The translations under genes were made by a program, and so were the position numbers. Below are positions 1 to 64,000 of a stretch of DNA of 64,000 bases, piece after piece. Under the pieces are notes generated by a model, which saw only the letters and a program-made list of their open reading frames with translations, ran no database searches and was not told the origin of the DNA. Position 1 is the stretch's first letter. Every line of letters begins with the position of its first letter. This DNA comes from Bacillota bacterium (GTDB lineage Bacteria; Bacillota; Dehalobacteriia; UBA4068; UBA4997), in the NCBI GenBank assembly GCA_017397935.1, contig JAFQHN010000015.1, forward strand, positions 66,746-130,745, in the 5' to 3' direction.

Positions 1-1904
1 TTGCGGCGCATGGCACGGGTCATAATCAGGCGCTTTTGGGCACGCGTCATGGCCACATAACACAGGCGGCGCTCCTCCTCCAACTCTTTTTCATCCAGCA
101 GAGAACGGCCGTGCGGGAACATTTTTTCCTCCATGCCCACCATAAATACCACAGGGAACTCCAAACCCTTGGCGGCGTGCATGGTCAGCAGCGTAATACT
201 GCCCTCCTCGCTGTCATAATTGTCGGTATCTGTTATCAAGGCGATTTTGGCCAGGAAGTTTTCCAGCGTGGGCGCATTATCCTCTGCATCACCAAATTCA
301 TCATCCATCAAACCGTTGGCAACCATATTCTGCGCCTCGGTCATATTATCGACAAATTCCACGGCCGAGGCAGCAAATTCACGCAGGTTGTCCATACGGG
401 TTTCGGCGCTGGTGGGGTCCTGCTGTTCCAAGGCGGCATAATAACCGGTCATCGTCCACAAATTTTCCAGCAACTCGGGAATATCGACCTCTTTGGCCAT
501 CGCCTGCAAGCGTTCAATCAGCTGCACAAAGCCTTTAACACTCTTTTGGGCGGTGGGAGACAAAGTATCCAGCACCTCTGCCCTCTTTAACGCGCGGAAA
601 ACAGGCAAACCAAGCTCGGCCGCACCTGCTTCCAGCTTCTGATAACTGCCGGTGCCGATACTGCGTTTGGGCTCGTTGATGATACGCGCCAGGCTCAAAT
701 TGTCATCAGGGTTTACCAGCAGACGCAGATAAGCCAAAGTATCCTTGATCTCTTTGCGCTCATAGAACTTCATGCCGCCGTAAACACGGTAAGGATAGCC
801 GTACTTCATCAGCGCATCTTCCAGCACACGGGCCTGCGGATGAGTGCGGTAAACCACGGCAAAATCCTTATAATCAAAGTTCTGCTCACGCATCATGGCA
901 ATGGTTTCCACCACAAACATACCCTCGGAACGGTCATCGGGCAGCTCCTGATATTCAATCAACTCGCCGTCCTCGGTGTCCGTCCACAGCGCCTTGGGTT
1001 TGCGCATGGTGTTATGTTCGATCAACTGGTTAGCCGCCTCCAAAATATTTTTGGTGCTGCGGTAATTTTGTTCCAGCTTGATAAGGCGGCAATCCTTGTA
1101 ATCCTGCTCAAAATTCAGGATATTGCCGATGTCTGCACCGCGCCAGCCGTAAATGCTCTGGTCAGGGTCTCCCACGGCACAAATATTGCGACTGCCGGCG
1201 GCCAGCATCTGGATAAGCTGATACTGCGAGAAGTTGGTATCCTGATACTCGTCCACCATAATATAACGGAAACGCTGCTGATATTTGGCCAACACATCCT
1301 TGTGCTGCTCAAACAGCTGCAAGGTATACATGATCAAATCGTCAAAATCCATGGCATTGGCGGCTAACAGCTTTTGTTGATAGGCGTCATAAACCTTGGC
1401 CACTGTGCTGTCCCATTCAGTGCCCACATCATTAAAATAATCGTCGGGCGTCATCAGCTGATTTTTGCATTTGCTGATTTGGCTGCTGACGGCACGGGGA
1501 TGAAACTCCTTATCCTTCAAGCCCATATCCTTTAAGATGCGCTTTAACAGGGTTTGCTGGTCAGAGTCATCATAGATAACAAATTGCGAGTCAAACGGCA
1601 GATATTCAGCTTCTCTGCGCAAAATACGCAGACAAATGCTGTGAAAAGTGCCCACCCACATATTACGCACCGAAAAACCCGTCAGCTTCTCCATACGCTC
1701 GCACATCTCCTGCGCGGCCTTGTTGGTAAAAGTAAACGCCAAAAGCTCGCCGGGGCGTACACCTTTTTGTTGCAGCAGATAAGCCGCACGGGTAACCAGA
1801 GCCTTGGTTTTGCCGCTGCCAGCGCCGGCCAGCACCAACACAGGGCCTTCGGTGGTTTCCACAGCCAAACGCTGCATATCATTAAGTTCTTGTAATATGT
1901 TCAT
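1..1904 (-). CDS. pcrA: ATP-dependent DNA helicase PcrA/UvrD (C-terminus cut by window edge)
   Basis: Superfamily 1A 3'-5' DNA helicase acting in nucleotide-excision repair and replication-fork maintenance. The frame is open from ATG at 1904 down to base 1 with no stop, giving about 634 residues of an expected 720-750. Visible motifs are the Q-motif region near the start, Walker A AGAGSGKT at residues 26-33, VDEYQDTN (Walker B), GDPDQSIYGWRGAD (motif III), the YRS motif IV region and VAMTRAQ (motif VI) just before the edge. The missing part is the C-terminal tail. It lies just downstream of, and on the same strand as, the small TrpR-like gene. Identity is secure at family level; PcrA rather than UvrD is chosen because the host is Gram-positive. 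Confidence 0.95.
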   Translation of the reverse strand, partial: MNILQELNDMQRLAVETTEGPVLVLAGAGSGKTKALVTRAAYLLQQKGVRPGELLAFTFTNKAAQEMCERMEKLTGFSVRNMWVGTFHSICLRILRREAEYLPFDSQFVIYDDSDQQTLLKRILKDMGLKDKEFHPRAVSSQISKCKNQLMTPDDYFNDVGTEWDSTVAKVYDAYQQKLLAANAMDFDDLIMYTLQLFEQHKDVLAKYQQRFRYIMVDEYQDTNFSQYQLIQMLAAGSRNICAVGDPDQSIYGWRGADIGNILNFEQDYKDCRLIKLEQNYRSTKNILEAANQLIEHNTMRKPKALWTDTEDGELIEYQELPDDRSEGMFVVETIAMMREQNFDYKDFAVVYRTHPQARVLEDALMKYGYPYRVYGGMKFYERKEIKDTLAYLRLLVNPDDNLSLARIINEPKRSIGTGSYQKLEAGAAELGLPVFRALKRAEVLDTLSPTAQKSVKGFVQLIERLQAMAKEVDIPELLENLWTMTGYYAALEQQDPTSAETRMDNLREFAASAVEFVDNMTEAQNMVANGLMDDEFGDAEDNAPTLENFLAKIALITDTDNYDSEEGSITLLTMHAAKGLEFPVVFMVGMEEKMFPHGRSLLDEKELEEERRLCYVAMTRAQKRLIMTRAMRR

Positions 1905-1927
1905 TTTTTCACCTTTTATCGCTTAAT

Positions 1928-2245
1928 TTAAGCCTCATCCTGGTTTTCATTTCTCTCTGACAATCGGTTAAGCACCGTAACATAACCGTCGGCGCCATAA
2001 GAAACACAACGCTTTACTCTGCTGATGGTGGCGGTGGAAGCACCGGTCTGGTTGGCAATATCATTGTATTTTTCATCGTTTACCAACATTTTAGCCACCG
2101 CAATCCGCTGGCTCAGGGCGATAAACTCACCTGTTGTCAGCAAATCATCAAAAAAACGGTAACATTCCTCCCGATTCTGTAATGACATCACAGCGTCACA
2201 CAGCAAATCCGCATCGGGTCCTTCCATTCTGCTTTTATATACCAT
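1928..2245 (-). CDS. YerC/YecD family TrpR-related DNA-binding protein
   Basis: A 105-residue protein of the YerC/YecD family, small helix-turn-helix proteins related to the Trp repressor. The HTH lies in the second half, where YNDIANQTGASTATISRVKR reads as the two helices of the DNA-binding unit. The ATG at 2245 is preferred to an in-frame TTG at 2251 because GGGGGAGG stands 7 bases upstream of it. It precedes pcrA on the same strand by 23 bases, an arrangement that suggests cotranscription. The regulated target is not known from the sequence; no trp genes are in the window. Confidence 0.85.
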   Translation of the reverse strand: MVYKSRMEGPDADLLCDAVMSLQNREECYRFFDDLLTTGEFIALSQRIAVAKMLVNDEKYNDIANQTGASTATISRVKRCVSYGADGYVTVLNRLSERNENQDEA

Positions 2246-2417
2246 TGGCAAGCCTCCCCCATAATATAATCAAACCATAGCCGCAGTTAAACGGCAAATT
2301 AAAGGCTGAAAAACATTTACAGACAGTCTTAGTCACATAATAAATTATTCTACACAAAATCCCTTTTTCCTGCTACCATATTAAAGCATAAAGCGAAAAA
2401 CTTGTTATTTTACCCTG

Positions 2418-3584
2418 CTAATCCCTGTAAGAGTGCCGTATAACCACCGTCCGCCCCAGCAATCGCAGCCTCAGCCATGCGCCCAAAATCGTCACCACGG
2501 GGATAACAACCGCGCTGAACAACAGCAGCCACGGCAGAATATTGACGCCAAACCACAGCAAAACCGACCAATCACCGCCGTAATGCCGCACCACCGCCAA
2601 CAGCAGCCATATAAGGCCGGCAATACCGCCGACCAGCAGCCAGATTTGCTGCCGCTTATCCAACCGCCAAAGCTCGGCCAGCACCGCCACCGCCGCCGCA
2701 AACTGCACCGATGCTCTGATCAACAGCACCATCAGCAGCAGCGCCGCCCCCATAACCTCAAAGCGGCTGAACCAATTTCCCACCTCGGCCAGGCGAAAAA
2801 TTTGCAGCAGCGGGAAATCATATAACGGCAGCGCCGCACCCAGCACCGCCACCGCGCACAGGCTGAAAATCAGCCACAGCAACCCCAGCCAGACTGCCGC
2901 CCGTGCAATCACCGCTGTTTGATTTTTGACAGCCTCGGTGTGATAAAAAAACGGCAGCAGCACCGTAAGATTGCCGAAAACCAGCAGCCCGCCCATCAAC
3001 GCATCGGGCCAAACAGTATAGTCCGGCAGTATCAGCGGCAGCAAATTGCCCTTATCCGCCCCCGAAACCGTCAGCAGCAAATTGGCAAAAACCAGCACCA
3101 AGGCAGGGCAGACCACCAACAGCGCCACCCGCCCCAAGGCAATACCACCGCCGGCCGCAAAACAGGCCGCCACCAGCAAAAACAGCGCCGCATAAAGCAG
3201 TAATGCAGAGCTTTGCGCCCCTAAATCAGCCCAGAAGAATGCCGCACAGGTCACCGCCGCCGCCATCTGTACCAGCCACAAAACCGCTAAAATAAACAGC
3301 AGCAGGCGTGCCGCCCCCCGCCCAAAAACAAATTGCAGACTTTGCCCCATGCTTTGCCCGGCAAACAACCGCACCCACGCTGCCAACAACAGCGGAAAAA
3401 TCAGGCCGACCACCACCGCCAATATTACCGCCAACCAGCTTTGCTGCGCCCATAATTTCTCGGCCCGGCCGGTAAGCAGCACTCCGCCAAACATCAACGC
3501 CAGCGCCAATGAGAACAACTCTGCCCTGCCAATGCCGTCCTTCGTCAAAACATCGACCGCAGCCGCACTTTGTTTTGCTGACAT
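2418..3584 (-). CDS. gerB: Spore germination permease GerB (GerAB/GerKB family)
   Basis: A 388-residue integral membrane protein of the endospore germination permease family (APC superfamily). It is almost entirely hydrophobic, with about ten transmembrane segments, starting after a short N-terminal stretch containing KDGIGRAELFSLALALMFGG. It is the B subunit of a nutrient germinant receptor in the inner spore membrane and is thought to bind the germinant. It is the last gene of gerA-gerC-gerB, 21 bases after gerC, with AGGAGGTG upstream of ATG 3584. Length matches the family. The germinant (amino acid or other) cannot be told from sequence. The dense GC-rich, Ala/Leu-rich coding produces many false antisense ORFs here. 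Confidence 0.88.
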   Translation of the reverse strand: MSAKQSAAAVDVLTKDGIGRAELFSLALALMFGGVLLTGRAEKLWAQQSWLAVILAVVVGLIFPLLLAAWVRLFAGQSMGQSLQFVFGRGAARLLLFILAVLWLVQMAAAVTCAAFFWADLGAQSSALLLYAALFLLVAACFAAGGGIALGRVALLVVCPALVLVFANLLLTVSGADKGNLLPLILPDYTVWPDALMGGLLVFGNLTVLLPFFYHTEAVKNQTAVIARAAVWLGLLWLIFSLCAVAVLGAALPLYDFPLLQIFRLAEVGNWFSRFEVMGAALLLMVLLIRASVQFAAAVAVLAELWRLDKRQQIWLLVGGIAGLIWLLLAVVRHYGGDWSVLLWFGVNILPWLLLFSAVVIPVVTILGAWLRLRLLGRTVVIRHSYRD

Positions 3585-3605
3585 TTTTACACCTCCGCCG
3601 CCAAT

Positions 3606-4718
3606 TTAATCTGCATTTAATTCAATCTCGGTCTGCAAATCCACCGTTATGCCTGATAAATAGTCCTGCTCTGCAATTTGGGGCCAGATATGCGGCTGTT
3701 TGCGCCAAATTTCCCGCCCGATACCCAAAAAATCAGCCTGCAAACGGCGGCTTTTTGCCATGCCAACTGCCAAAATCTGCTGCAAACGCTCATTTAACAA
3801 CGCCCTAACCTGCTGAGTGTCAAGCCCGGCAGGATTATTCAAAATATCGGCCTGCAATTCCAGCTCGCACACAGGGCGCAAATCCTCTGCCCTATCAACC
3901 GGCTGCAATCGTATAAAAATTTGCCCCCCTTGCAGACGCACGGCCACCCCATCATCCAGCGCCAGCACCATGCCGTAGAGATAGGGGGTACGCACCAACA
4001 GCTGCCACGCCAAAACCGCATCATCGTCGGTCAGCAGGGCGATTTTGTCCCCTGCATAAACCGCCAGACCTGCCGCAGCCACCCCGTCGGCTGTTTTCTC
4101 CACCAACGGCAGGGCGGGCGCAATACCGGTTTGGTAAAAGTCCTCTACAAAATCCTGCAAGCTAACACCGAACACACCCGGATAACTGCTGCCCATCGGC
4201 TCGGACAAATTATTCAACAGATAAATCGGGCTTAAAGTCTGCTCATCTGCCGCCAGCAAAGCCTCTATCTGCCCCACGCAAACCACGGGATATACCGTCG
4301 GCCGCAGTTGAGGAGAGCGCAGCGCATAATCCAGCCAAAATTCGGTCGGTGCAGCCTGCTCACCCAGCACCAGCAACGATGTGTGCGAAAAATTAAGCTG
4401 CTTGGCCCCCACATCGTAAAGCTGCCCCAACGCCGCTGCCAGACTATCGCCCTCCGCCGTCAGCTGATAATAACTTTCGGCATATTGGCCCTCCAAGGCG
4501 CGGTCACGGTGCAGCAAATGCACAGCGGCACTTATCATGCTGCTGTTTTCCTGCGCCTCAACCTTATCCGCACTATCTAAAATATCCACATTATCTATAA
4601 TATCCACACTAAGCGCCCGCACCATCTCCACATCCTTCAAATCGCCCGTCAAATCACAACCGGCCAGCAAGGGCAACAGCATACAGCACCAAGCAACCAA
4701 TACGCGCAGATTTTTCAC
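3606..4718 (-). CDS. gerC: Spore germination lipoprotein GerC (Ger(x)C family)
   Basis: A 370-residue germinant-receptor C subunit. The N-terminal signal peptide ends in a lipobox, LLAGC, with the lipidated Cys at residue 21, so the protein is anchored on the outer face of the inner spore membrane. The remainder is a soluble Ger(x)C body with ISAAVHLLHRD and VGAKQLNFSHTSLLVLG, the family's conserved first domain. I start it at GTG 4718, not at the longer upstream frame, because AAGGAG lies 10 bases before it and gerA ends at 4726. The order gerA-gerC-gerB is a common variant of the receptor operon. Confidence 0.88.
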   Translation of the reverse strand: MKNLRVLVAWCCMLLPLLAGCDLTGDLKDVEMVRALSVDIIDNVDILDSADKVEAQENSSMISAAVHLLHRDRALEGQYAESYYQLTAEGDSLAAALGQLYDVGAKQLNFSHTSLLVLGEQAAPTEFWLDYALRSPQLRPTVYPVVCVGQIEALLAADEQTLSPIYLLNNLSEPMGSSYPGVFGVSLQDFVEDFYQTGIAPALPLVEKTADGVAAAGLAVYAGDKIALLTDDDAVLAWQLLVRTPYLYGMVLALDDGVAVRLQGGQIFIRLQPVDRAEDLRPVCELELQADILNNPAGLDTQQVRALLNERLQQILAVGMAKSRRLQADFLGIGREIWRKQPHIWPQIAEQDYLSGITVDLQTEIELNAD

Positions 4719-4725
4719 GCTGTTC

Positions 4726-6243
4726 TCACTCCTTATCCGCTCCCCAATTATTACTGCCAACCGGCGGCTGTTCAGCCTTTTGCCGCCAAAAACTGCCCAC
4801 CGTCAAATTTTGCGGCCGACGCCCCAGCAGCCACCACGGAAAACGCACCAGAGAATCCCGTAGCTGATAAGGAATAAGCGGCGCAAAAGGTGCCATATAC
4901 GCTACCCCAAAGGATTTTAAGTTGACCAAATGCAGCAGCAGCAACAGCGTACCCAGCAGCAGACCGCCAAAACCCAGCCACCACGCCAGCAGAATAAACC
5001 CAAACCGCAGAACTGTCGCTGCATCGGTCAGGGCATCCACCACAAACATGGCAATCGCCGTAAAAGCCACAATTATCACCACCGGCGCCGAAATCAAACC
5101 GGCACTAACCGCCATATCCCCGATTACCAGGCCGCCGACAATACTGATTGCCGCCCCCACCGGCCGTGGCAATCTGATGCCGGCCTCCCGTACCACCTCA
5201 TACACCAGGGAATAAAAAAACACACTCCACCCGGCGGAAAGCGGCGTTTCTCCTGCCGACTGCCAGATGTTCAGCATTAAATTGGTGGGCAGCAGCTCGA
5301 TATGAAAACTGCAAACCGCAATATACAGCGCCGGCCCGTAAACCGCAAAGATAAACGATATAAACCGCAGAAAACGCACCATGCTGGCCATAAACGGGCG
5401 GGCATAATAATCCTCGGCACTCTGGAAGCTCTCCATAAACAGCATGGGCGCCGTCAGCACAAAAGGCGTACCGTCCACCAGCACCGCTACCCGCCCCTCC
5501 AACAGCTTGGCCGCCACCTTATCCGGCTTCTCGCTGTTGGCAATAGTCGGAAACGGCGACCACGGCTCATCCTCCACCAGCTGCTCAATATAGCCGCTTT
5601 CCAGAATACTGTCAATCTCAATGGCCTGCAACCGCCGTCTGGCCTCGGCAATCACATCAGGATCCGCCAGGCCGCGGATATAAGCCAGACAAATGTTGGT
5701 GTTGGTCTCGGTGCCCAGCTTCATATTCTCAAAGCACAGATTGGGGGTTTTTATCCGCCTTCTCAGCAGCGACATATTGGTTTTCAGGTTCTCAATAAAC
5801 CCCTCACGGGAGCCTCGCACCACAATCTCGGTCTGAGGTTCGGCAATACCACGGCGTTCAAAGCCCTTCAAATCAAAAAACAGGCCGGCAGCAGTTCCAT
5901 CAAACAGCAGCCCGCAGTTGCCGGAGAAAAGGCTGTCCATAAAATCCTGCACATTATCGGCCGATTGCCAATCCGCCACCAACAGGCAGCCGGCAGCAAT
6001 ATCCTCGGGCTGCTGCCGCAAATTATCAGCCGCGCATCTAAGCAGCGGCTTGATAATAAATTCGCTGACCGCATCCTTGTCCGTCATACCGTCAAAATAA
6101 ATTACTGCCGCCGGCGGGCAGCCCTCACGCTCAATGCGGCGGATGACCATATCACCGTAATCGCCCACATAATTTTGCAGCAGGCTGATGTTTTTCTCCA
6201 AATTGTTCAGCAGATAAGTTTTGGGCGGTTTATGCAGGGCCAT
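4726..6243 (-). CDS. gerA: Spore germination protein GerA (GerAA/GerKA family)
   Basis: A 505-residue A subunit of a nutrient germinant receptor. The first half is hydrophilic and contains the conserved region ending in RRIKTPNLCFE. The second half has roughly five to six membrane segments, including the family-typical RLPRPVGAAISIVGGLVIGD. ATG 6243 is chosen because CAGGAGGTG precedes it closely; a longer frame upstream to 6321 would translate the promoter. It is the first gene of the receptor operon, 8 bases from gerC. The promoter region carries a good sigma-G-like match, which fits forespore expression. Confidence 0.9.
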   Translation of the reverse strand: MALHKPPKTYLLNNLEKNISLLQNYVGDYGDMVIRRIEREGCPPAAVIYFDGMTDKDAVSEFIIKPLLRCAADNLRQQPEDIAAGCLLVADWQSADNVQDFMDSLFSGNCGLLFDGTAAGLFFDLKGFERRGIAEPQTEIVVRGSREGFIENLKTNMSLLRRRIKTPNLCFENMKLGTETNTNICLAYIRGLADPDVIAEARRRLQAIEIDSILESGYIEQLVEDEPWSPFPTIANSEKPDKVAAKLLEGRVAVLVDGTPFVLTAPMLFMESFQSAEDYYARPFMASMVRFLRFISFIFAVYGPALYIAVCSFHIELLPTNLMLNIWQSAGETPLSAGWSVFFYSLVYEVVREAGIRLPRPVGAAISIVGGLVIGDMAVSAGLISAPVVIIVAFTAIAMFVVDALTDAATVLRFGFILLAWWLGFGGLLLGTLLLLLHLVNLKSFGVAYMAPFAPLIPYQLRDSLVRFPWWLLGRRPQNLTVGSFWRQKAEQPPVGSNNWGADKE

Positions 6244-6278
6244 GGCGCACCTCCTGTGGGGTTTTGGCAGATTATGTA

Positions 6279-6308
6279 TAGTATGCCGTCTCCACGGAAA
6301 AACTATGC
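6279..6308 (-). promoter_or_regulatory. Sigma-G-like promoter of the gerA operon
   Basis: On the minus strand GCATAGT (6308-6302) and CATACTA (6285-6279) are separated by 16 bases. This closely fits the forespore sigma-G pattern known from Bacillus and Clostridium (about GHATRHT, 16-18 bases, CATWHTA). It sits about 35 bases upstream of gerA ATG 6243. The function is inferred from the match and from the genes it precedes. Confidence 0.5.
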
Positions 6309-6396
6309 CTGCCCACATCATGCCAAAAGATTTTTATTTTATCTGAAAATTTTGCTTGCATTTACTGTAAATATGTGCTAAAATATTTTGTGTTGG

Positions 6397-6471
6397 GGCG
6401 CCATAGCCAAGTGGTAAGGCAGAGGCCTGCAAAGCCTTTATTCTCCAGTTCAAATCTGGATGGCGCCTCCA
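6397..6471 (+). tRNA. tRNA-Cys (anticodon GCA)
   Basis: A full cloverleaf can be read. The acceptor strand GGCGCCA pairs with TGGCGCC, the anticodon loop CTGCAAA carries GCA, the T-arm is built on CCAGTTCAAATCTGG, and the CCA end is encoded. It is followed 11 bases later by tRNA-Leu. Confidence 0.95.
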
Positions 6472-6482
6472 TTTTTTTATTT

Positions 6483-6569
6483 GCCGGAGTGGCGGAACAG
6501 GCAGACGCAACGGACTTAAAATCCGTCGAAGGTAACTTCGTACCGGTTCAAGTCCGGTCTTCGGCACCA
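6483..6569 (+). tRNA. tRNA-Leu (anticodon TAA)
   Basis: The acceptor GCCGGAG pairs with CTTCGGC, the anticodon loop CTTAAAA gives TAA, and there is a long variable arm (class II) and a T-arm CCGGTTCAAGTCCGG. CCA is encoded. It forms a two-gene unit with tRNA-Cys and is followed by a terminator hairpin. Confidence 0.95.
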
Positions 6570-6580
6570 ACTTTTTTATC

Positions 6581-6607
6581 AGCAGCCGATGTGGGCTGTT
6601 ATTTTTT
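6581..6607 (+). terminator. Terminator of the tRNA-Cys/tRNA-Leu unit
   Basis: The inverted repeat AGCAGCC / GGCTGTT with a short loop is followed by ATTTTTT, a standard intrinsic terminator 12 bases after the tRNA-Leu CCA. Confidence 0.75.
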
Positions 6608-6636
6608 GCACCAAAATAACTTATCACAAATATTAA

Positions 6637-6673
6637 AACCGCACTGCTGACCAACCTGGCCAAAAGTGCGGTT
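6637..6673 (-). terminator. Hairpin terminator after phoR
   Basis: A perfect inverted repeat AACCGCACT / AGTGCGGTT lies just past the phoR stop at 6681. Thymines are present on both sides, so it may work in both directions. Its position fits the end of the pst-pho operon. Confidence 0.65.
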
Positions 6674-6680
6674 CTTTTTA

Positions 6681-8339
6681 TTATGCTCCGGTATCAAACA
6701 AAACGGAAATTGTGGTTCCCTTGTTCGGCTCACTTTCCACGGTGATTTTACCATGATGATACTGCACAGCGTGCTTTACGATGGAAAGCCCCAGTCCGGT
6801 GCCGCCCGACTGCTTGGAATGGCTCTTATCCACGCGGTAAAAGCGCTCAAACACCTTGTCATGATGCTCTGGGGAAATTCCGATGCCGGTATCCTGCACG
6901 CTTAACAGGATCTCACCCGGCTTCCCGGCAACAGTCACCCTCACCCTGCCGCCGGGATTGTTATATTTTATGGCATTGTCGCAGAGATTATAAACAATTT
7001 CATACAGCAATCTGCGGACACCGTTGACCACGCCATCATCACCGGTCACTTCCAGAGAAACACCTTTCAGCCTGGCGGCATCTGCAAGATTTGCGCAAAC
7101 CTCATCAGCAATAACTTTAAGAGACACATCCTCCCGGGGCATTTCAGCGCCCTCATCCAGTTGAGAAAGACGAATAATATCGTCAATCAGGTACACCAGT
7201 CTGGATGCTTCCTGGCGGATATGGCCTACAAAACGGGGAACATCCTCCTCTTTTACAATGCCGTTCTCCATAAGCTCGGCAGAGCCGATGATGGACTGCA
7301 ACGGCGTTTTCAGTTCATGTGACACATTGGCGGTAAACTCCCTGCGGTGTTTTTCGGCATTTACCTGTTCGGTAATATCAAAGGCCAGAATAACCATGCC
7401 GTGATTATTTCCGTCAGAGTCAATGCGGTTTAGGTCAAACTGATACTCTCTGCCGTTTTTGCTATCACGGAAACCGGCGTGTTCGTTTACATAGGCTTCT
7501 TGCAGCGCCAGACACATATTATGCTTGCGGTCAATGGTCAGAAAATCTTCCCCGATACAGGCTTTACCGGCACCGAACAGCATCCTCGCCGCAGTATTGA
7601 TACTAAGAATTCTGCCTGTATTATCCAGCAGCACCAGCGCCTCTTTCATATTACCGGTAATCTGGTCAAATTCATCCTGCTTGTGCTGTAATTCCCGCAT
7701 TTGGCTGTTGATTTCCAAGTGCTGTGCGTGGATTCTGTGCAGCAAAGGAGACAGCTCCTCATAAGCTTCATTTTCCATCGGGTTTTCCAGATTCAGCCTG
7801 TTCAGCGGCTCCACCACTCTCCTTGCCATGCGGTTGGCCAACCATGATGAAAGCAGCAGGGCAATCACCAGAACAATGATAATCGGTTGCAGCATACCAA
7901 ATACCAGAACCAAGGCTGTTGCCCGGCTGACGGAGATACGAAGAACACTGCCGTCTTCCAGGCGGGTTGCCTCATAAATGGTCTGCTCCGTCAGCGTAGA
8001 TGACTGGCGGGTGCTGCTGCCTGTACCGGAAACCAACGCCTCCCTGATCTCCTCTCGGCCTGCGTGGTTTTCCATGGTAGCCGCGTCTGCGTGGCTGTCA
8101 AAAATAACCGTGCCGTCATCATCAACCCAAGTCAGACGGTATCTGTCGGAATCCAGGTTTTGCAGATAGCTTTCGCCAAGCTGCTGGGTTGCTTTGGCCG
8201 CCAGACTTAACTCATCTTTCAGCTGAGACTCCTGCATAGTCCCAAAATACTGATACAGCACACCGGTGATGATAACAAGGCTTGCCAGCAGCACAGCGAT
8301 TGCCACCGAGAGGATAGACTTAAAGATTTTACTTGTCAT
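6681..8339 (-). CDS. phoR: Phosphate-regulon sensor histidine kinase PhoR
   Basis: A 552-residue membrane histidine kinase. In order it has an N-terminal membrane helix, an extracytoplasmic sensor of about 110 residues, a second helix near residue 150, a HAMP-like linker, a PAS domain (around LVLLDNTGRILSINTAARML), the H-box NVSHELKTPLQSI, and an HATPase domain with DNAIKYN, DTGIGI and GTGLGLSIV. It phosphorylates PhoB in response to phosphate limitation, normally restrained by the Pst/PhoU complex. ATG 8339 overlaps the end of phoB by 11 bases and has GGGAGG upstream. It is the last gene of the pst-pho operon. Confidence 0.92.
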   Translation of the reverse strand: MTSKIFKSILSVAIAVLLASLVIITGVLYQYFGTMQESQLKDELSLAAKATQQLGESYLQNLDSDRYRLTWVDDDGTVIFDSHADAATMENHAGREEIREALVSGTGSSTRQSSTLTEQTIYEATRLEDGSVLRISVSRATALVLVFGMLQPIIIVLVIALLLSSWLANRMARRVVEPLNRLNLENPMENEAYEELSPLLHRIHAQHLEINSQMRELQHKQDEFDQITGNMKEALVLLDNTGRILSINTAARMLFGAGKACIGEDFLTIDRKHNMCLALQEAYVNEHAGFRDSKNGREYQFDLNRIDSDGNNHGMVILAFDITEQVNAEKHRREFTANVSHELKTPLQSIIGSAELMENGIVKEEDVPRFVGHIRQEASRLVYLIDDIIRLSQLDEGAEMPREDVSLKVIADEVCANLADAARLKGVSLEVTGDDGVVNGVRRLLYEIVYNLCDNAIKYNNPGGRVRVTVAGKPGEILLSVQDTGIGISPEHHDKVFERFYRVDKSHSKQSGGTGLGLSIVKHAVQYHHGKITVESEPNKGTTISVLFDTGA

Positions 8340-9009
8340 AGCCTGCCTCCCAGCGATAACCAACATTACGCACGGTTTCAATCATCTTGCCGTAGCCGCC
8401 CAATTTTTGGCGTAATGTACGTATATGTGAATCCAGAGTGCGGGAGTCACCCATGTATTCCATGTTCCATACCTGAGAGAACAGCTGCTCTCTGGTATAA
8501 ACCATGCCGGGATGAGAAAGAAACATACGCAGCAGCTCAAATTCCTTGTAAGTAAGCTGAACCCGGCTGCCATCCACAACAACAGTATGCTCATCCAGAT
8601 TTACTGTCAAACCGCCCACCTTCAACAGCTTGGCTACCTGCTGAGGCTGACTTCGGCGCAAGACCGCCTTTACTCTGGACACCATCTCCATAATACTGAA
8701 AGGCTTTACGATATAATCATCAGCACCCAAATCCAGACCGCGGATACGGTCATATTCCTGTCCTTTGGCAGTAGCCATAATAACAGGAATTTTGCTGTAT
8801 TCCACGGAATCCTTCATTCTGGTCAAAATCTCAATTCCGTCCATGCCGGGCAGCATAACATCCAGAACAATCAGCTCCGGCTTTTCTTTTTTCAGCTCTT
8901 CCCATGCGGAAATACCGTCCTCAAAGCCTTTGGTTGCAAAACCGGCGGAGTTTAATGCATATAATTCAATATCACGAATACTTGCATCATCCTCTACGCA
9001 CCATATCAT
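8329..9009 (-). CDS. phoB: Response regulator PhoB/PhoP (OmpR family)
   Basis: A 226-residue response regulator. The receiver domain has acidic residues VEDD near the start, phospho-acceptor Asp in VLDVMLPGMDG and the Lys in DYIVKPFS. The winged-helix DNA-binding domain ends with RTLDSHIRTLRQKLG and VRNVGYRWE. It should bind the Pho-box-like repeats seen upstream of pstS and the HAD phosphatase. ATG 9009 is preferred over an upstream frame because AAGGAGGTG precedes it. It overlaps phoR and follows phoU by 2 bases. Confidence 0.93.
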   Translation of the reverse strand: MIWCVEDDASIRDIELYALNSAGFATKGFEDGISAWEELKKEKPELIVLDVMLPGMDGIEILTRMKDSVEYSKIPVIMATAKGQEYDRIRGLDLGADDYIVKPFSIMEMVSRVKAVLRRSQPQQVAKLLKVGGLTVNLDEHTVVVDGSRVQLTYKEFELLRMFLSHPGMVYTREQLFSQVWNMEYMGDSRTLDSHIRTLRQKLGGYGKMIETVRNVGYRWEAGYDK

Positions 9010-9011
9010 AT

Positions 9012-9656
9012 TCACACCTCCTTGTGTGTTCCTGTCATGGAATAAATCACCCACCCGGCAATATTGGTTGCATGGTCTCCGATGCGTTCCAAATACTTGG
9101 CAATCATCAAAAGGTCAAGGGCAAATTCACCGTCAGCGTGATTTTCGGCAATTAAAGTTATTATACCACACTTTACCCGTGAAAAATAGTCATCCACCAC
9201 ATCATCACGGGCAATTACCTTTTTGGCCAGTTCAATATCTTTCTTAACAAAGGCATCTACGCTGGCCGTCACCATCTTAATGGTTTCATGGGCCATTTCC
9301 TCAATCATTTCCATGCCTTCCATGGTGTGACCGTTAAGGAAGGTAACGATTTCCGCAATATCCTCTGCCTGGTCACCAATGCGCTCCATATCGGTAATCA
9401 TCTTTAAGGCAGCAGAAATCAGACGGAGATCACGGGCAACCGGCTGCTGATGCAGCAGCAGCTTCATGCAGCGGTCTTCAATATCTCGCTCCATCCGGTC
9501 AATAGCAGAGCCGTTTTCACATACCTTGGCGGCAAGCTCCATGTCGCCTGTACTAAGCGCCTTAGATGCAGATGCGATAGCATCCTCGCACATGGAACCC
9601 ATTTCAATAATTTCCCTGTTCAGCTCAAAAAGCTGTTCATCAAATCGGTTTCTCAT
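9012..9656 (-). CDS. phoU: Phosphate-signalling protein PhoU
   Basis: A 214-residue all-helical PhoU protein made of two three-helix bundles, each with the metal-binding E/DxxxD pattern (DMERIGDQAEDIAE in the first, YLERIGDHATNIA in the second). It couples the Pst transporter to PhoR and damps Pho signalling in phosphate excess. GGAGGATAAG precedes ATG 9656. It lies between pstB and phoB, as in most Firmicute pst operons. Confidence 0.95.
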   Translation of the reverse strand: MRNRFDEQLFELNREIIEMGSMCEDAIASASKALSTGDMELAAKVCENGSAIDRMERDIEDRCMKLLLHQQPVARDLRLISAALKMITDMERIGDQAEDIAEIVTFLNGHTMEGMEMIEEMAHETIKMVTASVDAFVKKDIELAKKVIARDDVVDDYFSRVKCGIITLIAENHADGEFALDLLMIAKYLERIGDHATNIAGWVIYSMTGTHKEV

Positions 9657-9691
9657 ATTATACTCTTATCCTCCATTAACCCAGTCTGCCA

Positions 9692-10447
9692 TCAACCAAA
9701 TCTGCCTGTAATGTAATCTTCGGTGCGCTTATCCTTCGGCTGAGAGAAAATATCATCAGTCTTGCCGAATTCCACCAACTCACCAAGCAGGAAGAAAGCA
9801 GTATAATCGGATACACGGACGGCCTGCTGCATATTGTGAGTAACTATAACAATGGTGTACTTTTCTTTCAGTTCCATAACCAGCTCCTCAATACGGGAGG
9901 TGGAGATAGGGTCAAGGGCAGAGGTAGGCTCATCCATCAACAAAATCTTAGGCTGAACAGCCAGCGCTCTGGCAATACACAGGCGCTGCTGCTGACCGCC
10001 GGACATCCCAAGGGCATTCTTCTTCAATCTGTCCTTTACCTCATCCCAAATAGCCGCATCACGCAGAGCCTGCTCCACAATCTCATCCAGCTGCACCTTG
10101 TTGGTGATTCCGTGAGTACGGGGGCCGTAGGCAACATTGTCATAAATACTCATGGGGAAAGGATTGGGCTTCTGGAACACCATGCCAATCTCCTTGCGGA
10201 GATTGTTCACATCCACATCCCTGCCAAAAATATCCTTAGCCTCATAACGGATGTCACCGGTAATCTTCACGCCGGGGATCAAATCGTTCATACGGTTCAA
10301 GGTTTTAAGAAAAGTTGACTTACCGCAGCCAGAGGGGCCGATAAAAGCGGTAATACTCTTTTCGGGGATGTCAATGTTTACATTATTCAGTGCCTTGTGG
10401 TCGCCGTACCACAGACACATATCTTTCACTGTAATGATATTACTCAT
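9692..10447 (-). CDS. pstB: Phosphate ABC transporter ATP-binding protein PstB
   Basis: A 251-residue ATPase of the PstSCAB importer. Walker A is GPSGCGKST, the signature is MSGGQQQR, Walker B is [12 protein letters not shown], and the switch His is in VTHNMQQA. The length and the PstB-typical Q-loop context [11 protein letters not shown] are normal. ATG 10447 overlaps pstA by 4 bases. Confidence 0.96.
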
Positions 10448-11301
10448 AAACTTCTCCTTTTGGCAAAGTATCTCTGCACCAATGCTGCCGCAAAGTTGAT
10501 CAGTACGGTAAGCACCATCAGAATGGCGGCGATGGCGAAGGCCACACCGAACTCACCCTGTTCTTTGGCGTAAAAATAAAGGGCAACGGTCAGTGTTGCG
10601 CCGGGGCTCTTCATTCCCAGAGGAAAGGTCAGCACCGTGTGTGCAAAACCCGCGGTAAATAGCAATGCGGCAGATTCACCCAAGATTCGGCCGACAGATA
10701 AAATAGCACCGGTGATAACGCCATCCACACAGCCGGGTAGGACTACGGTACGAACAACCCGCCACTTACCTGCTCCCAAACCAAATGCGCCCTCGCGATA
10801 TGATTGGGGAACAGTTTTCAGGCTCTCCTGAGTGGTACGCATGATGGTCGGCAGGTTCATAATCACCAAGGTCAGCGCACCGGCCAGCAGACAGGTACCC
10901 ATGCTGTTGGAGAACAGCAGCATACCCACCAGACCGTAAATAATGGACGGAATACCGGAAAGAGTTTCGGCAGCGTATTCAATGATACTCACCACTTTCC
11001 GGTTCGAGGCATACTCGGTCAGATATATTGCCGCCCCCACACCCAACGGCAGCACGATCAGCAGCGCAGCCAGCACAATATATACGGTGTTCAGAATGTC
11101 AGGTAAAATACCGATTTTTTCGGTCAGATAGCTGGGCTTGGTGGATAGCAGTTCCCAGGTAATATTGGGAATACCCTTCATCAGCACATAGACCAGCAGA
11201 AACAACACCAAGCCAGCGGTAAGGCCGACGGATAACAGCATAAGTGCTTTCATCAGCACTTCATAGCCTTTTCTTTTTTCTGATAAAAATTGATTTTGCA
11301 T
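10444..11301 (-). CDS. pstA: Phosphate ABC transporter permease PstA
   Basis: A 285-residue inner-membrane permease with six membrane segments. The cytoplasmic EAA loop is seen at [22 protein letters not shown]. It pairs with PstC to form the phosphate channel. It is 3 bases downstream of pstC and overlaps pstB, which implies translational coupling. Confidence 0.94.
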
Positions 11302-11304
11302 AAG

Positions 11305-12282
11305 TTACTCCTTTTCCTGTTTCAGGAAGAAGTTGAGCATGGCATTGATCAGCATAATAAACAGGAACAATACCAAGGCTATGGAGAACAGCGCCTGCTG
11401 CTGCAAGCCGCTGGAATAGGCCATCTCGCTGGATACCGCAGTAGTCAGGAAGCGGACACTCTGGAACAGGGAATCGGGCATATTAGGCACATTACCGGCC
11501 ACCATCATAACCGCCATAGCCTCACCTATCGCACGGCCCACCCCCAGCACGACCGCAGCTGCGATACCGCTTTTGGCAGCAGGAACAGATACCTTAAAAT
11601 AAGTTTCAATGGGCGTTGCACCAAGAGCGAGAGAAGCATCCTCGTATTCCTTGGGGACGGCATCCAAAGCGGTGACGGACATCTTGATGATGGAAGGCAG
11701 GATCATAATTGCCAGAACGATAATTGCGGCAAGCAAACTTGCGCCGTCAGGCACATTAAAAACCTTTCTGATTCCGGGAACCAGCACCAGCATACCCACC
11801 AGACCATACACAACGGAAGGGATACCGGCCAGCAGGCTCACCGCAGACTGCATCACGGATTTAACCTTGGGAGATGCCAGTTTGGAGAGATACACGGCAG
11901 TCATAAAGCCAACCGGAACGCCTATCACAATTGCACCGGCAGTACCGTAAATACTGGTCAGGATAAACGGCAGAATTCCGTATCTCGGCTCGGCGGCAGT
12001 AGATGCCCATTCCCTGCCAAACAGAAAGTCCACCGGGCCGATCTCACGAATGGCAGGGATACCGGAGATTACCAGATAAACCGTAATCAGCAGTACACAG
12101 CCGACAGTAATCAAACCCAGCAGCAGAAAAATAATGTGAATCATTCGCTCGGCGTATTTGGCCCATTCGCTTTTTGGTGCTTTTTTATAAGCCAAATTCA
12201 CCGCTTCAATTCTGGTTTCAAACAGTTTATCCTGAAATTCCCCGGCATTATCTTCAAACGGATGATACTCTTGTTTCTTCAT
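11305..12282 (-). CDS. pstC: Phosphate ABC transporter permease PstC
   Basis: A 325-residue permease, somewhat extended at its cytoplasmic N-terminus (about 45 residues before the first membrane helix). The EAA loop is YEDASLALGATPIETYFKVSVP. The start at ATG 12282 (MKKQEYH) with GAGGAATC upstream is preferred over a longer frame to 12345 that would abut the pstS stop. It forms the transmembrane pore with PstA. Confidence 0.93.
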   Translation of the reverse strand: MKKQEYHPFEDNAGEFQDKLFETRIEAVNLAYKKAPKSEWAKYAERMIHIIFLLLGLITVGCVLLITVYLVISGIPAIREIGPVDFLFGREWASTAAEPRYGILPFILTSIYGTAGAIVIGVPVGFMTAVYLSKLASPKVKSVMQSAVSLLAGIPSVVYGLVGMLVLVPGIRKVFNVPDGASLLAAIIVLAIMILPSIIKMSVTALDAVPKEYEDASLALGATPIETYFKVSVPAAKSGIAAAVVLGVGRAIGEAMAVMMVAGNVPNMPDSLFQSVRFLTTAVSSEMAYSSGLQQQALFSIALVLFLFIMLINAMLNFFLKQEKE

Positions 12283-12344
12283 ATATGATTCCTCATAGCA
12301 AAATAGCGGCGGTCCGTAGCATGGCCGCCGCTGCTGCATTGTCA

Positions 12345-13151
12345 TTAGTTTGCGGGCACAACACCGGCACCTGCGATGATCTCGTTGGCATCGGAGGAAG
12401 TTATGTAGGTGAAGAACTTAAATGCTGCGTCACTCAGTTCAACACCGGTCTTGGTTACCAGTACAAAGGGGCGCTGTACTACATAGCTGCCATCCTTGAT
12501 AGTAGCCTCGGTGGGTGCAATACCGTCAACCGTTACAGCCTTTACAGTATCCTTAACGGAAGCAACAGAGGCGTAGCCGATTGCACCGGGATTCTGTGAA
12601 ACCGTGGTGATAACGTCACCGGTAGAAGTCAGTTCCTGACGGTATTTGCAGGCATCCTCGGTATCGGTGATGGACTCAAAACCGTCACGGGTACCGGAGC
12701 CGGCTTCGCGGCCGATCAGAACGATCTCAGCATCACTGCCGCCAACCTCAGACCAGTTGGTGATCTCACCGGTATAAATTTTGGCGATGGTTTCCAGACT
12801 CAAATCAGAAACGGGGTTTTCAGGGTTTACAATAATGGCGATGCCGTCATAGGCCAGAACAGTTGCGCTAAGCCCGGCTTCCTTTTCCTCGGCCTTCAAA
12901 TCACGGGAGGAAAGTCCGATGTCACAGCGGCCTTCCTGAACAGCCTTAATACCGGAACCAGAGCCGGTGGGATTGTAGGTAAAGCTGATACCGGTGTCAT
13001 TCTGGAAGGCCTCGCCCAGCGCACCAATCACCTTCTCCATAGAGGTGGAACCATCGGTGGAAACAGAACCGGTAGTCTTGGGGCCGCCACAGCCTGCCAA
13101 AGCGCAAATTGCAATAACACCAACCATCATCATTGTAATGATCTTTTTCAT
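12345..13151 (-). CDS. pstS: Phosphate-binding lipoprotein PstS
   Basis: A 268-residue substrate-binding lipoprotein. The signal peptide ends in ALAGC, and the mature protein begins with a short spacer and the PstS core: DGSTSMEKVIGALGEAF, NPTGSGSGIKAVQEG and the phosphate-contact loop GREAGSGTRDGFE. It is the first gene of the pst-pho operon and lies directly behind the Pho-box-like element. A well-placed AAAGGAG precedes ATG 13151. Confidence 0.95.
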   Translation of the reverse strand: MKKIITMMMVGVIAICALAGCGGPKTTGSVSTDGSTSMEKVIGALGEAFQNDTGISFTYNPTGSGSGIKAVQEGRCDIGLSSRDLKAEEKEAGLSATVLAYDGIAIIVNPENPVSDLSLETIAKIYTGEITNWSEVGGSDAEIVLIGREAGSGTRDGFESITDTEDACKYRQELTSTGDVITTVSQNPGAIGYASVASVKDTVKAVTVDGIAPTEATIKDGSYVVQRPFVLVTKTGVELSDAAFKFFTYITSSDANEIIAGAGVVPAN

Positions 13152-13224
13152 TTCTGTGTCTCCTTTCAGACAACTACTTGTGCTTGTTTTCTATTTATGT
13201 TTGTTTTCCTTGCTACGTTTATCA

Positions 13225-13281
13225 TTCTAAGATTCCAATGTGAAATCAAAAATACAAGATATGTGAAATCTAAGTCAAATC
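13225..13281 (-). promoter_or_regulatory. Pho-box-like promoter element of the pst operon
   Basis: Reading the minus strand, hexamers of the type TTTGAC / TTTCAC / TTGTAT / TTTCAC occur at steps of 11-12 bases. A TAGAAT -10 candidate follows at the promoter-proximal end. This matches the layout of Gram-positive PhoP/PhoB sites (TTNACA-like repeats with 11-base period that replace the -35). A closely similar block lies upstream of the HAD phosphatase at 14282-14340. Confidence 0.65.
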
Positions 13282-13325
13282 ATCAACTAAAATTTGCTTA
13301 AACTTAAAAATGCCGGCAAATAATA

Positions 13326-13357
13326 AAGCGTGGGTGCCCCAATGAACATCCACGCTT
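13326..13357 (-). terminator. Terminator after the HAD phosphatase gene
   Basis: The inverted repeat AAGCGTGGGTG / CATCCACGCTT has one mismatch and a 10-base loop. On the minus strand it runs into TTATTATTT. It separates the phosphatase unit from the pst promoter. Confidence 0.7.
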
Positions 13358-13375
13358 CTATATATTATTTATGTA

Positions 13376-14170
13376 TTATTTTCTTTGTGCGTCGGCAATA
13401 GCTGCAATATCACCGACCCCATCCAGCACCATCGTAGGCCGATAAGCAAAGGTATTGATCGTTTCACGATTAGAAACGCCTGACAGCACCAAAACGGTGG
13501 ACATACCACATTCCATGCCGGAAACCACGTCCGTATCCATACGGTCACCCACCATAACCGCTTCGGCCGAATGGCAGCCCAGAATATTTAACCCGGTACG
13601 CATCATTAACGGATTGGGTTTGCCGCAGAAATAAGCCTGTTTTCCGGTGGCAAGCTCAATCGGGGCAATCAAGGCACGGCAGGCAGGCGCAATTCCGTGT
13701 TCAATGGGGCCTGTCAGGTCAGAGTTGGCGCCAATCAGCTTCGCTCCTTTCAAGACCAGATTGGTGGCCTTAGTCAAGGTGTCCAGCGAGTAACTTTTGC
13801 CTTCGCCAATCACGACGTAATCCGGGTTCACATCGTTCATCGTGATTCCCGCATCATAGAGTGCATTAAACAGTCCGGCTTCCCCAATGGCATACACAGA
13901 GCAGCCGGGAAATTGTTCTTTAAGAAACGCGGCGGTTGCCAATGCACTGGTATAGAAATGCTCCTCGGAAACATCCAGCCCCATGCGGGCCAGCTTTTGC
14001 TGCAATTCACGGGGGGTATAGCCGCTGTTATTCGTCAGGAAAAGAAACTTTTTATTTTCCCGGTACAGCCAGTCGATAAACTCTACAACGCCCGGCAGCA
14101 CTTTATTACCGTGGTAGATTACACCGTCCATATCGCAGATAAAACCTTTTTTTGTACTAAAATCAATCAT
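13376..14170 (-). CDS. HAD-IIA family phosphatase (NagD/AraL type)
   Basis: A 264-residue cytoplasmic HAD hydrolase of subfamily IIA. The catalytic DxD is in ICDMDGVIYHG (nucleophile and acid Asp), motif II Ser/Thr is FLTNNSGYTPRE, and motif IV is VGDRMDTDV. The C2 cap between motifs II and III is typical of NagD-like sugar-phosphate or nucleotide phosphatases. Start is ATG 14170 with AAAGGATT upstream; the longer frame to 14272 runs into the promoter. It is a single gene between a terminator and a Pho-box-like element matching that of pstS, so it probably belongs to the phosphate-starvation regulon. Substrate unknown. Confidence 0.88.
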   Translation of the reverse strand: MIDFSTKKGFICDMDGVIYHGNKVLPGVVEFIDWLYRENKKFLFLTNNSGYTPRELQQKLARMGLDVSEEHFYTSALATAAFLKEQFPGCSVYAIGEAGLFNALYDAGITMNDVNPDYVVIGEGKSYSLDTLTKATNLVLKGAKLIGANSDLTGPIEHGIAPACRALIAPIELATGKQAYFCGKPNPLMMRTGLNILGCHSAEAVMVGDRMDTDVVSGMECGMSTVLVLSGVSNRETINTFAYRPTMVLDGVGDIAAIADAQRK

Positions 14171-14281
14171 GTATATAATCCTTTCTGTATAAGTAATTGC
14201 TGCTTTCAAATGCGGCCAACCGCAGCAGCAAATTGAAAAATCGTTTTCATTATCCCAGATAATATCCCACACTACGATTTT

Positions 14282-14340
14282 TATTTTAGGATTGGTATGT
14301 AAAATCTAAAATACAGTTAATGTAAAATCTATGTCAAATC
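14282..14340 (-). promoter_or_regulatory. Second Pho-box-like element, upstream of the HAD phosphatase
   Basis: On the minus strand TTTGAC, TTTTAC, CTGTAT and TTTTAC repeat at 11-12-base steps, followed by a TAAAAT -10 candidate. It aligns along almost its whole length with the block in front of pstS (13225-13281), including the spacing between repeats. That makes a shared regulator very likely. Confidence 0.65.
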
Positions 14341-14383
14341 GCCAAGAAAAATGTCGGCCAATCAGCAATAATATGCGGTTGAT

Positions 14384-15658
14384 TTACTCTGCCGCGGCAG
14401 TCAGGCCGGTAAAAGTAAAGTCCTGCTCAAAAAATTCGCTGTCAATGGTGGGAGTGCAGACAAACAGCACGCGCCCATCCTCGGTTATGCCGTCGGCCTC
14501 CACAAAGCAATTATCCACCGTAAGCACCTTTTTGGGGGTCAGGGTGGCCTTGTCAACCAACATCAAATCGGTATGCGTGTCATACTGAATGTTAAAGGTA
14601 AAATAATCATCGTTAAAGGCGGTAATAAAAGTCTCCACCGGGAAGTCAACCTTGGCCCACTCCGTCAGCTCAGAATTACGCACGTCAATCATCCGCACAT
14701 AAGATTGCGCATAAGTCTGGCCGTCTTTGGTCACACGCTCGGTTTTGGTAACCGGCTGGGCCGCAAACTTCTCGGCCGACCAGTTAATATCATAGGCCAT
14801 ATACCATATATCACCCAAATCCTCGGAGGTCACCAGCCAATCACGCTGGCCCTGCATATCCACCACCCACAGGCCGTTGGCAACATCCACACCGGCCACC
14901 ATAAACATCACCTGGCGGTCTCCCGTCAAAAAGCTGAGGCCATAAGGAGATGACCACCAGTTAAAATCTTCGATATAAGAGTACGGCGCGGTGTAAGGCA
15001 TCAACATCTGGCGCAGCTCTCCGGTACGGCGGTCATACCAATTCATGCCCAACTCGCTACTGCTGTAAACAATGTGCTGCAAATCCGAGGACACAGTATA
15101 GCTGGGCGTATATTCACTTTCACCCTCAAACATCACCTGCGGCAGGGCCACACATTCCGCCGGTTTCTGCAAATCAAGCGGCAGCCAGTAAAATTCCTTC
15201 TCATCTTTCAAAATAATCTTGTCATCATATATCTCCGTATTGATGAAATCAGAAATGGGTACTGTGGTCTGGCGCTCAACCTCACCGGTTTTCATATTAT
15301 ACACAGTCAGCAAAATATCACTGGCATAACTAAAATGCTCCTGCACCAGAAACAGTTTATCTTCATCTATCTGATACATCTCGGTATAGGGCACGGTGCT
15401 TTTCGCCTGCGACCCCATATCAATATAGCTGAAATCTCCCACCAACACACCGGCTTTGATCATCTCCGCCACCTTAGGATCAGCCACATCGGTAAGCGTT
15501 TCGTCCACCGGGTCATCCACCGGCACATCTACGGGGGTTTGCACCGGCTCATCCGGCATATCTGCGGGTTTATCATCTTTGCCGCAGCCGGCCAACATCA
15601 ACACCGCCAGCAGCGCCGCCAAAACAGCCAAAAGCTTTTTATCCAACAACTTAAACAT
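14384..15658 (-). CDS. Hypothetical lipoprotein
   Basis: A 424-residue protein I cannot assign to a family. The signal peptide is followed by lipobox LMLAGC with Cys near residue 25, then a Pro/Asp/Val-rich low-complexity linker (about residues 30-55) and a soluble body with many Trp and Tyr residues and TVxxD-like short repeats. The repeats suggest a beta-propeller-like fold (for example VTVDNCFV, VYNMKTGEVERQ, VVDMQGQRDW). This makes a surface-anchored extracellular protein likely. ATG 15658 has GGAGAGG upstream. It is the only gene between the Kef terminator and the second Pho element. Function unknown. Confidence 0.75.
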   Translation of the reverse strand: MFKLLDKKLLAVLAALLAVLMLAGCGKDDKPADMPDEPVQTPVDVPVDDPVDETLTDVADPKVAEMIKAGVLVGDFSYIDMGSQAKSTVPYTEMYQIDEDKLFLVQEHFSYASDILLTVYNMKTGEVERQTTVPISDFINTEIYDDKIILKDEKEFYWLPLDLQKPAECVALPQVMFEGESEYTPSYTVSSDLQHIVYSSSELGMNWYDRRTGELRQMLMPYTAPYSYIEDFNWWSSPYGLSFLTGDRQVMFMVAGVDVANGLWVVDMQGQRDWLVTSEDLGDIWYMAYDINWSAEKFAAQPVTKTERVTKDGQTYAQSYVRMIDVRNSELTEWAKVDFPVETFITAFNDDYFTFNIQYDTHTDLMLVDKATLTPKKVLTVDNCFVEADGITEDGRVLFVCTPTIDSEFFEQDFTFTGLTAAAE

Positions 15659-15735
15659 CAGGCAACACCTCTCCAATCACATACTTATATAAATATTGTA
15701 ATATATTTTGTCGAATATGTCCATCTGCAATTAAA

Positions 15736-15767
15736 AAGACTCCGCCGGATTTTACCGACAGAGTCTT
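15736..15767 (-). terminator. Hairpin terminator downstream of the lipoprotein side of the antiporter gene
   Basis: AAGACTC(C)GCCGG pairs with CCGACAGAGTCTT with few mismatches. The minus-strand copy runs into TTTTTAATT and lies 32 bases past the antiporter stop at 15799. Confidence 0.7.
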
Positions 15768-15798
15768 ATATTTTGCAGATTAAATTATATCAATTTAA

Positions 15799-18081
15799 TT
15801 ATACTAAACCCTTGTTCACCAGCAGTTTGCCCATGTGCTGCGGCCCCAGCACCCACACCAAATCACCTTTTTCCAGCAGGAAATTGGGGCTCGGGTCGAT
15901 AATCGGCAGCTTGTGACGCTCTACCCCCAACAAAAAGCAGCTCAAATCCTGCTTCAAAGAGGAATCACGAATAGTTTTGCCGACATAACCGGTGGAATCA
16001 TCCAGCAGCACCGCACAGCAATACAACTGATCCTCGCCCGATTCATTGTTTTGATGCTCAATATAATCCTTCAAACTCATCACAGACTCATCGGCAGGTC
16101 GCAGCAAATTATTACGCTTGGCAATATAAGCAAAGTTTTCCAAATCCTTGGCATCGCCCAGCAGCAGCACAATATCATCGGTATGCAGCTTCTCATTTCG
16201 CTCGGGGATGTTGATATGATGACGGCCGCGCTTGATCTTGATGACCTTTAAGTGATACAGCCGCCCCCAGTCCAGATCCACCAGCGCAGCGCCGTTGGCC
16301 GAACAGGTATCGGTGCAGATAAATTGACGCACCATACGGGTTTCATTAAGATTATGTCCAAAATCAGCTTTATCACCGTGCTGCTCGGAAAGCTGCCGCT
16401 CATTGAAATTGGCCAGAAAGCGCGCTTCAATCTTCAAATACATACTGGTAAATTTATTGAAGCGGAACAGCAGGCCGGTCAACAAAGCTCCAAACACCAT
16501 AATCAGCACAGGATGCAGACGGAACAGCCAATACAACGGCGTCAGCGTAAGGAACATGGCAATCAGTACGCGCATCACCATCAGCACTATCAGCGGCACA
16601 CGGTTCTTTAACCCCTTTAACCAGAGCGATGTCATGTAAGGGTTGCGGTAGATTAAAAGCTGGCGGATAAACGGCAAAATGCAAATGTAAACCAGCACGC
16701 AGGTCAACACCTTGCCAAACGGCAAACCGTCCAGCAACGGTGCCAGCCACGAAATCCCCAGTATGATCAGCCCCAGAGAGATAACAGAGTACAGCAGCGT
16801 GGTGCCGAGATAACTGCTGCCAAAGGCCCGCCAATCCTTATCCAGCAGCGCATTGTCATCATCATTTTTGGCATATTTCTCCCATTTCCTCAACAGGTTT
16901 TTGGGCATAATGCCGGAAAGCCAACGCGCACAAGGCTCGGCATAATTAAGCATCAAAGGAGTACCGAAGGCTGTAATCACCGAAACCGCCACAATAATCG
17001 GGTACAGAAAATCACCGGTAACGCCCAGCGTAGTGCCCAGCGTGGCAATAATAAAAGAAAATTCACCGATCTGCGTCAGGCAGAAGGCCGAGGAAACCGA
17101 GGTTTGAATATCCTTGCCGGCAGCCATCATACCCAGCGACAAGGTAACGATTTTGCCCACCACCGTCACCACGGTAATCAGCAAAATGGGCAGCCAATAT
17201 TCGGCCAGCGTAGCCGGCTCTACCATCAAACCAACCGAAACAAAGAACACCGCCCCAAACAAATCCTTGCAGGGGGTAACCAGATGCTCAATCTTATGGG
17301 CGTGTACCGTGCCTGCCAAAATCGAACCGGCCATAAACGCACCCAGCGCCGAAGAAAAGCCCAGCAAATCGGCAATCCAGGCCATGCCCAGGCAAACACC
17401 CAGCGACAGCACCAGCAGCATCTCATCATTCAGCAAGTCCTTAACCTTATTAAGGAAGGTGGGCAGCAGATAAATACCCAGTATCAACCAAATGGACAGA
17501 TAAAACAGCAGCTGAGCAATCGTGGCCAGCAAATCAAAGCCGCTGAACCCCTGGCTGACCGCCAGCGTTGACAAAATCACCATCAGGAAGATGGCCACAA
17601 TGTCCTCGATAATCAGCGTACCAATGGCATAACCGGCAAATTTCTGCTGCTTCATGCCGTAATCTTCCAGCGCCTTAATGGCAATCATGGTGGAGGAAAC
17701 ACCCAGCATACCGCCCAAAAAGATACTGTCCATCATCGACCAGCCAAAGGCCTGGCCCAGCAGCACACCCAGCAGCATCATGCCGCTGACCTCAAACAGG
17801 GCTGACAATATGGCCGCCATACCAACAGACACCAGCTTGTGAATACTAAACTCCAACCCCACCGCAAACAACAAAAATATCACGCCGATTTCCGACCACA
17901 GAGTGATATTTTCATGGTCGGCCACGGTGGGCAAAAAGCTGACCACCGGCCCACATAAAAAACCGGCCAGAATATACCCCAAAACCAGCGGCTGCTTAAA
18001 CTTCTTGCAAAGCAGCGTGGTAAAACCGGCCAGCAGCAAAATCAACGCCAAATCAGTAATCAAAGACGGCAAACCGTGCAA
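15799..18081 (-). CDS. CPA2-family cation:proton antiporter with two RCK-C domains (Kef-like)
   Basis: A 760-residue membrane antiporter. Residues 1 to about 400 are a Na+/H+ exchanger domain with about 12 helices and the motifs GYILAGFLCGP, FAVGLEFS and GGMLGVSSTMI. A second hydrophobic block (about 430-560) adds three or four helices. Two consecutive TrkA-C/RCK-C modules follow at the C-terminus (about 590-665 and 690-760). There is no NAD-binding TrkA-N domain. It probably exchanges K+ or Na+ for H+. I start at TTG 18081 (MHGLPSLITD) because GGGGGGA is 7 bases upstream; the TTG at 18096 lacks a spaced ribosome-binding site. A TATAAT (minus strand, 18129-18124) could be its -10. Confidence 0.85.
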   Translation of the reverse strand: MHGLPSLITDLALILLLAGFTTLLCKKFKQPLVLGYILAGFLCGPVVSFLPTVADHENITLWSEIGVIFLLFAVGLEFSIHKLVSVGMAAILSALFEVSGMMLLGVLLGQAFGWSMMDSIFLGGMLGVSSTMIAIKALEDYGMKQQKFAGYAIGTLIIEDIVAIFLMVILSTLAVSQGFSGFDLLATIAQLLFYLSIWLILGIYLLPTFLNKVKDLLNDEMLLVLSLGVCLGMAWIADLLGFSSALGAFMAGSILAGTVHAHKIEHLVTPCKDLFGAVFFVSVGLMVEPATLAEYWLPILLITVVTVVGKIVTLSLGMMAAGKDIQTSVSSAFCLTQIGEFSFIIATLGTTLGVTGDFLYPIIVAVSVITAFGTPLMLNYAEPCARWLSGIMPKNLLRKWEKYAKNDDDNALLDKDWRAFGSSYLGTTLLYSVISLGLIILGISWLAPLLDGLPFGKVLTCVLVYICILPFIRQLLIYRNPYMTSLWLKGLKNRVPLIVLMVMRVLIAMFLTLTPLYWLFRLHPVLIMVFGALLTGLLFRFNKFTSMYLKIEARFLANFNERQLSEQHGDKADFGHNLNETRMVRQFICTDTCSANGAALVDLDWGRLYHLKVIKIKRGRHHINIPERNEKLHTDDIVLLLGDAKDLENFAYIAKRNNLLRPADESVMSLKDYIEHQNNESGEDQLYCCAVLLDDSTGYVGKTIRDSSLKQDLSCFLLGVERHKLPIIDPSPNFLLEKGDLVWVLGPQHMGKLLVNKGLV

Positions 18082-18265
18082 AATAAATCCCCCCAACCTC
18101 TTTCTACACTATGATCTTTCTATATTATAACCCACCAATATAAATCCTATATAAATTATCACAAAACCTATATATTTGGTGGACAATTAAAATATTCGCC
18201 CTGCCGGCCCCGATTTCCTGCTGAGATTATGGCGTAAGATAAAATTTTGGCCATTACGCAGCAAA

Positions 18266-18298
18266 GCCTGCCCAACTGCCAAACAGGCGCGGGCAGGC
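18266..18298 (-). terminator. Probable terminator after dacF
   Basis: The perfect repeat GCCTGCCC / GGGCAGGC lies 18 bases past the dacF stop. The following minus-strand bases are only weakly T-rich, so efficiency is uncertain. Confidence 0.5.
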
Positions 18299-18315
18299 CA
18301 AAGTTGCCTTATAAA

Positions 18316-19464
18316 CTAATAATTAAATGAACAGATTGAGCCGATAATCTGCCGCCAGCCTTGCAGCAGGTTCATCTTCTCCACCGCGCTTTCGGCCAGC
18401 AGCGGCAGCGTGTTGATAATCTGGCCGTCCTTCAAAATTTGCAGCTCTCCCAACTGTTGGCCGGCGGTAATCGGGGCAGTGGGCAGCTCTGTAACCTTAA
18501 TTTCGGTGGTAAACTCACCGCCCTCGCCCAATTTGCTAAGCACACCGGCCGGATTTTGCAGCACGGCATCCACCGTATCAGCCGCACCTTTGGCCACCGG
18601 TACTGCACAAATCGCCTGCCCTGCCGGGTACAGCAGCTGATAAGCATAATTGTTAAAGCCGTAATTCAGCAGCTCCATAGACTCGGTAAAATGCCCGTGC
18701 ACGGGCACCACCCCCATCACCACGCTGATAAGCCGCATATCGCCGCGCTTGGCCGTGGCCACCAAATTGCGCCCGGCCTCTGATGTATAGCCGGTTTTCA
18801 GGCCATCGGTACCGTCATACCACTTTAACAGGCGGTTGGTATTCCACAGCACCAACGGTTTCGGCTCTCCGCGGAACTGATATTCATAAATGCCGGTGTA
18901 ATCCAACAACCCCGGCACACTTATGGCATGATGTGCCAGTTTGGCCATATCGGCCGCAGTAGTATAATGCTCGGCATCATGCAGACCGTGCGGATTGGCG
19001 TAATGAGTGCCCGTCATCCCCAATTCAGCCGCCCGTTTGTTCATCATCTCCACAAAGCTGCCCATGGTGCCGCCGATATGCTCAGCCACAGCCACGCTGG
19101 CATCATTACCGCTGCCCACCGCCACCGCAATCAGCATTTCTTCCAGCGTTCTGGTTTCTCCGGGGTACAAATACACCTGAGAACCGCCCATACTTGCCGC
19201 ATATTCGCTGGTAGTCACGGTGTCATCAAGCTGGGCCTCACCGCGCTCAACCGCCTCCAAAGCCAACACCAGCGTCATAATCTTGGTAGTGCTGGCCGGG
19301 TAGCGCTTGGCATCAGCATTGGATGATGCCAAAATCTCACCGCTGTCTGCCGCCATCAACACATAAGCCTCGGCATCCAGGGCCGGTACATCGGCCGCCC
19401 ATACCGCCTGTGGCCACAAATTAAGCAGCAGAAGAAATATGATAATGTTCCGCAATTTAATCAT
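18316..19464 (-). CDS. dacF: D-alanyl-D-alanine carboxypeptidase (DacF-like, S11 family)
   Basis: A 382-residue penicillin-binding D,D-carboxypeptidase that trims the pentapeptide of peptidoglycan outside the membrane. The signal peptide is cleaved near AVWA-A. The active site is complete: SxxK is STTK in RYPASTTKIM, SxN is SGN in GSGNDASVAVAE, and KTG is in GLKTGYTSEAGR. A PBP5_C-like beta domain follows, and a weak C-terminal amphipathic stretch could attach it to the membrane. ATG 19464 has GGAGGG upstream. A sigma-G-like promoter precedes it, which together with the ger operon points to a forespore DacF rather than a vegetative DacA. Confidence 0.88.
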   Translation of the reverse strand: MIKLRNIIIFLLLLNLWPQAVWAADVPALDAEAYVLMAADSGEILASSNADAKRYPASTTKIMTLVLALEAVERGEAQLDDTVTTSEYAASMGGSQVYLYPGETRTLEEMLIAVAVGSGNDASVAVAEHIGGTMGSFVEMMNKRAAELGMTGTHYANPHGLHDAEHYTTAADMAKLAHHAISVPGLLDYTGIYEYQFRGEPKPLVLWNTNRLLKWYDGTDGLKTGYTSEAGRNLVATAKRGDMRLISVVMGVVPVHGHFTESMELLNYGFNNYAYQLLYPAGQAICAVPVAKGAADTVDAVLQNPAGVLSKLGEGGEFTTEIKVTELPTAPITAGQQLGELQILKDGQIINTLPLLAESAVEKMNLLQGWRQIIGSICSFNY

Positions 19465-19486
19465 CAGAAAACCCTCCAAACATAGC

Positions 19487-19516
19487 AAATATGGCAGATA
19501 CGCTATATTGCTATGC
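19487..19516 (-). promoter_or_regulatory. Sigma-F/G-like promoter of dacF
   Basis: Minus strand GCATAGC (19516-19510) and CATATTT (19493-19487) are 16 bases apart, the same geometry and a very similar -35 as the gerA promoter at 6279-6308. The same bases also form an imperfect palindrome (CATAGCAA / TTGCTATG), so a hairpin is an alternative reading. Confidence 0.4.
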
Positions 19517-19551
19517 CGGAGGGCAAGCTGTTTAGAACAAGTTTTATTTGA

Positions 19552-20718
19552 TTAAAAAAGTTTTACCGAGCTTCTTATGTTAACGGAGAGAATTAAACCC
19601 ACCGCCACCATATTGATAAGCAAGCTGGTGCCGCCGTAACTGAAAAACGGCAGCGTAATACCGGTAATCGGCATCAGACCAATCGTCATGCCAATGTTGG
19701 TGTAGATTTGGAACAGCAGCATGGCCACAATGCCCGAGACTATCAGCGAGCCAAATAAATCACCGGCCGATAAGGCAATACGCACCGCCCGCAGCAGCAA
19801 GCCGACATACAGCAGCAGCACAAACAGCGACCCAATGAATCCCAACTCCTCGCCCACCACAGCATAAATAAAATCGGTATGGTGGGTAGGCAAAAAGTTG
19901 TTCTGCACCTGAGAGCCTTCGCCGTAACCCTTGCCCAGCAAGCCGCCCGAGCCTATCGCCACCTTGGACTGGATTATCTGATAGCCGGCGTCGGTGGGGT
20001 CCATCTCCGGATTTATGAAAATAATCAATCGGTTAAGCTGGTATGTACGCATCGGCAGGGGCAGCGGCAAATCCTCGGCCAGGTGAGTAAAGCCGTCGGT
20101 AGCAAACCACAAATCGACAAAAACCACACCCACCAGCAGAAAAACTATCAGCAGCAGCACCAGCACCCGTTTGCGGGGGATTCCGGCCAGCCACATCATC
20201 ACCACCATGATAAAACCGAATACCAGGGATGTACCAAGGTCAGGCTCCTTCAAAATCAGCAGCATGGGCACAAATGTCAGCGCAATCGCCCCCCAGAAAA
20301 CCCGCCAATCCTTTATCCGGTGCTGATTACGGGCAAGATAAGCCGCCAGCGACACAATTACCACCAGCTTGCCCAGCTCAGACGGCTGAAAAGTAAATGA
20401 GCCAAAATAAAGCCATCGCGCGGCCTCAACACCCTCTCGCGGGGGAACCAGCAGCACCGCCACCAGCAGCATAAGCATCAACGCATAAGCCGGTTTGGTC
20501 CATTTCTCCAAATCACGGTAATTAAACCAGGCAACTGCGGCAGCCACCAGCACGCCCAACAGCATCCACACGGCCTGCCGCTGCACAAAATAATACGGCT
20601 TGGACGCAACCAGATTGCCCGACGCCGAGGCCAGCACAAACAGGCTGGTACCCAGCAGCACAAGCAGCAGACCGACGAAAAGCCAGTCCACATTTTTAAT
20701 CATTTTTTTATCAAACAC
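19552..20718 (-). CDS. rodA: Rod-shape peptidoglycan polymerase RodA
   Basis: A 388-residue SEDS-family glycosyltransferase with about ten membrane helices. It polymerises glycan strands with PBP2 during elongation. Family hallmarks are FQPSELGKLVVI, LKEPDLGTSLVF, GYQIIQSKVAIGSGGLLGKG (with the catalytic-region Asp nearby), FLPTHHTDFIYAVVGEELGF and LPFFSYGGTSLL. The frame opens at GTG 20718 with GGGAG 11 bases upstream; ATG 20703 is an alternative. It closes the mre-min cluster. Confidence 0.93.
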   Translation of the reverse strand: MFDKKMIKNVDWLFVGLLLVLLGTSLFVLASASGNLVASKPYYFVQRQAVWMLLGVLVAAAVAWFNYRDLEKWTKPAYALMLMLLVAVLLVPPREGVEAARWLYFGSFTFQPSELGKLVVIVSLAAYLARNQHRIKDWRVFWGAIALTFVPMLLILKEPDLGTSLVFGFIMVVMMWLAGIPRKRVLVLLLIVFLLVGVVFVDLWFATDGFTHLAEDLPLPLPMRTYQLNRLIIFINPEMDPTDAGYQIIQSKVAIGSGGLLGKGYGEGSQVQNNFLPTHHTDFIYAVVGEELGFIGSLFVLLLYVGLLLRAVRIALSAGDLFGSLIVSGIVAMLLFQIYTNIGMTIGLMPITGITLPFFSYGGTSLLINMVAVGLILSVNIRSSVKLF

Positions 20719-20786
20719 TTTTATCTAAGCTCCCAAATCCAAATCCCAAATCTAATCCCAAACAGCATAATTTTGCCAAACAGGCA

Positions 20787-21080
20787 TTATTGCTTGATAC
20801 GCACCACCGGTATGCTGGCCACCAGCGCAATCTCGCCCTCACTCTTATTAAAACCCATATCCAGCTGCGATTCATCAATCACCATATAACGCGAAATCAC
20901 ATCAATCAGCTCCGAGCGCAGTTTCAGCAGCATTTCATCGGGAATACTGTTGCCTCTGTCCTGCACCAGCACCAGACGCAGACGCTCCTTGGCAATATCC
21001 TTACTGCCGTGGTTCTTATCATCTTTTTTATTTTCATCCTTGGGGAAAAATTTTGTCAGCAATTCCGAAAAACTCATCAT
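20787..21080 (-). CDS. minE: Cell division topological specificity factor MinE
   Basis: A 97-residue MinE. The N-terminal membrane- and MinD-binding segment carries ERLRLVLVQDRG, and the C-terminal domain is the dimerising beta/alpha part (ISRYMVIDESQLDMGF). It stimulates MinD ATPase and restricts the MinCD inhibitor to the poles. I start at ATG 21080 (MMSFSELL), with AGGAGGG upstream. The start overlaps no coding, as minD ends at 21094. Confidence 0.92.
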   Translation of the reverse strand: MMSFSELLTKFFPKDENKKDDKNHGSKDIAKERLRLVLVQDRGNSIPDEMLLKLRSELIDVISRYMVIDESQLDMGFNKSEGEIALVASIPVVRIKQ

Positions 21081-21093
21081 CGGCCCTCCTTCT

Positions 21094-21888
21094 TCATCGA
21101 CTCGCAAACAAGGTCTTTAAGCGGCTAAAAAAGCCGTCTTTTTCCGTCAAATCCAGCAGCGGCACCTCGGCCCCGCACAATCTTTGGGTGATATTGCGAT
21201 AAGCCTGCCCTGCCTTGGAAAACTGGTCCAACACCGCCGGCTCGCCCCGGTTGGTGGATGTAACGATGGAGTCATCATCGGGCACAATACCCAGCAGATC
21301 CACCGCCAAAATTTCCAGCATATCCTCCACCGACATCATATCACCGCTTTGCACCATGCGCGGGCGTATGCGGTTGATGATAAGGTAAGGCTCGCCCAGA
21401 CCATGCGCCTCCAACAGGCCGATGATCCGGTCGGCATCCCGCACCGCCGAAACCTCGGGCGCAGTCACCACAATGGCCTTGTCCGCACCGGCAATCGCAT
21501 TTTTGAAGCCGTGCTCAATACCGGCCGGGCAATCAATGATGATATAGTCAAAATCCGGCCGCAGCGTGTTGATAAGCTCTACCATTTGCTGCTCGGAAAC
21601 CGCCGTTTTGTCCTTGGTTTGGGCAGCGGGCAGCAAGTGCATATTCTCAAAGCGTTTGTCTTTGATAAGCGCCTGCTTCAAGCGGCAGCGCCCCTGTATC
21701 ACATCCACCACATCATAAACAATGCGGTTTTCTAACCCCAGCACCACATCCAGATTTCTCAATCCGATATCAGTATCCAGCATGGCCACCTGCTTGCCCA
21801 TTTTGGCCAGCCCCGCGCCCAGATTGGCGGTGGTGGTGGTTTTGCCCACACCGCCCTTGCCGGAAGTCACGACATATACAACTCCCAT
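21094..21888 (-). CDS. minD: Septum site-determining ATPase MinD
   Basis: A 264-residue ParA/MinD ATPase with deviant Walker A GKGGVGKTT, switch IIDCPAGIEHGF and a C-terminal amphipathic membrane-targeting helix (FFSRLKTLFASR). It recruits MinC to the membrane. ATG 21888 has GGAGGAAA upstream. It lies between minC and minE as in other Clostridia that keep the oscillating Min system. Confidence 0.95.
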   Translation of the reverse strand: MGVVYVVTSGKGGVGKTTTTANLGAGLAKMGKQVAMLDTDIGLRNLDVVLGLENRIVYDVVDVIQGRCRLKQALIKDKRFENMHLLPAAQTKDKTAVSEQQMVELINTLRPDFDYIIIDCPAGIEHGFKNAIAGADKAIVVTAPEVSAVRDADRIIGLLEAHGLGEPYLIINRIRPRMVQSGDMMSVEDMLEILAVDLLGIVPDDDSIVTSTNRGEPAVLDQFSKAGQAYRNITQRLCGAEVPLLDLTEKDGFFSRLKTLFASR

Positions 21889-21925
21889 AAAATTTCCTCC
21901 TCAATCCTTAGCTTTTTTACATAGC

Positions 21926-22297
21926 TTATTTGCTGACAACATATTTTTCGATAACCACCTCGTCGCCTTTTAAGCGTGCCACCTCGGGGCAATAAGCGTC
22001 CGGGGCAGGCAAACCGTCAGGCGGACGGGTGATGCAGGAAGCTATGCGGATTTGTGTCGGCAACAGAGTAAGCGCGGTAACGGTAGCGGTTTTATCCCCC
22101 TCGGCCCCGGCATGGACCACACCCCTAAGTGCGCCCATGATAACCACATGGCCGGTGGCGATAATCTCGGCACCGGGGTTGACATCCCCCAGCACCAGCA
22201 CATTACCGTTAAATTTAAGCCTCTGGCCAGAGCGCAGCGTGCGCTGCACCAAGGCTGTGTCCGGTATCAATATAATACTTTCTTCTGTTCTAACCAA
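21926..22297 (-). CDS. minC: MinC, C-terminal domain only
   Basis: A 123-residue protein corresponding to the C-terminal beta-helix of MinC. It has LVQRTLRSGQRLKFNGNVLV, the MinD-binding RSGQ/GDVNPGAE region and GALRGVVHAGAEGD, then LPTQIRIAS. The N-terminal FtsZ-inhibiting domain (about 100 residues in normal MinC of 200-230) is missing, and no frame in the 245 bases upstream could encode it. TTG 22297 is the start, with GGGAGG 9 bases upstream. It would still dimerise and bind MinD and membrane. Either this lineage has a shortened MinC or the gene has lost its 5' part. Confidence 0.85.
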   Translation of the reverse strand: MVRTEESIILIPDTALVQRTLRSGQRLKFNGNVLVLGDVNPGAEIIATGHVVIMGALRGVVHAGAEGDKTATVTALTLLPTQIRIASCITRPPDGLPAPDAYCPEVARLKGDEVVIEKYVVSK

Positions 22298-22510
22298 ATC
22301 CTTACGCCTCCCTCAAAAAAATTCGTTGATTGCTTTTGCTATCATAAATTCTAAGGTTTTATGGACGTTTCCTTGGCCAAATACCGCAAATTTAACGCCA
22401 AATTACAGCATAAAACGCTATATTCGGGCAAATTGCACGGTAATCATACTGATAAGTTTTTTCGTCTGCCAAAATCGTCAAAATCTGCCGATAATCTCCC
22501 CTTTATCTTT

Positions 22511-22546
22511 TCATAATGTTATTCATAATGTTATTCATAATATTAT
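22511..22546. repeat. Three tandem copies of a 12-base unit at the PBP2 gene end
   Basis: TCATAATGTTAT occurs twice exactly, then once with one change (TCATAATATTAT). The third copy contains the PBP2 stop codon. It is an isolated short tandem repeat in the 3' flank. Confidence 0.85.
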
Positions 22547-24465
22547 TCCACCACGGATGAGTAAACCGGGGCAGTTGTCAGGCCCTCATAGCCAAAATAA
22601 GCGTCAAAGGCCGCCTTGCACACCGCACCTGCCGAGGCATAACCGTGATAACCGTATTCAATCATGCCGGCAAAGGCTACCTGCGGGTCCTCCGCCGGGG
22701 CATAAGCAATAAACCAGCCATGATAGTCTTTGTTCTTATCATCACCGGCCAGGCCTGTCTGCGCCGTGCCTGTTTTGGCTGCCACCGTAACCGGGTAATT
22801 GCCAAACATAGAATAACCCGTGCCGCCGTCCTGCGTTACCGCAATCATACTGTCACGCAGCACCCGTCCGGCATAATCGCTGATTTCAATTTCATCCATC
22901 ACACGCGGCTGCCATTGATACACCGTTTCGCCTTGGTAATCCACAATTTTATCCACCAGATGCGGCTGCATACGCACACCGCCGTTGGCAATGGTGGCCA
23001 CAGCCTGCGCCATTTGCAGCGGCGTGTAATAACTGTAACCCTGCCCAATGGCCATATAGTGCGTGTCATAACGGTGCCAAACCGCATCGCGCCCCTCAAA
23101 GTTCAGCTGCTTATACTCCGGGTTAGCCAAGAGGCCTCGGGATTCGCCCGTAAGTTCAATGCCGGTAAGCTGGCCATATCCCAGCTTCTTAAAGGTATCA
23201 TACATATTTTCAATGCCGGCCATGGCCGCCACATCCTGAAAATAAGTGTTGCAGGAAACCGCCATCGCCTCCCGCATATTCACCCAGCCGTGCTCTTTGG
23301 TGCACTTGGCTTTTTCAATCGTCCAGGTTTCGGCGCTGCACAAAACCTCGGTTTCGGCATCGACCACACCGCTTACCAGCGCCGCCAGCGCCGTGCTGAC
23401 CTTAAAGGTAGATCCCACAGGATAAGCCGCCGACACCGCACGGTTATAAGTCGGCTTTAATTTTTCATCATAATAATAAGAGGAAAGCTCGCCATCCAGG
23501 CCGATAATAAAATTCTCCGGCTCATAATCCGGGTAAGATGCCAAACCCAGCACCGCACCCGTTTTAACATCCAGCAATACGCCGGCGCCGGCCTGCGCCT
23601 TGGGGCGGGACTTACTGATTTTGGCAACAGTATCTTTCAGCGATTTTTCCATCGCCGCCTGCACCTTGGCATCCAGCGTCAACACCAGAGAATTGCCCGA
23701 TACGCTTGGCTCGCTGGAAACAGTACGCACAATACGGTTTTTGGAGTTTACCTCCAAAATTTGCAAGCCACGCTGCCCACGCAAACCGATCTCCTCGCCC
23801 TCGCTGTTGGCAAAACGCTCCATGGTTTTCTCCAAGCCGGCCTTACCAACCCAGTCAGTCGCCAGATAAGCATAGCTGTCCAGCAGTTCCTCATCGGTAT
23901 CGCTGATTTGGCCCATTTGCCCCAAAAGATGGCTGGCCAAATTGCCGCCGGGGTACACTCGCCGCGGCTCCTCAATAATCAGCAGGCCGGGCAGATCATC
24001 ACGGTTCTCCTCCAACGCCGCCAACAAATGCTGGTTGCCCTCCGCCTCAATGGTAGTGATGACCACCGGCTGATAGGCACGGGGATTGGATTTTACCTTG
24101 TCCAAAATAGCCTCCGCTGTCAGTTCGGGGTCTTTTAAGTACGCCGCCAGATTATTGGCCAGCGTATTTACCTCATCCCCCCGTGAGGCCGCCGTGGAAA
24201 CGCATATTTCATAGCAAATCTCCGACCCTGCCAGCATGATACCGTTGCGGTCATAAATATCACCGCGCTTGGCCGGCTGTGATACAATACGCATCTGGTT
24301 GTTGCTGGAAATCGAAGAATAAACATCGGTATTCAAAATTTGCAGCGCAAACAGCTTAACTGCCAGCACCAGAAACATCACCAGCAGCACCGCCACAAAA
24401 ACCAGCGTCCGCTTGCTGAAATGCTGCTCGGCAGTTTGTTCCGCGCTGTTTATCGGCTCAAACAT
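22543..24465 (-). CDS. mrdA: Penicillin-binding protein 2 (elongation transpeptidase MrdA)
   Basis: A 640-residue class B PBP that cross-links peptidoglycan with RodA during side-wall growth. A single N-terminal membrane anchor is followed by a PBP dimerisation domain (RGDIYDRNGIMLAGSE) and the transpeptidase domain with SxxK = STFK in YPVGSTFKVS, SxN = SCN in MAVSCNTYF and KTG = KTGTAQTG. ATG 24465 has AAAGGAGGG upstream; the longer frame to 24501 has none. It follows mreD by about 50 bases. The stop codon lies in a small tandem repeat. Confidence 0.94.
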   Translation of the reverse strand: MFEPINSAEQTAEQHFSKRTLVFVAVLLVMFLVLAVKLFALQILNTDVYSSISSNNQMRIVSQPAKRGDIYDRNGIMLAGSEICYEICVSTAASRGDEVNTLANNLAAYLKDPELTAEAILDKVKSNPRAYQPVVITTIEAEGNQHLLAALEENRDDLPGLLIIEEPRRVYPGGNLASHLLGQMGQISDTDEELLDSYAYLATDWVGKAGLEKTMERFANSEGEEIGLRGQRGLQILEVNSKNRIVRTVSSEPSVSGNSLVLTLDAKVQAAMEKSLKDTVAKISKSRPKAQAGAGVLLDVKTGAVLGLASYPDYEPENFIIGLDGELSSYYYDEKLKPTYNRAVSAAYPVGSTFKVSTALAALVSGVVDAETEVLCSAETWTIEKAKCTKEHGWVNMREAMAVSCNTYFQDVAAMAGIENMYDTFKKLGYGQLTGIELTGESRGLLANPEYKQLNFEGRDAVWHRYDTHYMAIGQGYSYYTPLQMAQAVATIANGGVRMQPHLVDKIVDYQGETVYQWQPRVMDEIEISDYAGRVLRDSMIAVTQDGGTGYSMFGNYPVTVAAKTGTAQTGLAGDDKNKDYHGWFIAYAPAEDPQVAFAGMIEYGYHGYASAGAVCKAAFDAYFGYEGLTTAPVYSSVVE

Positions 24466-24518
24466 CTTCACCCTCCTTTCCGCAAAATACACTATCCGCA
24501 CATCAACTAATTTTTAAT

Positions 24519-25037
24519 CTACACCTGCTTGGGCAGCGCCTTCAACCAACCGTATGACAGTGATTTATAGGTTGGCAGGTAGATAATCGGCGCCAAAAAG
24601 CAGTTTACCAGCGTACCGCCCAGAATGATCCGGCTGATCAGTGTCATCGAGAAGAAATCACCCGAAATCACACCGATAAACAGGGCATACAGCAAACAGC
24701 TTACCGGGTACGCCACCAGCACCGACACAATCGCAATCAGATAATTTTCCTTAAACAGGTTGCGGGTAAGCCGCCCCAGCAGATAACCGGTTGCCCCCCA
24801 AACCAGGGCGTTAAGCCCCACAAACCGGCCGATCACCAAATCCATCAGCAGGCCGCACAGCAAGCCGTGCTTCACACCGCAGATACTGCCACGCAGCAGG
24901 CCGCCGAAAATCGGGAAGAAAATCAACAACTGCGGGCAAAAAACACCCCAGCCCAAATTGTTAAGCACACCGTATTGCAGCAAAAAGGCCAGCAAATACA
25001 GCACGCCCAATGTCACATATCGCCGCCAGTTCAGCAT
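24519..25037 (-). CDS. mreD: Rod shape-determining protein MreD
   Basis: A 172-residue membrane protein with five or six helices, the usual MreD size. It has the pattern PQLLIFFPIFGGLLRG early and GLLCGLLMDLVIG in the middle. It is part of the MreBCD-RodA-PBP2 elongasome. GAGGAGG stands before ATG 25037. It lies between mreC and mrdA. Confidence 0.9.
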   Translation of the reverse strand: MLNWRRYVTLGVLYLLAFLLQYGVLNNLGWGVFCPQLLIFFPIFGGLLRGSICGVKHGLLCGLLMDLVIGRFVGLNALVWGATGYLLGRLTRNLFKENYLIAIVSVLVAYPVSCLLYALFIGVISGDFFSMTLISRIILGGTLVNCFLAPIIYLPTYKSLSYGWLKALPKQV

Positions 25038-25086
25038 AGCAGCCTCCTCATTACTCGCAAATCACATTTTGCCCCAAAGCCGGCCG

Positions 25087-25914
25087 TTAAACCTTGGGTT
25101 TCAGCACCATAACCTCTTCCAGGCGATTAAAATCCACATAAGAGCGCACGGCAATATCCAGCAGCAAGCCATCACTTTTAAGCTCAATGCTGTTGATGTA
25201 ACCCACCAGCAGGCCTTTGGGATACACACCGCCGTAACCGGAGGTGACCAGCTGCTGATAATTTTCAATTTCGGCGTCATAGGGTACGTGAATCATACTC
25301 AGCTCAGAGGTTTCGCCATCACCCTCCACCACACCGACAGTACGTGAGTTTTGCACCATAGCGCTCACCGCACCCTCACGGTCGGTAATCAGCAAAACCT
25401 CGGCCGTATGGGCAGACGTGTTGATGATGCGCCCCACCAAACCCTGCGCACATACCACCGGCATATCCACCGCAAAACCGTCGTCCGAACCGCCGTTGAT
25501 GACAATGGTCTTATACCAGCTGCTCTGTGCGCGGTTGATAACCGTGGTCGTCACATACTCAAAATTGCTCTTATAATCCTCAACCGAGTTCAACAGCTCC
25601 TGCAAACGCTCATTCTCCTGCTGATATTCCGCCAAATCCACCAGTTGCAGACGCAGCTCGCTGATTTCCTTTTTCAGCTCATCATTTTCGGCGCGGATAT
25701 TATCCACACCCTGCAAATAAGCGCCCCAATTATGCATATTGCCGGCGATAACACCGGCCCCGTTTTGCAGCGGCGCCAAAATTTCGCGCAGCAGCTGCTC
25801 CGGCTTAGAGATATTCTCACGCTCGGTAGATGTTAAACCGGCAAGCAAAAGCACTGCCAACCCCAAACAGGCTGCCAGACCGCCAATCAGCAATTTCTTT
25901 TTTCTCGGAGTCAA
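25087..25914 (-). CDS. mreC: Rod shape-determining protein MreC
   Basis: A 275-residue bitopic protein with one N-terminal membrane helix (about residues 8-27), a coiled coil (about 60-105, IRAENDELKKEISELRLQLV) and the MreC double beta-barrel with SWYKTIVINGGSDDG and VSAMVQNSRTVGVVEG. It positions PBP2 and MreB. The start is probably TTG 25914 (MTPRKKK), 8 bases after GGAGG; a GTG at 25923 would touch that site directly. Confidence 0.9.
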   Translation of the reverse strand: MTPRKKKLLIGGLAACLGLAVLLLAGLTSTERENISKPEQLLREILAPLQNGAGVIAGNMHNWGAYLQGVDNIRAENDELKKEISELRLQLVDLAEYQQENERLQELLNSVEDYKSNFEYVTTTVINRAQSSWYKTIVINGGSDDGFAVDMPVVCAQGLVGRIINTSAHTAEVLLITDREGAVSAMVQNSRTVGVVEGDGETSELSMIHVPYDAEIENYQQLVTSGYGGVYPKGLLVGYINSIELKSDGLLLDIAVRSYVDFNRLEEVMVLKPKV

Positions 25915-26024
25915 AAAAGCCACCCTCCAAATAATAATTCAAACACCAAATACCGGTCAGACACCATTGGTCGGCCGGTAATTTGGCAGAAACATTTTCT
26001 TTTTTATGCCGGGTCGGTTGCAGA

Positions 26025-27035
26025 TTACTTGTTCCGGCCATTATCCAGGATATGGATGTTTTCCAGCACCTTGCTGGTACCCAGCACCACCGCATTCAGC
26101 GCCTGGTCAGAAAGATGCACCATAATGTGCGTTTCCATCGAAACCAGCTTCGGCAAACCGCGCAGCAGCGAGCCGCCGCCGGCCATAACAATACCGCGGT
26201 CCATAATATCCGCAGCCAATTCCGGCGGAGATTTTTCCAGACAGCTCTTAATGGCGTCAATAATCGCAGCCACCGGCTCAGCCAACGCCTGATTAACTTC
26301 ATCGGTGGTAATGGTGATGGTCTTGGGCAGGCCGGTCATCAAATCACGGCCGCGCACCGAGTAAGTCTCGCCCTTTTCATCTTCTTCCAGATAAGCCGAG
26401 CCGATTTGAATTTTAATTTCCTCGGCTGTGCGCTCACCAATCGCCAGATTAAAATTCTTCTTAATATACTGCACAATGGCATCGTCCATTTTATCGCCGG
26501 CCACCCGCACCGAATGAACAGTCACCAGACCGCCCAACGAAATCAAACCAACCTCGGTGGTGCCGCCGCCAATATCCACGATCATATTGCCGACAGGCTC
26601 CATCACCGGCAGGCCCGCCCCGATAGCCGCCGCCATCGGTTCTTCAATCAGGTAGGCTTCCTTGGCACCGGCATTCAGCGCCGCCTCACGGATCGCTCTC
26701 TCCTCCACCGTGGTAACACCGGAGGGCACACAAATAACAATTCTCGGCCGCGAGAAAATAGAGCGATTTTTAACCGCCTTGTCGATAAAATACTTCAACA
26801 TACCCTGTGTGATGTCAAAATCGGCAATCACGCCGTCCTTAACCGGGCGAATAGCCATGATGTTGCCGGGAGTACGGCCCAGCATTTTCTTGGCCTCATT
26901 ACCCACCGCCAAGATTTTACGGCTGTGCTTTTCCACCGCCACCACCGAAGGCTCGGTCATAATGGTATCCTTGCCCTTAACCGATACCAAAGTGTTGGCT
27001 GTGCCCAGGTCAATACCAATATCAATGTTAAACAA
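26025..27035 (-). CDS. mreB: Rod shape-determining actin homologue MreB
   Basis: A 336-residue bacterial actin. Phosphate 1 is IDLGTANT, phosphate 2 is [10 protein letters not shown], and the adenosine loop is [14 protein letters not shown]. It forms membrane filaments that guide side-wall synthesis. Start is TTG 27035 with AAAGGAG 9 bases upstream. First of the mreBCD genes; the radC gene often found between maf and mreB in related bacteria is absent here. Confidence 0.96.
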
Positions 27036-27243
27036 GCTGTTTTCTCCTTTCTTTTAAGCACTCTGCACTATCCAAACATTTTTCCCATCAATCTGCAACT
27101 ATATCATCACAAAATTTACATCAGCTGTTTTTCTGCGGTATTCCTTTACAACTTATATGGTCAACTTATATTATATTATATTTTCCGCCGTAAATACAAC
27201 AATATTTTCTATTTTATTTAGCGTCTTATGGTTATTTACGCGC

Positions 27244-27825
27244 TTAATTTCCATTCTTAAAATCAGTCAGCGGCAGCAGTTCGGCCAGCAGTCCCATCGG
27301 CAGGCCGACGATGTTGTCGTAAGCACCCTCATAGCCCTGCACAAAAGCCGCCGCACCGCCCTGAATGGCATAAGCACCGGCCTTGTCCATCGGCTCTTTG
27401 GTGGCCACATAAGCGGCAATCTCCGCCGCCGTCACCGCCCGAAAAGTCACTTTGGTTTCGTCAACTGCGGCTGTGATTTCTCCGCCTTGGGCCACCGCAA
27501 CTCCCGTCAAAACGCTGTGAGTCCGCCCGGAGAGTTCAGCCAGCATACGCTCGGCAGCGGCCTTATCCTGCGGTTTGCCAAAAATATGCTCATCAAGCGC
27601 CACCACCGTATCCGCCGCCACAATAACCGCCTGCTCATCACAAATTGCGGCCACAGCCGCAGCCTTTAAGCGGGCATTGGCCACCACCAGCTCATCAGGC
27701 GGCAAATCCGCGGTCAATTCCTCAACATCGGCCACCAGCACTTTCGGTTCAATGCCGGCCGCCCGCAGCAAATCCAGGCGCCGCGGAGAAGCGGAAGCCA
27801 AAATCAGTTGTTTCTGCTTACTCAT
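27244..27825 (-). CDS. maf: Nucleotide pyrophosphatase Maf (YhdE-type)
   Basis: A 193-residue Maf protein that hydrolyses non-canonical or TTP/UTP nucleotides. Conserved pieces are LASASPRRLDLLRAAG at the start, AADTVVALDE with the key Asp, KPQDKAAAERML, and DKAGAYAIQGGA. ATG 27825 with GGGGGTGG upstream overlaps the folC stop by 8 bases, implying translational coupling. A longer frame to 27858 is inside folC. Confidence 0.93.
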   Translation of the reverse strand: MSKQKQLILASASPRRLDLLRAAGIEPKVLVADVEELTADLPPDELVVANARLKAAAVAAICDEQAVIVAADTVVALDEHIFGKPQDKAAAERMLAELSGRTHSVLTGVAVAQGGEITAAVDETKVTFRAVTAAEIAAYVATKEPMDKAGAYAIQGGAAAFVQGYEGAYDNIVGLPMGLLAELLPLTDFKNGN

Positions 27826-29191
27826 CGGCAGCCACCCCCAGCAAATGCGCCCGTGCATCCGCCAGCATATACAAAGAGCCGCTGATCAGCAGCATATCGG
27901 CGTTTTCCTCGGCGGCCAGCACCATACCGGCGTCTACCGCGTCGGGCACCTCCTCCACCAACTCATAGGGCACACCAAACTCGGCACAAACCTCGCCCAG
28001 ACTCTCCCAATCACCTGCACGGTAACTGGGCACACGGCAAATAACCGCCTTATCCAGCAGCGGCAGCAAGTTTTGCAGGGCCTCACGGCGCTCCTTATCG
28101 GCCAGCATACCCAGCACCGCCACGATTTTCCTGTTCGGCCAGTATTCACGGATGGCAGCAGAAAGTGCCTGCATACCGGCGGTATTATGTGCGCCGTCCA
28201 GCACAATCATCGGCTCATCACAAACAACCTCCAACCGCCCGGGCCAACGGGCAGCCGCCAGGCCTGCATAAATCGCTTCCACATCAATACCCAGTTCCAG
28301 CGCGGCAGCCACCGCCAACGCCGCATTGTTCAGCTGGTGGGCACCAAGCAGGCTGATCTGTAAATCAGGCAGCTCCATGCCCTTACGCAAATAGCAGAAG
28401 GTAAAGGTCTGACTGCCCTCATCATGCACGGCGTCAGTCACCGCAAAATCACGCCCCAAAACATACAGCGGCGCCCCCACGGCAGCGGCTTTATCCGTCA
28501 GCACCGCCAGAACCTCGGCATCGGCGGCAGCGGTAAATGCCGGCCGCCCGGCTTTGATGATTCCAGACTTAACGGCGGCAATTTCGGCCGGGTTATGCCC
28601 CAGATAATCCATGTGGTCCATGGCCACATTGGTGATGATCGAAAGTTCGGGCAGGATAACATTGGTTGAGTCGATCTCGCCGCCCATCCCCACCTCCATC
28701 ACCGCATAATCCACGCATCTCTCGTTGAAATAGCGCAGGGCCAGCGCCGTGCTTACCTCAAATTCGGTTGGCTGCTCAGCACCCTCGGCCTGCATTTGCG
28801 CCAACAGCGGCTTGATACGCTCAATCTGCGCCACCAACTCACCACGGCTTATCATCTCACCGTTAATGCGGTAACGCTCGCGGTAAGAGTGCAGATGCGG
28901 CGACGAAAACAGCGCACATTTTTGCTCCGCCGCCCGTAAAATGGCCGACAAAAACGCCGACACCGAGCCTTTGCCGTTGGTGCCGCCAATGTGCAGATAT
29001 TTTACCCCGGCCTTATGCGGCTCATCCATCAGTTGCAGCAGACGCTCGATCCGCCCCAAGCCCAGGTTGATACCAAATTTGGTGCAATCCTCCAAAAAAC
29101 GCAGGGCGGCCGCATACTGCGGCCCCCATTGTTCTTTGTCCAAATTATCATCATAGGTGTTATAAGGTTTAAGTTCAATTTGCTTTTCCAC
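27818..29191 (-). CDS. folC: Folylpolyglutamate synthase / dihydrofolate synthase
   Basis: A 457-residue Mur-ligase-like enzyme adding glutamates to folates. The P-loop is GGTNGKGSVSAF, the folate-site SSPHLHSYRERYRI is intact, and the Mur-type METAL-binding and C-terminal Rossmann parts follow (VLDGAHNTAG). Start GTG 29191 is 7 bases behind GAGGG and is preferred to the TTG six bases earlier. It lies 21 bases after valS and overlaps maf. Confidence 0.94.
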   Translation of the reverse strand: MEKQIELKPYNTYDDNLDKEQWGPQYAAALRFLEDCTKFGINLGLGRIERLLQLMDEPHKAGVKYLHIGGTNGKGSVSAFLSAILRAAEQKCALFSSPHLHSYRERYRINGEMISRGELVAQIERIKPLLAQMQAEGAEQPTEFEVSTALALRYFNERCVDYAVMEVGMGGEIDSTNVILPELSIITNVAMDHMDYLGHNPAEIAAVKSGIIKAGRPAFTAAADAEVLAVLTDKAAAVGAPLYVLGRDFAVTDAVHDEGSQTFTFCYLRKGMELPDLQISLLGAHQLNNAALAVAAALELGIDVEAIYAGLAAARWPGRLEVVCDEPMIVLDGAHNTAGMQALSAAIREYWPNRKIVAVLGMLADKERREALQNLLPLLDKAVICRVPSYRAGDWESLGEVCAEFGVPYELVEEVPDAVDAGMVLAAEENADMLLISGSLYMLADARAHLLGVAADE

Positions 29192-29212
29192 AATCAAACC
29201 CTCATATTAAAA

Positions 29213-31882
29213 TTACGCCAATTTGTTCAGCTCGGCCACGCGTTCCAGCAGACTGGCCTTTTTCTCGCTGTAATCAGCCAGCTTAACCTTCTCGCCTTCC
29301 ACCACATCGGCAGGGGCCTTGGCAATAAAGCCGGAGTTGTTAAGCTTACCTTCCAGGCGCTTGATTTCCTTGTCCATGTTGCCGATTTCTTTTTTCAGAC
29401 GGGCAATCTCCTTGTCCAAATCAATCAGGCCTTTCAGCGGCAGGTAAATATCCACACCGCGGATATGGGCAACAGCTGCCTGCTCGGGTGCGGCGGTGGA
29501 TGCGGGCACAATGCTCATGCTCTCGGCACCGGCCAGCGCCTTAATATAAATCTCACCCTGCTGCAAACCCTCGGCAGCCGTGTCGGTGGCGAAAATCAGT
29601 TCCAGCTTTTTACCGGGCTGCACATTCATCTCGGCGCGGATGTTACGGATAGCACGAACTGCCTCCATATTCAGCGCCATAACAGCGGCCTCCTCGGGAT
29701 AATCGGTCATCTTGTCAGCCTCAGGCCACTTGGCCAGCATAATGGTCTCGCCCTCATGCGGCAGCGCCTGCCAGATTTCCTCGGTGATGAAGGGCATAAA
29801 GGGGTGCAGCAGCTTCAAAATGCTGGTCAATACCTCCACCAGTACGGTCTGGGCGGTATAACGCTCAACAGGGTCGTTACCGTACAAACGCGGCTTAGAC
29901 ATCTCAATGTACCAGTCACAGAAGCAATCCCAGGTAAAGTCATAAATCTGACGGGCAGCCTCACCAAGCTCATATTTACCCAAATTGTTGCTGATGGAAG
30001 CAGCGGCAGCTTTCAACTCGGACAAAATCCATTTATCGGCCAGCGAGTAATTCAACTCACCCTTGCCCGGCTGATAATCGGTTAGGTTCATCATTACAAA
30101 GCGGCTGGCGTTCCAAATCTTATTGCAGAAGTTGCGGCTGGCCTCCAAACGCTCGGTCTGGAAGCGCAAATCGTTGCCGGGGGTGTTGCCGGTAATCAGC
30201 ATAAAACGCAGCGGGTCAGCGCCGTACTGCTCGATAATCTCAATCGGGTCAATGCCGTTGCCCAGGCTCTTGCTCATCTTGCGGCCCTGTGCATCCAGCA
30301 CCAAACCGTGGATGAATACATCGCTGAACGGTTTTTCCTCCATAAAATGCAGGCCGGTGAAAATCATACGGGCCACCCAGAAGAAGATAATGTCACGGCC
30401 GGTTACCAGCACGGATGTGGGATAGAATTTCTGCATCTCGGCCATTTTTTCGGCGTCGGGCCAACCCATGGTTTCAAAGGGCCACAAACCGGAGGAGAAC
30501 CAGGTATCCAGCACGTCCTCATCACGCTGCAATTTATGAGAACCGCACTTGGGGCAGCACTCGGGCTCGGTCTTTTGGCAGATAACCTCGCCGCAATCCT
30601 GGCAATACCAAACAGGGATACGGTGACCCCACCACAGCTGACGGGAGATACACCAATCGCGGATATTTTCCAGCCAACCCAGATAAATCTTCTCAAAACG
30701 CTGAGGCACAAAGCGGATATCACCGTTCAGCACGGCCTCAATCGCAGGCTTGGCCAGCGGCTCCATCTTTACAAACCACTGGGGAGAAATCAGCGGCTCA
30801 ATTACGCTGCCGCAGCGATAACACTCACCAACCGCATGACTGATGTCCTCAATTTTAACCAGCAGGCCCAGCTTGTCCATGGCCTCTACCACGGCCTTGC
30901 GGCAATCATAGCGGTCCAAACCGGCATATTCACCGGCGGCCTCGGTCATCCTGGCGTCCTTGCCGATAACGGTGATCTGCGGCAGATTATGGCGCAGGCC
31001 CATCTCAAAGTCGTTGGGGTCATGTGCAGGGGTAATCTTAACCGCACCCGTGCCGTATTCCATATCCACATAATCGTCGGCAATAATCGGAATTTCACGG
31101 TTCATCAGCGGCAGCATAATTTTCTTGCCAATCATACCGGCATAACGCTCATCATCGGGGTGAACAGCCACCGCAGTATCGCCCAGCATAGTTTCAGGGC
31201 GGGTGGTGGCCACCACTACCTCACCGCTGCCGTCAGCCAACGGATAACGCAAATGCCACAGATGACCGGGATGGTCGCTGTGTTCAACCTCAATATCGGA
31301 AATCGTCGTCTGGCACTTGGGGCACCAGTTGATGATGTAAGTACCGCGGTAAATCAAACCCTCGTTATACAGGCGCACAAAAACCTCGTTTACGGCATCG
31401 TTGCAGCCTTCATCCAGCGTAAAGCGCTCTTTGTCCCAATCGCAGGAGGAACCGAGCATCTTCAACTGCTTTACAATACGGTCGTGGTATTGGTGCTTCC
31501 AATCCCAAACCTTGTCCACAAAAGCCTCACGTCCCAAATCATACTTGCTGATACCGTCAACCGCCAAATGCTCCTCTACCTTGGCCTGAGTGGCAATACC
31601 GGCGTGGTCACAGCCGGGTACCCACAAAGTCTGGTGGCCCATCATGCGGTGCCAACGGGTCAAAATATCCTGCATGGTGTTGTCAATGGCATGACCCAGG
31701 TGCAGCTGGCCGGTTACATTCGGCGGGGGCATTACCACCGAGAACGGCTCGCCGCCCTCATTGTTCTTGCAGCTGAAATAGCCGTTTTCCTCCCAGATTT
31801 GATACCATTTCTGCTCAACCTGGTGGTGGTCATAAGTTTTGGGCAGCTCGTGCTGCTCGTGGTGTTTACAGCAATCACACAT
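29213..31882 (-). CDS. valS: Valyl-tRNA synthetase
   Basis: An 889-residue class I synthetase charging tRNA-Val. HIGH is HLGHA in [15 protein letters not shown] is KMSKSLGNG, and the editing domain lies between them with the [19 protein letters not shown] block. A zinc-type Cys cluster CQDCGEV / CCPKCGSH is present. The C-terminus is the coiled-coil tRNA arm ([20 protein letters not shown]). An unusual Cys/His-rich N-terminus, [12 protein letters not shown], precedes the family start. ATG 31882 has AGGAGG upstream. It is controlled by the T-box ahead of it and leads into folC-maf and perhaps the mre genes. Confidence 0.97.
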
Positions 31883-31924
31883 TTTGTAAATTCCTCCTGA
31901 TATATAACATTTTATTTTAAGGCA

Positions 31925-32195
31925 AATAAAAAAGGAGCTTTCAGCCAAAGGACGAAAAGCTCCGCGGTACCACCTTTATACGCAGAATAAAACTGCGCTC
32001 TCTTGCCTGCGATAACGGGCAGCCCCGGGCCAAACTACGCACCCCAATCATTAAAAATCATTAACAATCAAGGCTTCACTCAGCCGGCTCACGGGCTACC
32101 TTCACAGCGCCTGGTTTAGTGGGTTCTCAGCCACCCCACCTCTCTGGAAAACCAAACCTCGCCGTTACTCCTCCCGGTCACAGCCATTTATATAT
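31925..32195 (-). promoter_or_regulatory. T-box leader (valine) with terminator, upstream of valS
   Basis: On the minus strand the leader contains the T-box core AAGGTGGTACCGCG (31976-31963), which pairs with the uncharged tRNA acceptor end. A terminator follows (GGAGCTTT / AAAGCTCC arms then TTTTTTATTT). The 5' stem I region carries GGGAGGAGTAACGG and AGAGAGGTGGGG. A GTA triplet in GAAGGTAGCC is a plausible valine specifier but I did not fold the RNA. Uncharged tRNA-Val should prevent termination. Confidence 0.9.
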
Positions 32196-32204
32196 TACAG
32201 AATT

Positions 32205-32233
32205 ATGTTACCCAAATTGCGGTTTTTTGTCAA
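32205..32233 (-). promoter_or_regulatory. Vegetative promoter of valS leader
   Basis: Minus strand TTGACA (32233-32228), 17-base spacer, TAACAT (32210-32205). It sits just before the T-box leader at the right distance for its 5' end. Confidence 0.75.
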
Positions 32234-32309
32234 GCCAAACCAACAAATTTAAGCACATTTTTTCTGCATTATTTTCTTATTATAGTTTTGGCGTATAGTA
32301 AGCAGCAAA

Positions 32310-33728
32310 TCAGCGGCGGCAGTCAATCATTCCGCCCCAACCGGCACTTTGATAATCCACCTTGCCGGCGGCATAAAGCAAACGCCCGCGCACCACCGCA
32401 GCCTCCACCGCACCACTAAGCGGCAGGCCGTCCAAATGGCGGCAGGATTCCCGTGCCTTGGTCTGCATAAGCTCCGAATCAAACTGCCAATCCTTCTGCA
32501 AATCCACCACGGTCAAATCCGCATCGGCACCCACCGCAATACAGCCTTTCTGCGGATACAGCCCCAGCATTTTATAGCCGTTAACACACAGCAGCTCGGT
32601 CAGGCGTTCAACAGTAAGCTTGCCCTGCTTAACCGCCGTCAGCAGCAGCGGCAGCATCAGTTCAATATGACCGATACCCGAAGGTGCCAGCCAAATCTGC
32701 TGCTCTCCACGCTGTTTTTCCGATAACAAATGCGGTGCGTGGTCGCTGCCCAGGTAATCTACCGTGCCGTCGTTGATATACTGCCACAGGCCCTGCACAT
32801 TGGCGGATGAGCGCAGCGGCGGATTACACTTGGCATACGGGCCGAATTTATCCAGCCAGCTGTCATCAAAAAACAAATGATGAAAGCAAACTTCAAAAGT
32901 GACGTCCACGCCCTCGGCTTTGGCCGCAGCAATCAACTCAGCCGCCCCCACGGTGGAAACATGAACGATGCCCACTTTGGCACCGGTTTTTTTGGCGGCA
33001 GCCAACACGCGCTTAACGGCGTTTATCTCCACCTCATCACGGCGCGTTTTATAATGGAAGTCATATCCCTCCTCACCCTTGGCGTGGGCCTCGGCCTCCA
33101 ACTCGGCAATCAGGCCGTAATCCTCACAGTGAAAGAAGCAGCGCAGACCCGTGGGTACTGCCGCCCTCAGCAGCGAGGTCAACTCATCATCGGCAGCGGT
33201 GGCAGCATTGTTAATCGTCAGATACTGCGGCTCTTTGGCATAGCTTGGCTGCAAGAAAGTTTTTAATCCGCAGACACCCTGCCTGGCCAACTCCGCAAAA
33301 TCCGCCTGATTATCCGCACCGGCCGCAGCGTAAATGCACACGTTGCACAGCGCCTTCTCAGCCGCCTGCCTGCTTACCGCCAAATTCTCGGCATTATGCG
33401 GCAGGGGCAGTACATTGGGCATCTGGCAGATGGTGGTAACACCGCCGGACAGGGCGGCCGCCGTACCGGAAATAAAATCCTCCTTCTGCGGAGAACCGGG
33501 CTCCCGCACATGGACATGGGTATCCACCGCACCGGGCAGCACCAGCTTATCAGCCACATCATAAACCGCAAAATTGGGATACCTGGCGGCAATTTCCTCA
33601 TCGGACGGCAAATTGGGCCAAATTTCGGCGATACGGCCGTTATCCAGCAGCAAATGCCCCAGCTCAAAACCCTGTGGTGTGTAATATTCGGCATTTTTTA
33701 ACAGCAAAGGTTGATTGTCGTCACGCAT
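32310..33728 (-). CDS. Dihydroorotase-like cyclic amidohydrolase
   Basis: A 472-residue amidohydrolase-superfamily enzyme, best described as dihydroorotase (PyrC, pyrimidine synthesis) or a related allantoinase/hydantoinase. The metal ligands are visible: HVH at residues 71-73 followed by REPGSPQKEDF, a Lys at about 156 in GLKTF (likely carbamylated), His in FFHCEDYG, His in VGIVHVSTVGA and Asp in GSDHAPH. ATG 33728 has GAGGAGG upstream. It is a lone gene with no pyr or allantoin neighbours, so the substrate is not settled. I favour dihydroorotase because of the REPG signature. Confidence 0.8.
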   Translation of the reverse strand: MRDDNQPLLLKNAEYYTPQGFELGHLLLDNGRIAEIWPNLPSDEEIAARYPNFAVYDVADKLVLPGAVDTHVHVREPGSPQKEDFISGTAAALSGGVTTICQMPNVLPLPHNAENLAVSRQAAEKALCNVCIYAAAGADNQADFAELARQGVCGLKTFLQPSYAKEPQYLTINNAATAADDELTSLLRAAVPTGLRCFFHCEDYGLIAELEAEAHAKGEEGYDFHYKTRRDEVEINAVKRVLAAAKKTGAKVGIVHVSTVGAAELIAAAKAEGVDVTFEVCFHHLFFDDSWLDKFGPYAKCNPPLRSSANVQGLWQYINDGTVDYLGSDHAPHLLSEKQRGEQQIWLAPSGIGHIELMLPLLLTAVKQGKLTVERLTELLCVNGYKMLGLYPQKGCIAVGADADLTVVDLQKDWQFDSELMQTKARESCRHLDGLPLSGAVEAAVVRGRLLYAAGKVDYQSAGWGGMIDCRR

Positions 33729-33758
33729 GGCGTTAATCCTCCTCAAAAAAATTTTCAT

Positions 33759-34138
33759 TAAAAATATTCATTATAAATCAAATATTCATTATATATACAT
33801 TTTATAAAAAAGAGAGAAAAATCGATTTTTGGCTAATTGTTTACGCGAGTATAGCCTTTTGGTTGACAATTACCGTTCGGCAAAATCATATTTTGAGATG
33901 AAAATATGCGCCCACCACAAGTTATAGAAAACCGCTTAAAATTAAGCATTAAATTATAATAACACACATTTCCGGAAAAAACCATAGAAAAATGAAAATA
34001 ATATTTAATAAAAATGGTGCAAAAACCTCTTTATTTTTGTAAATTTATAGAGTATAATAATATCAAAGCATTATGATGTTTTTTCACTGCTTAAACATCA
34101 TAAAGACATAATTTATCAAATTTATGGAGGTATGTGTT
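33759..34138 (+). promoter_or_regulatory. Intergenic promoter region and leader of the CoA-transferase gene
   Basis: This AT-rich stretch has no gene. On the plus strand a perfect TATAAT lies at 34053-34058, 75-80 bases before the CoA-transferase start, with only a poor -35. A TTGACA at 33863-33868 has no good -10. In the leader, ATGATGTTT (34073-34081) and AAACATCAT (34093-34101) form a 9-bp perfect stem, a possible mRNA-stabilising hairpin. GGAGG precedes ATG 34139. Confidence 0.6.
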
Positions 34139-35653
34139 ATGACTTATGAACACAGAATCAGATGTAAGGCACTTTTGGACAAAGTGGTTACCGCTGAGGA
34201 AGCAGCAAAATTGATTAAAGACGGCGATACTCTGGGTTGCTCCGGCTTCACTCCTTCCGGTTATCCGAAGGCAGTTCCGCTGGCATTGGCTGAGAGAGTA
34301 AAGGCCGGCGAACAGATCAAGGTTAACATCCTGACTGGCGCTTCCGTAGGCCCCGAGCTGGACGGCCTGGCTGATGTTGGCGCAGTAAACGCCAGAAGCC
34401 CCTATCAGACCAACGACAGCATGAGAAAAGCTCTGAACACCAAGGGCGGCGTTAAGTACAACGACCAGCACCTGTCCCTGGCTACTCAGTATGCTCGTTA
34501 CGGCTTCCTGGGCAACATCGATCTGGCTATCGTTGAAGCTTGCGCTATCACCGAAGAAGGCCACATCGTTCCCACCACTTCCGTAGGCTCTGCTCCCACT
34601 TTCGTAAAGTGCGCTGACAAAGTTATCGTTGAGATCAACACCTCTCAGCCCGAAGCTCTGGAAGGTATGCACGACATTTATGTTCCGCTGGATCCGCCTT
34701 ACAGAAAGGAAATCCCGATCTACGCTACCGGTGACAGAGTAGGTACTACTTACATCGAGTGCGGCCCCGAGAAGATCGCTGCTATCGTTGTTACCGACAT
34801 CACCGACAAAGTTCGTCCTCTGCCCGCAGTAACCGAGACCGAACAGGCTATTGCTGACAACATCGTTGCTTTCTTCAACAAGGAAGTTGAGGCTGGTCGT
34901 CTGCCCAAGAACCTGCTGCCCCTGCAGTCCGGTGTTGGCGGCGTAGCTAACGCTGTATTGGCCAGCTTCGCAGGCTCTGACCTGGAAGACCTGACCTTCT
35001 ACTCCGAAGTAATTCAGGACGGCGCTCTGGATCTGATCGACTGCGGCAAGTTCGTAGCTGTATCCGGTACCTCTTTGACTCCTTCCGTTGACGGTCTGGC
35101 TCGTTTCAAGGCTGATGTAGAACGCTACAAGAAGACCATCGTTCTGCGTCCTCAGGAAATCTCCAACAACCCCGAAGTAGCTCGTCGTTTGGGCGTTATC
35201 TCCATGAACACCGCTATCGAGGTTGACATTTACGGCCATGTAAACTCCACCCACATCATGGGCACCAGAATGATGAATGGTATCGGTGGCTCCGGTGACT
35301 TCACCCGCGCTGCTTACATCTCCATCTTCATGACCGGTTCCGTTGCTAAGGGCGGCGACATCTCCTCCATCGTTCCCATGTGCTCTCATATCGACCACAC
35401 CGAACATGACGTTAACGTTATCGTTACCGAACAGGGCGTTGCTGACCTGCGTAACCTGTGCCCCAGAGAACGCGCTCTGGCTATCATCAACAACTGCGCT
35501 CATCCCGATTACAAGCCCATGTTGTTGGATTACTACAACCGCGCTCTGGAAGCTTGCCCGGACGGCAAAGCACACACTCCCCATATCATGGAAGAGGCTT
35601 TGTCCTGGCACGTTCGTTTCAACAAGACCGGCAGCATGAAAATGGCTGACTAA
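34139..35653 (+). CDS. Acetyl-CoA hydrolase/transferase family protein, probable succinate/acetate CoA-transferase
   Basis: A 504-residue class I CoA-transferase (Cat1/ScpC/AarC type). It should move CoA between succinate, acetate or propionate in fermentation. The CoA-ester-forming Glu is probably that in FYSEVIQDG, and the CoA-binding glycine loop is MNGIGGSGDFTRAAY. Start ATG 34139 has GGAGG 8 bases upstream, ahead of a GTG-containing extension. The gene uses a strongly restricted codon set (GCT, GTT, CTG, AAG, ATC) unlike every neighbour, a sign of very high expression. It is monocistronic between its own promoter and a strong terminator. The exact CoA pair cannot be told. Confidence 0.9.
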   Translation: MTYEHRIRCKALLDKVVTAEEAAKLIKDGDTLGCSGFTPSGYPKAVPLALAERVKAGEQIKVNILTGASVGPELDGLADVGAVNARSPYQTNDSMRKALNTKGGVKYNDQHLSLATQYARYGFLGNIDLAIVEACAITEEGHIVPTTSVGSAPTFVKCADKVIVEINTSQPEALEGMHDIYVPLDPPYRKEIPIYATGDRVGTTYIECGPEKIAAIVVTDITDKVRPLPAVTETEQAIADNIVAFFNKEVEAGRLPKNLLPLQSGVGGVANAVLASFAGSDLEDLTFYSEVIQDGALDLIDCGKFVAVSGTSLTPSVDGLARFKADVERYKKTIVLRPQEISNNPEVARRLGVISMNTAIEVDIYGHVNSTHIMGTRMMNGIGGSGDFTRAAYISIFMTGSVAKGGDISSIVPMCSHIDHTEHDVNVIVTEQGVADLRNLCPRERALAIINNCAHPDYKPMLLDYYNRALEACPDGKAHTPHIMEEALSWHVRFNKTGSMKMAD

Positions 35654-35683
35654 TTGATTTGAAACGCTAAAACCAAATATATT

Positions 35684-35716
35684 GAGGAGCAGATTTCGGT
35701 CTGCTCCTCTTTTTTG
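35684..35716 (+). terminator. Strong terminator of the CoA-transferase gene
   Basis: A perfect 10-bp stem GAGGAGCAGA / TCTGCTCCTC with a 6-base loop is followed by seven T residues. Confidence 0.92.
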
Positions 35717-35829
35717 TGTGCCGATAACTTGCATTGGCTGCTGTATGGTGTTATAATTTGGTGTTGTTGTGATTTTATTGTGATGTTGTTATGATGTTGG
35801 AATGATATTTGTGATAAAGGACGCTGTAT

Positions 35830-36972
35830 ATGAAAAGATTTTTGCGTCTGTTTGTGCCGATAATGCTGCTGCTTTGCCTGGTCGGCTGCTCCATACAGAC
35901 TGATATTCCCCCTACCCCCGCAATTCATCCGCCGCTTAACACCGTTAAACTGAATTTGGTGGCTGCCGGTGACAATCTGATACACGGCCCAATTTACCGC
36001 CAGGCCAGAGAACGGAATGAACACGGCGGCTTTGATTTTACGGCTGCTTACCAACCGGTGGCCGGCCTGATTTCCGAGGCTGATTTGGCCTACATCACGC
36101 AGGAAACGCCGCTTGGCGGAACTGAGTTAGGTTTGAAGTCTTATCCGATGTTTAACTCGCCGCAGGAGTTGGGCCTGCACCTGATTGATATGGGCTTTAA
36201 TATGATCAGCCACGCCAACAACCATGTGCTGGATGCCACCAGCCGCGGTTTTAACCGCACCATTGAGTTTTGGCGTGCGCAGGATAATGTTATCATGGCC
36301 GGTATTGCTGCCAATGCTGCCGATGACCAAATCCGCATTTTGGAATGTAACGGCTTGAAGATTGCCCTGTTGGCTTACACTTATGGCACCAACGGGCTTA
36401 CTCTCCCCGCTTCTCATCCCGGCATTGTCAAGCTGATTGACGATGAACTGATGCAAAATGAGCTGGCCGAGGCCAATGAACTGGCTGACATTGTGTTGGT
36501 GGGCATCCATTGGGGTGTGGAATACCAAAAGGAACCCAATGATGAGCAACGGCGGCTGGCCAATCTGCTGGCCGAGGGCGGCGCGGATGTGATTATCGGC
36601 AGCCACCCCCATGTGCTGCAAACCGTTGAGCTGCTGACCACCACCGACAGCCGCACCGTGCCGGTATTTTACTCGCTGGGCAATTTCATCTCGGCGCAGG
36701 ATAAGCCGGCCACCATGCTGGGCGGTTTGGCCAAGGTACAGATGACTTATACGCTGGATACCGGCCTGCTGCAAATTGATGATATGACCGTCATCCCCGT
36801 GGTCAATGATTATACCGGCCATTATGATAACATCACAGTTTATCCGCTGGCCGATTACACCGCCGAACAGGCCGAAAACCACGGCATCCGCAGCAAACAC
36901 CCCAGCTTTAACCGCGAATATCTGGTACAGCTTTATCATGAGCGTATACCTGCCGAATACCGCACCGAATAA
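35830..36972 (+). CDS. CapA/PgsA-like metallophosphoesterase lipoprotein
   Basis: A 380-residue member of the CapA family (poly-gamma-glutamate capsule synthesis accessory protein, metallophosphatase fold). The signal peptide ends with lipobox CLVGC (Cys near 20). The catalytic-fold motifs are AAGDNLIH, ANNHVLDATSRG, GIHWGVEYQ and GSHPHVLQ, and YSLGNFISAQ closes the core. It is expected on the outer face of the membrane. AAAGGA precedes ATG 35830. No capB/capC genes are nearby, so a capsule role is not supported by context. Confidence 0.85.
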   Translation: MKRFLRLFVPIMLLLCLVGCSIQTDIPPTPAIHPPLNTVKLNLVAAGDNLIHGPIYRQARERNEHGGFDFTAAYQPVAGLISEADLAYITQETPLGGTELGLKSYPMFNSPQELGLHLIDMGFNMISHANNHVLDATSRGFNRTIEFWRAQDNVIMAGIAANAADDQIRILECNGLKIALLAYTYGTNGLTLPASHPGIVKLIDDELMQNELAEANELADIVLVGIHWGVEYQKEPNDEQRRLANLLAEGGADVIIGSHPHVLQTVELLTTTDSRTVPVFYSLGNFISAQDKPATMLGGLAKVQMTYTLDTGLLQIDDMTVIPVVNDYTGHYDNITVYPLADYTAEQAENHGIRSKHPSFNREYLVQLYHERIPAEYRTE

Positions 36973-36981
36973 CCATATAAA

Positions 36982-37014
36982 AAGACCGCCGAGCAATCTC
37001 CGCCCGACGGCCTT
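36982..37014. terminator. Bidirectional terminator between convergent genes
   Basis: AAGACCGCCGAG pairs with the complementary CCGACGGCCTT arm. The plus strand runs into TATTTTT and the minus strand into TTTTTATA, serving the CapA-like gene and the EamA transporter gene that face each other. Confidence 0.8.
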
Positions 37015-37018
37015 ATTT

Positions 37019-37951
37019 TTAATAACTTTGTTTGGGTAATTTGGCCTTAAACATCTTAAATGAGAAATCAGGAATCTGGGCCAGAATTACCGCCAGCATC
37101 ATCAAGGCACAGCCAAAATACTCACGGCCGGTCATTTGGTCATTAAGAATTATGGCACCGCCCAGCGTGGCAAAAACCGCCTCCAAGCTCATCAGCAGAG
37201 AAACGGTGGTGGGATTGGAGCCCTTCTGCGCCAAAATTTGCAGCGTATAAGCCACACCGCTGGAAAAAATACCAACATATAAAATCTCACCCAGTGCCAG
37301 GCTGACCGTTGCCCACTCCGGCGTCTCAAAAATCAGCATGGCCGCACCGGAAAGCAGACTGCCCACCAAAAACTGCGCACATGAAAGCTCAACACCGTCC
37401 ACCTTATGCGTAAAATGGTCGATAACCAAAATATGGCCGGCAAAGCAAAAGGCGCATAGCAAAATATAAAAATCGCCGCTGCTGATAGTCATGCTCTCGT
37501 TAATGCACAGAAAATACAAACCGGCCACCGCCAGTGCCACACTGAACCAAATCATGCCGCTGACTTTTTTACGCAGGAACAGGCCGCAAATCGGCACAAT
37601 TACAATATACAGCGCCGTGATAAAGCCTGCCTTACCGGAAGTGGTGGTTTCTATGCCCTTTTGCTGCAAATTGGTGGCCAAAAACAGGGCCAAGCCGCAA
37701 AACAGACCGCCAATAAGCAAATCACGCCAATATGCCGCACCACGGGTAATATCCTCACCTTTACCGCGGCGGTAAATATGCAGGCCAAAAGCCAGCGCCA
37801 GCAAAAAAACAAACGCTATAATCGAGCGCGAGGCGTTAAAGGTAAACGGCTGCACGTGCTCCGAAGCCACGCTCTGCGCCACAAAGGCCGTGCCCCAAAT
37901 AAATGCCGCCAATGTGGGGAAAATATTCTGCCGCACAAAATTGCTTTTCAA
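37019..37951 (-). CDS. EamA/DMT-family transporter
   Basis: A 310-residue drug/metabolite transporter with ten membrane helices in two EamA repeats. The N-terminal repeat starts FPTLAAFIWGTAFVAQ and the second contains FCFAGHILVIDHFTH and the typical end SLLMSLEAVFATLGGAIILN. Start is TTG 37951 with GGGAG upstream. Substrate is unknown; EamA proteins export amino acids, nucleobases or other metabolites. A lone gene with a shared terminator. Confidence 0.88.
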   Translation of the reverse strand: MKSNFVRQNIFPTLAAFIWGTAFVAQSVASEHVQPFTFNASRSIIAFVFLLALAFGLHIYRRGKGEDITRGAAYWRDLLIGGLFCGLALFLATNLQQKGIETTTSGKAGFITALYIVIVPICGLFLRKKVSGMIWFSVALAVAGLYFLCINESMTISSGDFYILLCAFCFAGHILVIDHFTHKVDGVELSCAQFLVGSLLSGAAMLIFETPEWATVSLALGEILYVGIFSSGVAYTLQILAQKGSNPTTVSLLMSLEAVFATLGGAIILNDQMTGREYFGCALMMLAVILAQIPDFSFKMFKAKLPKQSY

Positions 37952-38127
37952 TCAATCAACTCCCTGCCACATTATCTGATAATTATACAAAAGACTTGAT
38001 TATTTTAACATCAACAGCCCCAAAAGGCAAGCAAAATTTACAAACTTTGCATCTGATTTTGCCTGCAATATAATCAGTACCATACCATAGAATTTGCTTT
38101 TTACCCCTTAAATATTCTAAAATAAAA

Positions 38128-38171
38128 AGGACGGCGGATGAAGGCTCTGCAACGCCTTTAACCACCGTCCT
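38128..38171 (-). terminator. Terminator of the intact SLH protein gene
   Basis: AGGACGGCGG and CCACCGTCCT form a stem with one wobble and an inner AAGGC-type extension. The minus-strand copy runs into TTTTTATTTTAG. Confidence 0.8.
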
Positions 38172-38202
38172 CTGTATATTCCATTGTGTTGAATAATGAT
38201 TC

Positions 38203-39279
38203 TTACTGAATGTTGGTTTCTGGGTAGATTCTGGCATCAGGGTTTACAAATCTGTATGCCACCATGGCACCCTGCTCACGGGTAAGAGTATCATTGGGGC
38301 CGAAAGTTCCCTCATCATCATAACCGGAAATAAGGCCCATGGTAAAGGCTTTGAGAACAAAGTCCTTATAGTAACTGCCAATGGTGTCGTAATCTGCAAT
38401 TATGCTGCTTTCAACGGGAGCCGGATTGATTTCACCACGGAGTTCTGCTGTTCTCACCGCAATCAGAGCCATTTCTTGTCTGGTAATAGGAGCATTAAGT
38501 TCATTGTAAGGAAACTCATCCTGAGAAATCATGCCCTCAGAAACAGCAACATCATAGTTGTTGGCGTACCAGGTTTCACCCTGCTCCATCCGGCTCAGTT
38601 TATCATTATAGAGGTGTCTGGTTGCCACAACCAGGAACTGAGCCTTGGTCATGGTGCCGGTAGGATCAAATTCACCCACTCCATTTGCATTGGGAGACTT
38701 GGTTCCTGTAAACATACCAAGGTCAACCATCTCCATAATGGCATCATGGGACCATCTGCCTGCAGAAACATCGGAGAAGGATTTCAGCTCATATACCGGT
38801 GTGGTGGTGCCTTCTTCGATAACAAAGACAAATTTAACCTTGGCCGGCAGGGGCAGATAGCTTCTATCAGAAACCGTACTTACAAACAGATAAGCACCGG
38901 GTTTGGTAAAAGTTCCCTCCTGCATAGGCAGCCATTCACCGTAAGGATTATTGGCAAGAGCATCCAAACTCTTGGCATAGGTGAAAGAATCCGAAAGACC
39001 AGGGAAAAACACGCAGTCGGCTGCATCAATAGTAACATTTCCCTTGCAGCGATAAACATCAACCATGCCAAGTCCGTTCAAACCACCCAAATCAACGGCG
39101 TTTGCCGGCTTAACCTCATCGGCTGTGATTTTAACAAGATAATTATTGGCAGGCATCTGATAAAAGGGATAAATATTATCCTCGATTTCATAAGACTGAG
39201 CTGCAAAAGCAGGACAAGCCATACTCAAAGCAAGGACAAGACTAAAAATAAGGATAATAATGCGTTTTGTTGTTTTCAT
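38203..39279 (-). CDS. S-layer homology (SLH) domain protein
   Basis: A 358-residue secreted cell-wall protein. The signal peptide is cleaved near PAFA-A (residue 27). An unrecognised N-terminal domain of about 140 residues is followed by three SLH modules: FSDVSAGRWSHDAIMEM (about 168-225), the degenerate middle module with YANNYDVAVSEGMI, and YKDFVLKAFTMGLISGYDD to the end. SLH modules bind pyruvylated secondary wall polymers. ATG 39279 has AAGGAAAC upstream. It is monocistronic with its own promoter and terminator. Confidence 0.88.
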   Translation of the reverse strand: MKTTKRIIILIFSLVLALSMACPAFAAQSYEIEDNIYPFYQMPANNYLVKITADEVKPANAVDLGGLNGLGMVDVYRCKGNVTIDAADCVFFPGLSDSFTYAKSLDALANNPYGEWLPMQEGTFTKPGAYLFVSTVSDRSYLPLPAKVKFVFVIEEGTTTPVYELKSFSDVSAGRWSHDAIMEMVDLGMFTGTKSPNANGVGEFDPTGTMTKAQFLVVATRHLYNDKLSRMEQGETWYANNYDVAVSEGMISQDEFPYNELNAPITRQEMALIAVRTAELRGEINPAPVESSIIADYDTIGSYYKDFVLKAFTMGLISGYDDEGTFGPNDTLTREQGAMVAYRFVNPDARIYPETNIQ

Positions 39280-39346
39280 CGTGTTTCCTTCTGATCAACA
39301 TATTGGTGTTTTGCAAAACCACCAAGCAGAAATTGCTATTTGCTAT

Positions 39347-39375
39347 ATTGTACCATGTTTTATTCATGCGAACAA
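39347..39375 (-). promoter_or_regulatory. Promoter of the SLH protein gene
   Basis: Minus strand TTGTTC (39375-39370), a 17-base spacer and TACAAT (39352-39347), about 70 bases before ATG 39279. Confidence 0.6.
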
Positions 39376-39436
39376 GTCCATAAACCCATTTTGTAGGGGA
39401 TTGCCTTATCATATCCAAATACAAAGACGAGCAACA

Positions 39437-39482
39437 GCAAAAGGCCCCGGATACCACAAAAGTGATATTCGGGGCCTTTTGC
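39437..39482 (-). terminator. Terminator of the broken SLH gene
   Basis: GCAAAAGGCCCC and GGGGCCTTTTGC form a perfect 12-bp stem whose arms extend further with mismatches. It lies 17 bases beyond the stop at 39499. Confidence 0.8.
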
Positions 39483-39498
39483 TTACCGGGAATTAAAA

Positions 39499-40710
39499 TT
39501 ACTCAGCCAGGCAGCGCCACAGGAAGGTAACGATTTGACCACGAGTGCAATCGGCATTGGGGCTGAAAGTATCAGCGCTGGTGCCGTTGGTGATACCGTT
39601 CTCAACAGCCCACAGGACTGCATCGGTGTAGTATGCATTGTCAGCAACATCCACGAATGGATTATTGGCAGATACTTCTTCGGCACCCTGAGAGCGCCAC
39701 AGGAAGGTAACGATTTGACCACGGGTGCAATCGGCATTGGGGCTGAAAGTATCAGCGGTGGTACCGTTGGTGATACCGTTTTCAACAGCCCACAGAACTG
39801 CGTCATAGTAGTATGCGTTAGCAGCCACATCGGTGAAAGGCATAGCAACGCTCTGGGGGTCAGGCTCACCGGCAGCACGCCACAGGAAGGTTACAACCTG
39901 TGCTCTGGTGCAAACCGCATCAGGGCCAAAAGAGGTTGCGGTGAGGCCGGTGGTAACGTCGTTCTCCACTGCCCACTTAACAGCGTCGGCATAATAAGCC
40001 TTGCCATCTACGTCACCGAAAGTAATTTCGATATCATCATCCTGCTTTTCAGCTACAAAGGTTGCTTCAACAGTTACTTTGCTGCTGGGCATGGTAAAGG
40101 TGTACTTGCCGTTGGACTTTTCCTTTACGGTGATCTCATTACCCTTGCTGTCGGTAACGGTCAGCTCGTCCAGCTCATAACCCTCATCAGCAGTAACAGT
40201 CAAGGTAACGGTAGCGTTTCTCTTGGCAGATTTGCTGCTGGCCACAACATCACCGTCATCAATATCATCGATCACGATCTGATAAGAAGTGCCGGAGCTG
40301 CTGCCGCCGGAGGATTTTTGGAGATAGTCTAAGTACCATTGCCATTGTCTTTCACAGAGTATCCGGAAGCAACAGAACCGGTGGGATCAGCCATATAAGT
40401 ACCAGAGGTCAATTTGTCCTTGGTAATTACAACATATTCGGTATCGCTGTTCTTTTTGACGATATAACCATCCTTAACTTCGCTGGTTTCATTATCGGAG
40501 TAAGTACCGCCGGTAATTTCCACGGTGTATTCGACGTTATCATCAGGTTGAACAATGGGTTTGTCATCATCATCGCTGGTAATAATGACGCAACCATCGT
40601 TGCCAGTAGCGGTCATAGTGGTTTCGTCGCCCCCGATTGTCAGATTATAAGCGCCGGTAGTTTTGCGAACCACAACGGGTTTAGCAGCCTTAATAGTACT
40701 TTTTTGCTCA
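39499..40710 (-). pseudogene. Broken SLH-domain surface protein gene lacking its 5' end
   Basis: Two adjoining frames encode one surface protein. The 5' part (40673-40329, open upstream to the recombinase stop) has KPVVVRKTTGAYNL and a VEITGGTYSD-type repeat, and stops at TAG after KDNGNGT. The 3' part (about 40326-39499) continues with a KSSGGSSSG linker, an Ig-like or InlB-B-like repeat domain (GYELDELTVTDSKG) and three SLH modules, the last two nearly identical in DNA. If TAG were TAT and the run of five A had six, one frame would read KDNGNGTYTISKKSSGG, so both a nonsense change and a one-base loss lie within 20 bases. No signal peptide or ribosome-binding site survives; a serine recombinase gene abuts the 5' end. 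Confidence 0.75.
39520..39870 (-). repeat. Tandem SLH-module DNA repeat
   Basis: Two successive module-length blocks of about 180 bases are almost identical, sharing GCGCCACAGGAAGGTAACG (39515- and 39693-region) and the downstream ATTGGGGCTGAAAGTATCAG stretch. They encode the second and third SLH modules, ENGITNGT-ADTFSPNADCTRG in each. The first module is related but diverged. Confidence 0.85.
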
Positions 40711-40715
40711 CTTCC

Positions 40716-41321
40716 TTAAACTTGTGCACTGGCCCACTTGGTAAATGTGTGTTGTGCCACGCCCAGCAGTCTGGCCGCTCCTCTGCCAGAGAGTTCTCCA
40801 CGCTTCCATTGGTCATATATCGGCGTGGAATCATCCGGTATTTCCATAGGAGACCGTCCCATGTGAACGCCCCTGGCTTTCGCGGCAGCAATACCTTCGG
40901 CCTGTCTCTGGCGAATAAACTCTCGCTCTGTCTGGGCTACATAGCTAAGCAGTTGCAGGACGATGTCGGCAATAAGCGTTCCTGTAAGATCCCGTCCCTG
41001 TCTGGTATCCAGAAGCGGCATATCCAGTACCACGAGGGCGGCCTTTTTCTCTCTGGTGATAATACGCCATTGTTCCAATATTTCTTCATAGTTGCGGCCC
41101 AGCCGGTCAATGCTTTTAATAACAAAGGTGTCACCCAGTTTTAGTTTTCTGATAAGCCGCTTATATTGGGGGCGATCGAAGTCCTTGCCGGACTGCTTGT
41201 CCATAAATATGTCACTGTCTTTAATACCAAATTCGTGCATAGCCAACCGCTGACGGTCTTCGTTTTGCTCCTTGGTGGATACGCGGATATAGCCGTAAAG
41301 ATTTCCTGTGGTTTCGTTCAT
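40716..41321 (-). CDS. Serine recombinase (resolvase/DNA invertase family)
   Basis: A 201-residue small serine recombinase. The catalytic Ser is in GYIRVSTKEQN (about residue 14), with arginines in the DRQRLA, SIDRLGRN and TEREFIRQRQ motifs. A C-terminal helix-turn-helix reads GRGAARLLGVAQHTFTKW. This domain order and size match resolvases and invertases of the Tn3/Hin type. ATG 41321 has AAGGAGGAAA upstream. Its stop is in the same frame as, and nine codons before, the remains of the broken SLH gene, so the recombinase seems to have replaced that gene's start. No transposase accompanies it. Confidence 0.9.
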   Translation of the reverse strand: MNETTGNLYGYIRVSTKEQNEDRQRLAMHEFGIKDSDIFMDKQSGKDFDRPQYKRLIRKLKLGDTFVIKSIDRLGRNYEEILEQWRIITREKKAALVVLDMPLLDTRQGRDLTGTLIADIVLQLLSYVAQTEREFIRQRQAEGIAAAKARGVHMGRSPMEIPDDSTPIYDQWKRGELSGRGAARLLGVAQHTFTKWASAQV

Positions 41322-41420
41322 AACAGTTTCCTCCTTTTGATATGTACTTATATACTTAAAGTTTATAGGAAACATTGATATACAACTAAGTTTTTGCAAT
41401 CAAACTTATTTTAATACCCC
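41322..41420 (-). promoter_or_regulatory. AT-rich upstream region of the recombinase, possible recombination site
   Basis: The block contains TTGATAT twice (41337 and 41378 region) and other short palindromic pieces (CTTATATACTTAAAG). Small serine recombinases usually bind such sites next to their own gene. I cannot define subsites with confidence. Confidence 0.3.
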
Positions 41421-41493
41421 AAATAATTAAAGGACACCCTACTCAACATATACAGGCCAAGTTGCGGTATCCTACAAGAAACGTAGATAATAA

Positions 41494-41750
41494 CATGAAT
41501 ATAGTTCAATCCTCTACATCTGTTGTCCATATTGCAGTAATCGCAGAGTTCTGGATTGAGAACGATCCGGATATTCACAATGTGGCTAAGATTGATGGAA
41601 CTGGTTATGATACCTCGGAAGATGCATTTATGGCCACAGCATACGAAGACACTATATAACGGCGTTGGTAATGACTGTATCAAGGCTGCAACTGAACATG
41701 AAGGCAGTGCCGCATCATATATTACTATAAGCGAATCCTACGCAAAATAA
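41494..41750 (+). pseudogene. Frameshifted remnant of an unrecognised gene
   Basis: From ATG 41495 the frame reads VVHIAVIAEFWIENDP and GYDTSEDAFMATAYEDT to a stop at 41659. A second frame continues without a gap of sense as LYNGVGNDCIKAATEHEGS to ISESYAK and stop 41750. The join is at GAAGACACTATATAAC, so one base has been gained or two lost. There is no clear ribosome-binding site. A good terminator follows at 41785-41825, as expected of a former gene end. I do not recognise the family. Confidence 0.5.
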
Positions 41751-41784
41751 GAAACCGCTATTCATACATACCGCAACAAACGCA

Positions 41785-41825
41785 AAGCTCACCGGGACTC
41801 ATTATAAGTCTCGGTGAGCTTTTAT
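41785..41825 (+). terminator. Terminator after the frameshifted remnant
   Basis: AAAGCTCACCGGGACT and AGTCTCGGTGAGCTTT form a near-perfect 16-bp stem followed by TTATCAT. It serves plus-strand transcription. Confidence 0.8.
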
Positions 41826-42300
41826 CATAAAGAGAACAATGTAAACTTTGATTCCTTAATAGTCGACAGCCTACTGCATAGACAGAGTGAGTATCGAAAA
41901 CACAGTTGTCATCCAGCGTTCCGATGTGCCGTTCCAGCGAGATCCTTCAACGCATGAAATGCTGTGGGATGCTTCATCACACTATTCTAAGAACGACAAT
42001 AACTGCTCGAATAAGAAAAAAACTTATATACAACTCGGCAAGAAAATTTAATATTGTACCAATAGACATAATTGCAGATACTGTTTACATACAGAATCAA
42101 AAATCAAGTATATTCATTTCTACAACAAACATAAATAGCTTATCATCTGTTATACAGACAACAGACTATTTTTACATACAAAAAATCCATCACAGCCGAA
42201 GCTTTAACAGGTTATAGTGAATATACGCGAAATCAAATTGCTGATCTCTTAAATGCCACGGCCATATTCATTAAACAGAATCTATAAATCCAACCTAATA
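41826..42300. other. AT-rich remnant DNA without an intact gene
   Basis: A 55-codon plus-strand frame from GTG 41887 to 42051 reads SIENTVVIQRSDVPFQRD and THEMLWDASSHYSKND, which looks protein-like but has no recognised family. A separate stretch near 42183-42288 reads AEALTGYSEYTRNQIADLL, which resembles part of a helix-turn-helix. These look like scraps of degraded mobile or acquired genes. Confidence 0.4.
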
Positions 42301-42948
42301 CTATTTTTCCATAACCTTCTGTTGCTTCTTATATCGACCTGCAACTCTTGAAATATACGGATTATCCTTTATGAAATATCGCCACAAGTAATCTTTACAT
42401 TCATCCGCGTAATCAATGTTAATCCTCGGAGACACCATAATATCGGTCTTATCTATGTGTTGCAGCGGTTCAATATATAATTCTGACTTACATAAATCAT
42501 ATCCATAGTGTTCTATGGTTATACCCATTGATTTACATAGTTTACCCGGTCCGTTGCATAATTCAACACGATCAACAATATTTCTACGCTGCCGCATCAA
42601 TTCAATTCCATCCACCGGTTCAAGCGCACGAATCAACACGACTTCTGGCTTATCACATATATTTACTACAACATTAAAGCATAAGTGCATTCCATATATA
42701 GCATAAATATATGCATATCCGCCTAAACCAAATTGAATTTCTGTTCGCTTGGTTCGCTTATTCAAGTAAGAATGTGCACCTTTGTCATGTGGACCAATGT
42801 ATGACTCCACTTCCACAATAATTCCGGATGTAACCCCTTGGCTTGAATTATGCACCAACAGTTTACCCAGTAATTCCGGCGCAACCGTATTGGCATCTCT
42901 TAAATAGAAATCCCGCATAATAGGCGCTATTTTTGTATTCGTTTGCAT
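42301..42948 (-). CDS. 3-methyladenine DNA glycosylase (AAG/MPG family)
   Basis: A 215-residue DNA-3-methyladenine glycosylase that removes alkylated or deaminated purines. Family blocks are APELLGKLLVH, the catalytic-Glu block GIIVEVESYIGPHDKGAHSY, RTEIQFGLGGYAYIYAIYGMHLCFNVV and the NGPGKLCKSMGI site. ATG 42948 with GGAGG upstream overlaps the oxidoreductase gene by 22 bases. The gene is AT-rich relative to the core genome around it, and belongs to a three-gene cassette. Confidence 0.92.
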   Translation of the reverse strand: MQTNTKIAPIMRDFYLRDANTVAPELLGKLLVHNSSQGVTSGIIVEVESYIGPHDKGAHSYLNKRTKRTEIQFGLGGYAYIYAIYGMHLCFNVVVNICDKPEVVLIRALEPVDGIELMRQRRNIVDRVELCNGPGKLCKSMGITIEHYGYDLCKSELYIEPLQHIDKTDIMVSPRINIDYADECKDYLWRYFIKDNPYISRVAGRYKKQQKVMEK

Positions 42949-44315
42949 ATTTCCTCCGCAGCAATCAAACTCGTAGCAGCAGAATGGACGATTCCCTGAC
43001 TAAGTCCAGCTCCATCACCGACAGCAAACCATCCAGTATTAGATGTTTCCATATTGGAATCAACTTTAACAGAATCCATAAACCATTCCAACGCAGGAGC
43101 GTATACCAAACTATCCTCGCTCAAAATACCCGGCACAATTTTACTTAAACGCAACACAAAATCAGAAATATGTGTTCCGGCAGCATCAAAAGAGTCTAAT
43201 ATTCCCCTGATATTGCCTGTTTTGCTCCTGACCTTAGTAGGAATGTCATCTTTCGTTTGGCATCTTTCAGGATGTAAAAAATCTGAGAGTTTTTGCACTA
43301 CAACTCCATTTGAATTCACCAAAGAAAACTGTTTAAGAACTTCACATATATCCTGACTGTCTTTTTCGGTGGAAACAAGAATATTGAAATTCCCTTTTGA
43401 TGACTGTTGCTCAAACACAACCTGATTTTTTACTGTAAACCGCGTGTGTCCACCGACAATAGGAAATCCCATATAGTTTGTACATACGATGTCCCCATGA
43501 CGGCAAAAACAATGTGTTTTAACTTTTCTACTACCGTAATGAGCCCAAATTTTAGGGTCAAAAGAGTATTCAAACAACTCTTTTATTGCCTCATGCGATG
43601 TTTCAAGGCGAATACCCAAATATGTACTTTCTTTTTTCAGTTCAATTCCATTTTCTGCAAACAGGGCCTTCAACCAACCGCTTCCGGTCTTTCCGACAGC
43701 AAAAATCACATTTGATGCTGAGAAAGATTCACCACTGTTTGAATCCAGAATAGACTCACCATTCAAGCCGGTATTCACCTGCTCAATTTCACAATTTAGC
43801 TTTAAGAAAACACGGGGACTTTTACAAATAGTATTGGCAAATCGTGTGGTAATGTGGTGTAAATTCTCTGTACCCATATGCAAAACATTATAATGCTTGA
43901 TTTCCAATCCTTCTTTTTTGCACAAGGATTGCCACCGTTGTTGCTCATCAATGGTTATATCAGGACTTTGCTCTGACTTACCATCGTGTTTTCTCAAAGT
44001 TTCAACAATTATGTTTTTTAACTCATCTCTCTTTTTTTCACTCAGATTTGAGATAGTATCAAGTTTGCCGCCAGAGTGAAGATCTAACACCAATTTACCA
44101 TCTGAAAACAATCCTCCACCGCCGACACCGCACAATACATTACAGCGCTCTTTATCCGTACATACACAACAATTTCCATAGCACTTACGCTCTTGAGCTG
44201 CTTTTCCCTTATCAATTAAAAGAATAGTCGCACACTCCGAATGCTCTAAAATATAATGTGCAGCAAAAAGGCCTGCCGGACCTGCACCTATAATTGCAAC
44301 ATCATAATTTTTCAT
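42927..44315 (-). CDS. FAD-dependent oxidoreductase (uncharacterised dehydrogenase family)
   Basis: A 462-residue flavoprotein. The N-terminal dinucleotide-binding site is DVAIIGAGPAGLFAAHY and ends with the acidic LLIDKGK strand. A Cys-rich segment KCYGNCCVCTDKERC follows, then GVGGGGLFSDGKL, and the C-terminal FAD site is WFAVGDGAGLSQGIVHSAA. It resembles the large uncharacterised FAD-dependent dehydrogenase family (BaiN- or HI0933-like relatives). The electron donor and substrate are unknown. ATG 44315 is chosen over a TTG at 44330 that follows the previous stop directly. It lies between the dUTPase-like gene and the DNA glycosylase gene. Confidence 0.8.
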   Translation of the reverse strand: MKNYDVAIIGAGPAGLFAAHYILEHSECATILLIDKGKAAQERKCYGNCCVCTDKERCNVLCGVGGGGLFSDGKLVLDLHSGGKLDTISNLSEKKRDELKNIIVETLRKHDGKSEQSPDITIDEQQRWQSLCKKEGLEIKHYNVLHMGTENLHHITTRFANTICKSPRVFLKLNCEIEQVNTGLNGESILDSNSGESFSASNVIFAVGKTGSGWLKALFAENGIELKKESTYLGIRLETSHEAIKELFEYSFDPKIWAHYGSRKVKTHCFCRHGDIVCTNYMGFPIVGGHTRFTVKNQVVFEQQSSKGNFNILVSTEKDSQDICEVLKQFSLVNSNGVVVQKLSDFLHPERCQTKDDIPTKVRSKTGNIRGILDSFDAAGTHISDFVLRLSKIVPGILSEDSLVYAPALEWFMDSVKVDSNMETSNTGWFAVGDGAGLSQGIVHSAATSLIAAEEICKRIQK

Positions 44316-44330
44316 AATATTATCACTCAA

Positions 44331-45143
44331 TTATTTCTCTGAATTTTCATCCGGCTGAGATACCTGCTCATTTAGATTCAATTCATAGTATTGTCCGTCT
44401 ATACAAATGGTGAGAATATCTTTTTGTGTATCAACAAAAAACTCGGGGGATGAAGACTCTTTCTCCATATCATCGAACAGTCCACCTATGCTTGGCATAC
44501 CAATAAGGAGGGCAAATAAAACAGTTAATACAGCAATAACAACAGTAATAAATGTGAGTACATTGGGCAAAAAACTGTTAAAACGCTCTTTTCGTTTCTC
44601 AAGCTCTTGTTTTAGCTCAAATACCGCCCCTACCTTTACCTCTTTGCAATAATCACCTAAATTATTGAGACCTTGATATTTACCTGTATAAAGTTGCTCA
44701 GACTCCAAAGGTTTGCTTAGCTCTGTAAAAACAATGTTTAAGATATGCTCTCCGCGCTCAATTTTAACAGGTTGGTTTGACAAGTTATGTAGAAGTGCAA
44801 CTGTCTTTCCTCTATATCCAGGATCGTATGGAGGCTGTGCAGCCAACATAACACCGGATTTTATCAGGCCAAAAGAAAGCGAAATTGATGCAGTTAAATC
44901 TAACGGCATATTCACGATTTCTTCCGTCATAACATAGCATATTGAATTGGGAGGAATTTTCAAAATATCGCCTTTACCCAAAGTTGAAATGTGAACAGTA
45001 TCGCCATCTTTTTTTCGATAGAAATAATACTGCTCACCCATTCTTAAATCATAACTACATGTCTGAATATTTTCAGGGCGATAACCCTCAATCAAATTTT
45101 CATTCTCGCAGCGATATGCAATATCATTCCTGCATAATACCAT
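44331..45143 (-). CDS. Membrane-anchored dUTPase/dCTP-deaminase-like protein
   Basis: A 270-residue protein. Residues about 1-165 match the trimeric dUTPase/dCTP-deaminase fold: QTCSYDLRMG, TEEIVNMPLDLTASIS, SFGLIKSGV in place of motif 2, and YDPGYRGKT, where the Asp of dUTPase motif 3 is kept. The Glu that dCTP deaminases use in the next strand is absent (VALLHN). A basic/coiled stretch (ELKQELEKRKERF) leads to one strong membrane helix at about 190-215 (NVLTFITVVIAVLTVLFALL), then a short acidic tail. Normal members of the family are soluble. GAGGAAATAAGG precedes ATG 45143. It is the first gene of the cassette. Confidence 0.75.
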   Translation of the reverse strand: MVLCRNDIAYRCENENLIEGYRPENIQTCSYDLRMGEQYYFYRKKDGDTVHISTLGKGDILKIPPNSICYVMTEEIVNMPLDLTASISLSFGLIKSGVMLAAQPPYDPGYRGKTVALLHNLSNQPVKIERGEHILNIVFTELSKPLESEQLYTGKYQGLNNLGDYCKEVKVGAVFELKQELEKRKERFNSFLPNVLTFITVVIAVLTVLFALLIGMPSIGGLFDDMEKESSSPEFFVDTQKDILTICIDGQYYELNLNEQVSQPDENSEK

Positions 45144-45378
45144 ACCTTATTTCCTCAATACACATCGATTATTGTTTTTATACTCATTAACTGTATTATT
45201 CATAATAAATATACCAAATATATGGTTTTCACAATGATAGTACCACAATTTCTATGATATTGCAATAATCATATTGATAAAATCATTCAGTTTTTATGAA
45301 GGAGCATAATACATATAGGACAATGAAATAAATGGTTCTGGCAATCATCAAACCATCCTTATCAAAGCACAATTATCC
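45144..45378. other. AT-rich intergenic gap
   Basis: No gene is seen. On the minus strand this holds the unmarked promoter of the cassette, and it receives transcripts leaving cobO at 45379 only if they pass beyond the end of that gene. I see no clear terminator hairpin. Confidence 0.5.
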
Positions 45379-45897
45379 TCAGAACTCTATCCCTTTTCTT
45401 GCTGGAATACCACGGTTATAAGGATGCTTAATTTTATGCACTTCACTCACATAGTCAGCGATTGCCAACAATGCCTCCGATGGATTTCTCCCTGTAAGCA
45501 CCACCTCTAAGTTTGTTGGCTTATTATGCAGAAAATCCAAAACTGCACTTTCATCAACCGCATCATGGTTGCAGGCCGAAATAATTTCGTCCATTACCAA
45601 CAGGTCTGCATCCCCGGCTAAAACAAACAGCTCGGCAAGAAATTTTGTATAATCCTCACCAACCTGCGCCCTTTGAGTATCATCCATACAGCGCCAGAAG
45701 CCTATAATCGTTTTACAATGCACAACCTTAATATTCTCTACATCTCTTATAACATTGATTTCCGAGGAACTGCCATCCTTAAAAAACTGAGTAAACACAA
45801 CCTTTTTGCCGGCACCGGCAGCCCGAACAGCCAAACCAACCGCTGCTGTGGTCTTTCCCTTGCCGTCACCGCAATAAATGTGAATCATTCCCGACAT
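45379..45897 (-). CDS. cobO: Cob(I)alamin adenosyltransferase (CobO/BtuR type)
   Basis: A 172-residue P-loop corrinoid adenosyltransferase that attaches the 5'-deoxyadenosyl group of ATP to Co(I) corrinoids. The P-loop is GDGKGKTTAAVG, with DLLVMDEIISACNHD as the Walker-B-like part and VLTGRNPSEALLAIADYVSE near the end. It is the last gene of the cobalamin operon, one base after cobyric acid synthase. Confidence 0.93.
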   Translation of the reverse strand: MSGMIHIYCGDGKGKTTAAVGLAVRAAGAGKKVVFTQFFKDGSSSEINVIRDVENIKVVHCKTIIGFWRCMDDTQRAQVGEDYTKFLAELFVLAGDADLLVMDEIISACNHDAVDESAVLDFLHNKPTNLEVVLTGRNPSEALLAIADYVSEVHKIKHPYNRGIPARKGIEF

Positions 45898-45898
45898 C

Positions 45899-47362
45899 TT
45901 ATACCTCCCGATTCAAAACACGGTAGATAAACTCCATATTCAGTCCGCTTCTCACAGCATCGGCCAATAAGTCATACTGGCGGTTTTTGTATTCACCAAT
46001 ATCAAAGGTTTCCAGCGCATCAAAATTGATGCCCTTCCGTGAGCAGATAGCCTTCAAAATCGTATCGCTGATACCGGGGGCGTCAAAAATACCGTGGATA
46101 TAACTTCCATATACATTACCTTTGCCGACAAGGGCAGGCATTGTCTCCTCGCTGCGGCCCATATGGATCTCGTATCCACAATAAGACTTGCCGTTTAATT
46201 CGGACAGCATACCGTTGATTCCGGCAAATATACCCGTGATTTGAGTCTGCACCTTCTCCCCAAGGAAAATCGTATCCATATCCAGCAGCCCCATGCCAAG
46301 AATTTGCGTAATTCCCGCAGCCTCGACCTGTTCCGGATCGGAAACGCTTCTTCCGAGCATCTGATAGCCTCCGCAGACGCCGAATACCAAAGTCCCACTG
46401 TCGGCAGCCTTGTAAACAGCGGCTTCAAGACCGCACTGACGCAGCCATTTCAGGTCGGCTATTGTACTTTTTGTACCGGGCAAAATAATCATATCCGGCT
46501 GCTGCAAATCACCAACGCTATCGACATAACGCAGGGAGACATTCCCGTATCGCTCAAAGGGACTAAAATCCGTAAAATTGGAAATACGCGGCAAACGGAT
46601 AACCGCAATATCAATGAGTTTGCGTTCAGTTGATTTATCAAACCGTTCCGTTAAGCTATCTTCATCATCTATATCTACATGGGTATAAGGAACAACACCG
46701 ACCACCGGAATACCGCACAGTTCCTCAAGCGTTTTCAAACCGGGTTCCAAAATTGCCCTATCACCGCGGAATTTATTGACAACTGTTCCCTTGATACGGG
46801 CCCGTTCCTCCTGCTCCAACAGCGATATCGTCCCATAAAGCTGGGCAAACACACCGCCCCGGTCAATATCCCCCACCAACAGAACCGGTGCATCAACCAT
46901 ACCGGCAAACCCCATGTTTACAATATCCTTCTGTTTAAGATTGATCTCCGCCGGACTACCCGCTCCCTCAATCACGATGATATCGTATTCAGCGGCCAGA
47001 CTGTTATACGCCTCTATCACAGCAGGAATATACTCCTGCTTTCTGCGATAATACTCCATAGCCTGCATATTCCCCTGCACCTGACCGCCCACAATGACCT
47101 GACTGCCCACATCCGTCGTAGGTTTAAGCAAAATAGGGTTCATGCGCGTGTCCGGTACAATACCGGCCGCCTCGGCCTGTACTACCTGCGCCCGTCCCAT
47201 CTCACCGCCTGTCTGGGTAATAAAGGAGTTCAAAGCCATATTCTGACTCTTAAAAGGAGCCACACGGTATCCGTCCTGCCTGAAAATGCGGCAAAGTCCT
47301 GCACAGAGCAGGCTTTTCCCCGCATTGGACATGGTGCCTTGAATCATAATATTTTTTGCCAT
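45899..47362 (-). CDS. cbiP: Cobyric acid synthase
   Basis: A 487-residue glutamine amidotransferase that amidates the b, d, e and g side chains of adenosyl-cobyrinic a,c-diamide. The N-terminal synthetase domain starts MIQGTMSNAGKSLLCAGLCR. The C-terminal class-I-like amidotransferase has Cys in VFGVCGGYQMLG and a late His in GSYIHGIFD. ATG 47362 has AAAGGGG upstream. It lies between cbiJET and cobO. Confidence 0.96.
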   Translation of the reverse strand: MAKNIMIQGTMSNAGKSLLCAGLCRIFRQDGYRVAPFKSQNMALNSFITQTGGEMGRAQVVQAEAAGIVPDTRMNPILLKPTTDVGSQVIVGGQVQGNMQAMEYYRRKQEYIPAVIEAYNSLAAEYDIIVIEGAGSPAEINLKQKDIVNMGFAGMVDAPVLLVGDIDRGGVFAQLYGTISLLEQEERARIKGTVVNKFRGDRAILEPGLKTLEELCGIPVVGVVPYTHVDIDDEDSLTERFDKSTERKLIDIAVIRLPRISNFTDFSPFERYGNVSLRYVDSVGDLQQPDMIILPGTKSTIADLKWLRQCGLEAAVYKAADSGTLVFGVCGGYQMLGRSVSDPEQVEAAGITQILGMGLLDMDTIFLGEKVQTQITGIFAGINGMLSELNGKSYCGYEIHMGRSEETMPALVGKGNVYGSYIHGIFDAPGISDTILKAICSRKGINFDALETFDIGEYKNRQYDLLADAVRSGLNMEFIYRVLNREV

Positions 47363-47432
47363 AGTTACCCCTTTCCGCACATCGGCTTAAACGCAGCACT
47401 CAACTGCTGATTTTGTTAATACAACCGGTTCG

Positions 47433-49418
47433 TTACCTGTTCGCTCCGGCCTGCATCGTAAAAATATAAATCGGATTCTGGCCGGTCATAAGATGATATG
47501 CTCCGGCTTTTTTATCATAAGCAATCTGGACGGATATAACTTCGGTTTCGCTCCAAGCAAACTCTTTCATGCAGGATGTCAACTCTGCAATCGACTCTAA
47601 GGAGATTGCCGTTGCAACAATGCGAATATTCGGATTTTTGTCCAGCAGCAGAGCTAAAATTTCCCGCATATTACAGGAACTGCCCCCGATAAACGCATGA
47701 CTGGGAACAGGCAGTTCAAGGCAAGCCGCCGGTGCGCAGCCGCTGATTACAAACAGATTTTCTGCGAAAAACTTTTCTTTGTTCAGATTAAGAAGTTCCA
47801 CGGCTGTGCTCTTGCGCTCGATGGCATATACTTGTCCCTTTTTAGCCTGTAATGCCATCTCAATAGCTACGGAACCCGTTCCTGCTCCAATATCCCAACA
47901 AACAGACCGCTCGGTTAATTGAAGCTTGGACAGGCACACCGCACGAACTTCGCTCTTGGTCATCGGCACAACACCGTCCGCACCGGCACCGCGTTGGAAC
48001 ATATTATCCGGCAGCCCATGTGTCACAACAGCATCCGGGCAATCATTTTCAATCAAGGCCACACTCAATGCCTCATAAGCACCCTCTGCAAGAGATTCGG
48101 CCGTACCCTGCGTGATTTTCTCATCAGGATAGCTTAACCGTTCACCGATACTGACCTGCACACTGCCCAAACCGGCCCCTGTTAAAGAACGGCACAGCTC
48201 CTGCATACCGTTCTCACCGCCGACTAATACAAAAACACGGCTGTGCGAACGAACATCAGGTACGATATTGTGCTGACGGCCATGCACGCTGGTGGTAAAA
48301 ACATCTTCATACGATATTTTTAAGCGGGCGCAAAGATATACCAAAGAACTGAGTCCGGGCAGAACTTTTACCTCGCATGCTTCAAGCAAGGGGAGCAGTT
48401 TTTTGGTGCCGCTGAAAAATCCCACATCACCGGACATAACCACAGCAAAATCCCGATATTCACGGTGAGCAAGAATAAAATCTGCAATATCCCCGGGTGC
48501 AATAGCATCATGCACCGGCTGACCTGGTGCAGCAACCGCTGTCAGCATACGCCGGGCGCCGATCAGACAGTCAGCCTGTTTTATCGCCTGATATACTTCC
48601 TTAGTCATGGCATCGCAGTTTCCCGGACCGATTCCCAGAATATCTACATGAGGCTTATGAGAGCAGCCAAACCGTGTGCACAACAGTTCTATGGTTTCCG
48701 GGAAAGAAACACCGTCTTTCTGCGCAGGGCGTCCAATAACTACCAGATGGGTGCCGGCCTTCCGTGCGGCAGCAACCTTTGCCTCAAATCCACCCGGCTC
48801 GCCGCCGTCTTTTGTCACCAGCCAGGCGGCCGAAACAGCATTAAGCATAGCAAGGTTCATCTCCTCCGGGAAAGGCCCCTGCATAGCGATGACATGAGAT
48901 GTCTTTAATCCTGCGGCACGGCAAGCTTCCAGGGAAGCCTCCATCGGCAAAACACGGGCATACACACGGTCAGCAAATCCGGATAACCGACTGAATTTGG
49001 CAAGTTCTTTGCTACCGGTCGTCAGCAGAATATTTCCCTCTGTGCCATCCAGAAACTCGACTGCCGCCGCCGTATCAGGCAGATACACAACATCAGAAGA
49101 TAACTTTGACGCATCACGCAAAAGGCGCAGATATTCTGTTCCCGTTGCATGACAAGCGGCAGAAATACTTTCCGTAACAGAAGCTGCGTATGGATGGGTT
49201 GCATCAATCACCAAATCGAAAGCATCCTTTGCAAGCATCCGGGTAATTTCATCCACCGGGAGCTGCTTTGCCGAAACGGTCAGGTTATCTGCGGCCGGAA
49301 GAAGTGTCTCGCCATATTCAGTTGCAACACAGGCAGTAACATCAACAGGCTGAGAACTTAAAAATTCCACCAGCTCCCGCCCTTCTGTTGTACCGGCAAA
49401 AACACATATCTTATACAT
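47433..49418 (-). CDS. cbiJET: Trifunctional CbiJ-CbiE-CbiT fusion (precorrin-6x reductase and precorrin-6y methylase/decarboxylase)
   Basis: A 661-residue fusion. Residues 1 to about 250 are CbiJ/CobK, the cobalt-precorrin-6A reductase (CVFAGTTEGRELVEFL, IDATHPYA). About 258-455 is CbiE, a C5-methylase with GIGPGNCDAMT and VVMSGDVGFFSG. About 475-655 is CbiT, the C15-methylase/decarboxylase, with AdoMet site CWDIGAGTGSVAIEMAL and FIGGSSCNM. Separate genes are more common, and CbiET fusions are frequent; CbiJ joined in front is less so. ATG 49418 overlaps the cbiH stop by 8 bases. Confidence 0.93.
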   Translation of the reverse strand: MYKICVFAGTTEGRELVEFLSSQPVDVTACVATEYGETLLPAADNLTVSAKQLPVDEITRMLAKDAFDLVIDATHPYAASVTESISAACHATGTEYLRLLRDASKLSSDVVYLPDTAAAVEFLDGTEGNILLTTGSKELAKFSRLSGFADRVYARVLPMEASLEACRAAGLKTSHVIAMQGPFPEEMNLAMLNAVSAAWLVTKDGGEPGGFEAKVAAARKAGTHLVVIGRPAQKDGVSFPETIELLCTRFGCSHKPHVDILGIGPGNCDAMTKEVYQAIKQADCLIGARRMLTAVAAPGQPVHDAIAPGDIADFILAHREYRDFAVVMSGDVGFFSGTKKLLPLLEACEVKVLPGLSSLVYLCARLKISYEDVFTTSVHGRQHNIVPDVRSHSRVFVLVGGENGMQELCRSLTGAGLGSVQVSIGERLSYPDEKITQGTAESLAEGAYEALSVALIENDCPDAVVTHGLPDNMFQRGAGADGVVPMTKSEVRAVCLSKLQLTERSVCWDIGAGTGSVAIEMALQAKKGQVYAIERKSTAVELLNLNKEKFFAENLFVISGCAPAACLELPVPSHAFIGGSSCNMREILALLLDKNPNIRIVATAISLESIAELTSCMKEFAWSETEVISVQIAYDKKAGAYHLMTGQNPIYIFTMQAGANR

Positions 49419-50142
49419 CACGATACCCTCTCGGAGTAACCATATTCTGGGCAATTTCTCTGGTCATTTCATTACCGATAAATACGGTGCAGAACATATC
49501 CACCGCCGCCGATTTAAGTTCTCCAAGGGACATTAAGCGCCTGTTTTCACCGTCTCTGCCGATGTGCTGAACTACGCCGCAAAGACGGTCCTCCGGCAGA
49601 TAACGCAGCAGAATATCACAGGCTCTGCTAAGATGATCAGGACGGCCATGACTTGCAGGATTGTAAAGCACAATGGACAGGTCTGCGGCGGCGGCAGATT
49701 CCAAACGCTTTTCAATCTTCTCCCAAACTGTCAGACGGTCACTGAGCGAAATAACGGCAAAATCATGAGTAAGAGGAGCACCAAGCAACGCCGCCCCACT
49801 GCACGCAGCCGTTAAACCGGGAATAACTTCAACTTCGGGCTCAGAACACTCTCCTCTGAGCTCATAAATCAGCGCCGCCATGCCGTAAATACCGCTGTCA
49901 CCGGAGCAAACCATAGCAACAGTTTTACCTTGCTTTGCCATGTCCAGCGCCATTTGACAACGCCTGGTTTCCTGAGTCATAGGTGTAGTCAGAAATTCTT
50001 TATCCGAATACCGTTCCCTGACCAAATCCACATAGACATGATAACCGATAATGACATCGCAGGATTGCAACGCACGGTCGGCTTTGATTGTCATATTTTC
50101 ATAATTACCGGGGCCAATGCCCACAACGATCAATTTACTCAA
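49411..50142 (-). CDS. cbiH: Cobalt-precorrin-3 C17-methyltransferase / ring-contraction enzyme CbiH
   Basis: A 243-residue tetrapyrrole methylase of the CbiH/CobJ type, which methylates C17 and contracts the ring. AdoMet-binding motifs are VVGIGPGNYENMT at the start and VCSGDSGIYGMAALIYE, then [23 protein letters not shown] 50142 is the start, since GGAGGTG lies 4-9 bases upstream within the end of cbiG. It overlaps cbiG by 8 bases and cbiJET by 8 bases. Confidence 0.94.
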   Translation of the reverse strand: MSKLIVVGIGPGNYENMTIKADRALQSCDVIIGYHVYVDLVRERYSDKEFLTTPMTQETRRCQMALDMAKQGKTVAMVCSGDSGIYGMAALIYELRGECSEPEVEVIPGLTAACSGAALLGAPLTHDFAVISLSDRLTVWEKIEKRLESAAAADLSIVLYNPASHGRPDHLSRACDILLRYLPEDRLCGVVQHIGRDGENRRLMSLGELKSAAVDMFCTVFIGNEMTREIAQNMVTPRGYRDV

Positions 50143-51154
50143 AGCGCACCTCCAATTTCTCTGCCGCAACTGCGACTGTTACACCGTTTATGGCAGTTTT
50201 CTTTACAATCAACTCATCCGCGCCCATAAGCGCAGCACGCTCACATACATTATCCACACCTGTCACGCTCTGCACAAATGCAGAAGGTGTGAACTCTCCC
50301 CGCACTTGCAGCAGCTCGGCAGCGGAATAGAATACAGGACTGATTCCGTTATCCTTGCAGTATTCCCAAAGACCTTCTTCATCTGACTTCAAATCAATGG
50401 ATGCAGCACTCTTGACGGCTCTTATATCCACTTTATGCTGCGCCAATACCGTTTGTATTGCCTCATGGATGACAGCAGCGGGAGTTCCCCTGCGGCAGCC
50501 GATACCTATATGCAGGATTTGGGGAATCAATCGCAAGGTTTGTTCAAAAGGTTCTTTTTTCAGATACGAAATACAAATCCCCAATTCTCCGCCATCGCCA
50601 AACACAACACCATTGGGAGTATCTGTTGTCACGGCAAAATCACTGACAAGGGGAACGGCCTGCTCCAAAATAGCAGCCGATACCATTTTAGCACGGTGCA
50701 TATTATCAATTACAAAACCGTTTTTGGCAGCCCAGGCATCCACCGAGAATTTATTGTTGATATCGGTTGCAGTGGTAATCACCGGGGTGGCGTGGAGTTC
50801 AGCAGCGATTTTTGCTGCCGTTTCATTGGCGCCGCCGATATGCCCGGAAAGCAAGGAAACCGCAAATCTTCCCAACTCATCAATGCATACAACCGCCGGG
50901 TCAGTTCGTTTATCCCTCACATGGGGGGCAATCTCCCGCACAGCAATTCCACAGGAGCCTACAAAAATCAAGGTGTCGGCCCAGTTGAAAATCTCGCCGT
51001 AAAAAGGCTGGGCAGGTCGGCCGATTGTCTGAAACCCCTCCTCTGCAAACCTCTCCATCGTGTACGGCCTGATATCATCCTGCGGGAAAAGCAACATGAT
51101 CTTACGGGCCATACGGCAGCCTTGACGGCTGTATGCAAATACTGCGATCTTCAT
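50135..51154 (-). CDS. cbiG: Cobalt-precorrin-5A hydrolase CbiG
   Basis: A 339-residue CbiG that opens the lactone ring and releases acetaldehyde. The N-terminal domain has GSCGIAVREIAPH and LLSGHIGGANETA. The C-terminal CobE-like domain begins with LHIGIGCRRGTPAAVI and ends near VCERAALMGA. ATG 51154 overlaps cbiF by 4 bases (ATGA). Confidence 0.94.
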   Translation of the reverse strand: MKIAVFAYSRQGCRMARKIMLLFPQDDIRPYTMERFAEEGFQTIGRPAQPFYGEIFNWADTLIFVGSCGIAVREIAPHVRDKRTDPAVVCIDELGRFAVSLLSGHIGGANETAAKIAAELHATPVITTATDINNKFSVDAWAAKNGFVIDNMHRAKMVSAAILEQAVPLVSDFAVTTDTPNGVVFGDGGELGICISYLKKEPFEQTLRLIPQILHIGIGCRRGTPAAVIHEAIQTVLAQHKVDIRAVKSAASIDLKSDEEGLWEYCKDNGISPVFYSAAELLQVRGEFTPSAFVQSVTGVDNVCERAALMGADELIVKKTAINGVTVAVAAEKLEVRFE

Positions 51155-51906
51155 TCCGTTGCCTCGCGATATTCAGTTGTAAACCCCGGATGATACAGCA
51201 GAGAGCGCAGATAACGGTCTCCCATGCAATTTCCGACAACGATAAGAGAAGTTTTGGTCAGATTATTCTCAGTTACCGTTTTATGAAGTGTTTCAACAGT
51301 ACAGCGGAATATTTTCTCCTCCGGCCAGGTAGCCTTGTAGACCACCGCCACGGGAGTATCTGCGGGATAACCGCCGGCCAGCAAATCTTCTTGCAGCACC
51401 TCGGTCAGAGAAGTGCTGAGGAACAGTACCATTGTCGCCTGATGCGCCGCCAGCGCACGGATAGACTCCCTCTCCGGAACCGGAGTTCGACCGGCTGTCC
51501 GTGTAATGATAACCGTCTGGCTGACATCCGGCAGAGTGTATTCTGTTTTTAAGGATGCCGCCGCACCGCAGAAGGAGCTTACGCCCGGGCAGACATCATA
51601 TTCAATACCCAACTTCTGCAATTCATCAAACTGCTCGCGCACGGCGCCGTAAATACTGGAATCACCGGTATGGAGACGCACAGTTACTTTGCCCTCCCCC
51701 TCTGCCTTCTTGATTACATCAATCACCTGTTCCAGCGTCATTTTAGCGCTATCATAAATCTCACACCCCTCTTTGGTATAAGAAAGCACATCGGGATTCA
51801 CCAGAGAACCCGCATAAATCACCACATCGGCCTCGCTCAAAAGACGAGCACCTCTTACTGTTATCAGGTCAACAGCACCGCTGCCTGCACCAACAAAATG
51901 CACCAT
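51151..51906 (-). CDS. cbiF: Cobalt-precorrin-4 C11-methyltransferase CbiF
   Basis: A 251-residue tetrapyrrole methylase of the CbiF/CobM type. VHFVGAGSGAVDLITVRG is at the start, VIYAGSLVNPDVL follows, and the AdoMet pocket is RLHTGDSSIYGAVREQ. GGAGGG lies before ATG 51906, and it is 3 bases after cbiD. Confidence 0.95.
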   Translation of the reverse strand: MVHFVGAGSGAVDLITVRGARLLSEADVVIYAGSLVNPDVLSYTKEGCEIYDSAKMTLEQVIDVIKKAEGEGKVTVRLHTGDSSIYGAVREQFDELQKLGIEYDVCPGVSSFCGAAASLKTEYTLPDVSQTVIITRTAGRTPVPERESIRALAAHQATMVLFLSTSLTEVLQEDLLAGGYPADTPVAVVYKATWPEEKIFRCTVETLHKTVTENNLTKTSLIVVGNCMGDRYLRSLLYHPGFTTEYREATE

Positions 51907-51909
51907 TTT

Positions 51910-53046
51910 TTATCCCTCCGTAATCAATTTCAAAAGTGACCGGGCATTATCTGTTTCGCTTAAAAATCCGTATTCATTGGAGAACATAATCGCCCCTGTT
52001 TCTATCTCTCCGGCAACCCTGTTATCCATGATAAAAGATATTCGGTTTGAGATACGCTCCAGGGTTTGTGCGCAAAGACCTTCTTCCTGCAAAATGCGGA
52101 TTGCATCATCACAGGCTGCACAATCAAGTATTTCCGTGATTTGCGAAGCACCAAGCCCGGCAGCACCGGCATGAGCAGCCATAATCTCCATCCGACAGTC
52201 ACCGTATTTGGAGTGCGTGTTTAACATACCGCCCGCGATTTTTACCAGCTTGCCAATGTGCCCGATGAGCAGCGCTCCCCTAAAACCCAGCTCTCTGCAT
52301 ATATCCAGGGCATCCCCGATAAAGTTGGAAGTAAGAACCGCGGTTTTGGGATCAATACCCATACCGTTTTGAATAAAATATGAACCGTAATTACCGGGAG
52401 TCAGCAAGACATATTCCGCCCCGTTGGCCTTCCGCTGACGAAGTTCTACCCGAATAGTATCAACAAGAGCCTGTTCACTCATCGGTTCCACGATTCCGGT
52501 CGTCCCCAGAATGGAAATGCCGCCGACGATTCCCAGCCGGGGATTAAAAGTCTTTTTCGCAAGCTGTTCTCCGTCCGGCACCGAGATCACAACCGAAAGT
52601 CCACCGTGATAATCCGCCAGACGGCATACTTCTTCAAGATTCTCACAAATCATCCGCCGAGGAACAGAATTGATGGCCGCTGCACCAACAGGCTGATCCA
52701 AACCGCGTTTGGTAACACGGCCAACACCCTTGCCGCCGTCAATGACGATTCCCGGAGTGTCGGTGAGAGCAACCTGCGCAAAGACCAGCAAACCTTTGGT
52801 CACATCAGGGTCATCTCCGCCGTCTTTTTCAACAGCACAGGATACCGTATCCTCAGCCATTTGTATTTGCAATACATCCAAATCCAATATAATGCCTTTT
52901 GGCGTATTGATTTGGATTTTCTCTTTGCGCCTGCCCGTTAAAAGCATCCAGGCCGCCGCCGTTGACGCAGCAGCAGCGCAGGAGCCTGTTGTATAACCCA
53001 GACGGAGTTTTTTGCCGTCTTTTACAATATATTCTTCCATAAGCAT
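51910..53046 (-). CDS. cbiD: Cobalt-precorrin-5B C1-methyltransferase CbiD
   Basis: A 378-residue CbiD that methylates C1 in the anaerobic route. Typical blocks are LRLGYTTGSCAAAASTAAA, GVGRVTKRGLDQPVGAAAIN and LLIGHIGKLVKIAGGMLNTHS. ATG 53046 shares its A with the cbiC stop (TAATG), and a second in-frame ATG is two codons later. CbiD is absent in the aerobic pathway, so it marks the early-cobalt route. Confidence 0.96.
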   Translation of the reverse strand: MLMEEYIVKDGKKLRLGYTTGSCAAAASTAAAWMLLTGRRKEKIQINTPKGIILDLDVLQIQMAEDTVSCAVEKDGGDDPDVTKGLLVFAQVALTDTPGIVIDGGKGVGRVTKRGLDQPVGAAAINSVPRRMICENLEEVCRLADYHGGLSVVISVPDGEQLAKKTFNPRLGIVGGISILGTTGIVEPMSEQALVDTIRVELRQRKANGAEYVLLTPGNYGSYFIQNGMGIDPKTAVLTSNFIGDALDICRELGFRGALLIGHIGKLVKIAGGMLNTHSKYGDCRMEIMAAHAGAAGLGASQITEILDCAACDDAIRILQEEGLCAQTLERISNRISFIMDNRVAGEIETGAIMFSNEYGFLSETDNARSLLKLITEG

Positions 53047-53669
53047 TACCGCATAATCTGATAGAGCAGCGCATTACAGATTGCCGCAGCCACATTACTG
53101 CCGCCCTTGCTCCCCCGGGCAACGATGTGGGGCACTTGGCTGCCAATAATCAGTTCCTTGCTCTCCACCACATTTACAAAACCAACAGGCACCCCAATAA
53201 TCAGCGCCGGATTAAGCTTTCCTTCTTCTATCATACTGTGCAGAGCAATCAGCGCCGTCGGGGCGTTGCCAATGGCAAAGATACAGGGCTTAGGCAACTT
53301 GGCCGCACGCTCCATAGATACAATGGCGCGCGTAACCCCTCGCTGTTTGGCTTCCTCCGCCACATCGGCATCCGACATAAAACAATGCACGGTGCCGCCC
53401 AACTTTCCGAGAATGGTTTTATTAATGCCGGATTTGGCCATTTGCGTATCTGTAACAATGTCACAACCGCCGCGAAGCGCCTCAATGGCCTTGGCTACTG
53501 CATTTTCGGAGAACACAAGATTATCTGCATAATCAAAATCGGCAGTCGTATGTATGGCTCTTTTGATGACAAGTTCATTTTGCGGGTCGAGTATTTTATC
53601 ACCCAACAGCTCGGTAATAATCTCAAAGCTGCGTTTTTCAATGTCCATAGGCTTTATATTCTCAATCAT
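53046..53669 (-). CDS. cbiC: Cobalt-precorrin-8 methylmutase CbiC
   Basis: A 207-residue CbiC/CobH mutase that moves a methyl from C11 to C12. Conserved pieces are IHTTADFDYADNLVF (catalytic His in the early part), VTDTQMAKSGINK and NAPTALIALHSMIEEG, with PVGFVNVVESKE near the end. ATG 53669 overlaps the end of cbiA by 4 bases. Confidence 0.95.
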   Translation of the reverse strand: MIENIKPMDIEKRSFEIITELLGDKILDPQNELVIKRAIHTTADFDYADNLVFSENAVAKAIEALRGGCDIVTDTQMAKSGINKTILGKLGGTVHCFMSDADVAEEAKQRGVTRAIVSMERAAKLPKPCIFAIGNAPTALIALHSMIEEGKLNPALIIGVPVGFVNVVESKELIIGSQVPHIVARGSKGGSNVAAAICNALLYQIMR

Positions 53670-55045
53670 AGCGCTGTTTCTCCTTTATATTTCTCCTTAT
53701 ATTTCTCCTTTACGCAAGCATTATAAAAGTTTACTGCAAAATCGGGATTTGAGCAAAAATGAAAGTGCGGATACCCAGCGTATAGCCGCTGTGCTGCATG
53801 AACACATCCCCAACTTTTTCCGGACGTTTTAACGGCGGTGAATGAGTTTCCGGGGTTTTCACTGTCCCAATGATGAAACTCATGTGCGGCAATCTCTGTG
53901 CCGGCTTTACCAAGCAAGGTATCGTTGGAAGCCTTCAAGTTAACATAGCCAAATCTGGTCAGTTTGCCGTTATCAAAGCTTCTGCCGGCCAAAAAACCCA
54001 CCATGGGAAATTCACCGATAGATTCCGTCAGGTACATAAAGCCGCCGCACTCTGCAATACAGGGAAGTCCCAGTTCCAGAGCAGCTTTGACGGAAGACAG
54101 CATGGATAGGTTTTCGCTGAGTTCTTTGGCATACAGTTCCGGATAACCTCCCCCGAGATATAAACCATGAATATCAGACGGCAGCTCTGTGTCTGATAAG
54201 GGGCTGAACGAAACTAGTTCTGCGCCCATTTCCCGTAACACATCCAAACTGTCTTCGTAATAAAAACAGAAAGCATTGTCGCAGGCCACGGCAATACGAA
54301 CCGATTGCGGATTGCGGGGCAGCTTTACCGCCTCACAGGAAACGGCAGGAGCCTCTGCTGCCAATGCCAATAAACCGTCAAGATCAAGGGTCTGTTCCGC
54401 CTGTTCCGCCAGAATTTGCAGCTTCTCACGCAGACCTTGTACTTCTGCTGCGGTTATCAAGCCCAGATGGCGGCTTTCCAGAGAACATTTCGGCATAACG
54501 GGTAAAAAACCCAGAGGCCGTATTTTACCGGCAAAGTGTGTCTGAATCTCTTTTGCCAGGACAGCATAGGACATCGCCGTGCATTGATTCAAAATCACAC
54601 CGCAAATCCGGTTATCAGGAACAAAATTTAAGAAGCCTTGAATGGTGGCCAGAACAGACAGTGAGGCACCTTTGGCAGCAACGACCAGCACAACAGGACT
54701 CTGCGTGACCTGTGAAATCTCATAGGTACTGGCATAAGCCGTCATACCAATGCCATCATAAAAGCCCATAACACCTTCGATTACACTGATATCCCGATCA
54801 GAGCCGTTTTTGGCCAACAAATATTTCAAGGTATTTTCCTTAAAGAAGAACAAATCAAGATTGGAGCTTTTGGCGCCGATAATCCTACTGTGAAACATCG
54901 GATCAATATAATCAGGCCCGCACTTAAAAGCGCCAACCTTTAAGTGGCGATTGACCAACGCTTGCAGAACAGCACAGGTAACAGTTGTTTTGCCGCAGCT
55001 GCTGTTTGTCCCGGCCAGCACAACTCTCGGGATTACGGTTTCCAT
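53666..55045 (-). CDS. cbiA: Cobyrinic acid a,c-diamide synthase CbiA
   Basis: A 459-residue glutamine-dependent amidotransferase. The synthetase P-loop is LAGTNSSCGKTTVTCAVL, and the glutaminase part has LYLGGGYPELYA with the catalytic Cys in IAECGGFMYL and a late HFHFCSNPDFAVNF. The last ten residues contain KEKYKEKYKG, an in-frame 12-base duplication overlapping the cbiC ribosome-binding region. It overlaps btuD by 13 bases. Confidence 0.94.
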   Translation of the reverse strand: METVIPRVVLAGTNSSCGKTTVTCAVLQALVNRHLKVGAFKCGPDYIDPMFHSRIIGAKSSNLDLFFFKENTLKYLLAKNGSDRDISVIEGVMGFYDGIGMTAYASTYEISQVTQSPVVLVVAAKGASLSVLATIQGFLNFVPDNRICGVILNQCTAMSYAVLAKEIQTHFAGKIRPLGFLPVMPKCSLESRHLGLITAAEVQGLREKLQILAEQAEQTLDLDGLLALAAEAPAVSCEAVKLPRNPQSVRIAVACDNAFCFYYEDSLDVLREMGAELVSFSPLSDTELPSDIHGLYLGGGYPELYAKELSENLSMLSSVKAALELGLPCIAECGGFMYLTESIGEFPMVGFLAGRSFDNGKLTRFGYVNLKASNDTLLGKAGTEIAAHEFHHWDSENPGNSFTAVKTSGKSWGCVHAAQRLYAGYPHFHFCSNPDFAVNFYNACVKEKYKEKYKGETAL

Positions 55046-56166
55046 ACCTGCACCTCCTGCTTGTTTTTATTATGATGAACAGGAATTTTCTTTGCTTCCG
55101 CAAGCTGCAAAAGCCTGCTGTTCAACTGATTGAATGTCCCCACCGGAGTTCCCGCATCTATCACCACATCACATTTCAGCAAAATCTCGGATGCCTCACG
55201 GAACTGTGCCTCTGTAATTGTTTCAAATGCAGGGGCAACTATGACATGGTCACTTAATTCTTTGGCGACCTGACAATCAACATCATTTTCAAAGAGAATA
55301 CCGGTTGCAAAGGGTACCTCCTGCTTTTGCAAGGCTCGGTAACAGGGGATTCCGTAACCGCCGCCTGCTACCACAAACACCTTTGGCGGCCCTTGCGGTT
55401 TCGCAAGCTCAACACTGCCAAACAATAAATTATAGGAACCGTTGTCAAGCCCGTAAAGATGCTCTATGGTATGACTTTTAAGAATAACATCCGGCGGACC
55501 GAACGCTTCAATCGTATCACCTTTAACACAGAGAAGATAATCGGAAATCTTCATCGCCAAATCAATCTCATGCAGGGACATAATGACCGTAATATGCTTT
55601 TTTTGTGACATCTCACGCAAAATGTCCAGCAGCTCGATCTTATGGCGAATATCCAGATAAGCAGTAGGTTCATCCAGAACAATGATTTCAGGTTCCTGAC
55701 AAATTGCTCTTGCCAACATGATTCGCTGGCGCTGGCCGTCTGAGAGAGTGGCAAAATCCTGCTCGGCCAAATCAAGTGCATGGACACGCTCCAACGCCTC
55801 ATGTACGGCCTCTATATCTTTGTCGGTAAGTTTGCCGAATAAATTTGTATACGGATAGCGCCCCATAGCCACGACTTCAACACAGGTCATCAATTCCGGA
55901 CGAATCCGGTCGGTTAAAACAACCGCCACCTGCTTGGCCATATCTTTGGGCGACCATAAAGCAACCTCCTGCGCGTTGATATACACTGTACCCCTAATCG
56001 TTTCCAGCTGACGGGTAATTGATTTAAGAATGGTGGATTTACCTGCACCGTTTGGCCCAATCAATGTAAGTATCTTGCCTTTTTCCAGTTTCACATTGAT
56101 GTCGTGGATCAGGATGTTTCCACCGTAACCAACCGCCAGATTTTCAGTCTTAAAATAGTAATCCAT
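55033..56166 (-). CDS. Corrinoid/tetrapyrrole ABC transporter ATPase with extra C-terminal domain (BtuD/FecE-like)
   Basis: A 377-residue ATPase for the importer encoded upstream. Residues 1 to about 255 are a standard FecE/BtuD ATPase: Walker A GPNGAGKST, signature LSDGQRQRIM, Walker B IIVLDEPTAYLD and H-loop MSLHEIDLAM. About 120 further residues follow (PKVFVVAGGGYGIPCYRALQ, then GILFENDVDCQVAKEL and KCDVVIDAGTPVGTFN). These read as a separate alpha/beta, Rossmann-like module not present in normal BtuD. It may sense a nucleotide or corrinoid. It lies one base after btuC and overlaps cbiA by 13 bases. Confidence 0.88.
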   Translation of the reverse strand: MDYYFKTENLAVGYGGNILIHDINVKLEKGKILTLIGPNGAGKSTILKSITRQLETIRGTVYINAQEVALWSPKDMAKQVAVVLTDRIRPELMTCVEVVAMGRYPYTNLFGKLTDKDIEAVHEALERVHALDLAEQDFATLSDGQRQRIMLARAICQEPEIIVLDEPTAYLDIRHKIELLDILREMSQKKHITVIMSLHEIDLAMKISDYLLCVKGDTIEAFGPPDVILKSHTIEHLYGLDNGSYNLLFGSVELAKPQGPPKVFVVAGGGYGIPCYRALQKQEVPFATGILFENDVDCQVAKELSDHVIVAPAFETITEAQFREASEILLKCDVVIDAGTPVGTFNQLNSRLLQLAEAKKIPVHHNKNKQEVQVWKP

Positions 56167-56167
56167 A

Positions 56168-57295
56168 TCACCCCTCCTGAATCCGGCGACGCTTAACCAT
56201 CATATAGATAACAACAGGCGCACCAAAAACGGAAGTAACTGTGCCAATGGCCAGTTCTGTGGGAGCAAAAACAGTTCTGGCAATCAAATCACAGAACACA
56301 CAAAATACTGCACCGCAAAGGAAGGTGGCCGGTATTACAAAAGCCGGTTTAGATGACTTCAAAAGAGTACGGGTAATATGAGGAACCGCAATGCCCACAA
56401 AAGAAATAGGCCCGGCAAGCGCTGTAACACAGGCCGAAAGCAAACTGGAAAGCAATATCAGCAAAATACGGAACGGCTTGATGCGAATACCCATGCTTTG
56501 AGCATAACCCTCTCCCAGGGCATAAGCGGAAATGGGTTTGGAAAGCAAAAGTGCTGCCAGAATCCCCGGAACACACATCATCACCGCGGTTTGCACATTA
56601 TCCCAGCTGGCACCGGAGAATGTACCCATAGACCAGTTGGTCAGATTAACCACATCGTGATCATCGGCAAAAGTAATGCAAAAATCAGTCACCGCACCGC
56701 AGATATAGCCAACCATAATACCGATAACCAACAACATTGACATATTCTGTACCTTCTGCGAGAACAGCAAGACAATAGAAGTAATCAGCAGAGAGCCTAT
56801 AAATGCAGCCAAAATCAAAGTAAGGGAACTGATGGTGCCGATATGGCGCGCCAAAAAAATCAGAGTAATACCCACCACCATCTTCGCACCGGAAGAAATG
56901 CCCAGCACAAACGGGCCGGCGATGGGATTGCGGAAAAACACTTGCAGCAGATAGCCGGACACCGACAGTGCACCGCCAAGAATTGCAGCGAGCAGCATAC
57001 GCGGGATGCGAATACTGAACAAAATCTGGCTTTCGGTAGAGCTTTTCATAACCGCTTCCAGTTCCTGGGCATAGTTACCGCGGGTGATGACATTGATGAC
57101 GCCGCAGCGTATACCGTCCCAAAGCATACGGAACACATCCTGCACCGCAATAGAAACAGAACCGATGTTTACATTCATAATCAATGCCAAAATCAACAGA
57201 CCGCTTAACAGCAGCATGACAGAAGAAAAGCGGCCGATATTGCCAAGCTTGATTTTTTCTTTATTCACAGAGGGTATGCCGGTTGTGTTTGACAT
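56168..57295 (-). CDS. FecCD-family permease (BtuC-like)
   Basis: A 375-residue type II importer permease with about ten helices. FecCD features are RIPRMLLAAILGGALSVSGY, PIAGPFVLGISSGAKMVV and the coupling region GPISFVGIAVPHITR. It transports corrinoid, heme or siderophore across the membrane; context points to a corrinoid or related tetrapyrrole. ATG 57295 has AAAGGTGG upstream. A longer frame to 57337 would overlap the binding-protein gene. Confidence 0.9.
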   Translation of the reverse strand: MSNTTGIPSVNKEKIKLGNIGRFSSVMLLLSGLLILALIMNVNIGSVSIAVQDVFRMLWDGIRCGVINVITRGNYAQELEAVMKSSTESQILFSIRIPRMLLAAILGGALSVSGYLLQVFFRNPIAGPFVLGISSGAKMVVGITLIFLARHIGTISSLTLILAAFIGSLLITSIVLLFSQKVQNMSMLLVIGIMVGYICGAVTDFCITFADDHDVVNLTNWSMGTFSGASWDNVQTAVMMCVPGILAALLLSKPISAYALGEGYAQSMGIRIKPFRILLILLSSLLSACVTALAGPISFVGIAVPHITRTLLKSSKPAFVIPATFLCGAVFCVFCDLIARTVFAPTELAIGTVTSVFGAPVVIYMMVKRRRIQEG

Positions 57296-57333
57296 AATAG
57301 CCGACCACCTTTCTTTGCGTGTTATATGGGGTC

Positions 57334-58470
57334 TCACCGCAGACGATACAGATAAGGCAATTCATCCAGTTTGTCTGCCTCGCCGGAGAAAATCTTCTGG
57401 AAGCTTTGAATCATCTGGCCAAGTTGAGTAGTTTCCTGATACATATTTTCACTTGTGCACCAAACATTACCGTTTTTAACCGCCTTAAACTCTGCCAGAA
57501 GTTCATTCTTGGCCAGCAGCTCATCAATGGTTCTGACTTCACCGCCAATGGTGCTGTTATAGATAATGTAATCTGCCTCTTTGGCCGTGGCAAAAAACTT
57601 TTCCATTTCAATCGTTACGGTTGATGTTCTGGTTTCGGGGTCACCCAAATTATCAAACACATAACTGCCGCCGGCCAGTTCCAGCATATTAGTTACATAA
57701 TCACCGCTTTTTCTGGCAACCACATAACCGGAAGAACTGATATGGAAAAATGCAACTGTTTTGCCGGAACCTTCTCTGCCCGTTGCCTCATCAAGATATT
57801 TCACCTGCTCATCAAACAGAGCATTGGCGGTTTCCTCCTCGTTCAAAAGAGCAGCATATAGTTTGATCCATTCTGTGCGGCCAAGCGGATGTGATTCCAT
57901 GCTGGATTGGTCAACAAAGACCGCCAGACCCAATTCCTCCAGCTTGTCCTTTATCTCAGAGGAATGTCCGATCATCAAGGATTCGATTGCCAGCGGACAG
58001 CGATAGTCTAACAGCATCTCATAATCCGGTTCACTGTATTTGCCGGCATACAGGATTTCTCCCTCCTGCATAGCAAGACGGGCATTTTCAATGTGCCAAT
58101 CATCCGCACGGGTACCGGAAAGACGAATTGCATCCAGACGGTCCAACGCATCAAACAGACACATGGCAGATGTAGCTGCCAGATAAATATTTTCGATTGG
58201 CTGATATAAGGGAACAATATCCCCAGCAATTCCCTTGGGAAGTTCAGCACCCTCCGGTATCACCAGAAATCTGCTGCCATCGTTCAGAGAAATCAGTTTA
58301 TAGCCATCCTGATAATAGTCAACGGCAAACTGTGTGGCAAACTGCAATTCCATGCTGCGTTCCGGCTGCCAACCGTTGCCCAATCCTTCCCCGGTTTCAG
58401 TTGTACCGCAGCCACAGAGGATCGAAATAAGCAAAACCACCATTAAGCAGAGATAAATGCAGCGCTTCAT
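57334..58470 (-). CDS. ABC transporter substrate-binding lipoprotein (BtuF/FecB-like)
   Basis: A 378-residue cluster-A-type binding protein. The signal peptide ends with ISILCGC (lipidated Cys near 21), followed by a two-lobed periplasmic-binding-protein fold. LDRLDAIRLSGTRAD and AVFVDQSSMESHPLGRTEWIK are the usual landmarks, with ETTQLGQMIQSFQKIFSGE near the end. It would capture a corrinoid or similar chelate for the permease. ATG 58470 and 58476 (MKMKRC) are both possible. It overlaps the following lipoprotein gene's end and precedes the permease gene. Confidence 0.87.
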   Translation of the reverse strand: MKRCIYLCLMVVLLISILCGCGTTETGEGLGNGWQPERSMELQFATQFAVDYYQDGYKLISLNDGSRFLVIPEGAELPKGIAGDIVPLYQPIENIYLAATSAMCLFDALDRLDAIRLSGTRADDWHIENARLAMQEGEILYAGKYSEPDYEMLLDYRCPLAIESLMIGHSSEIKDKLEELGLAVFVDQSSMESHPLGRTEWIKLYAALLNEEETANALFDEQVKYLDEATGREGSGKTVAFFHISSSGYVVARKSGDYVTNMLELAGGSYVFDNLGDPETRTSTVTIEMEKFFATAKEADYIIYNSTIGGEVRTIDELLAKNELLAEFKAVKNGNVWCTSENMYQETTQLGQMIQSFQKIFSGEADKLDELPYLYRLR

Positions 58471-58472
58471 TT

Positions 58473-58877
58473 TCATTCTCCTTTAATGGTTGAGCCGTTA
58501 AAATGCAAGGTATATTCCACCAGATGAGGCTCACTCATTGCGATGGTAGATGCACTGACGGTCATATCCTCATCCAGAACAATGGGAATCTCAAATGTTG
58601 AGTTACCCTCAGCCTGTATAGGATCATACTGCACACCGTCAACAAGCATATATTCATAATAGGGACTGCCCCACACAATCGTAGCAGAGATATTATCGCC
58701 GTCAACAATAATCTCCGCCGGTGAATCAACACTTGCACGCCCGGAGCCACCGGACAAAGTTACTTCAACCGTATATTTTCCATCCGTCAAATCACCTGTC
58801 ATCTCATCTGCACCGCAGGCAGCAAAAAGAGTACATATAAACAGCAAGGAAAGCAACACCGCGATTATTCGTTTCAT
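58473..58877 (-). CDS. Small lipoprotein of the transporter cluster (Ig-like)
   Basis: A 134-residue lipoprotein (Cys near 20, TLFAAC). The mature part is all-beta with DGKYTVEVTLSGGSGRASV, YYEYMLVDGVQYDP and STFEIPIVLDEDMTVSA, ending HLVEYTLHF. That pattern looks like an NEAT- or Ig-like ligand-binding domain, but I cannot name the family. ATG 58877 has GAGGAG upstream, and the gene overlaps the binding-protein gene by a few bases. Its place between the CbiK fusion and the transporter suggests a surface relay for a tetrapyrrole. Confidence 0.75.
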   Translation of the reverse strand: MKRIIAVLLSLLFICTLFAACGADEMTGDLTDGKYTVEVTLSGGSGRASVDSPAEIIVDGDNISATIVWGSPYYEYMLVDGVQYDPIQAEGNSTFEIPIVLDEDMTVSASTIAMSEPHLVEYTLHFNGSTIKGE

Positions 58878-58881
58878 AGAT

Positions 58882-59391
58882 CTACTCCTCAATAAGTGCA
58901 TCAGCAGGCAGCTCATCCGATTGGAAAATCAGCACACGGTCATACCATTTTTCCTTCTTAATGCTCCATGCGGCGCAATCCAACTCCAAATCAAGCGCCT
59001 CGACAGGAACTGTAAAGGTTTTGGCACCCACTTCATCCAGCACAAAAGGCACATAGTTTTCTTCGGTATCCAGCAGAGCTTCTTCACCGGTACCCATGTA
59101 TACCATACCGTAGCCGTCACCGCTCATCGTCATAACAGCCTGCATCTCACCGTTCTCCACGATCAGTTCACATTTTACCACACGAAACATGGATGAGCTG
59201 GAATCCACGGTGATCGGATACGAACCGTCATTCAAAGCACTTGCATAAATAGGCGTAAGAACATCTTCTTCGGCAACAATTTTGTCCACATCACCCGTAT
59301 CTGTTGAAACAGTCGGTTCCGTATTTGTTCCACAGCCGGCAAAAGTCAACATCAAACCAAAAATCAGCGCAAAAGACAATAATTTCTTCAT
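58882..59391 (-). CDS. Second small lipoprotein of the transporter cluster
   Basis: A 169-residue lipoprotein (Cys near 21, LTFAGC). The mature part starts with an Asp/Thr-rich linker, then a beta-rich domain with LNDGSYPITVDSSSSMFRVV, ENGEMQAVMTMSGDGYGMVY, KTFTVPVEALDLELDCAAW and IKKEKWYDRVLIF. It resembles the neighbour in outline (DGxYxxxV, then T/SFxxPVxxLD), so the two are probably distant paralogues. Start ATG 59391; a frame extending to 59511 overlaps the chelatase gene and has no signal. It ends 5 bases before the next gene. Confidence 0.75.
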   Translation of the reverse strand: MKKLLSFALIFGLMLTFAGCGTNTEPTVSTDTGDVDKIVAEEDVLTPIYASALNDGSYPITVDSSSSMFRVVKCELIVENGEMQAVMTMSGDGYGMVYMGTGEEALLDTEENYVPFVLDEVGAKTFTVPVEALDLELDCAAWSIKKEKWYDRVLIFQSDELPADALIEE

Positions 59392-59479
59392 AAATAAAAC
59401 CTGCTTTCTAAACTGCATTATGCGTATGCAGGTTTGCATACGCATAGGGCAGTTTATAATATTATGTAGAATCAAATAA

Positions 59480-61141
59480 TTATTCAGCGATGGTTTCACC
59501 GGCGTGGTCAACGATCATCTTCCGGATACCCTCATACTGACCAAGACCGTTCAGCACACATTCAACCTCATAACCGGCATTGGCAAATACAGTTTTCCAA
59601 GAGTCCTCCTCATCACCGGCCATGTCATTGTTGGCATGGTCGCCCGCAACGATCATCAAAGGCAGCAGTACAACTTTATCGTAATCACCGGCATCAACCT
59701 TGGCCAAAACCTCATCCACCAGCGGAGCACCCTCTACGGTGCCGACAAAGTAATTGTTATAACCGGCAGCGTTCAAAGCCTCCTGCAAAGTGGTGTAAGT
59801 GGCATTAGCCTCATGGTGAGTACCGTGGCCCATGAAAACAACAGCAGTCTTCTCGGTGTTATAAGCTGCGGTTTCCTCAGCCAGAACTTTAACAACTTCC
59901 TCATAGTCGGCAGCATCGGTCAGCAGACCGGTACCGATTTTCAGGCTGTCAAACTTATCGGCATATTTGCCGACTTCTTTGACAATGTCATCATATTCAA
60001 AACCGTTCATCACATGGGTGGGCATAACAACGACTTCTTTAACACCATCCGCAACCAGTCGTTCCATGGCCTCTTCCACATTATCAATCTCATGGCCGTC
60101 ACGGTCTTCCAGAATATCAATTACAATCTGGGCAGTAAATGCTCTGCGCACTTCGTATTCGGGGTAAGCATCTGCCAGAGCGGTTTCAACCGCACCAATG
60201 CTCAAATCACGGTTATCATTATAGCTGGTACCAAAGCTGACCGTCAGCAGAACAGGCTTTTGTTCCTCCATGGCAGCAGCGGCATGGTCAACAATCATCT
60301 TCTGGATACCCTCATACTGACCAAGACCGTTCAGCACACATTCAACCTCATAACCGGCATTGGTAAATACAGTTTTCCAGGAGTCCTCCTCATCACCGGC
60401 CATATCATTGTTGGCATGGTCGCCCGCAACGATCATCAAAGGCAGCAGTACAACTTTATCATAATCACCGGCATCAACCTTAGCCAAAACCTCATCCACC
60501 AGCGGCGCACCCTCTACGGTGCCGACAAAATAATTGGTCAGGCCGGCAGCGTGCAGGCGTTTCTCAATTCTGGTGTAGCTCTCGTTAGCCTCGTGGTGAG
60601 TGCCGTGGCCCATGAAAACGATCGCAGTACCCTCGGCGTTGTAGGCTGCGGTTTCTTCCTTCAAGACTTCAACCATGGTGTCATAATCCTTATCGGAAGT
60701 CAGCAGAGGATCACCAACCTTCATGCTATCAAATTTATCGGCATAGCCGGAAATTTCTTTCATCACATCATCATACTCAAAGCCGGGAATAACATGGGTA
60801 GGCTGCACAATTACATCCTTAACACCGTCTGCAACCAGACGGTCCATAGCCTCGGTCACATTGTCAATCTCCATTTGTTCGCGTTCTTCCAGAATGTCAA
60901 TTACAATCTGAGAAGTAAAGGCTCTGCGAACTTCATATTCAGGATATGCAGCCTGTAATGCCGCTTCACTGGCATCAATAGTTGCTTCACGGGTTTCATT
61001 ATAGCTGCTGCCAAAGCTGACAGCAAGGATAACAGGCTGTTCACCGGATTGCTGAACATCTCCCTGGCTGTCACACGCAGCCAAACCCAATCCCAGACAT
61101 GATACCAACAACAGAGAAAGCATTTTCTTAGTACGTTTCAT
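59480..61141 (-). CDS. cbiK: Exported lipoprotein with two fused CbiK-type sirohydrochlorin cobaltochelatase domains
   Basis: A 553-residue lipoprotein (signal peptide, Cys 23 in GLAAC). Two CbiK domains follow, about 35-294 and 295-550, offset by exactly 260 residues. Each has the start VSFGxSYN and the metal-site histidines: GHGTHHEA (H179, H182, H183 in the first domain) and AGDHANNDMAGDEEDSW (once per domain). CbiK inserts Co2+ into sirohydrochlorin for anaerobic B12 synthesis; normal CbiK is one domain of about 260 residues in the cytoplasm. Here both are outside the membrane. It is the first gene behind the cobalamin riboswitch, with GGAGG before ATG 61141. Confidence 0.88.
   Translation of the reverse strand: MKRTKKMLSLLLVSCLGLGLAACDSQGDVQQSGEQPVILAVSFGSSYNETREATIDASEAALQAAYPEYEVRRAFTSQIVIDILEEREQMEIDNVTEAMDRLVADGVKDVIVQPTHVIPGFEYDDVMKEISGYADKFDSMKVGDPLLTSDKDYDTMVEVLKEETAAYNAEGTAIVFMGHGTHHEANESYTRIEKRLHAAGLTNYFVGTVEGAPLVDEVLAKVDAGDYDKVVLLPLMIVAGDHANNDMAGDEEDSWKTVFTNAGYEVECVLNGLGQYEGIQKMIVDHAAAAMEEQKPVLLTVSFGTSYNDNRDLSIGAVETALADAYPEYEVRRAFTAQIVIDILEDRDGHEIDNVEEAMERLVADGVKEVVVMPTHVMNGFEYDDIVKEVGKYADKFDSLKIGTGLLTDAADYEEVVKVLAEETAAYNTEKTAVVFMGHGTHHEANATYTTLQEALNAAGYNNYFVGTVEGAPLVDEVLAKVDAGDYDKVVLLPLMIVAGDHANNDMAGDEEDSWKTVFANAGYEVECVLNGLGQYEGIRKMIVDHAGETIAE
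59511..60540 (-). repeat. Near-identical 250-base direct repeats inside the CbiK fusion gene
   Basis: Bases about 59513-59760 and 60293-60540 match with few differences at an offset of 780 bases. They encode the C-terminal part of each CbiK domain. The other parts of the two domains differ far more, so the similarity is uneven along the gene. Confidence 0.85.
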
Positions 61142-61243
61142 TTTCGATTCCTCCATTTTATTAGATAATACATTTCCTGGCATATACCATGAAAAACCAT
61201 TTATAACGGAGAAATCTATGTAAAAACTTCCGCCTTATAAAGC

Positions 61244-61276
61244 AAAAACTGCGACAGCCTTAAAGGACTGCCGCAG
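61244..61276 (-). terminator. Terminator / expression platform of the cobalamin riboswitch
   Basis: Minus strand CTGCGGCAGTCC and GGCTGTCGCAG form a stem followed by TTTTTGC. It stands between the B12-box and the CbiK gene, suited to transcription attenuation. Confidence 0.75.
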
Positions 61277-61334
61277 CCGTATTCCTGCAACGAAAACATA
61301 CCTATTTCTCCATACTCGCAAATCAATAAGCAAA

Positions 61335-61520
61335 ATCATTTAAGCAGGTCTCCTGACTCACGCATCATAAGCACTCTGCACAGCCTTCTCAAGATTACTC
61401 TCAATGACTGACTTTCATCATGTGCAGGGCCTCCACGCATACAGTGGCGGTACCGTTCCGGATTCTGACCGGATTACCTATTCTCCGCCGATTTCTACCG
61501 AAAACGGCGGCACTTAAATG
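61335..61520 (-). promoter_or_regulatory. Cobalamin (AdoCbl-type) riboswitch
   Basis: The minus strand carries the B12-box AGTCAGGAGACCTGCTT near 61352-61336, the GCCACTG element in ACCGCCACTGTATG (about 61451-61438) and GGGCCTGCA-like core segments. The 5' stem is GCCGCCG around 61512. This is the usual order of the cobalamin riboswitch. It should turn off the downstream cbiK-btu-cbi operon when B12 is abundant. Confidence 0.9.
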
Positions 61521-61539
61521 TCATATTCAATTTGCGTAC

Positions 61540-61568
61540 AGTATAACACCCCACGCTCGACTTGTCAA
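61540..61568 (-). promoter_or_regulatory. Strong vegetative promoter of the cobalamin operon
   Basis: Minus strand TTGACA (61568-61563), a 17-base spacer, and TATACT (61545-61540). The expected start of transcription is about 61533, just before the riboswitch. Confidence 0.85.
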
Positions 61569-61617
61569 TCTTTTTTTCGACTCTTGAAAACGAATGTTAA
61601 AATATTATTATGTAACA

Positions 61618-61872
61618 TCAAGCAGCCTCATCAATGGTATCCAGAACATGGAAGAAACCGGAAATGAATGTTTCCTGATCTGTGCATACATAAACCAAAA
61701 ATCTCCATAATGTATAGATACTGCAACTTGTTGTTCCTGCTTCCAGCTTTTGATAAGCCCGAAGACTCATATCAAGAATTTCAGCCATTTCTTCTTGCGT
61801 TTTACCTGACCTCGCTTGCAGCAAAGCAATTCGGAAATATCCAATCAATGCTTTACGAAATTGTTTTCTCAT
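61618..61872 (-). CDS. Small XRE-type helix-turn-helix protein
   Basis: An 84-residue protein whose middle is a Cro/CI-like HTH: LLQARSGKTQEEMAEILDMS followed by RAYQKLEAGTTSCS. The C-terminus is a short helical tail. It stands alone on an AT-rich background, upstream of the riboswitch and reading in the same direction, but behind the operon promoter. Target unknown. Confidence 0.75.
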   Translation of the reverse strand: MRKQFRKALIGYFRIALLQARSGKTQEEMAEILDMSLRAYQKLEAGTTSCSIYTLWRFLVYVCTDQETFISGFFHVLDTIDEAA

Positions 61873-62074
61873 GCTAATTCCCTCTTTTTTTGTCGAATTA
61901 TCATGAGTATAAGAAAAACAGGAATATCAATACACGACACACAGTTCGTAAAAATTCCTGTTTTTATATATTATCCAACTCAAACGACTTGTGCCCGGCA
62001 AATAGTATTGTACCGAAGCAACAGTATAGCCGGAAACAGTTTGATATGATACCAGATTCAACATCAGTATTTCT

Positions 62075-62902
62075 TTAATTTCCCCTTACATAGATAAGGC
62101 CAAAAGCATTCGCCCCCCAATGACAGGCGATGGAAGAAGACAGATCATCATAAACAGAGACTGCCTCCCCATACTCATCCGGCAACATCCGGACAACATC
62201 AGCAACATTTTCCCTGTTGTATGTGTATGCTGCTATGATTCCATAAGACTTATCTGCCTGTTCCAGCCGAACCAGCTCAATTAACGCACGTTTCCCCTGT
62301 TTTATCCCCCGTTTTTTGGAAAGAACTTCAACCTTACCGTCTATAAACGTTATAACAGGAACAATGGAGAGCAGTTTGCCTACCATCCAACTGCTTTTTG
62401 ACAAACGGCCGCCGGCAAGCAGGTAATCCAATGTTTCCGGAATAGCGGCGATTACGATTCTCTGACGAAGTGCGGTAAGTTTTTCAATAACCACATCCAT
62501 AGTTTCATGCTCATTCCTTTTGGCCTCATCCACCAAAAAACGAACACCGCCAACCGCAAGCTCGGAATCAAACACTTCAACGTTTTTATACTCTGCAAAC
62601 AACATTTTTAATGCCTGATACGTTCCAGAAATGCCCGAAGAAATTGTAATAATCAAAACCTCGTCGCCCTTTTCAGTATACAAGTCAACCAGTCTCTGAG
62701 TATCTTCCAGAGAAGGCAGTGAAGTCTTGGGGAACTGACCGCGGTTTTTTAATCTGTGATAAAATTCTTCGGTGCTCAGGTTTACACCGTCCAAAAACGA
62801 TTCATTACCCATCAGAAGTTGAATTGGGAGAATGTCCACTCCATACTGTTCTTTTTCTTCCTGTTTTATACTGCTGCCGGAATCTACAATTATTCTTCTC
62901 AT
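62075..62902 (-). CDS. DegV family fatty-acid-binding protein
   Basis: A 275-residue DegV/FakB protein that binds a fatty acid for phosphorylation by FakA kinase. The opening RIIVDSGSSI is the family's ligand-binding start, ISSGISGTYQALKM is the second conserved block, and YLLAGGRLSKSSWMVGKLLSIVP is the typical basic helix region. ATG 62902 is used. No fakA-like gene is near. It is a lone gene in AT-rich surroundings. Confidence 0.9.
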   Translation of the reverse strand: MRRIIVDSGSSIKQEEKEQYGVDILPIQLLMGNESFLDGVNLSTEEFYHRLKNRGQFPKTSLPSLEDTQRLVDLYTEKGDEVLIITISSGISGTYQALKMLFAEYKNVEVFDSELAVGGVRFLVDEAKRNEHETMDVVIEKLTALRQRIVIAAIPETLDYLLAGGRLSKSSWMVGKLLSIVPVITFIDGKVEVLSKKRGIKQGKRALIELVRLEQADKSYGIIAAYTYNRENVADVVRMLPDEYGEAVSVYDDLSSSIACHWGANAFGLIYVRGN

Positions 62903-63277
62903 GTTTCATCTCTCTCTTTTGCTTTCCAATACAATAACATAAGCTTCATACATGAGAATTATACATCGTTTTCATTACCGTGTCAAAGAGTATTTGAGAC
63001 CAAATTATATTTTCACACTGCATCTATACCGTCTGTCAATATGGTCTGCAATACTCTGCCCATTCAGGCTGCTCACCGTCAATAGTACATTTTATATTTC
63101 TATATTCCCTCGCTACATCAACAAAAAATCCCTGTATCATAGTTTTATAGTAAATATAGTTTTAATAACAAGATACCATTTGTCGATTTACCATAACTAT
63201 TCACTTAATATTACATTCTCCCTATTCCCCCAATATATAGCCGTCCATTCACCGCAGTGCATCTGTGGCAGCCGTAA
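62903..63277. other. AT-rich intergenic DNA
   Basis: I see no protein gene, RNA gene or clear terminator here. The base composition is distinctly AT-rich, like 41.4-45.3 kb. Confidence 0.5.
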
Positions 63278-63490
63278 AAGCAAGATTTTGACTATGTGGT
63301 TTTTAATGATGAAGTAATTGAGATCTCCGACGTTGCCTATATCACCAACGCAATGATGGTTGATTTGGAATGGTTTTGCGATTTAATTGACGCTGAAACC
63401 AAACGTTATGGCAGTAACATCACCATTAAATGGCAGGCTATTGATTTGTTATTTCATACACTATTGAATTGTCACCCGCTCAAAAATTGA
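63278..63490 (+). pseudogene. Truncated plus-strand coding remnant
   Basis: After a TAA at 63275-63277 an open frame reads DFDYVVFNDEVIEISD and MMVDLEWFCDLIDAETKR to a stop at 63490. It looks like protein, but has no ribosome-binding site and starts without a Met, so it is likely the 3' end of a lost gene. The family is not recognised. Confidence 0.4.
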
Positions 63491-63538
63491 AATCACTTTC
63501 TGCCATACTAATATAAGGATAGATTTAACACCCCCTAA

Positions 63539-63648
63539 CGGGAGAAAGTCCGACAGGCTGACGAAGCCAACCAAAAGGCAGCAGCCAAAAGGGCTGACTA
63601 AACAGCAAAAGGCAAGGCAGACACCTTTAAGTCTGCCTTGCCTTTTGC
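63539..63648 (+). other. Short gene-end scrap followed by a perfect 18-bp hairpin
   Basis: Bases 63539-63601 read REKVRQADEANQKAAAKRAD and stop. A hairpin begins 3 bases on, with GCAAAAGGCAAGGCAGAC (63605-63622) and its exact complement (63631-63648) round an 8-base loop. There is no T-run directly after it. The layout is that of the end of a lost gene with its terminator. Confidence 0.5.
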
Positions 63649-63745
63649 TATATCAAGATTATTTTTTTGTTCTTTGCTTTGAAGTTTGGTCGTTTAATTA
63701 GTCCGTTTTTGAAATGAGTATCCTCAACTTTCTCAAAATAAACAA

Positions 63746-63790
63746 ATAATCCGAACCCATCTACAACAGCGAAGATTTGGTTCGGATTAT
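63746..63790 (-). terminator. Terminator of the tRNA-Ala fragment
   Basis: ATAATCCGAACC and GGTTCGGATTAT form a perfect 12-bp stem with a 21-base loop. The minus-strand copy runs into TTGTTTATTTTG. It lies 8 bases from the tRNA 3' end. Confidence 0.8.
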
Positions 63791-63797
63791 ATTGCTT

Positions 63798-63842
63798 TGG
63801 TGGAGATAAGCGGGATCGAACCGCTGGCCTCTTGAATGCCAT
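63798..63842 (-). pseudogene. 3' fragment of tRNA-Ala (GGC), probable attachment site
   Basis: Minus strand: anticodon loop ATGGCAT, anticodon stem 3' strand TCAAG, T-arm AGCGGTTCGATCCCGCT, acceptor 3' strand TATCTCC and ACCA. The complete gene should read CTTGA before ATGGCAT and a GGAGATA acceptor 5' strand, but the bases before the loop (GGAGCG) are unrelated. The break is therefore at the 5' edge of the anticodon loop. A 3' tRNA piece next to an integrase gene is the mark of an integrated element. Confidence 0.75.
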
Positions 63843-63911
63843 CGCTCCCGAGGTCCTGGACTCGGTGGAAGTGGCTTAAAAAGTTAGACAAAACCGCATA
63901 AAATGGACGTT

Positions 63912-64000
63912 TCATAGTCCATATCGTTTCAACTGGTACATGGCTTTTCGCACTGTTTCTGGTACTAACTCTGGTACTAAAAGTTCTGCGGAAATGAAAA
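63912..64000 (-). CDS. C-terminal tail of a probable integrase (cut by window edge)
   Basis: The last 28 codons of a minus-strand gene are present, with AELLVPELVPETVRKAMYQL before the end KRYGL and stop TGA at 63914-63912. No catalytic residue is in the visible piece. It is called integrase only because it ends about 70 bases from a broken tRNA 3' end, where site-specific recombinase genes of integrated elements lie. Confidence 0.4.
   Translation of the reverse strand, partial: FISAELLVPELVPETVRKAMYQLKRYGL

Follow-up and report, generated by a model that had tools for sequence, protein, structure and literature searches.

What joint function could unite a membrane protein with a nucleotide-enzyme fold, a flavoprotein, and a purine DNA glycosylase is the question raised by an AT-rich three-gene cassette in the genome of a Bacillota bacterium. 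The cassette lies within a 64,000-nucleotide stretch of DNA that was analysed as a whole (the window). A preliminary description had placed the three genes here on one strand, with a 22-base overlap and a low GC content, and all of this was reproduced: the GC content is 38.0%, compared with 48.2% and 49.6% in the flanks. The genes are located on the minus strand and are transcribed in the order gene 1, gene 2, gene 3. Gene 1 (44331-45143; 270 aa) encodes a DCD-like membrane protein recognized by a PF22769 match and by its fold, gene 2 (42927-44330; 467 aa when read from a TTG start codon) an FAD-dependent oxidoreductase of the VP0956/3NLC (COG2509-like) type, and gene 3 (42301-42948; 215 aa) a methylpurine-DNA glycosylase of the AAG/MPG family (PF02245). 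The stop of gene 2 and the start of gene 3 overlap by 22 bases (42927-42948), which is also the case in two other copies of the cassette (L054 and L055, see below). Tight coupling had been reported for all three genes; genes 1 and 2 touch if gene 2 starts with the TTG codon and are separated by 15 bases if it starts with an ATG five codons downstream at 44315. The ATG is likely the true start, judging from homologues that begin MKNYDV-like. The intergenic region upstream of the operon (45144-45378, minus strand) contains a promoter-like TTGCAA-17-TACTAT pair, which was read by eye.

The product of gene 1 had been described as a dUTPase-like protein, a term that calls for correction. Its best Pfam match is DCD (PF22769, E=1.3e-18, over the cut-off), whereas the dUTPase family PF00692 reaches only E=0.08; with 83.3 bits, the NCBIfam dCTP deaminase model TIGR02274 stays below its cut-off of 92.8. 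An AlphaFold2 model (mean pLDDT 78.6, mostly about 90 in the fold core) resembles the dCTP deaminase/dUTPase structures 4xjc, 9ln0, and 8y1w, with a Foldseek probability of 1.00 for 4xjc and 9ln0. Thus, PF22769 and Foldseek agree on a DCD/dUTPase-like beta fold, which comprises residues 1 to about 160 and is shared, together with the DPG motif, with dCTP deaminases and bifunctional DCD-DUT enzymes. In contrast to these, the protein continues into a predicted continuous helix (173-214) with a single transmembrane stretch (196-214, mean hydropathy 2.97). The last 56 residues form an acidic tail (13 D/E, 3 K/R), in which short strands (234-256) are predicted with low to moderate confidence. The single helix and the acidic tail noted earlier were therefore confirmed.

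The preliminary description had linked this protein to control of the nucleotide pool; control by catalysis finds no support in a comparison of the six known cassette copies with four canonical DCDs, from which the row canon_L066 was left out because it had been translated in a wrong frame. The RSS motif is replaced in all six copies, the deaminase catalytic Glu of the TLEL motif is changed to L or M, and the motif-4 Gln to N or T; the Arg following RSS is missing in five of the six. The four canonical DCDs retain both Glu and RSS. Accordingly, none of the copies has the Glu and RSS of a dCTP deaminase or the combination of motif-2 Ser/Arg and motif-4 Gln of a dUTPase, although the Asp of D107-P-G is invariant among them. 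The loss of RSS is the telling change, because the structures 8y1w and 9ln0, which are described as dUTPases, also lack the deaminase Glu but keep RSS. An active dUTPase or dCTP deaminase was rejected on these grounds as the first-choice role. Judged by its residues, the protein is probably neither a working deaminase nor a standard dUTPase; it may bind some nucleotide, and its probable role is that of a sensor or anchor that binds a nucleotide without catalysis.

Gene 3 encodes a full MPG domain (PF02245, E=4.2e-62, 209 bits). Equivalents of the human residues E125, Y127, H136, N169, and R182 are conserved in all six copies, so that both the family domain and every active-site residue checked are those of an AAG/MPG enzyme. 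Enzymes of this type normally remove damaged purines, and from its sequence the protein would likewise excise modified purines. It differs from other members of the family by its fixed partnership with genes 1 and 2. It is the sole MPG match in the genome of the window and, with one exception, in those of the five other hosts; the exception (G426) has a second MPG match with an in-frame stop.

The product of gene 2 shows an N-terminal Pyr_redox_2 match (Pfam), and PDB 3nlc (VP0956) is matched in sequence with E=1.9e-8 and as best fold match with E=2e-18. This similarity in sequence and fold to 3NLC places it among the VP0956/COG2509-like oxidoreductases, with which it shares the fold, the FAD motif, and a Cys cluster preceding GGxGxFSDGK. 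A profile built from the six cassette FAD proteins has matches in 288 of the 399 genomes sampled from the phylum, nearly all of which have ordinary homologues. Unlike these, the cassette copies constitute a separate monophyletic group and are placed before MPG instead of purA. In a tree with 43 ordinary homologues they form one clade with a support of 1.0. The profile gave 788 and 708 bits for the two cassette copies in the phylum sample, scores that are favoured because both sequences helped to build the profile, and 314 bits for the best ordinary homologue. At 17 of the 43 loci, which are the best-scoring ones and not a random choice, purA is encoded immediately downstream of the ordinary homologue on the same strand, mostly less than 60 bases away, and with 1.5 kb of flank per locus this count is a lower bound (L023, L026, L028, L030, L090-L094, L099, L101-L103, L105, L108, L109, and L113). 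An MPG or DCD-like gene adjoins none of the 43 homologues within these flanks. The gene context suggests that the COG2509-like flavoprotein family is tied to purine nucleotide metabolism, and it is from the position of these relatives before purA that a purine link of gene 2 is proposed. A literature search with partial coverage returned no description of COG2509 function; the linkage to purA is thus a lead on a common, uncharacterised flavoprotein family.

Whether the same three genes occur together elsewhere had been named in the preliminary description as a test. A search of the 399 genomes of the phylum sample for gene 1 relatives revealed one other close relative (G147, 41% identity over residues 16-211) on a contig with the three genes in the same order, where an HTH-ImmA/IrrE regulator stands before them and a dGTPase-like gene after them. 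A contig scan of genomes with the window's gene 1 protein alone gave no match, and a scan of a collection of 84,980 species genomes with a two-sequence alignment of gene 1 as query led to five loci: L054 (uncultured bacterium), L055 and L058 (both labelled Lachnospiraceae), L056 (Syntrophomonas), and L057 (Peptococcaceae, on what is apparently the G147 contig). Since the scan relies on matches to short conserved peptides alone, the copies counted here are a minimum. At all five loci the FAD protein and MPG are encoded directly downstream of gene 1, in this order and on the same strand, giving one gene order in six of six copies. Because the query was gene 1 only, the presence of genes 2 and 3 at every locus is independent evidence. 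For L054, L055, L056, L057, and L058, identities to the window proteins are 58%, 54%, 36%, 34%, and 37% for the DCD-like protein, 66%, 58%, 40%, 39%, and 39% for the FAD protein, and 73%, 67%, 53%, 52%, and 54% for MPG.

The trees of the three genes have one identical topology (node supports 0.91-1.0), the concatenated tree is supported with 100% at every inner node, and distances correlate among the three genes with 0.89-0.95. That three unrelated genes merely became neighbours in one AT-rich patch has next to no probability left: nothing speaks for such a chance adjacency beyond the single example known initially, and it is refuted by the conserved order, the congruent trees, and the conserved overlap. 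The trees also conflict with taxonomy, as L055 and L058 are not sisters and L055 groups with the window. The class of the window is represented in the collection by 43 genomes and the order of L055 alone by more than 392; this places the two hosts in different classes. Each of the six cassettes has a higher AT content than either of its flanks, and relative to the closer flank the difference is 1.3 to 14 points. The cassette is absent from the window's genus and from the other nine genomes of its family; it was found in the query genome and one other among the 399 phylum genomes, and in one of 392 genomes sampled in the order of L055. A transferable functional unit of the three genes is thus strongly supported, and the cassette is a co-inherited, horizontally moved operon among distantly related Clostridia. 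A viral origin was considered and rejected, since single-sequence and profile scans of viral contigs did not find the cassette and gave only distant DCD matches. Plasmid and phage collections contained no cassette either, but only distant DCD-like proteins and ordinary relatives of the FAD and MPG proteins.

The recombinase that had been reported beside the cassette is real, being a resolvase-type serine recombinase (40716-41399; PF00239, E=1.9e-30), and is left out of the unit because no similar gene was seen adjoining the other copies. The region between this gene and the cassette (41400-42300) contains few genes and short ORF remnants. The remainder of the window is ordinary chromosome, with cobalamin biosynthesis genes on the right-hand side and genes for cell division and an SLH-like protein on the left-hand side, and does not look like a defence island. 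As the window sits within a 146 kb contig of a genome that is 99.4% complete, contamination by a stray contig is unlikely. In an empty-site comparison, the borders of the insertion could not be placed because the cobalamin gene region has diverged too far in the relatives of the window (CobQ identities of 44-61%).

Among the other copies, one is located near a DarT-DarG pair, an spr1629-like repressor, and a dGTPase-like gene. The DarT-DarG toxin-antitoxin pair (L046:2223-3948) is about 5 kb from the cassette on the Peptococcaceae contig. A fragment of the GTPase gene rsgA (L046:6821-7132) and a full rsgA (L046:13532-14617) flank the cassette region on opposite sides, an arrangement that looks like the outcome of an insertion or duplication at this site. 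The dGTPase-like gene beside this copy was considered as a fourth member of the cassette and dismissed, as it is missing beside the other copies. In L054, a small TIGR04540-like protein (726-989) directly precedes gene 1.

For the role of the operon, a reading is tentatively favoured in which the products of the transferred genes jointly act at the membrane on purines that are aberrant or modified, with restriction of foreign DNA as the most likely purpose. The DCD-like domain would trimerise at the inner membrane face and bind a nucleotide without turnover, serving as sensor or anchor; the fold and the loss of catalytic residues are observed, and trimer and nucleotide binding are inferred. 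The flavoprotein, whose FAD fold is evident and whose purine link comes from the relatives preceding purA, would catalyse a redox reaction of a purine base or nucleotide. The glycosylase, with its intact active site, would cut a modified purine base from DNA and thereby leave abasic sites that block replication; that it targets foreign DNA and not damaged DNA of the host is a guess. This reading is supported by other DCD-like proteins with membrane helices, which also accompany nucleotide enzymes (see below), and by Brig1 as a precedent for defence through a glycosylase (PMC11078745), and the sporadic occurrence and mobility of the cassette speak for an accessory trait, for instance defence. 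Counting against defence, most copies lie outside visible defence islands, no phage or plasmid copy was found in the collections scanned, damaged purines are what MPG normally removes, and being the only MPG in five of six hosts would also suit plain repair. PADLOC matched no defence protein in the cassette except for a weak 2TM match to gene 1 residues 172-236 (E=0.018). A defence or DNA-damage role, as raised in the preliminary description, is possible.

Given the intact repair enzyme and the ordinary surroundings, a repair role is nearly as likely as defence. MPG would then repair alkylated or deaminated purines of the host, the flavoprotein would detoxify or reduce a damaged purine or an alkylating compound, and the membrane protein would act as a tether or sense pool imbalance, the module having spread by helping hosts that lack MPG. 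The sole-copy status of this repair-type enzyme in five hosts, the ordinary chromosomal neighbours, and the purine link of the flavoprotein family agree with this, whereas repair genes seldom need a fixed pairing with a membrane pseudo-enzyme, the distribution is very sporadic, and the G426 host has its second MPG match, albeit with an in-frame stop. An effector triggered by a nucleotide, by analogy to the transmembrane effectors of CBASS or Pycsar, is unlikely: the DCD-like domain would bind a free base or a modified nucleotide produced by MPG and the flavoprotein, and the helix would disturb the membrane and stop the infected cell. The sensor domain joined to a single helix fits this idea, as do the 2TM match and the reuse of the same layout next to other enzymes; however, a match of that E-value can arise by chance, neither a cyclase nor a signal synthase was identified, and the conservation of the external tail points to something beyond a pore. 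Rather improbable is a house-cleaning hydrolase of changed specificity working through the DPG Asp, by which the module would sanitise a modified deoxynucleotide pool. The invariant Asp and the dUTPase-described structures of the same fold that lack the Glu could be read in its favour, but the Asp is also present in canonical deaminases and does not discriminate, and 8y1w and 9ln0 keep the RSS that all six copies have lost together with the motif-4 Gln.

No described repair or defence system that could be found fits the cassette. Brig1, an anti-phage DNA glycosylase of the UDG superfamily, targets a glucosylated pyrimidine (PMC11078745). Like Brig1, the product of gene 3 is a DNA glycosylase and could target modified bases in the DNA of an invader, but it belongs to PF02245 and not to the uracil-DNA-glycosylase superfamily. 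The nucleotide-pool theme is shared with depletion of nucleotides by defensive dCTP deaminases and dGTPases (Tal et al. 2022, as cited in PMC12265719) and with Clover (PMC12265719), and a dGTPase-like gene adjoins the L046 copy. In contrast to these systems, gene 1 lacks the deaminase residues and the dGTPase-like gene stands beside only one of six copies. What sets the cassette apart from the systems found is a fixed, mobile partnership in which a flavin enzyme joins a membrane pseudo-deaminase and a purine DNA glycosylase. Should it act against foreign DNA, known immunity would be extended by purine base excision and by membrane nucleotide sensing; if it serves repair, it would represent a membrane-linked, transferable purine-repair module.

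DCD-like domains without catalytic residues and with a C-terminal membrane helix (DCD-TM) also occur in other proteins, for which a literature search with partial coverage found no paper. The common theme of their neighbourhoods is largely nucleotide chemistry. Two of them are fused to a guanylate-kinase-like domain (L009:147-1340 and L068:901-2112), and a third, with two membrane helices, is encoded in a row between a PurA/PurZ-like synthetase and a deoxynucleoside kinase (L053:410-3020, G319). In several clostridial genomes (L049, L050, L051, and L052, corresponding to G080, G189, G186, and G153), DCD-TM is encoded between or beside radical SAM/SPASM proteins and DUF2284-type metal-binding proteins, which is a second type of DCD-TM operon. 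It is possible, although doubtful at this stage, that DCD-TM is an unnamed family of nucleotide sensors, each combined with a different enzyme set (flavoprotein and purine glycosylase, guanylate kinase, PurA/PurZ-like enzyme and deoxynucleoside kinase, or radical SAM and DUF2284), and that together they make up a new, mobile class of nucleotide-surveillance systems, with the cassette as one type. A DNA methyltransferase-like gene and a relaxase flank the L068 fusion on either side, and DCD-TM proteins are also found on plasmids of Priestia and Rhizobium.
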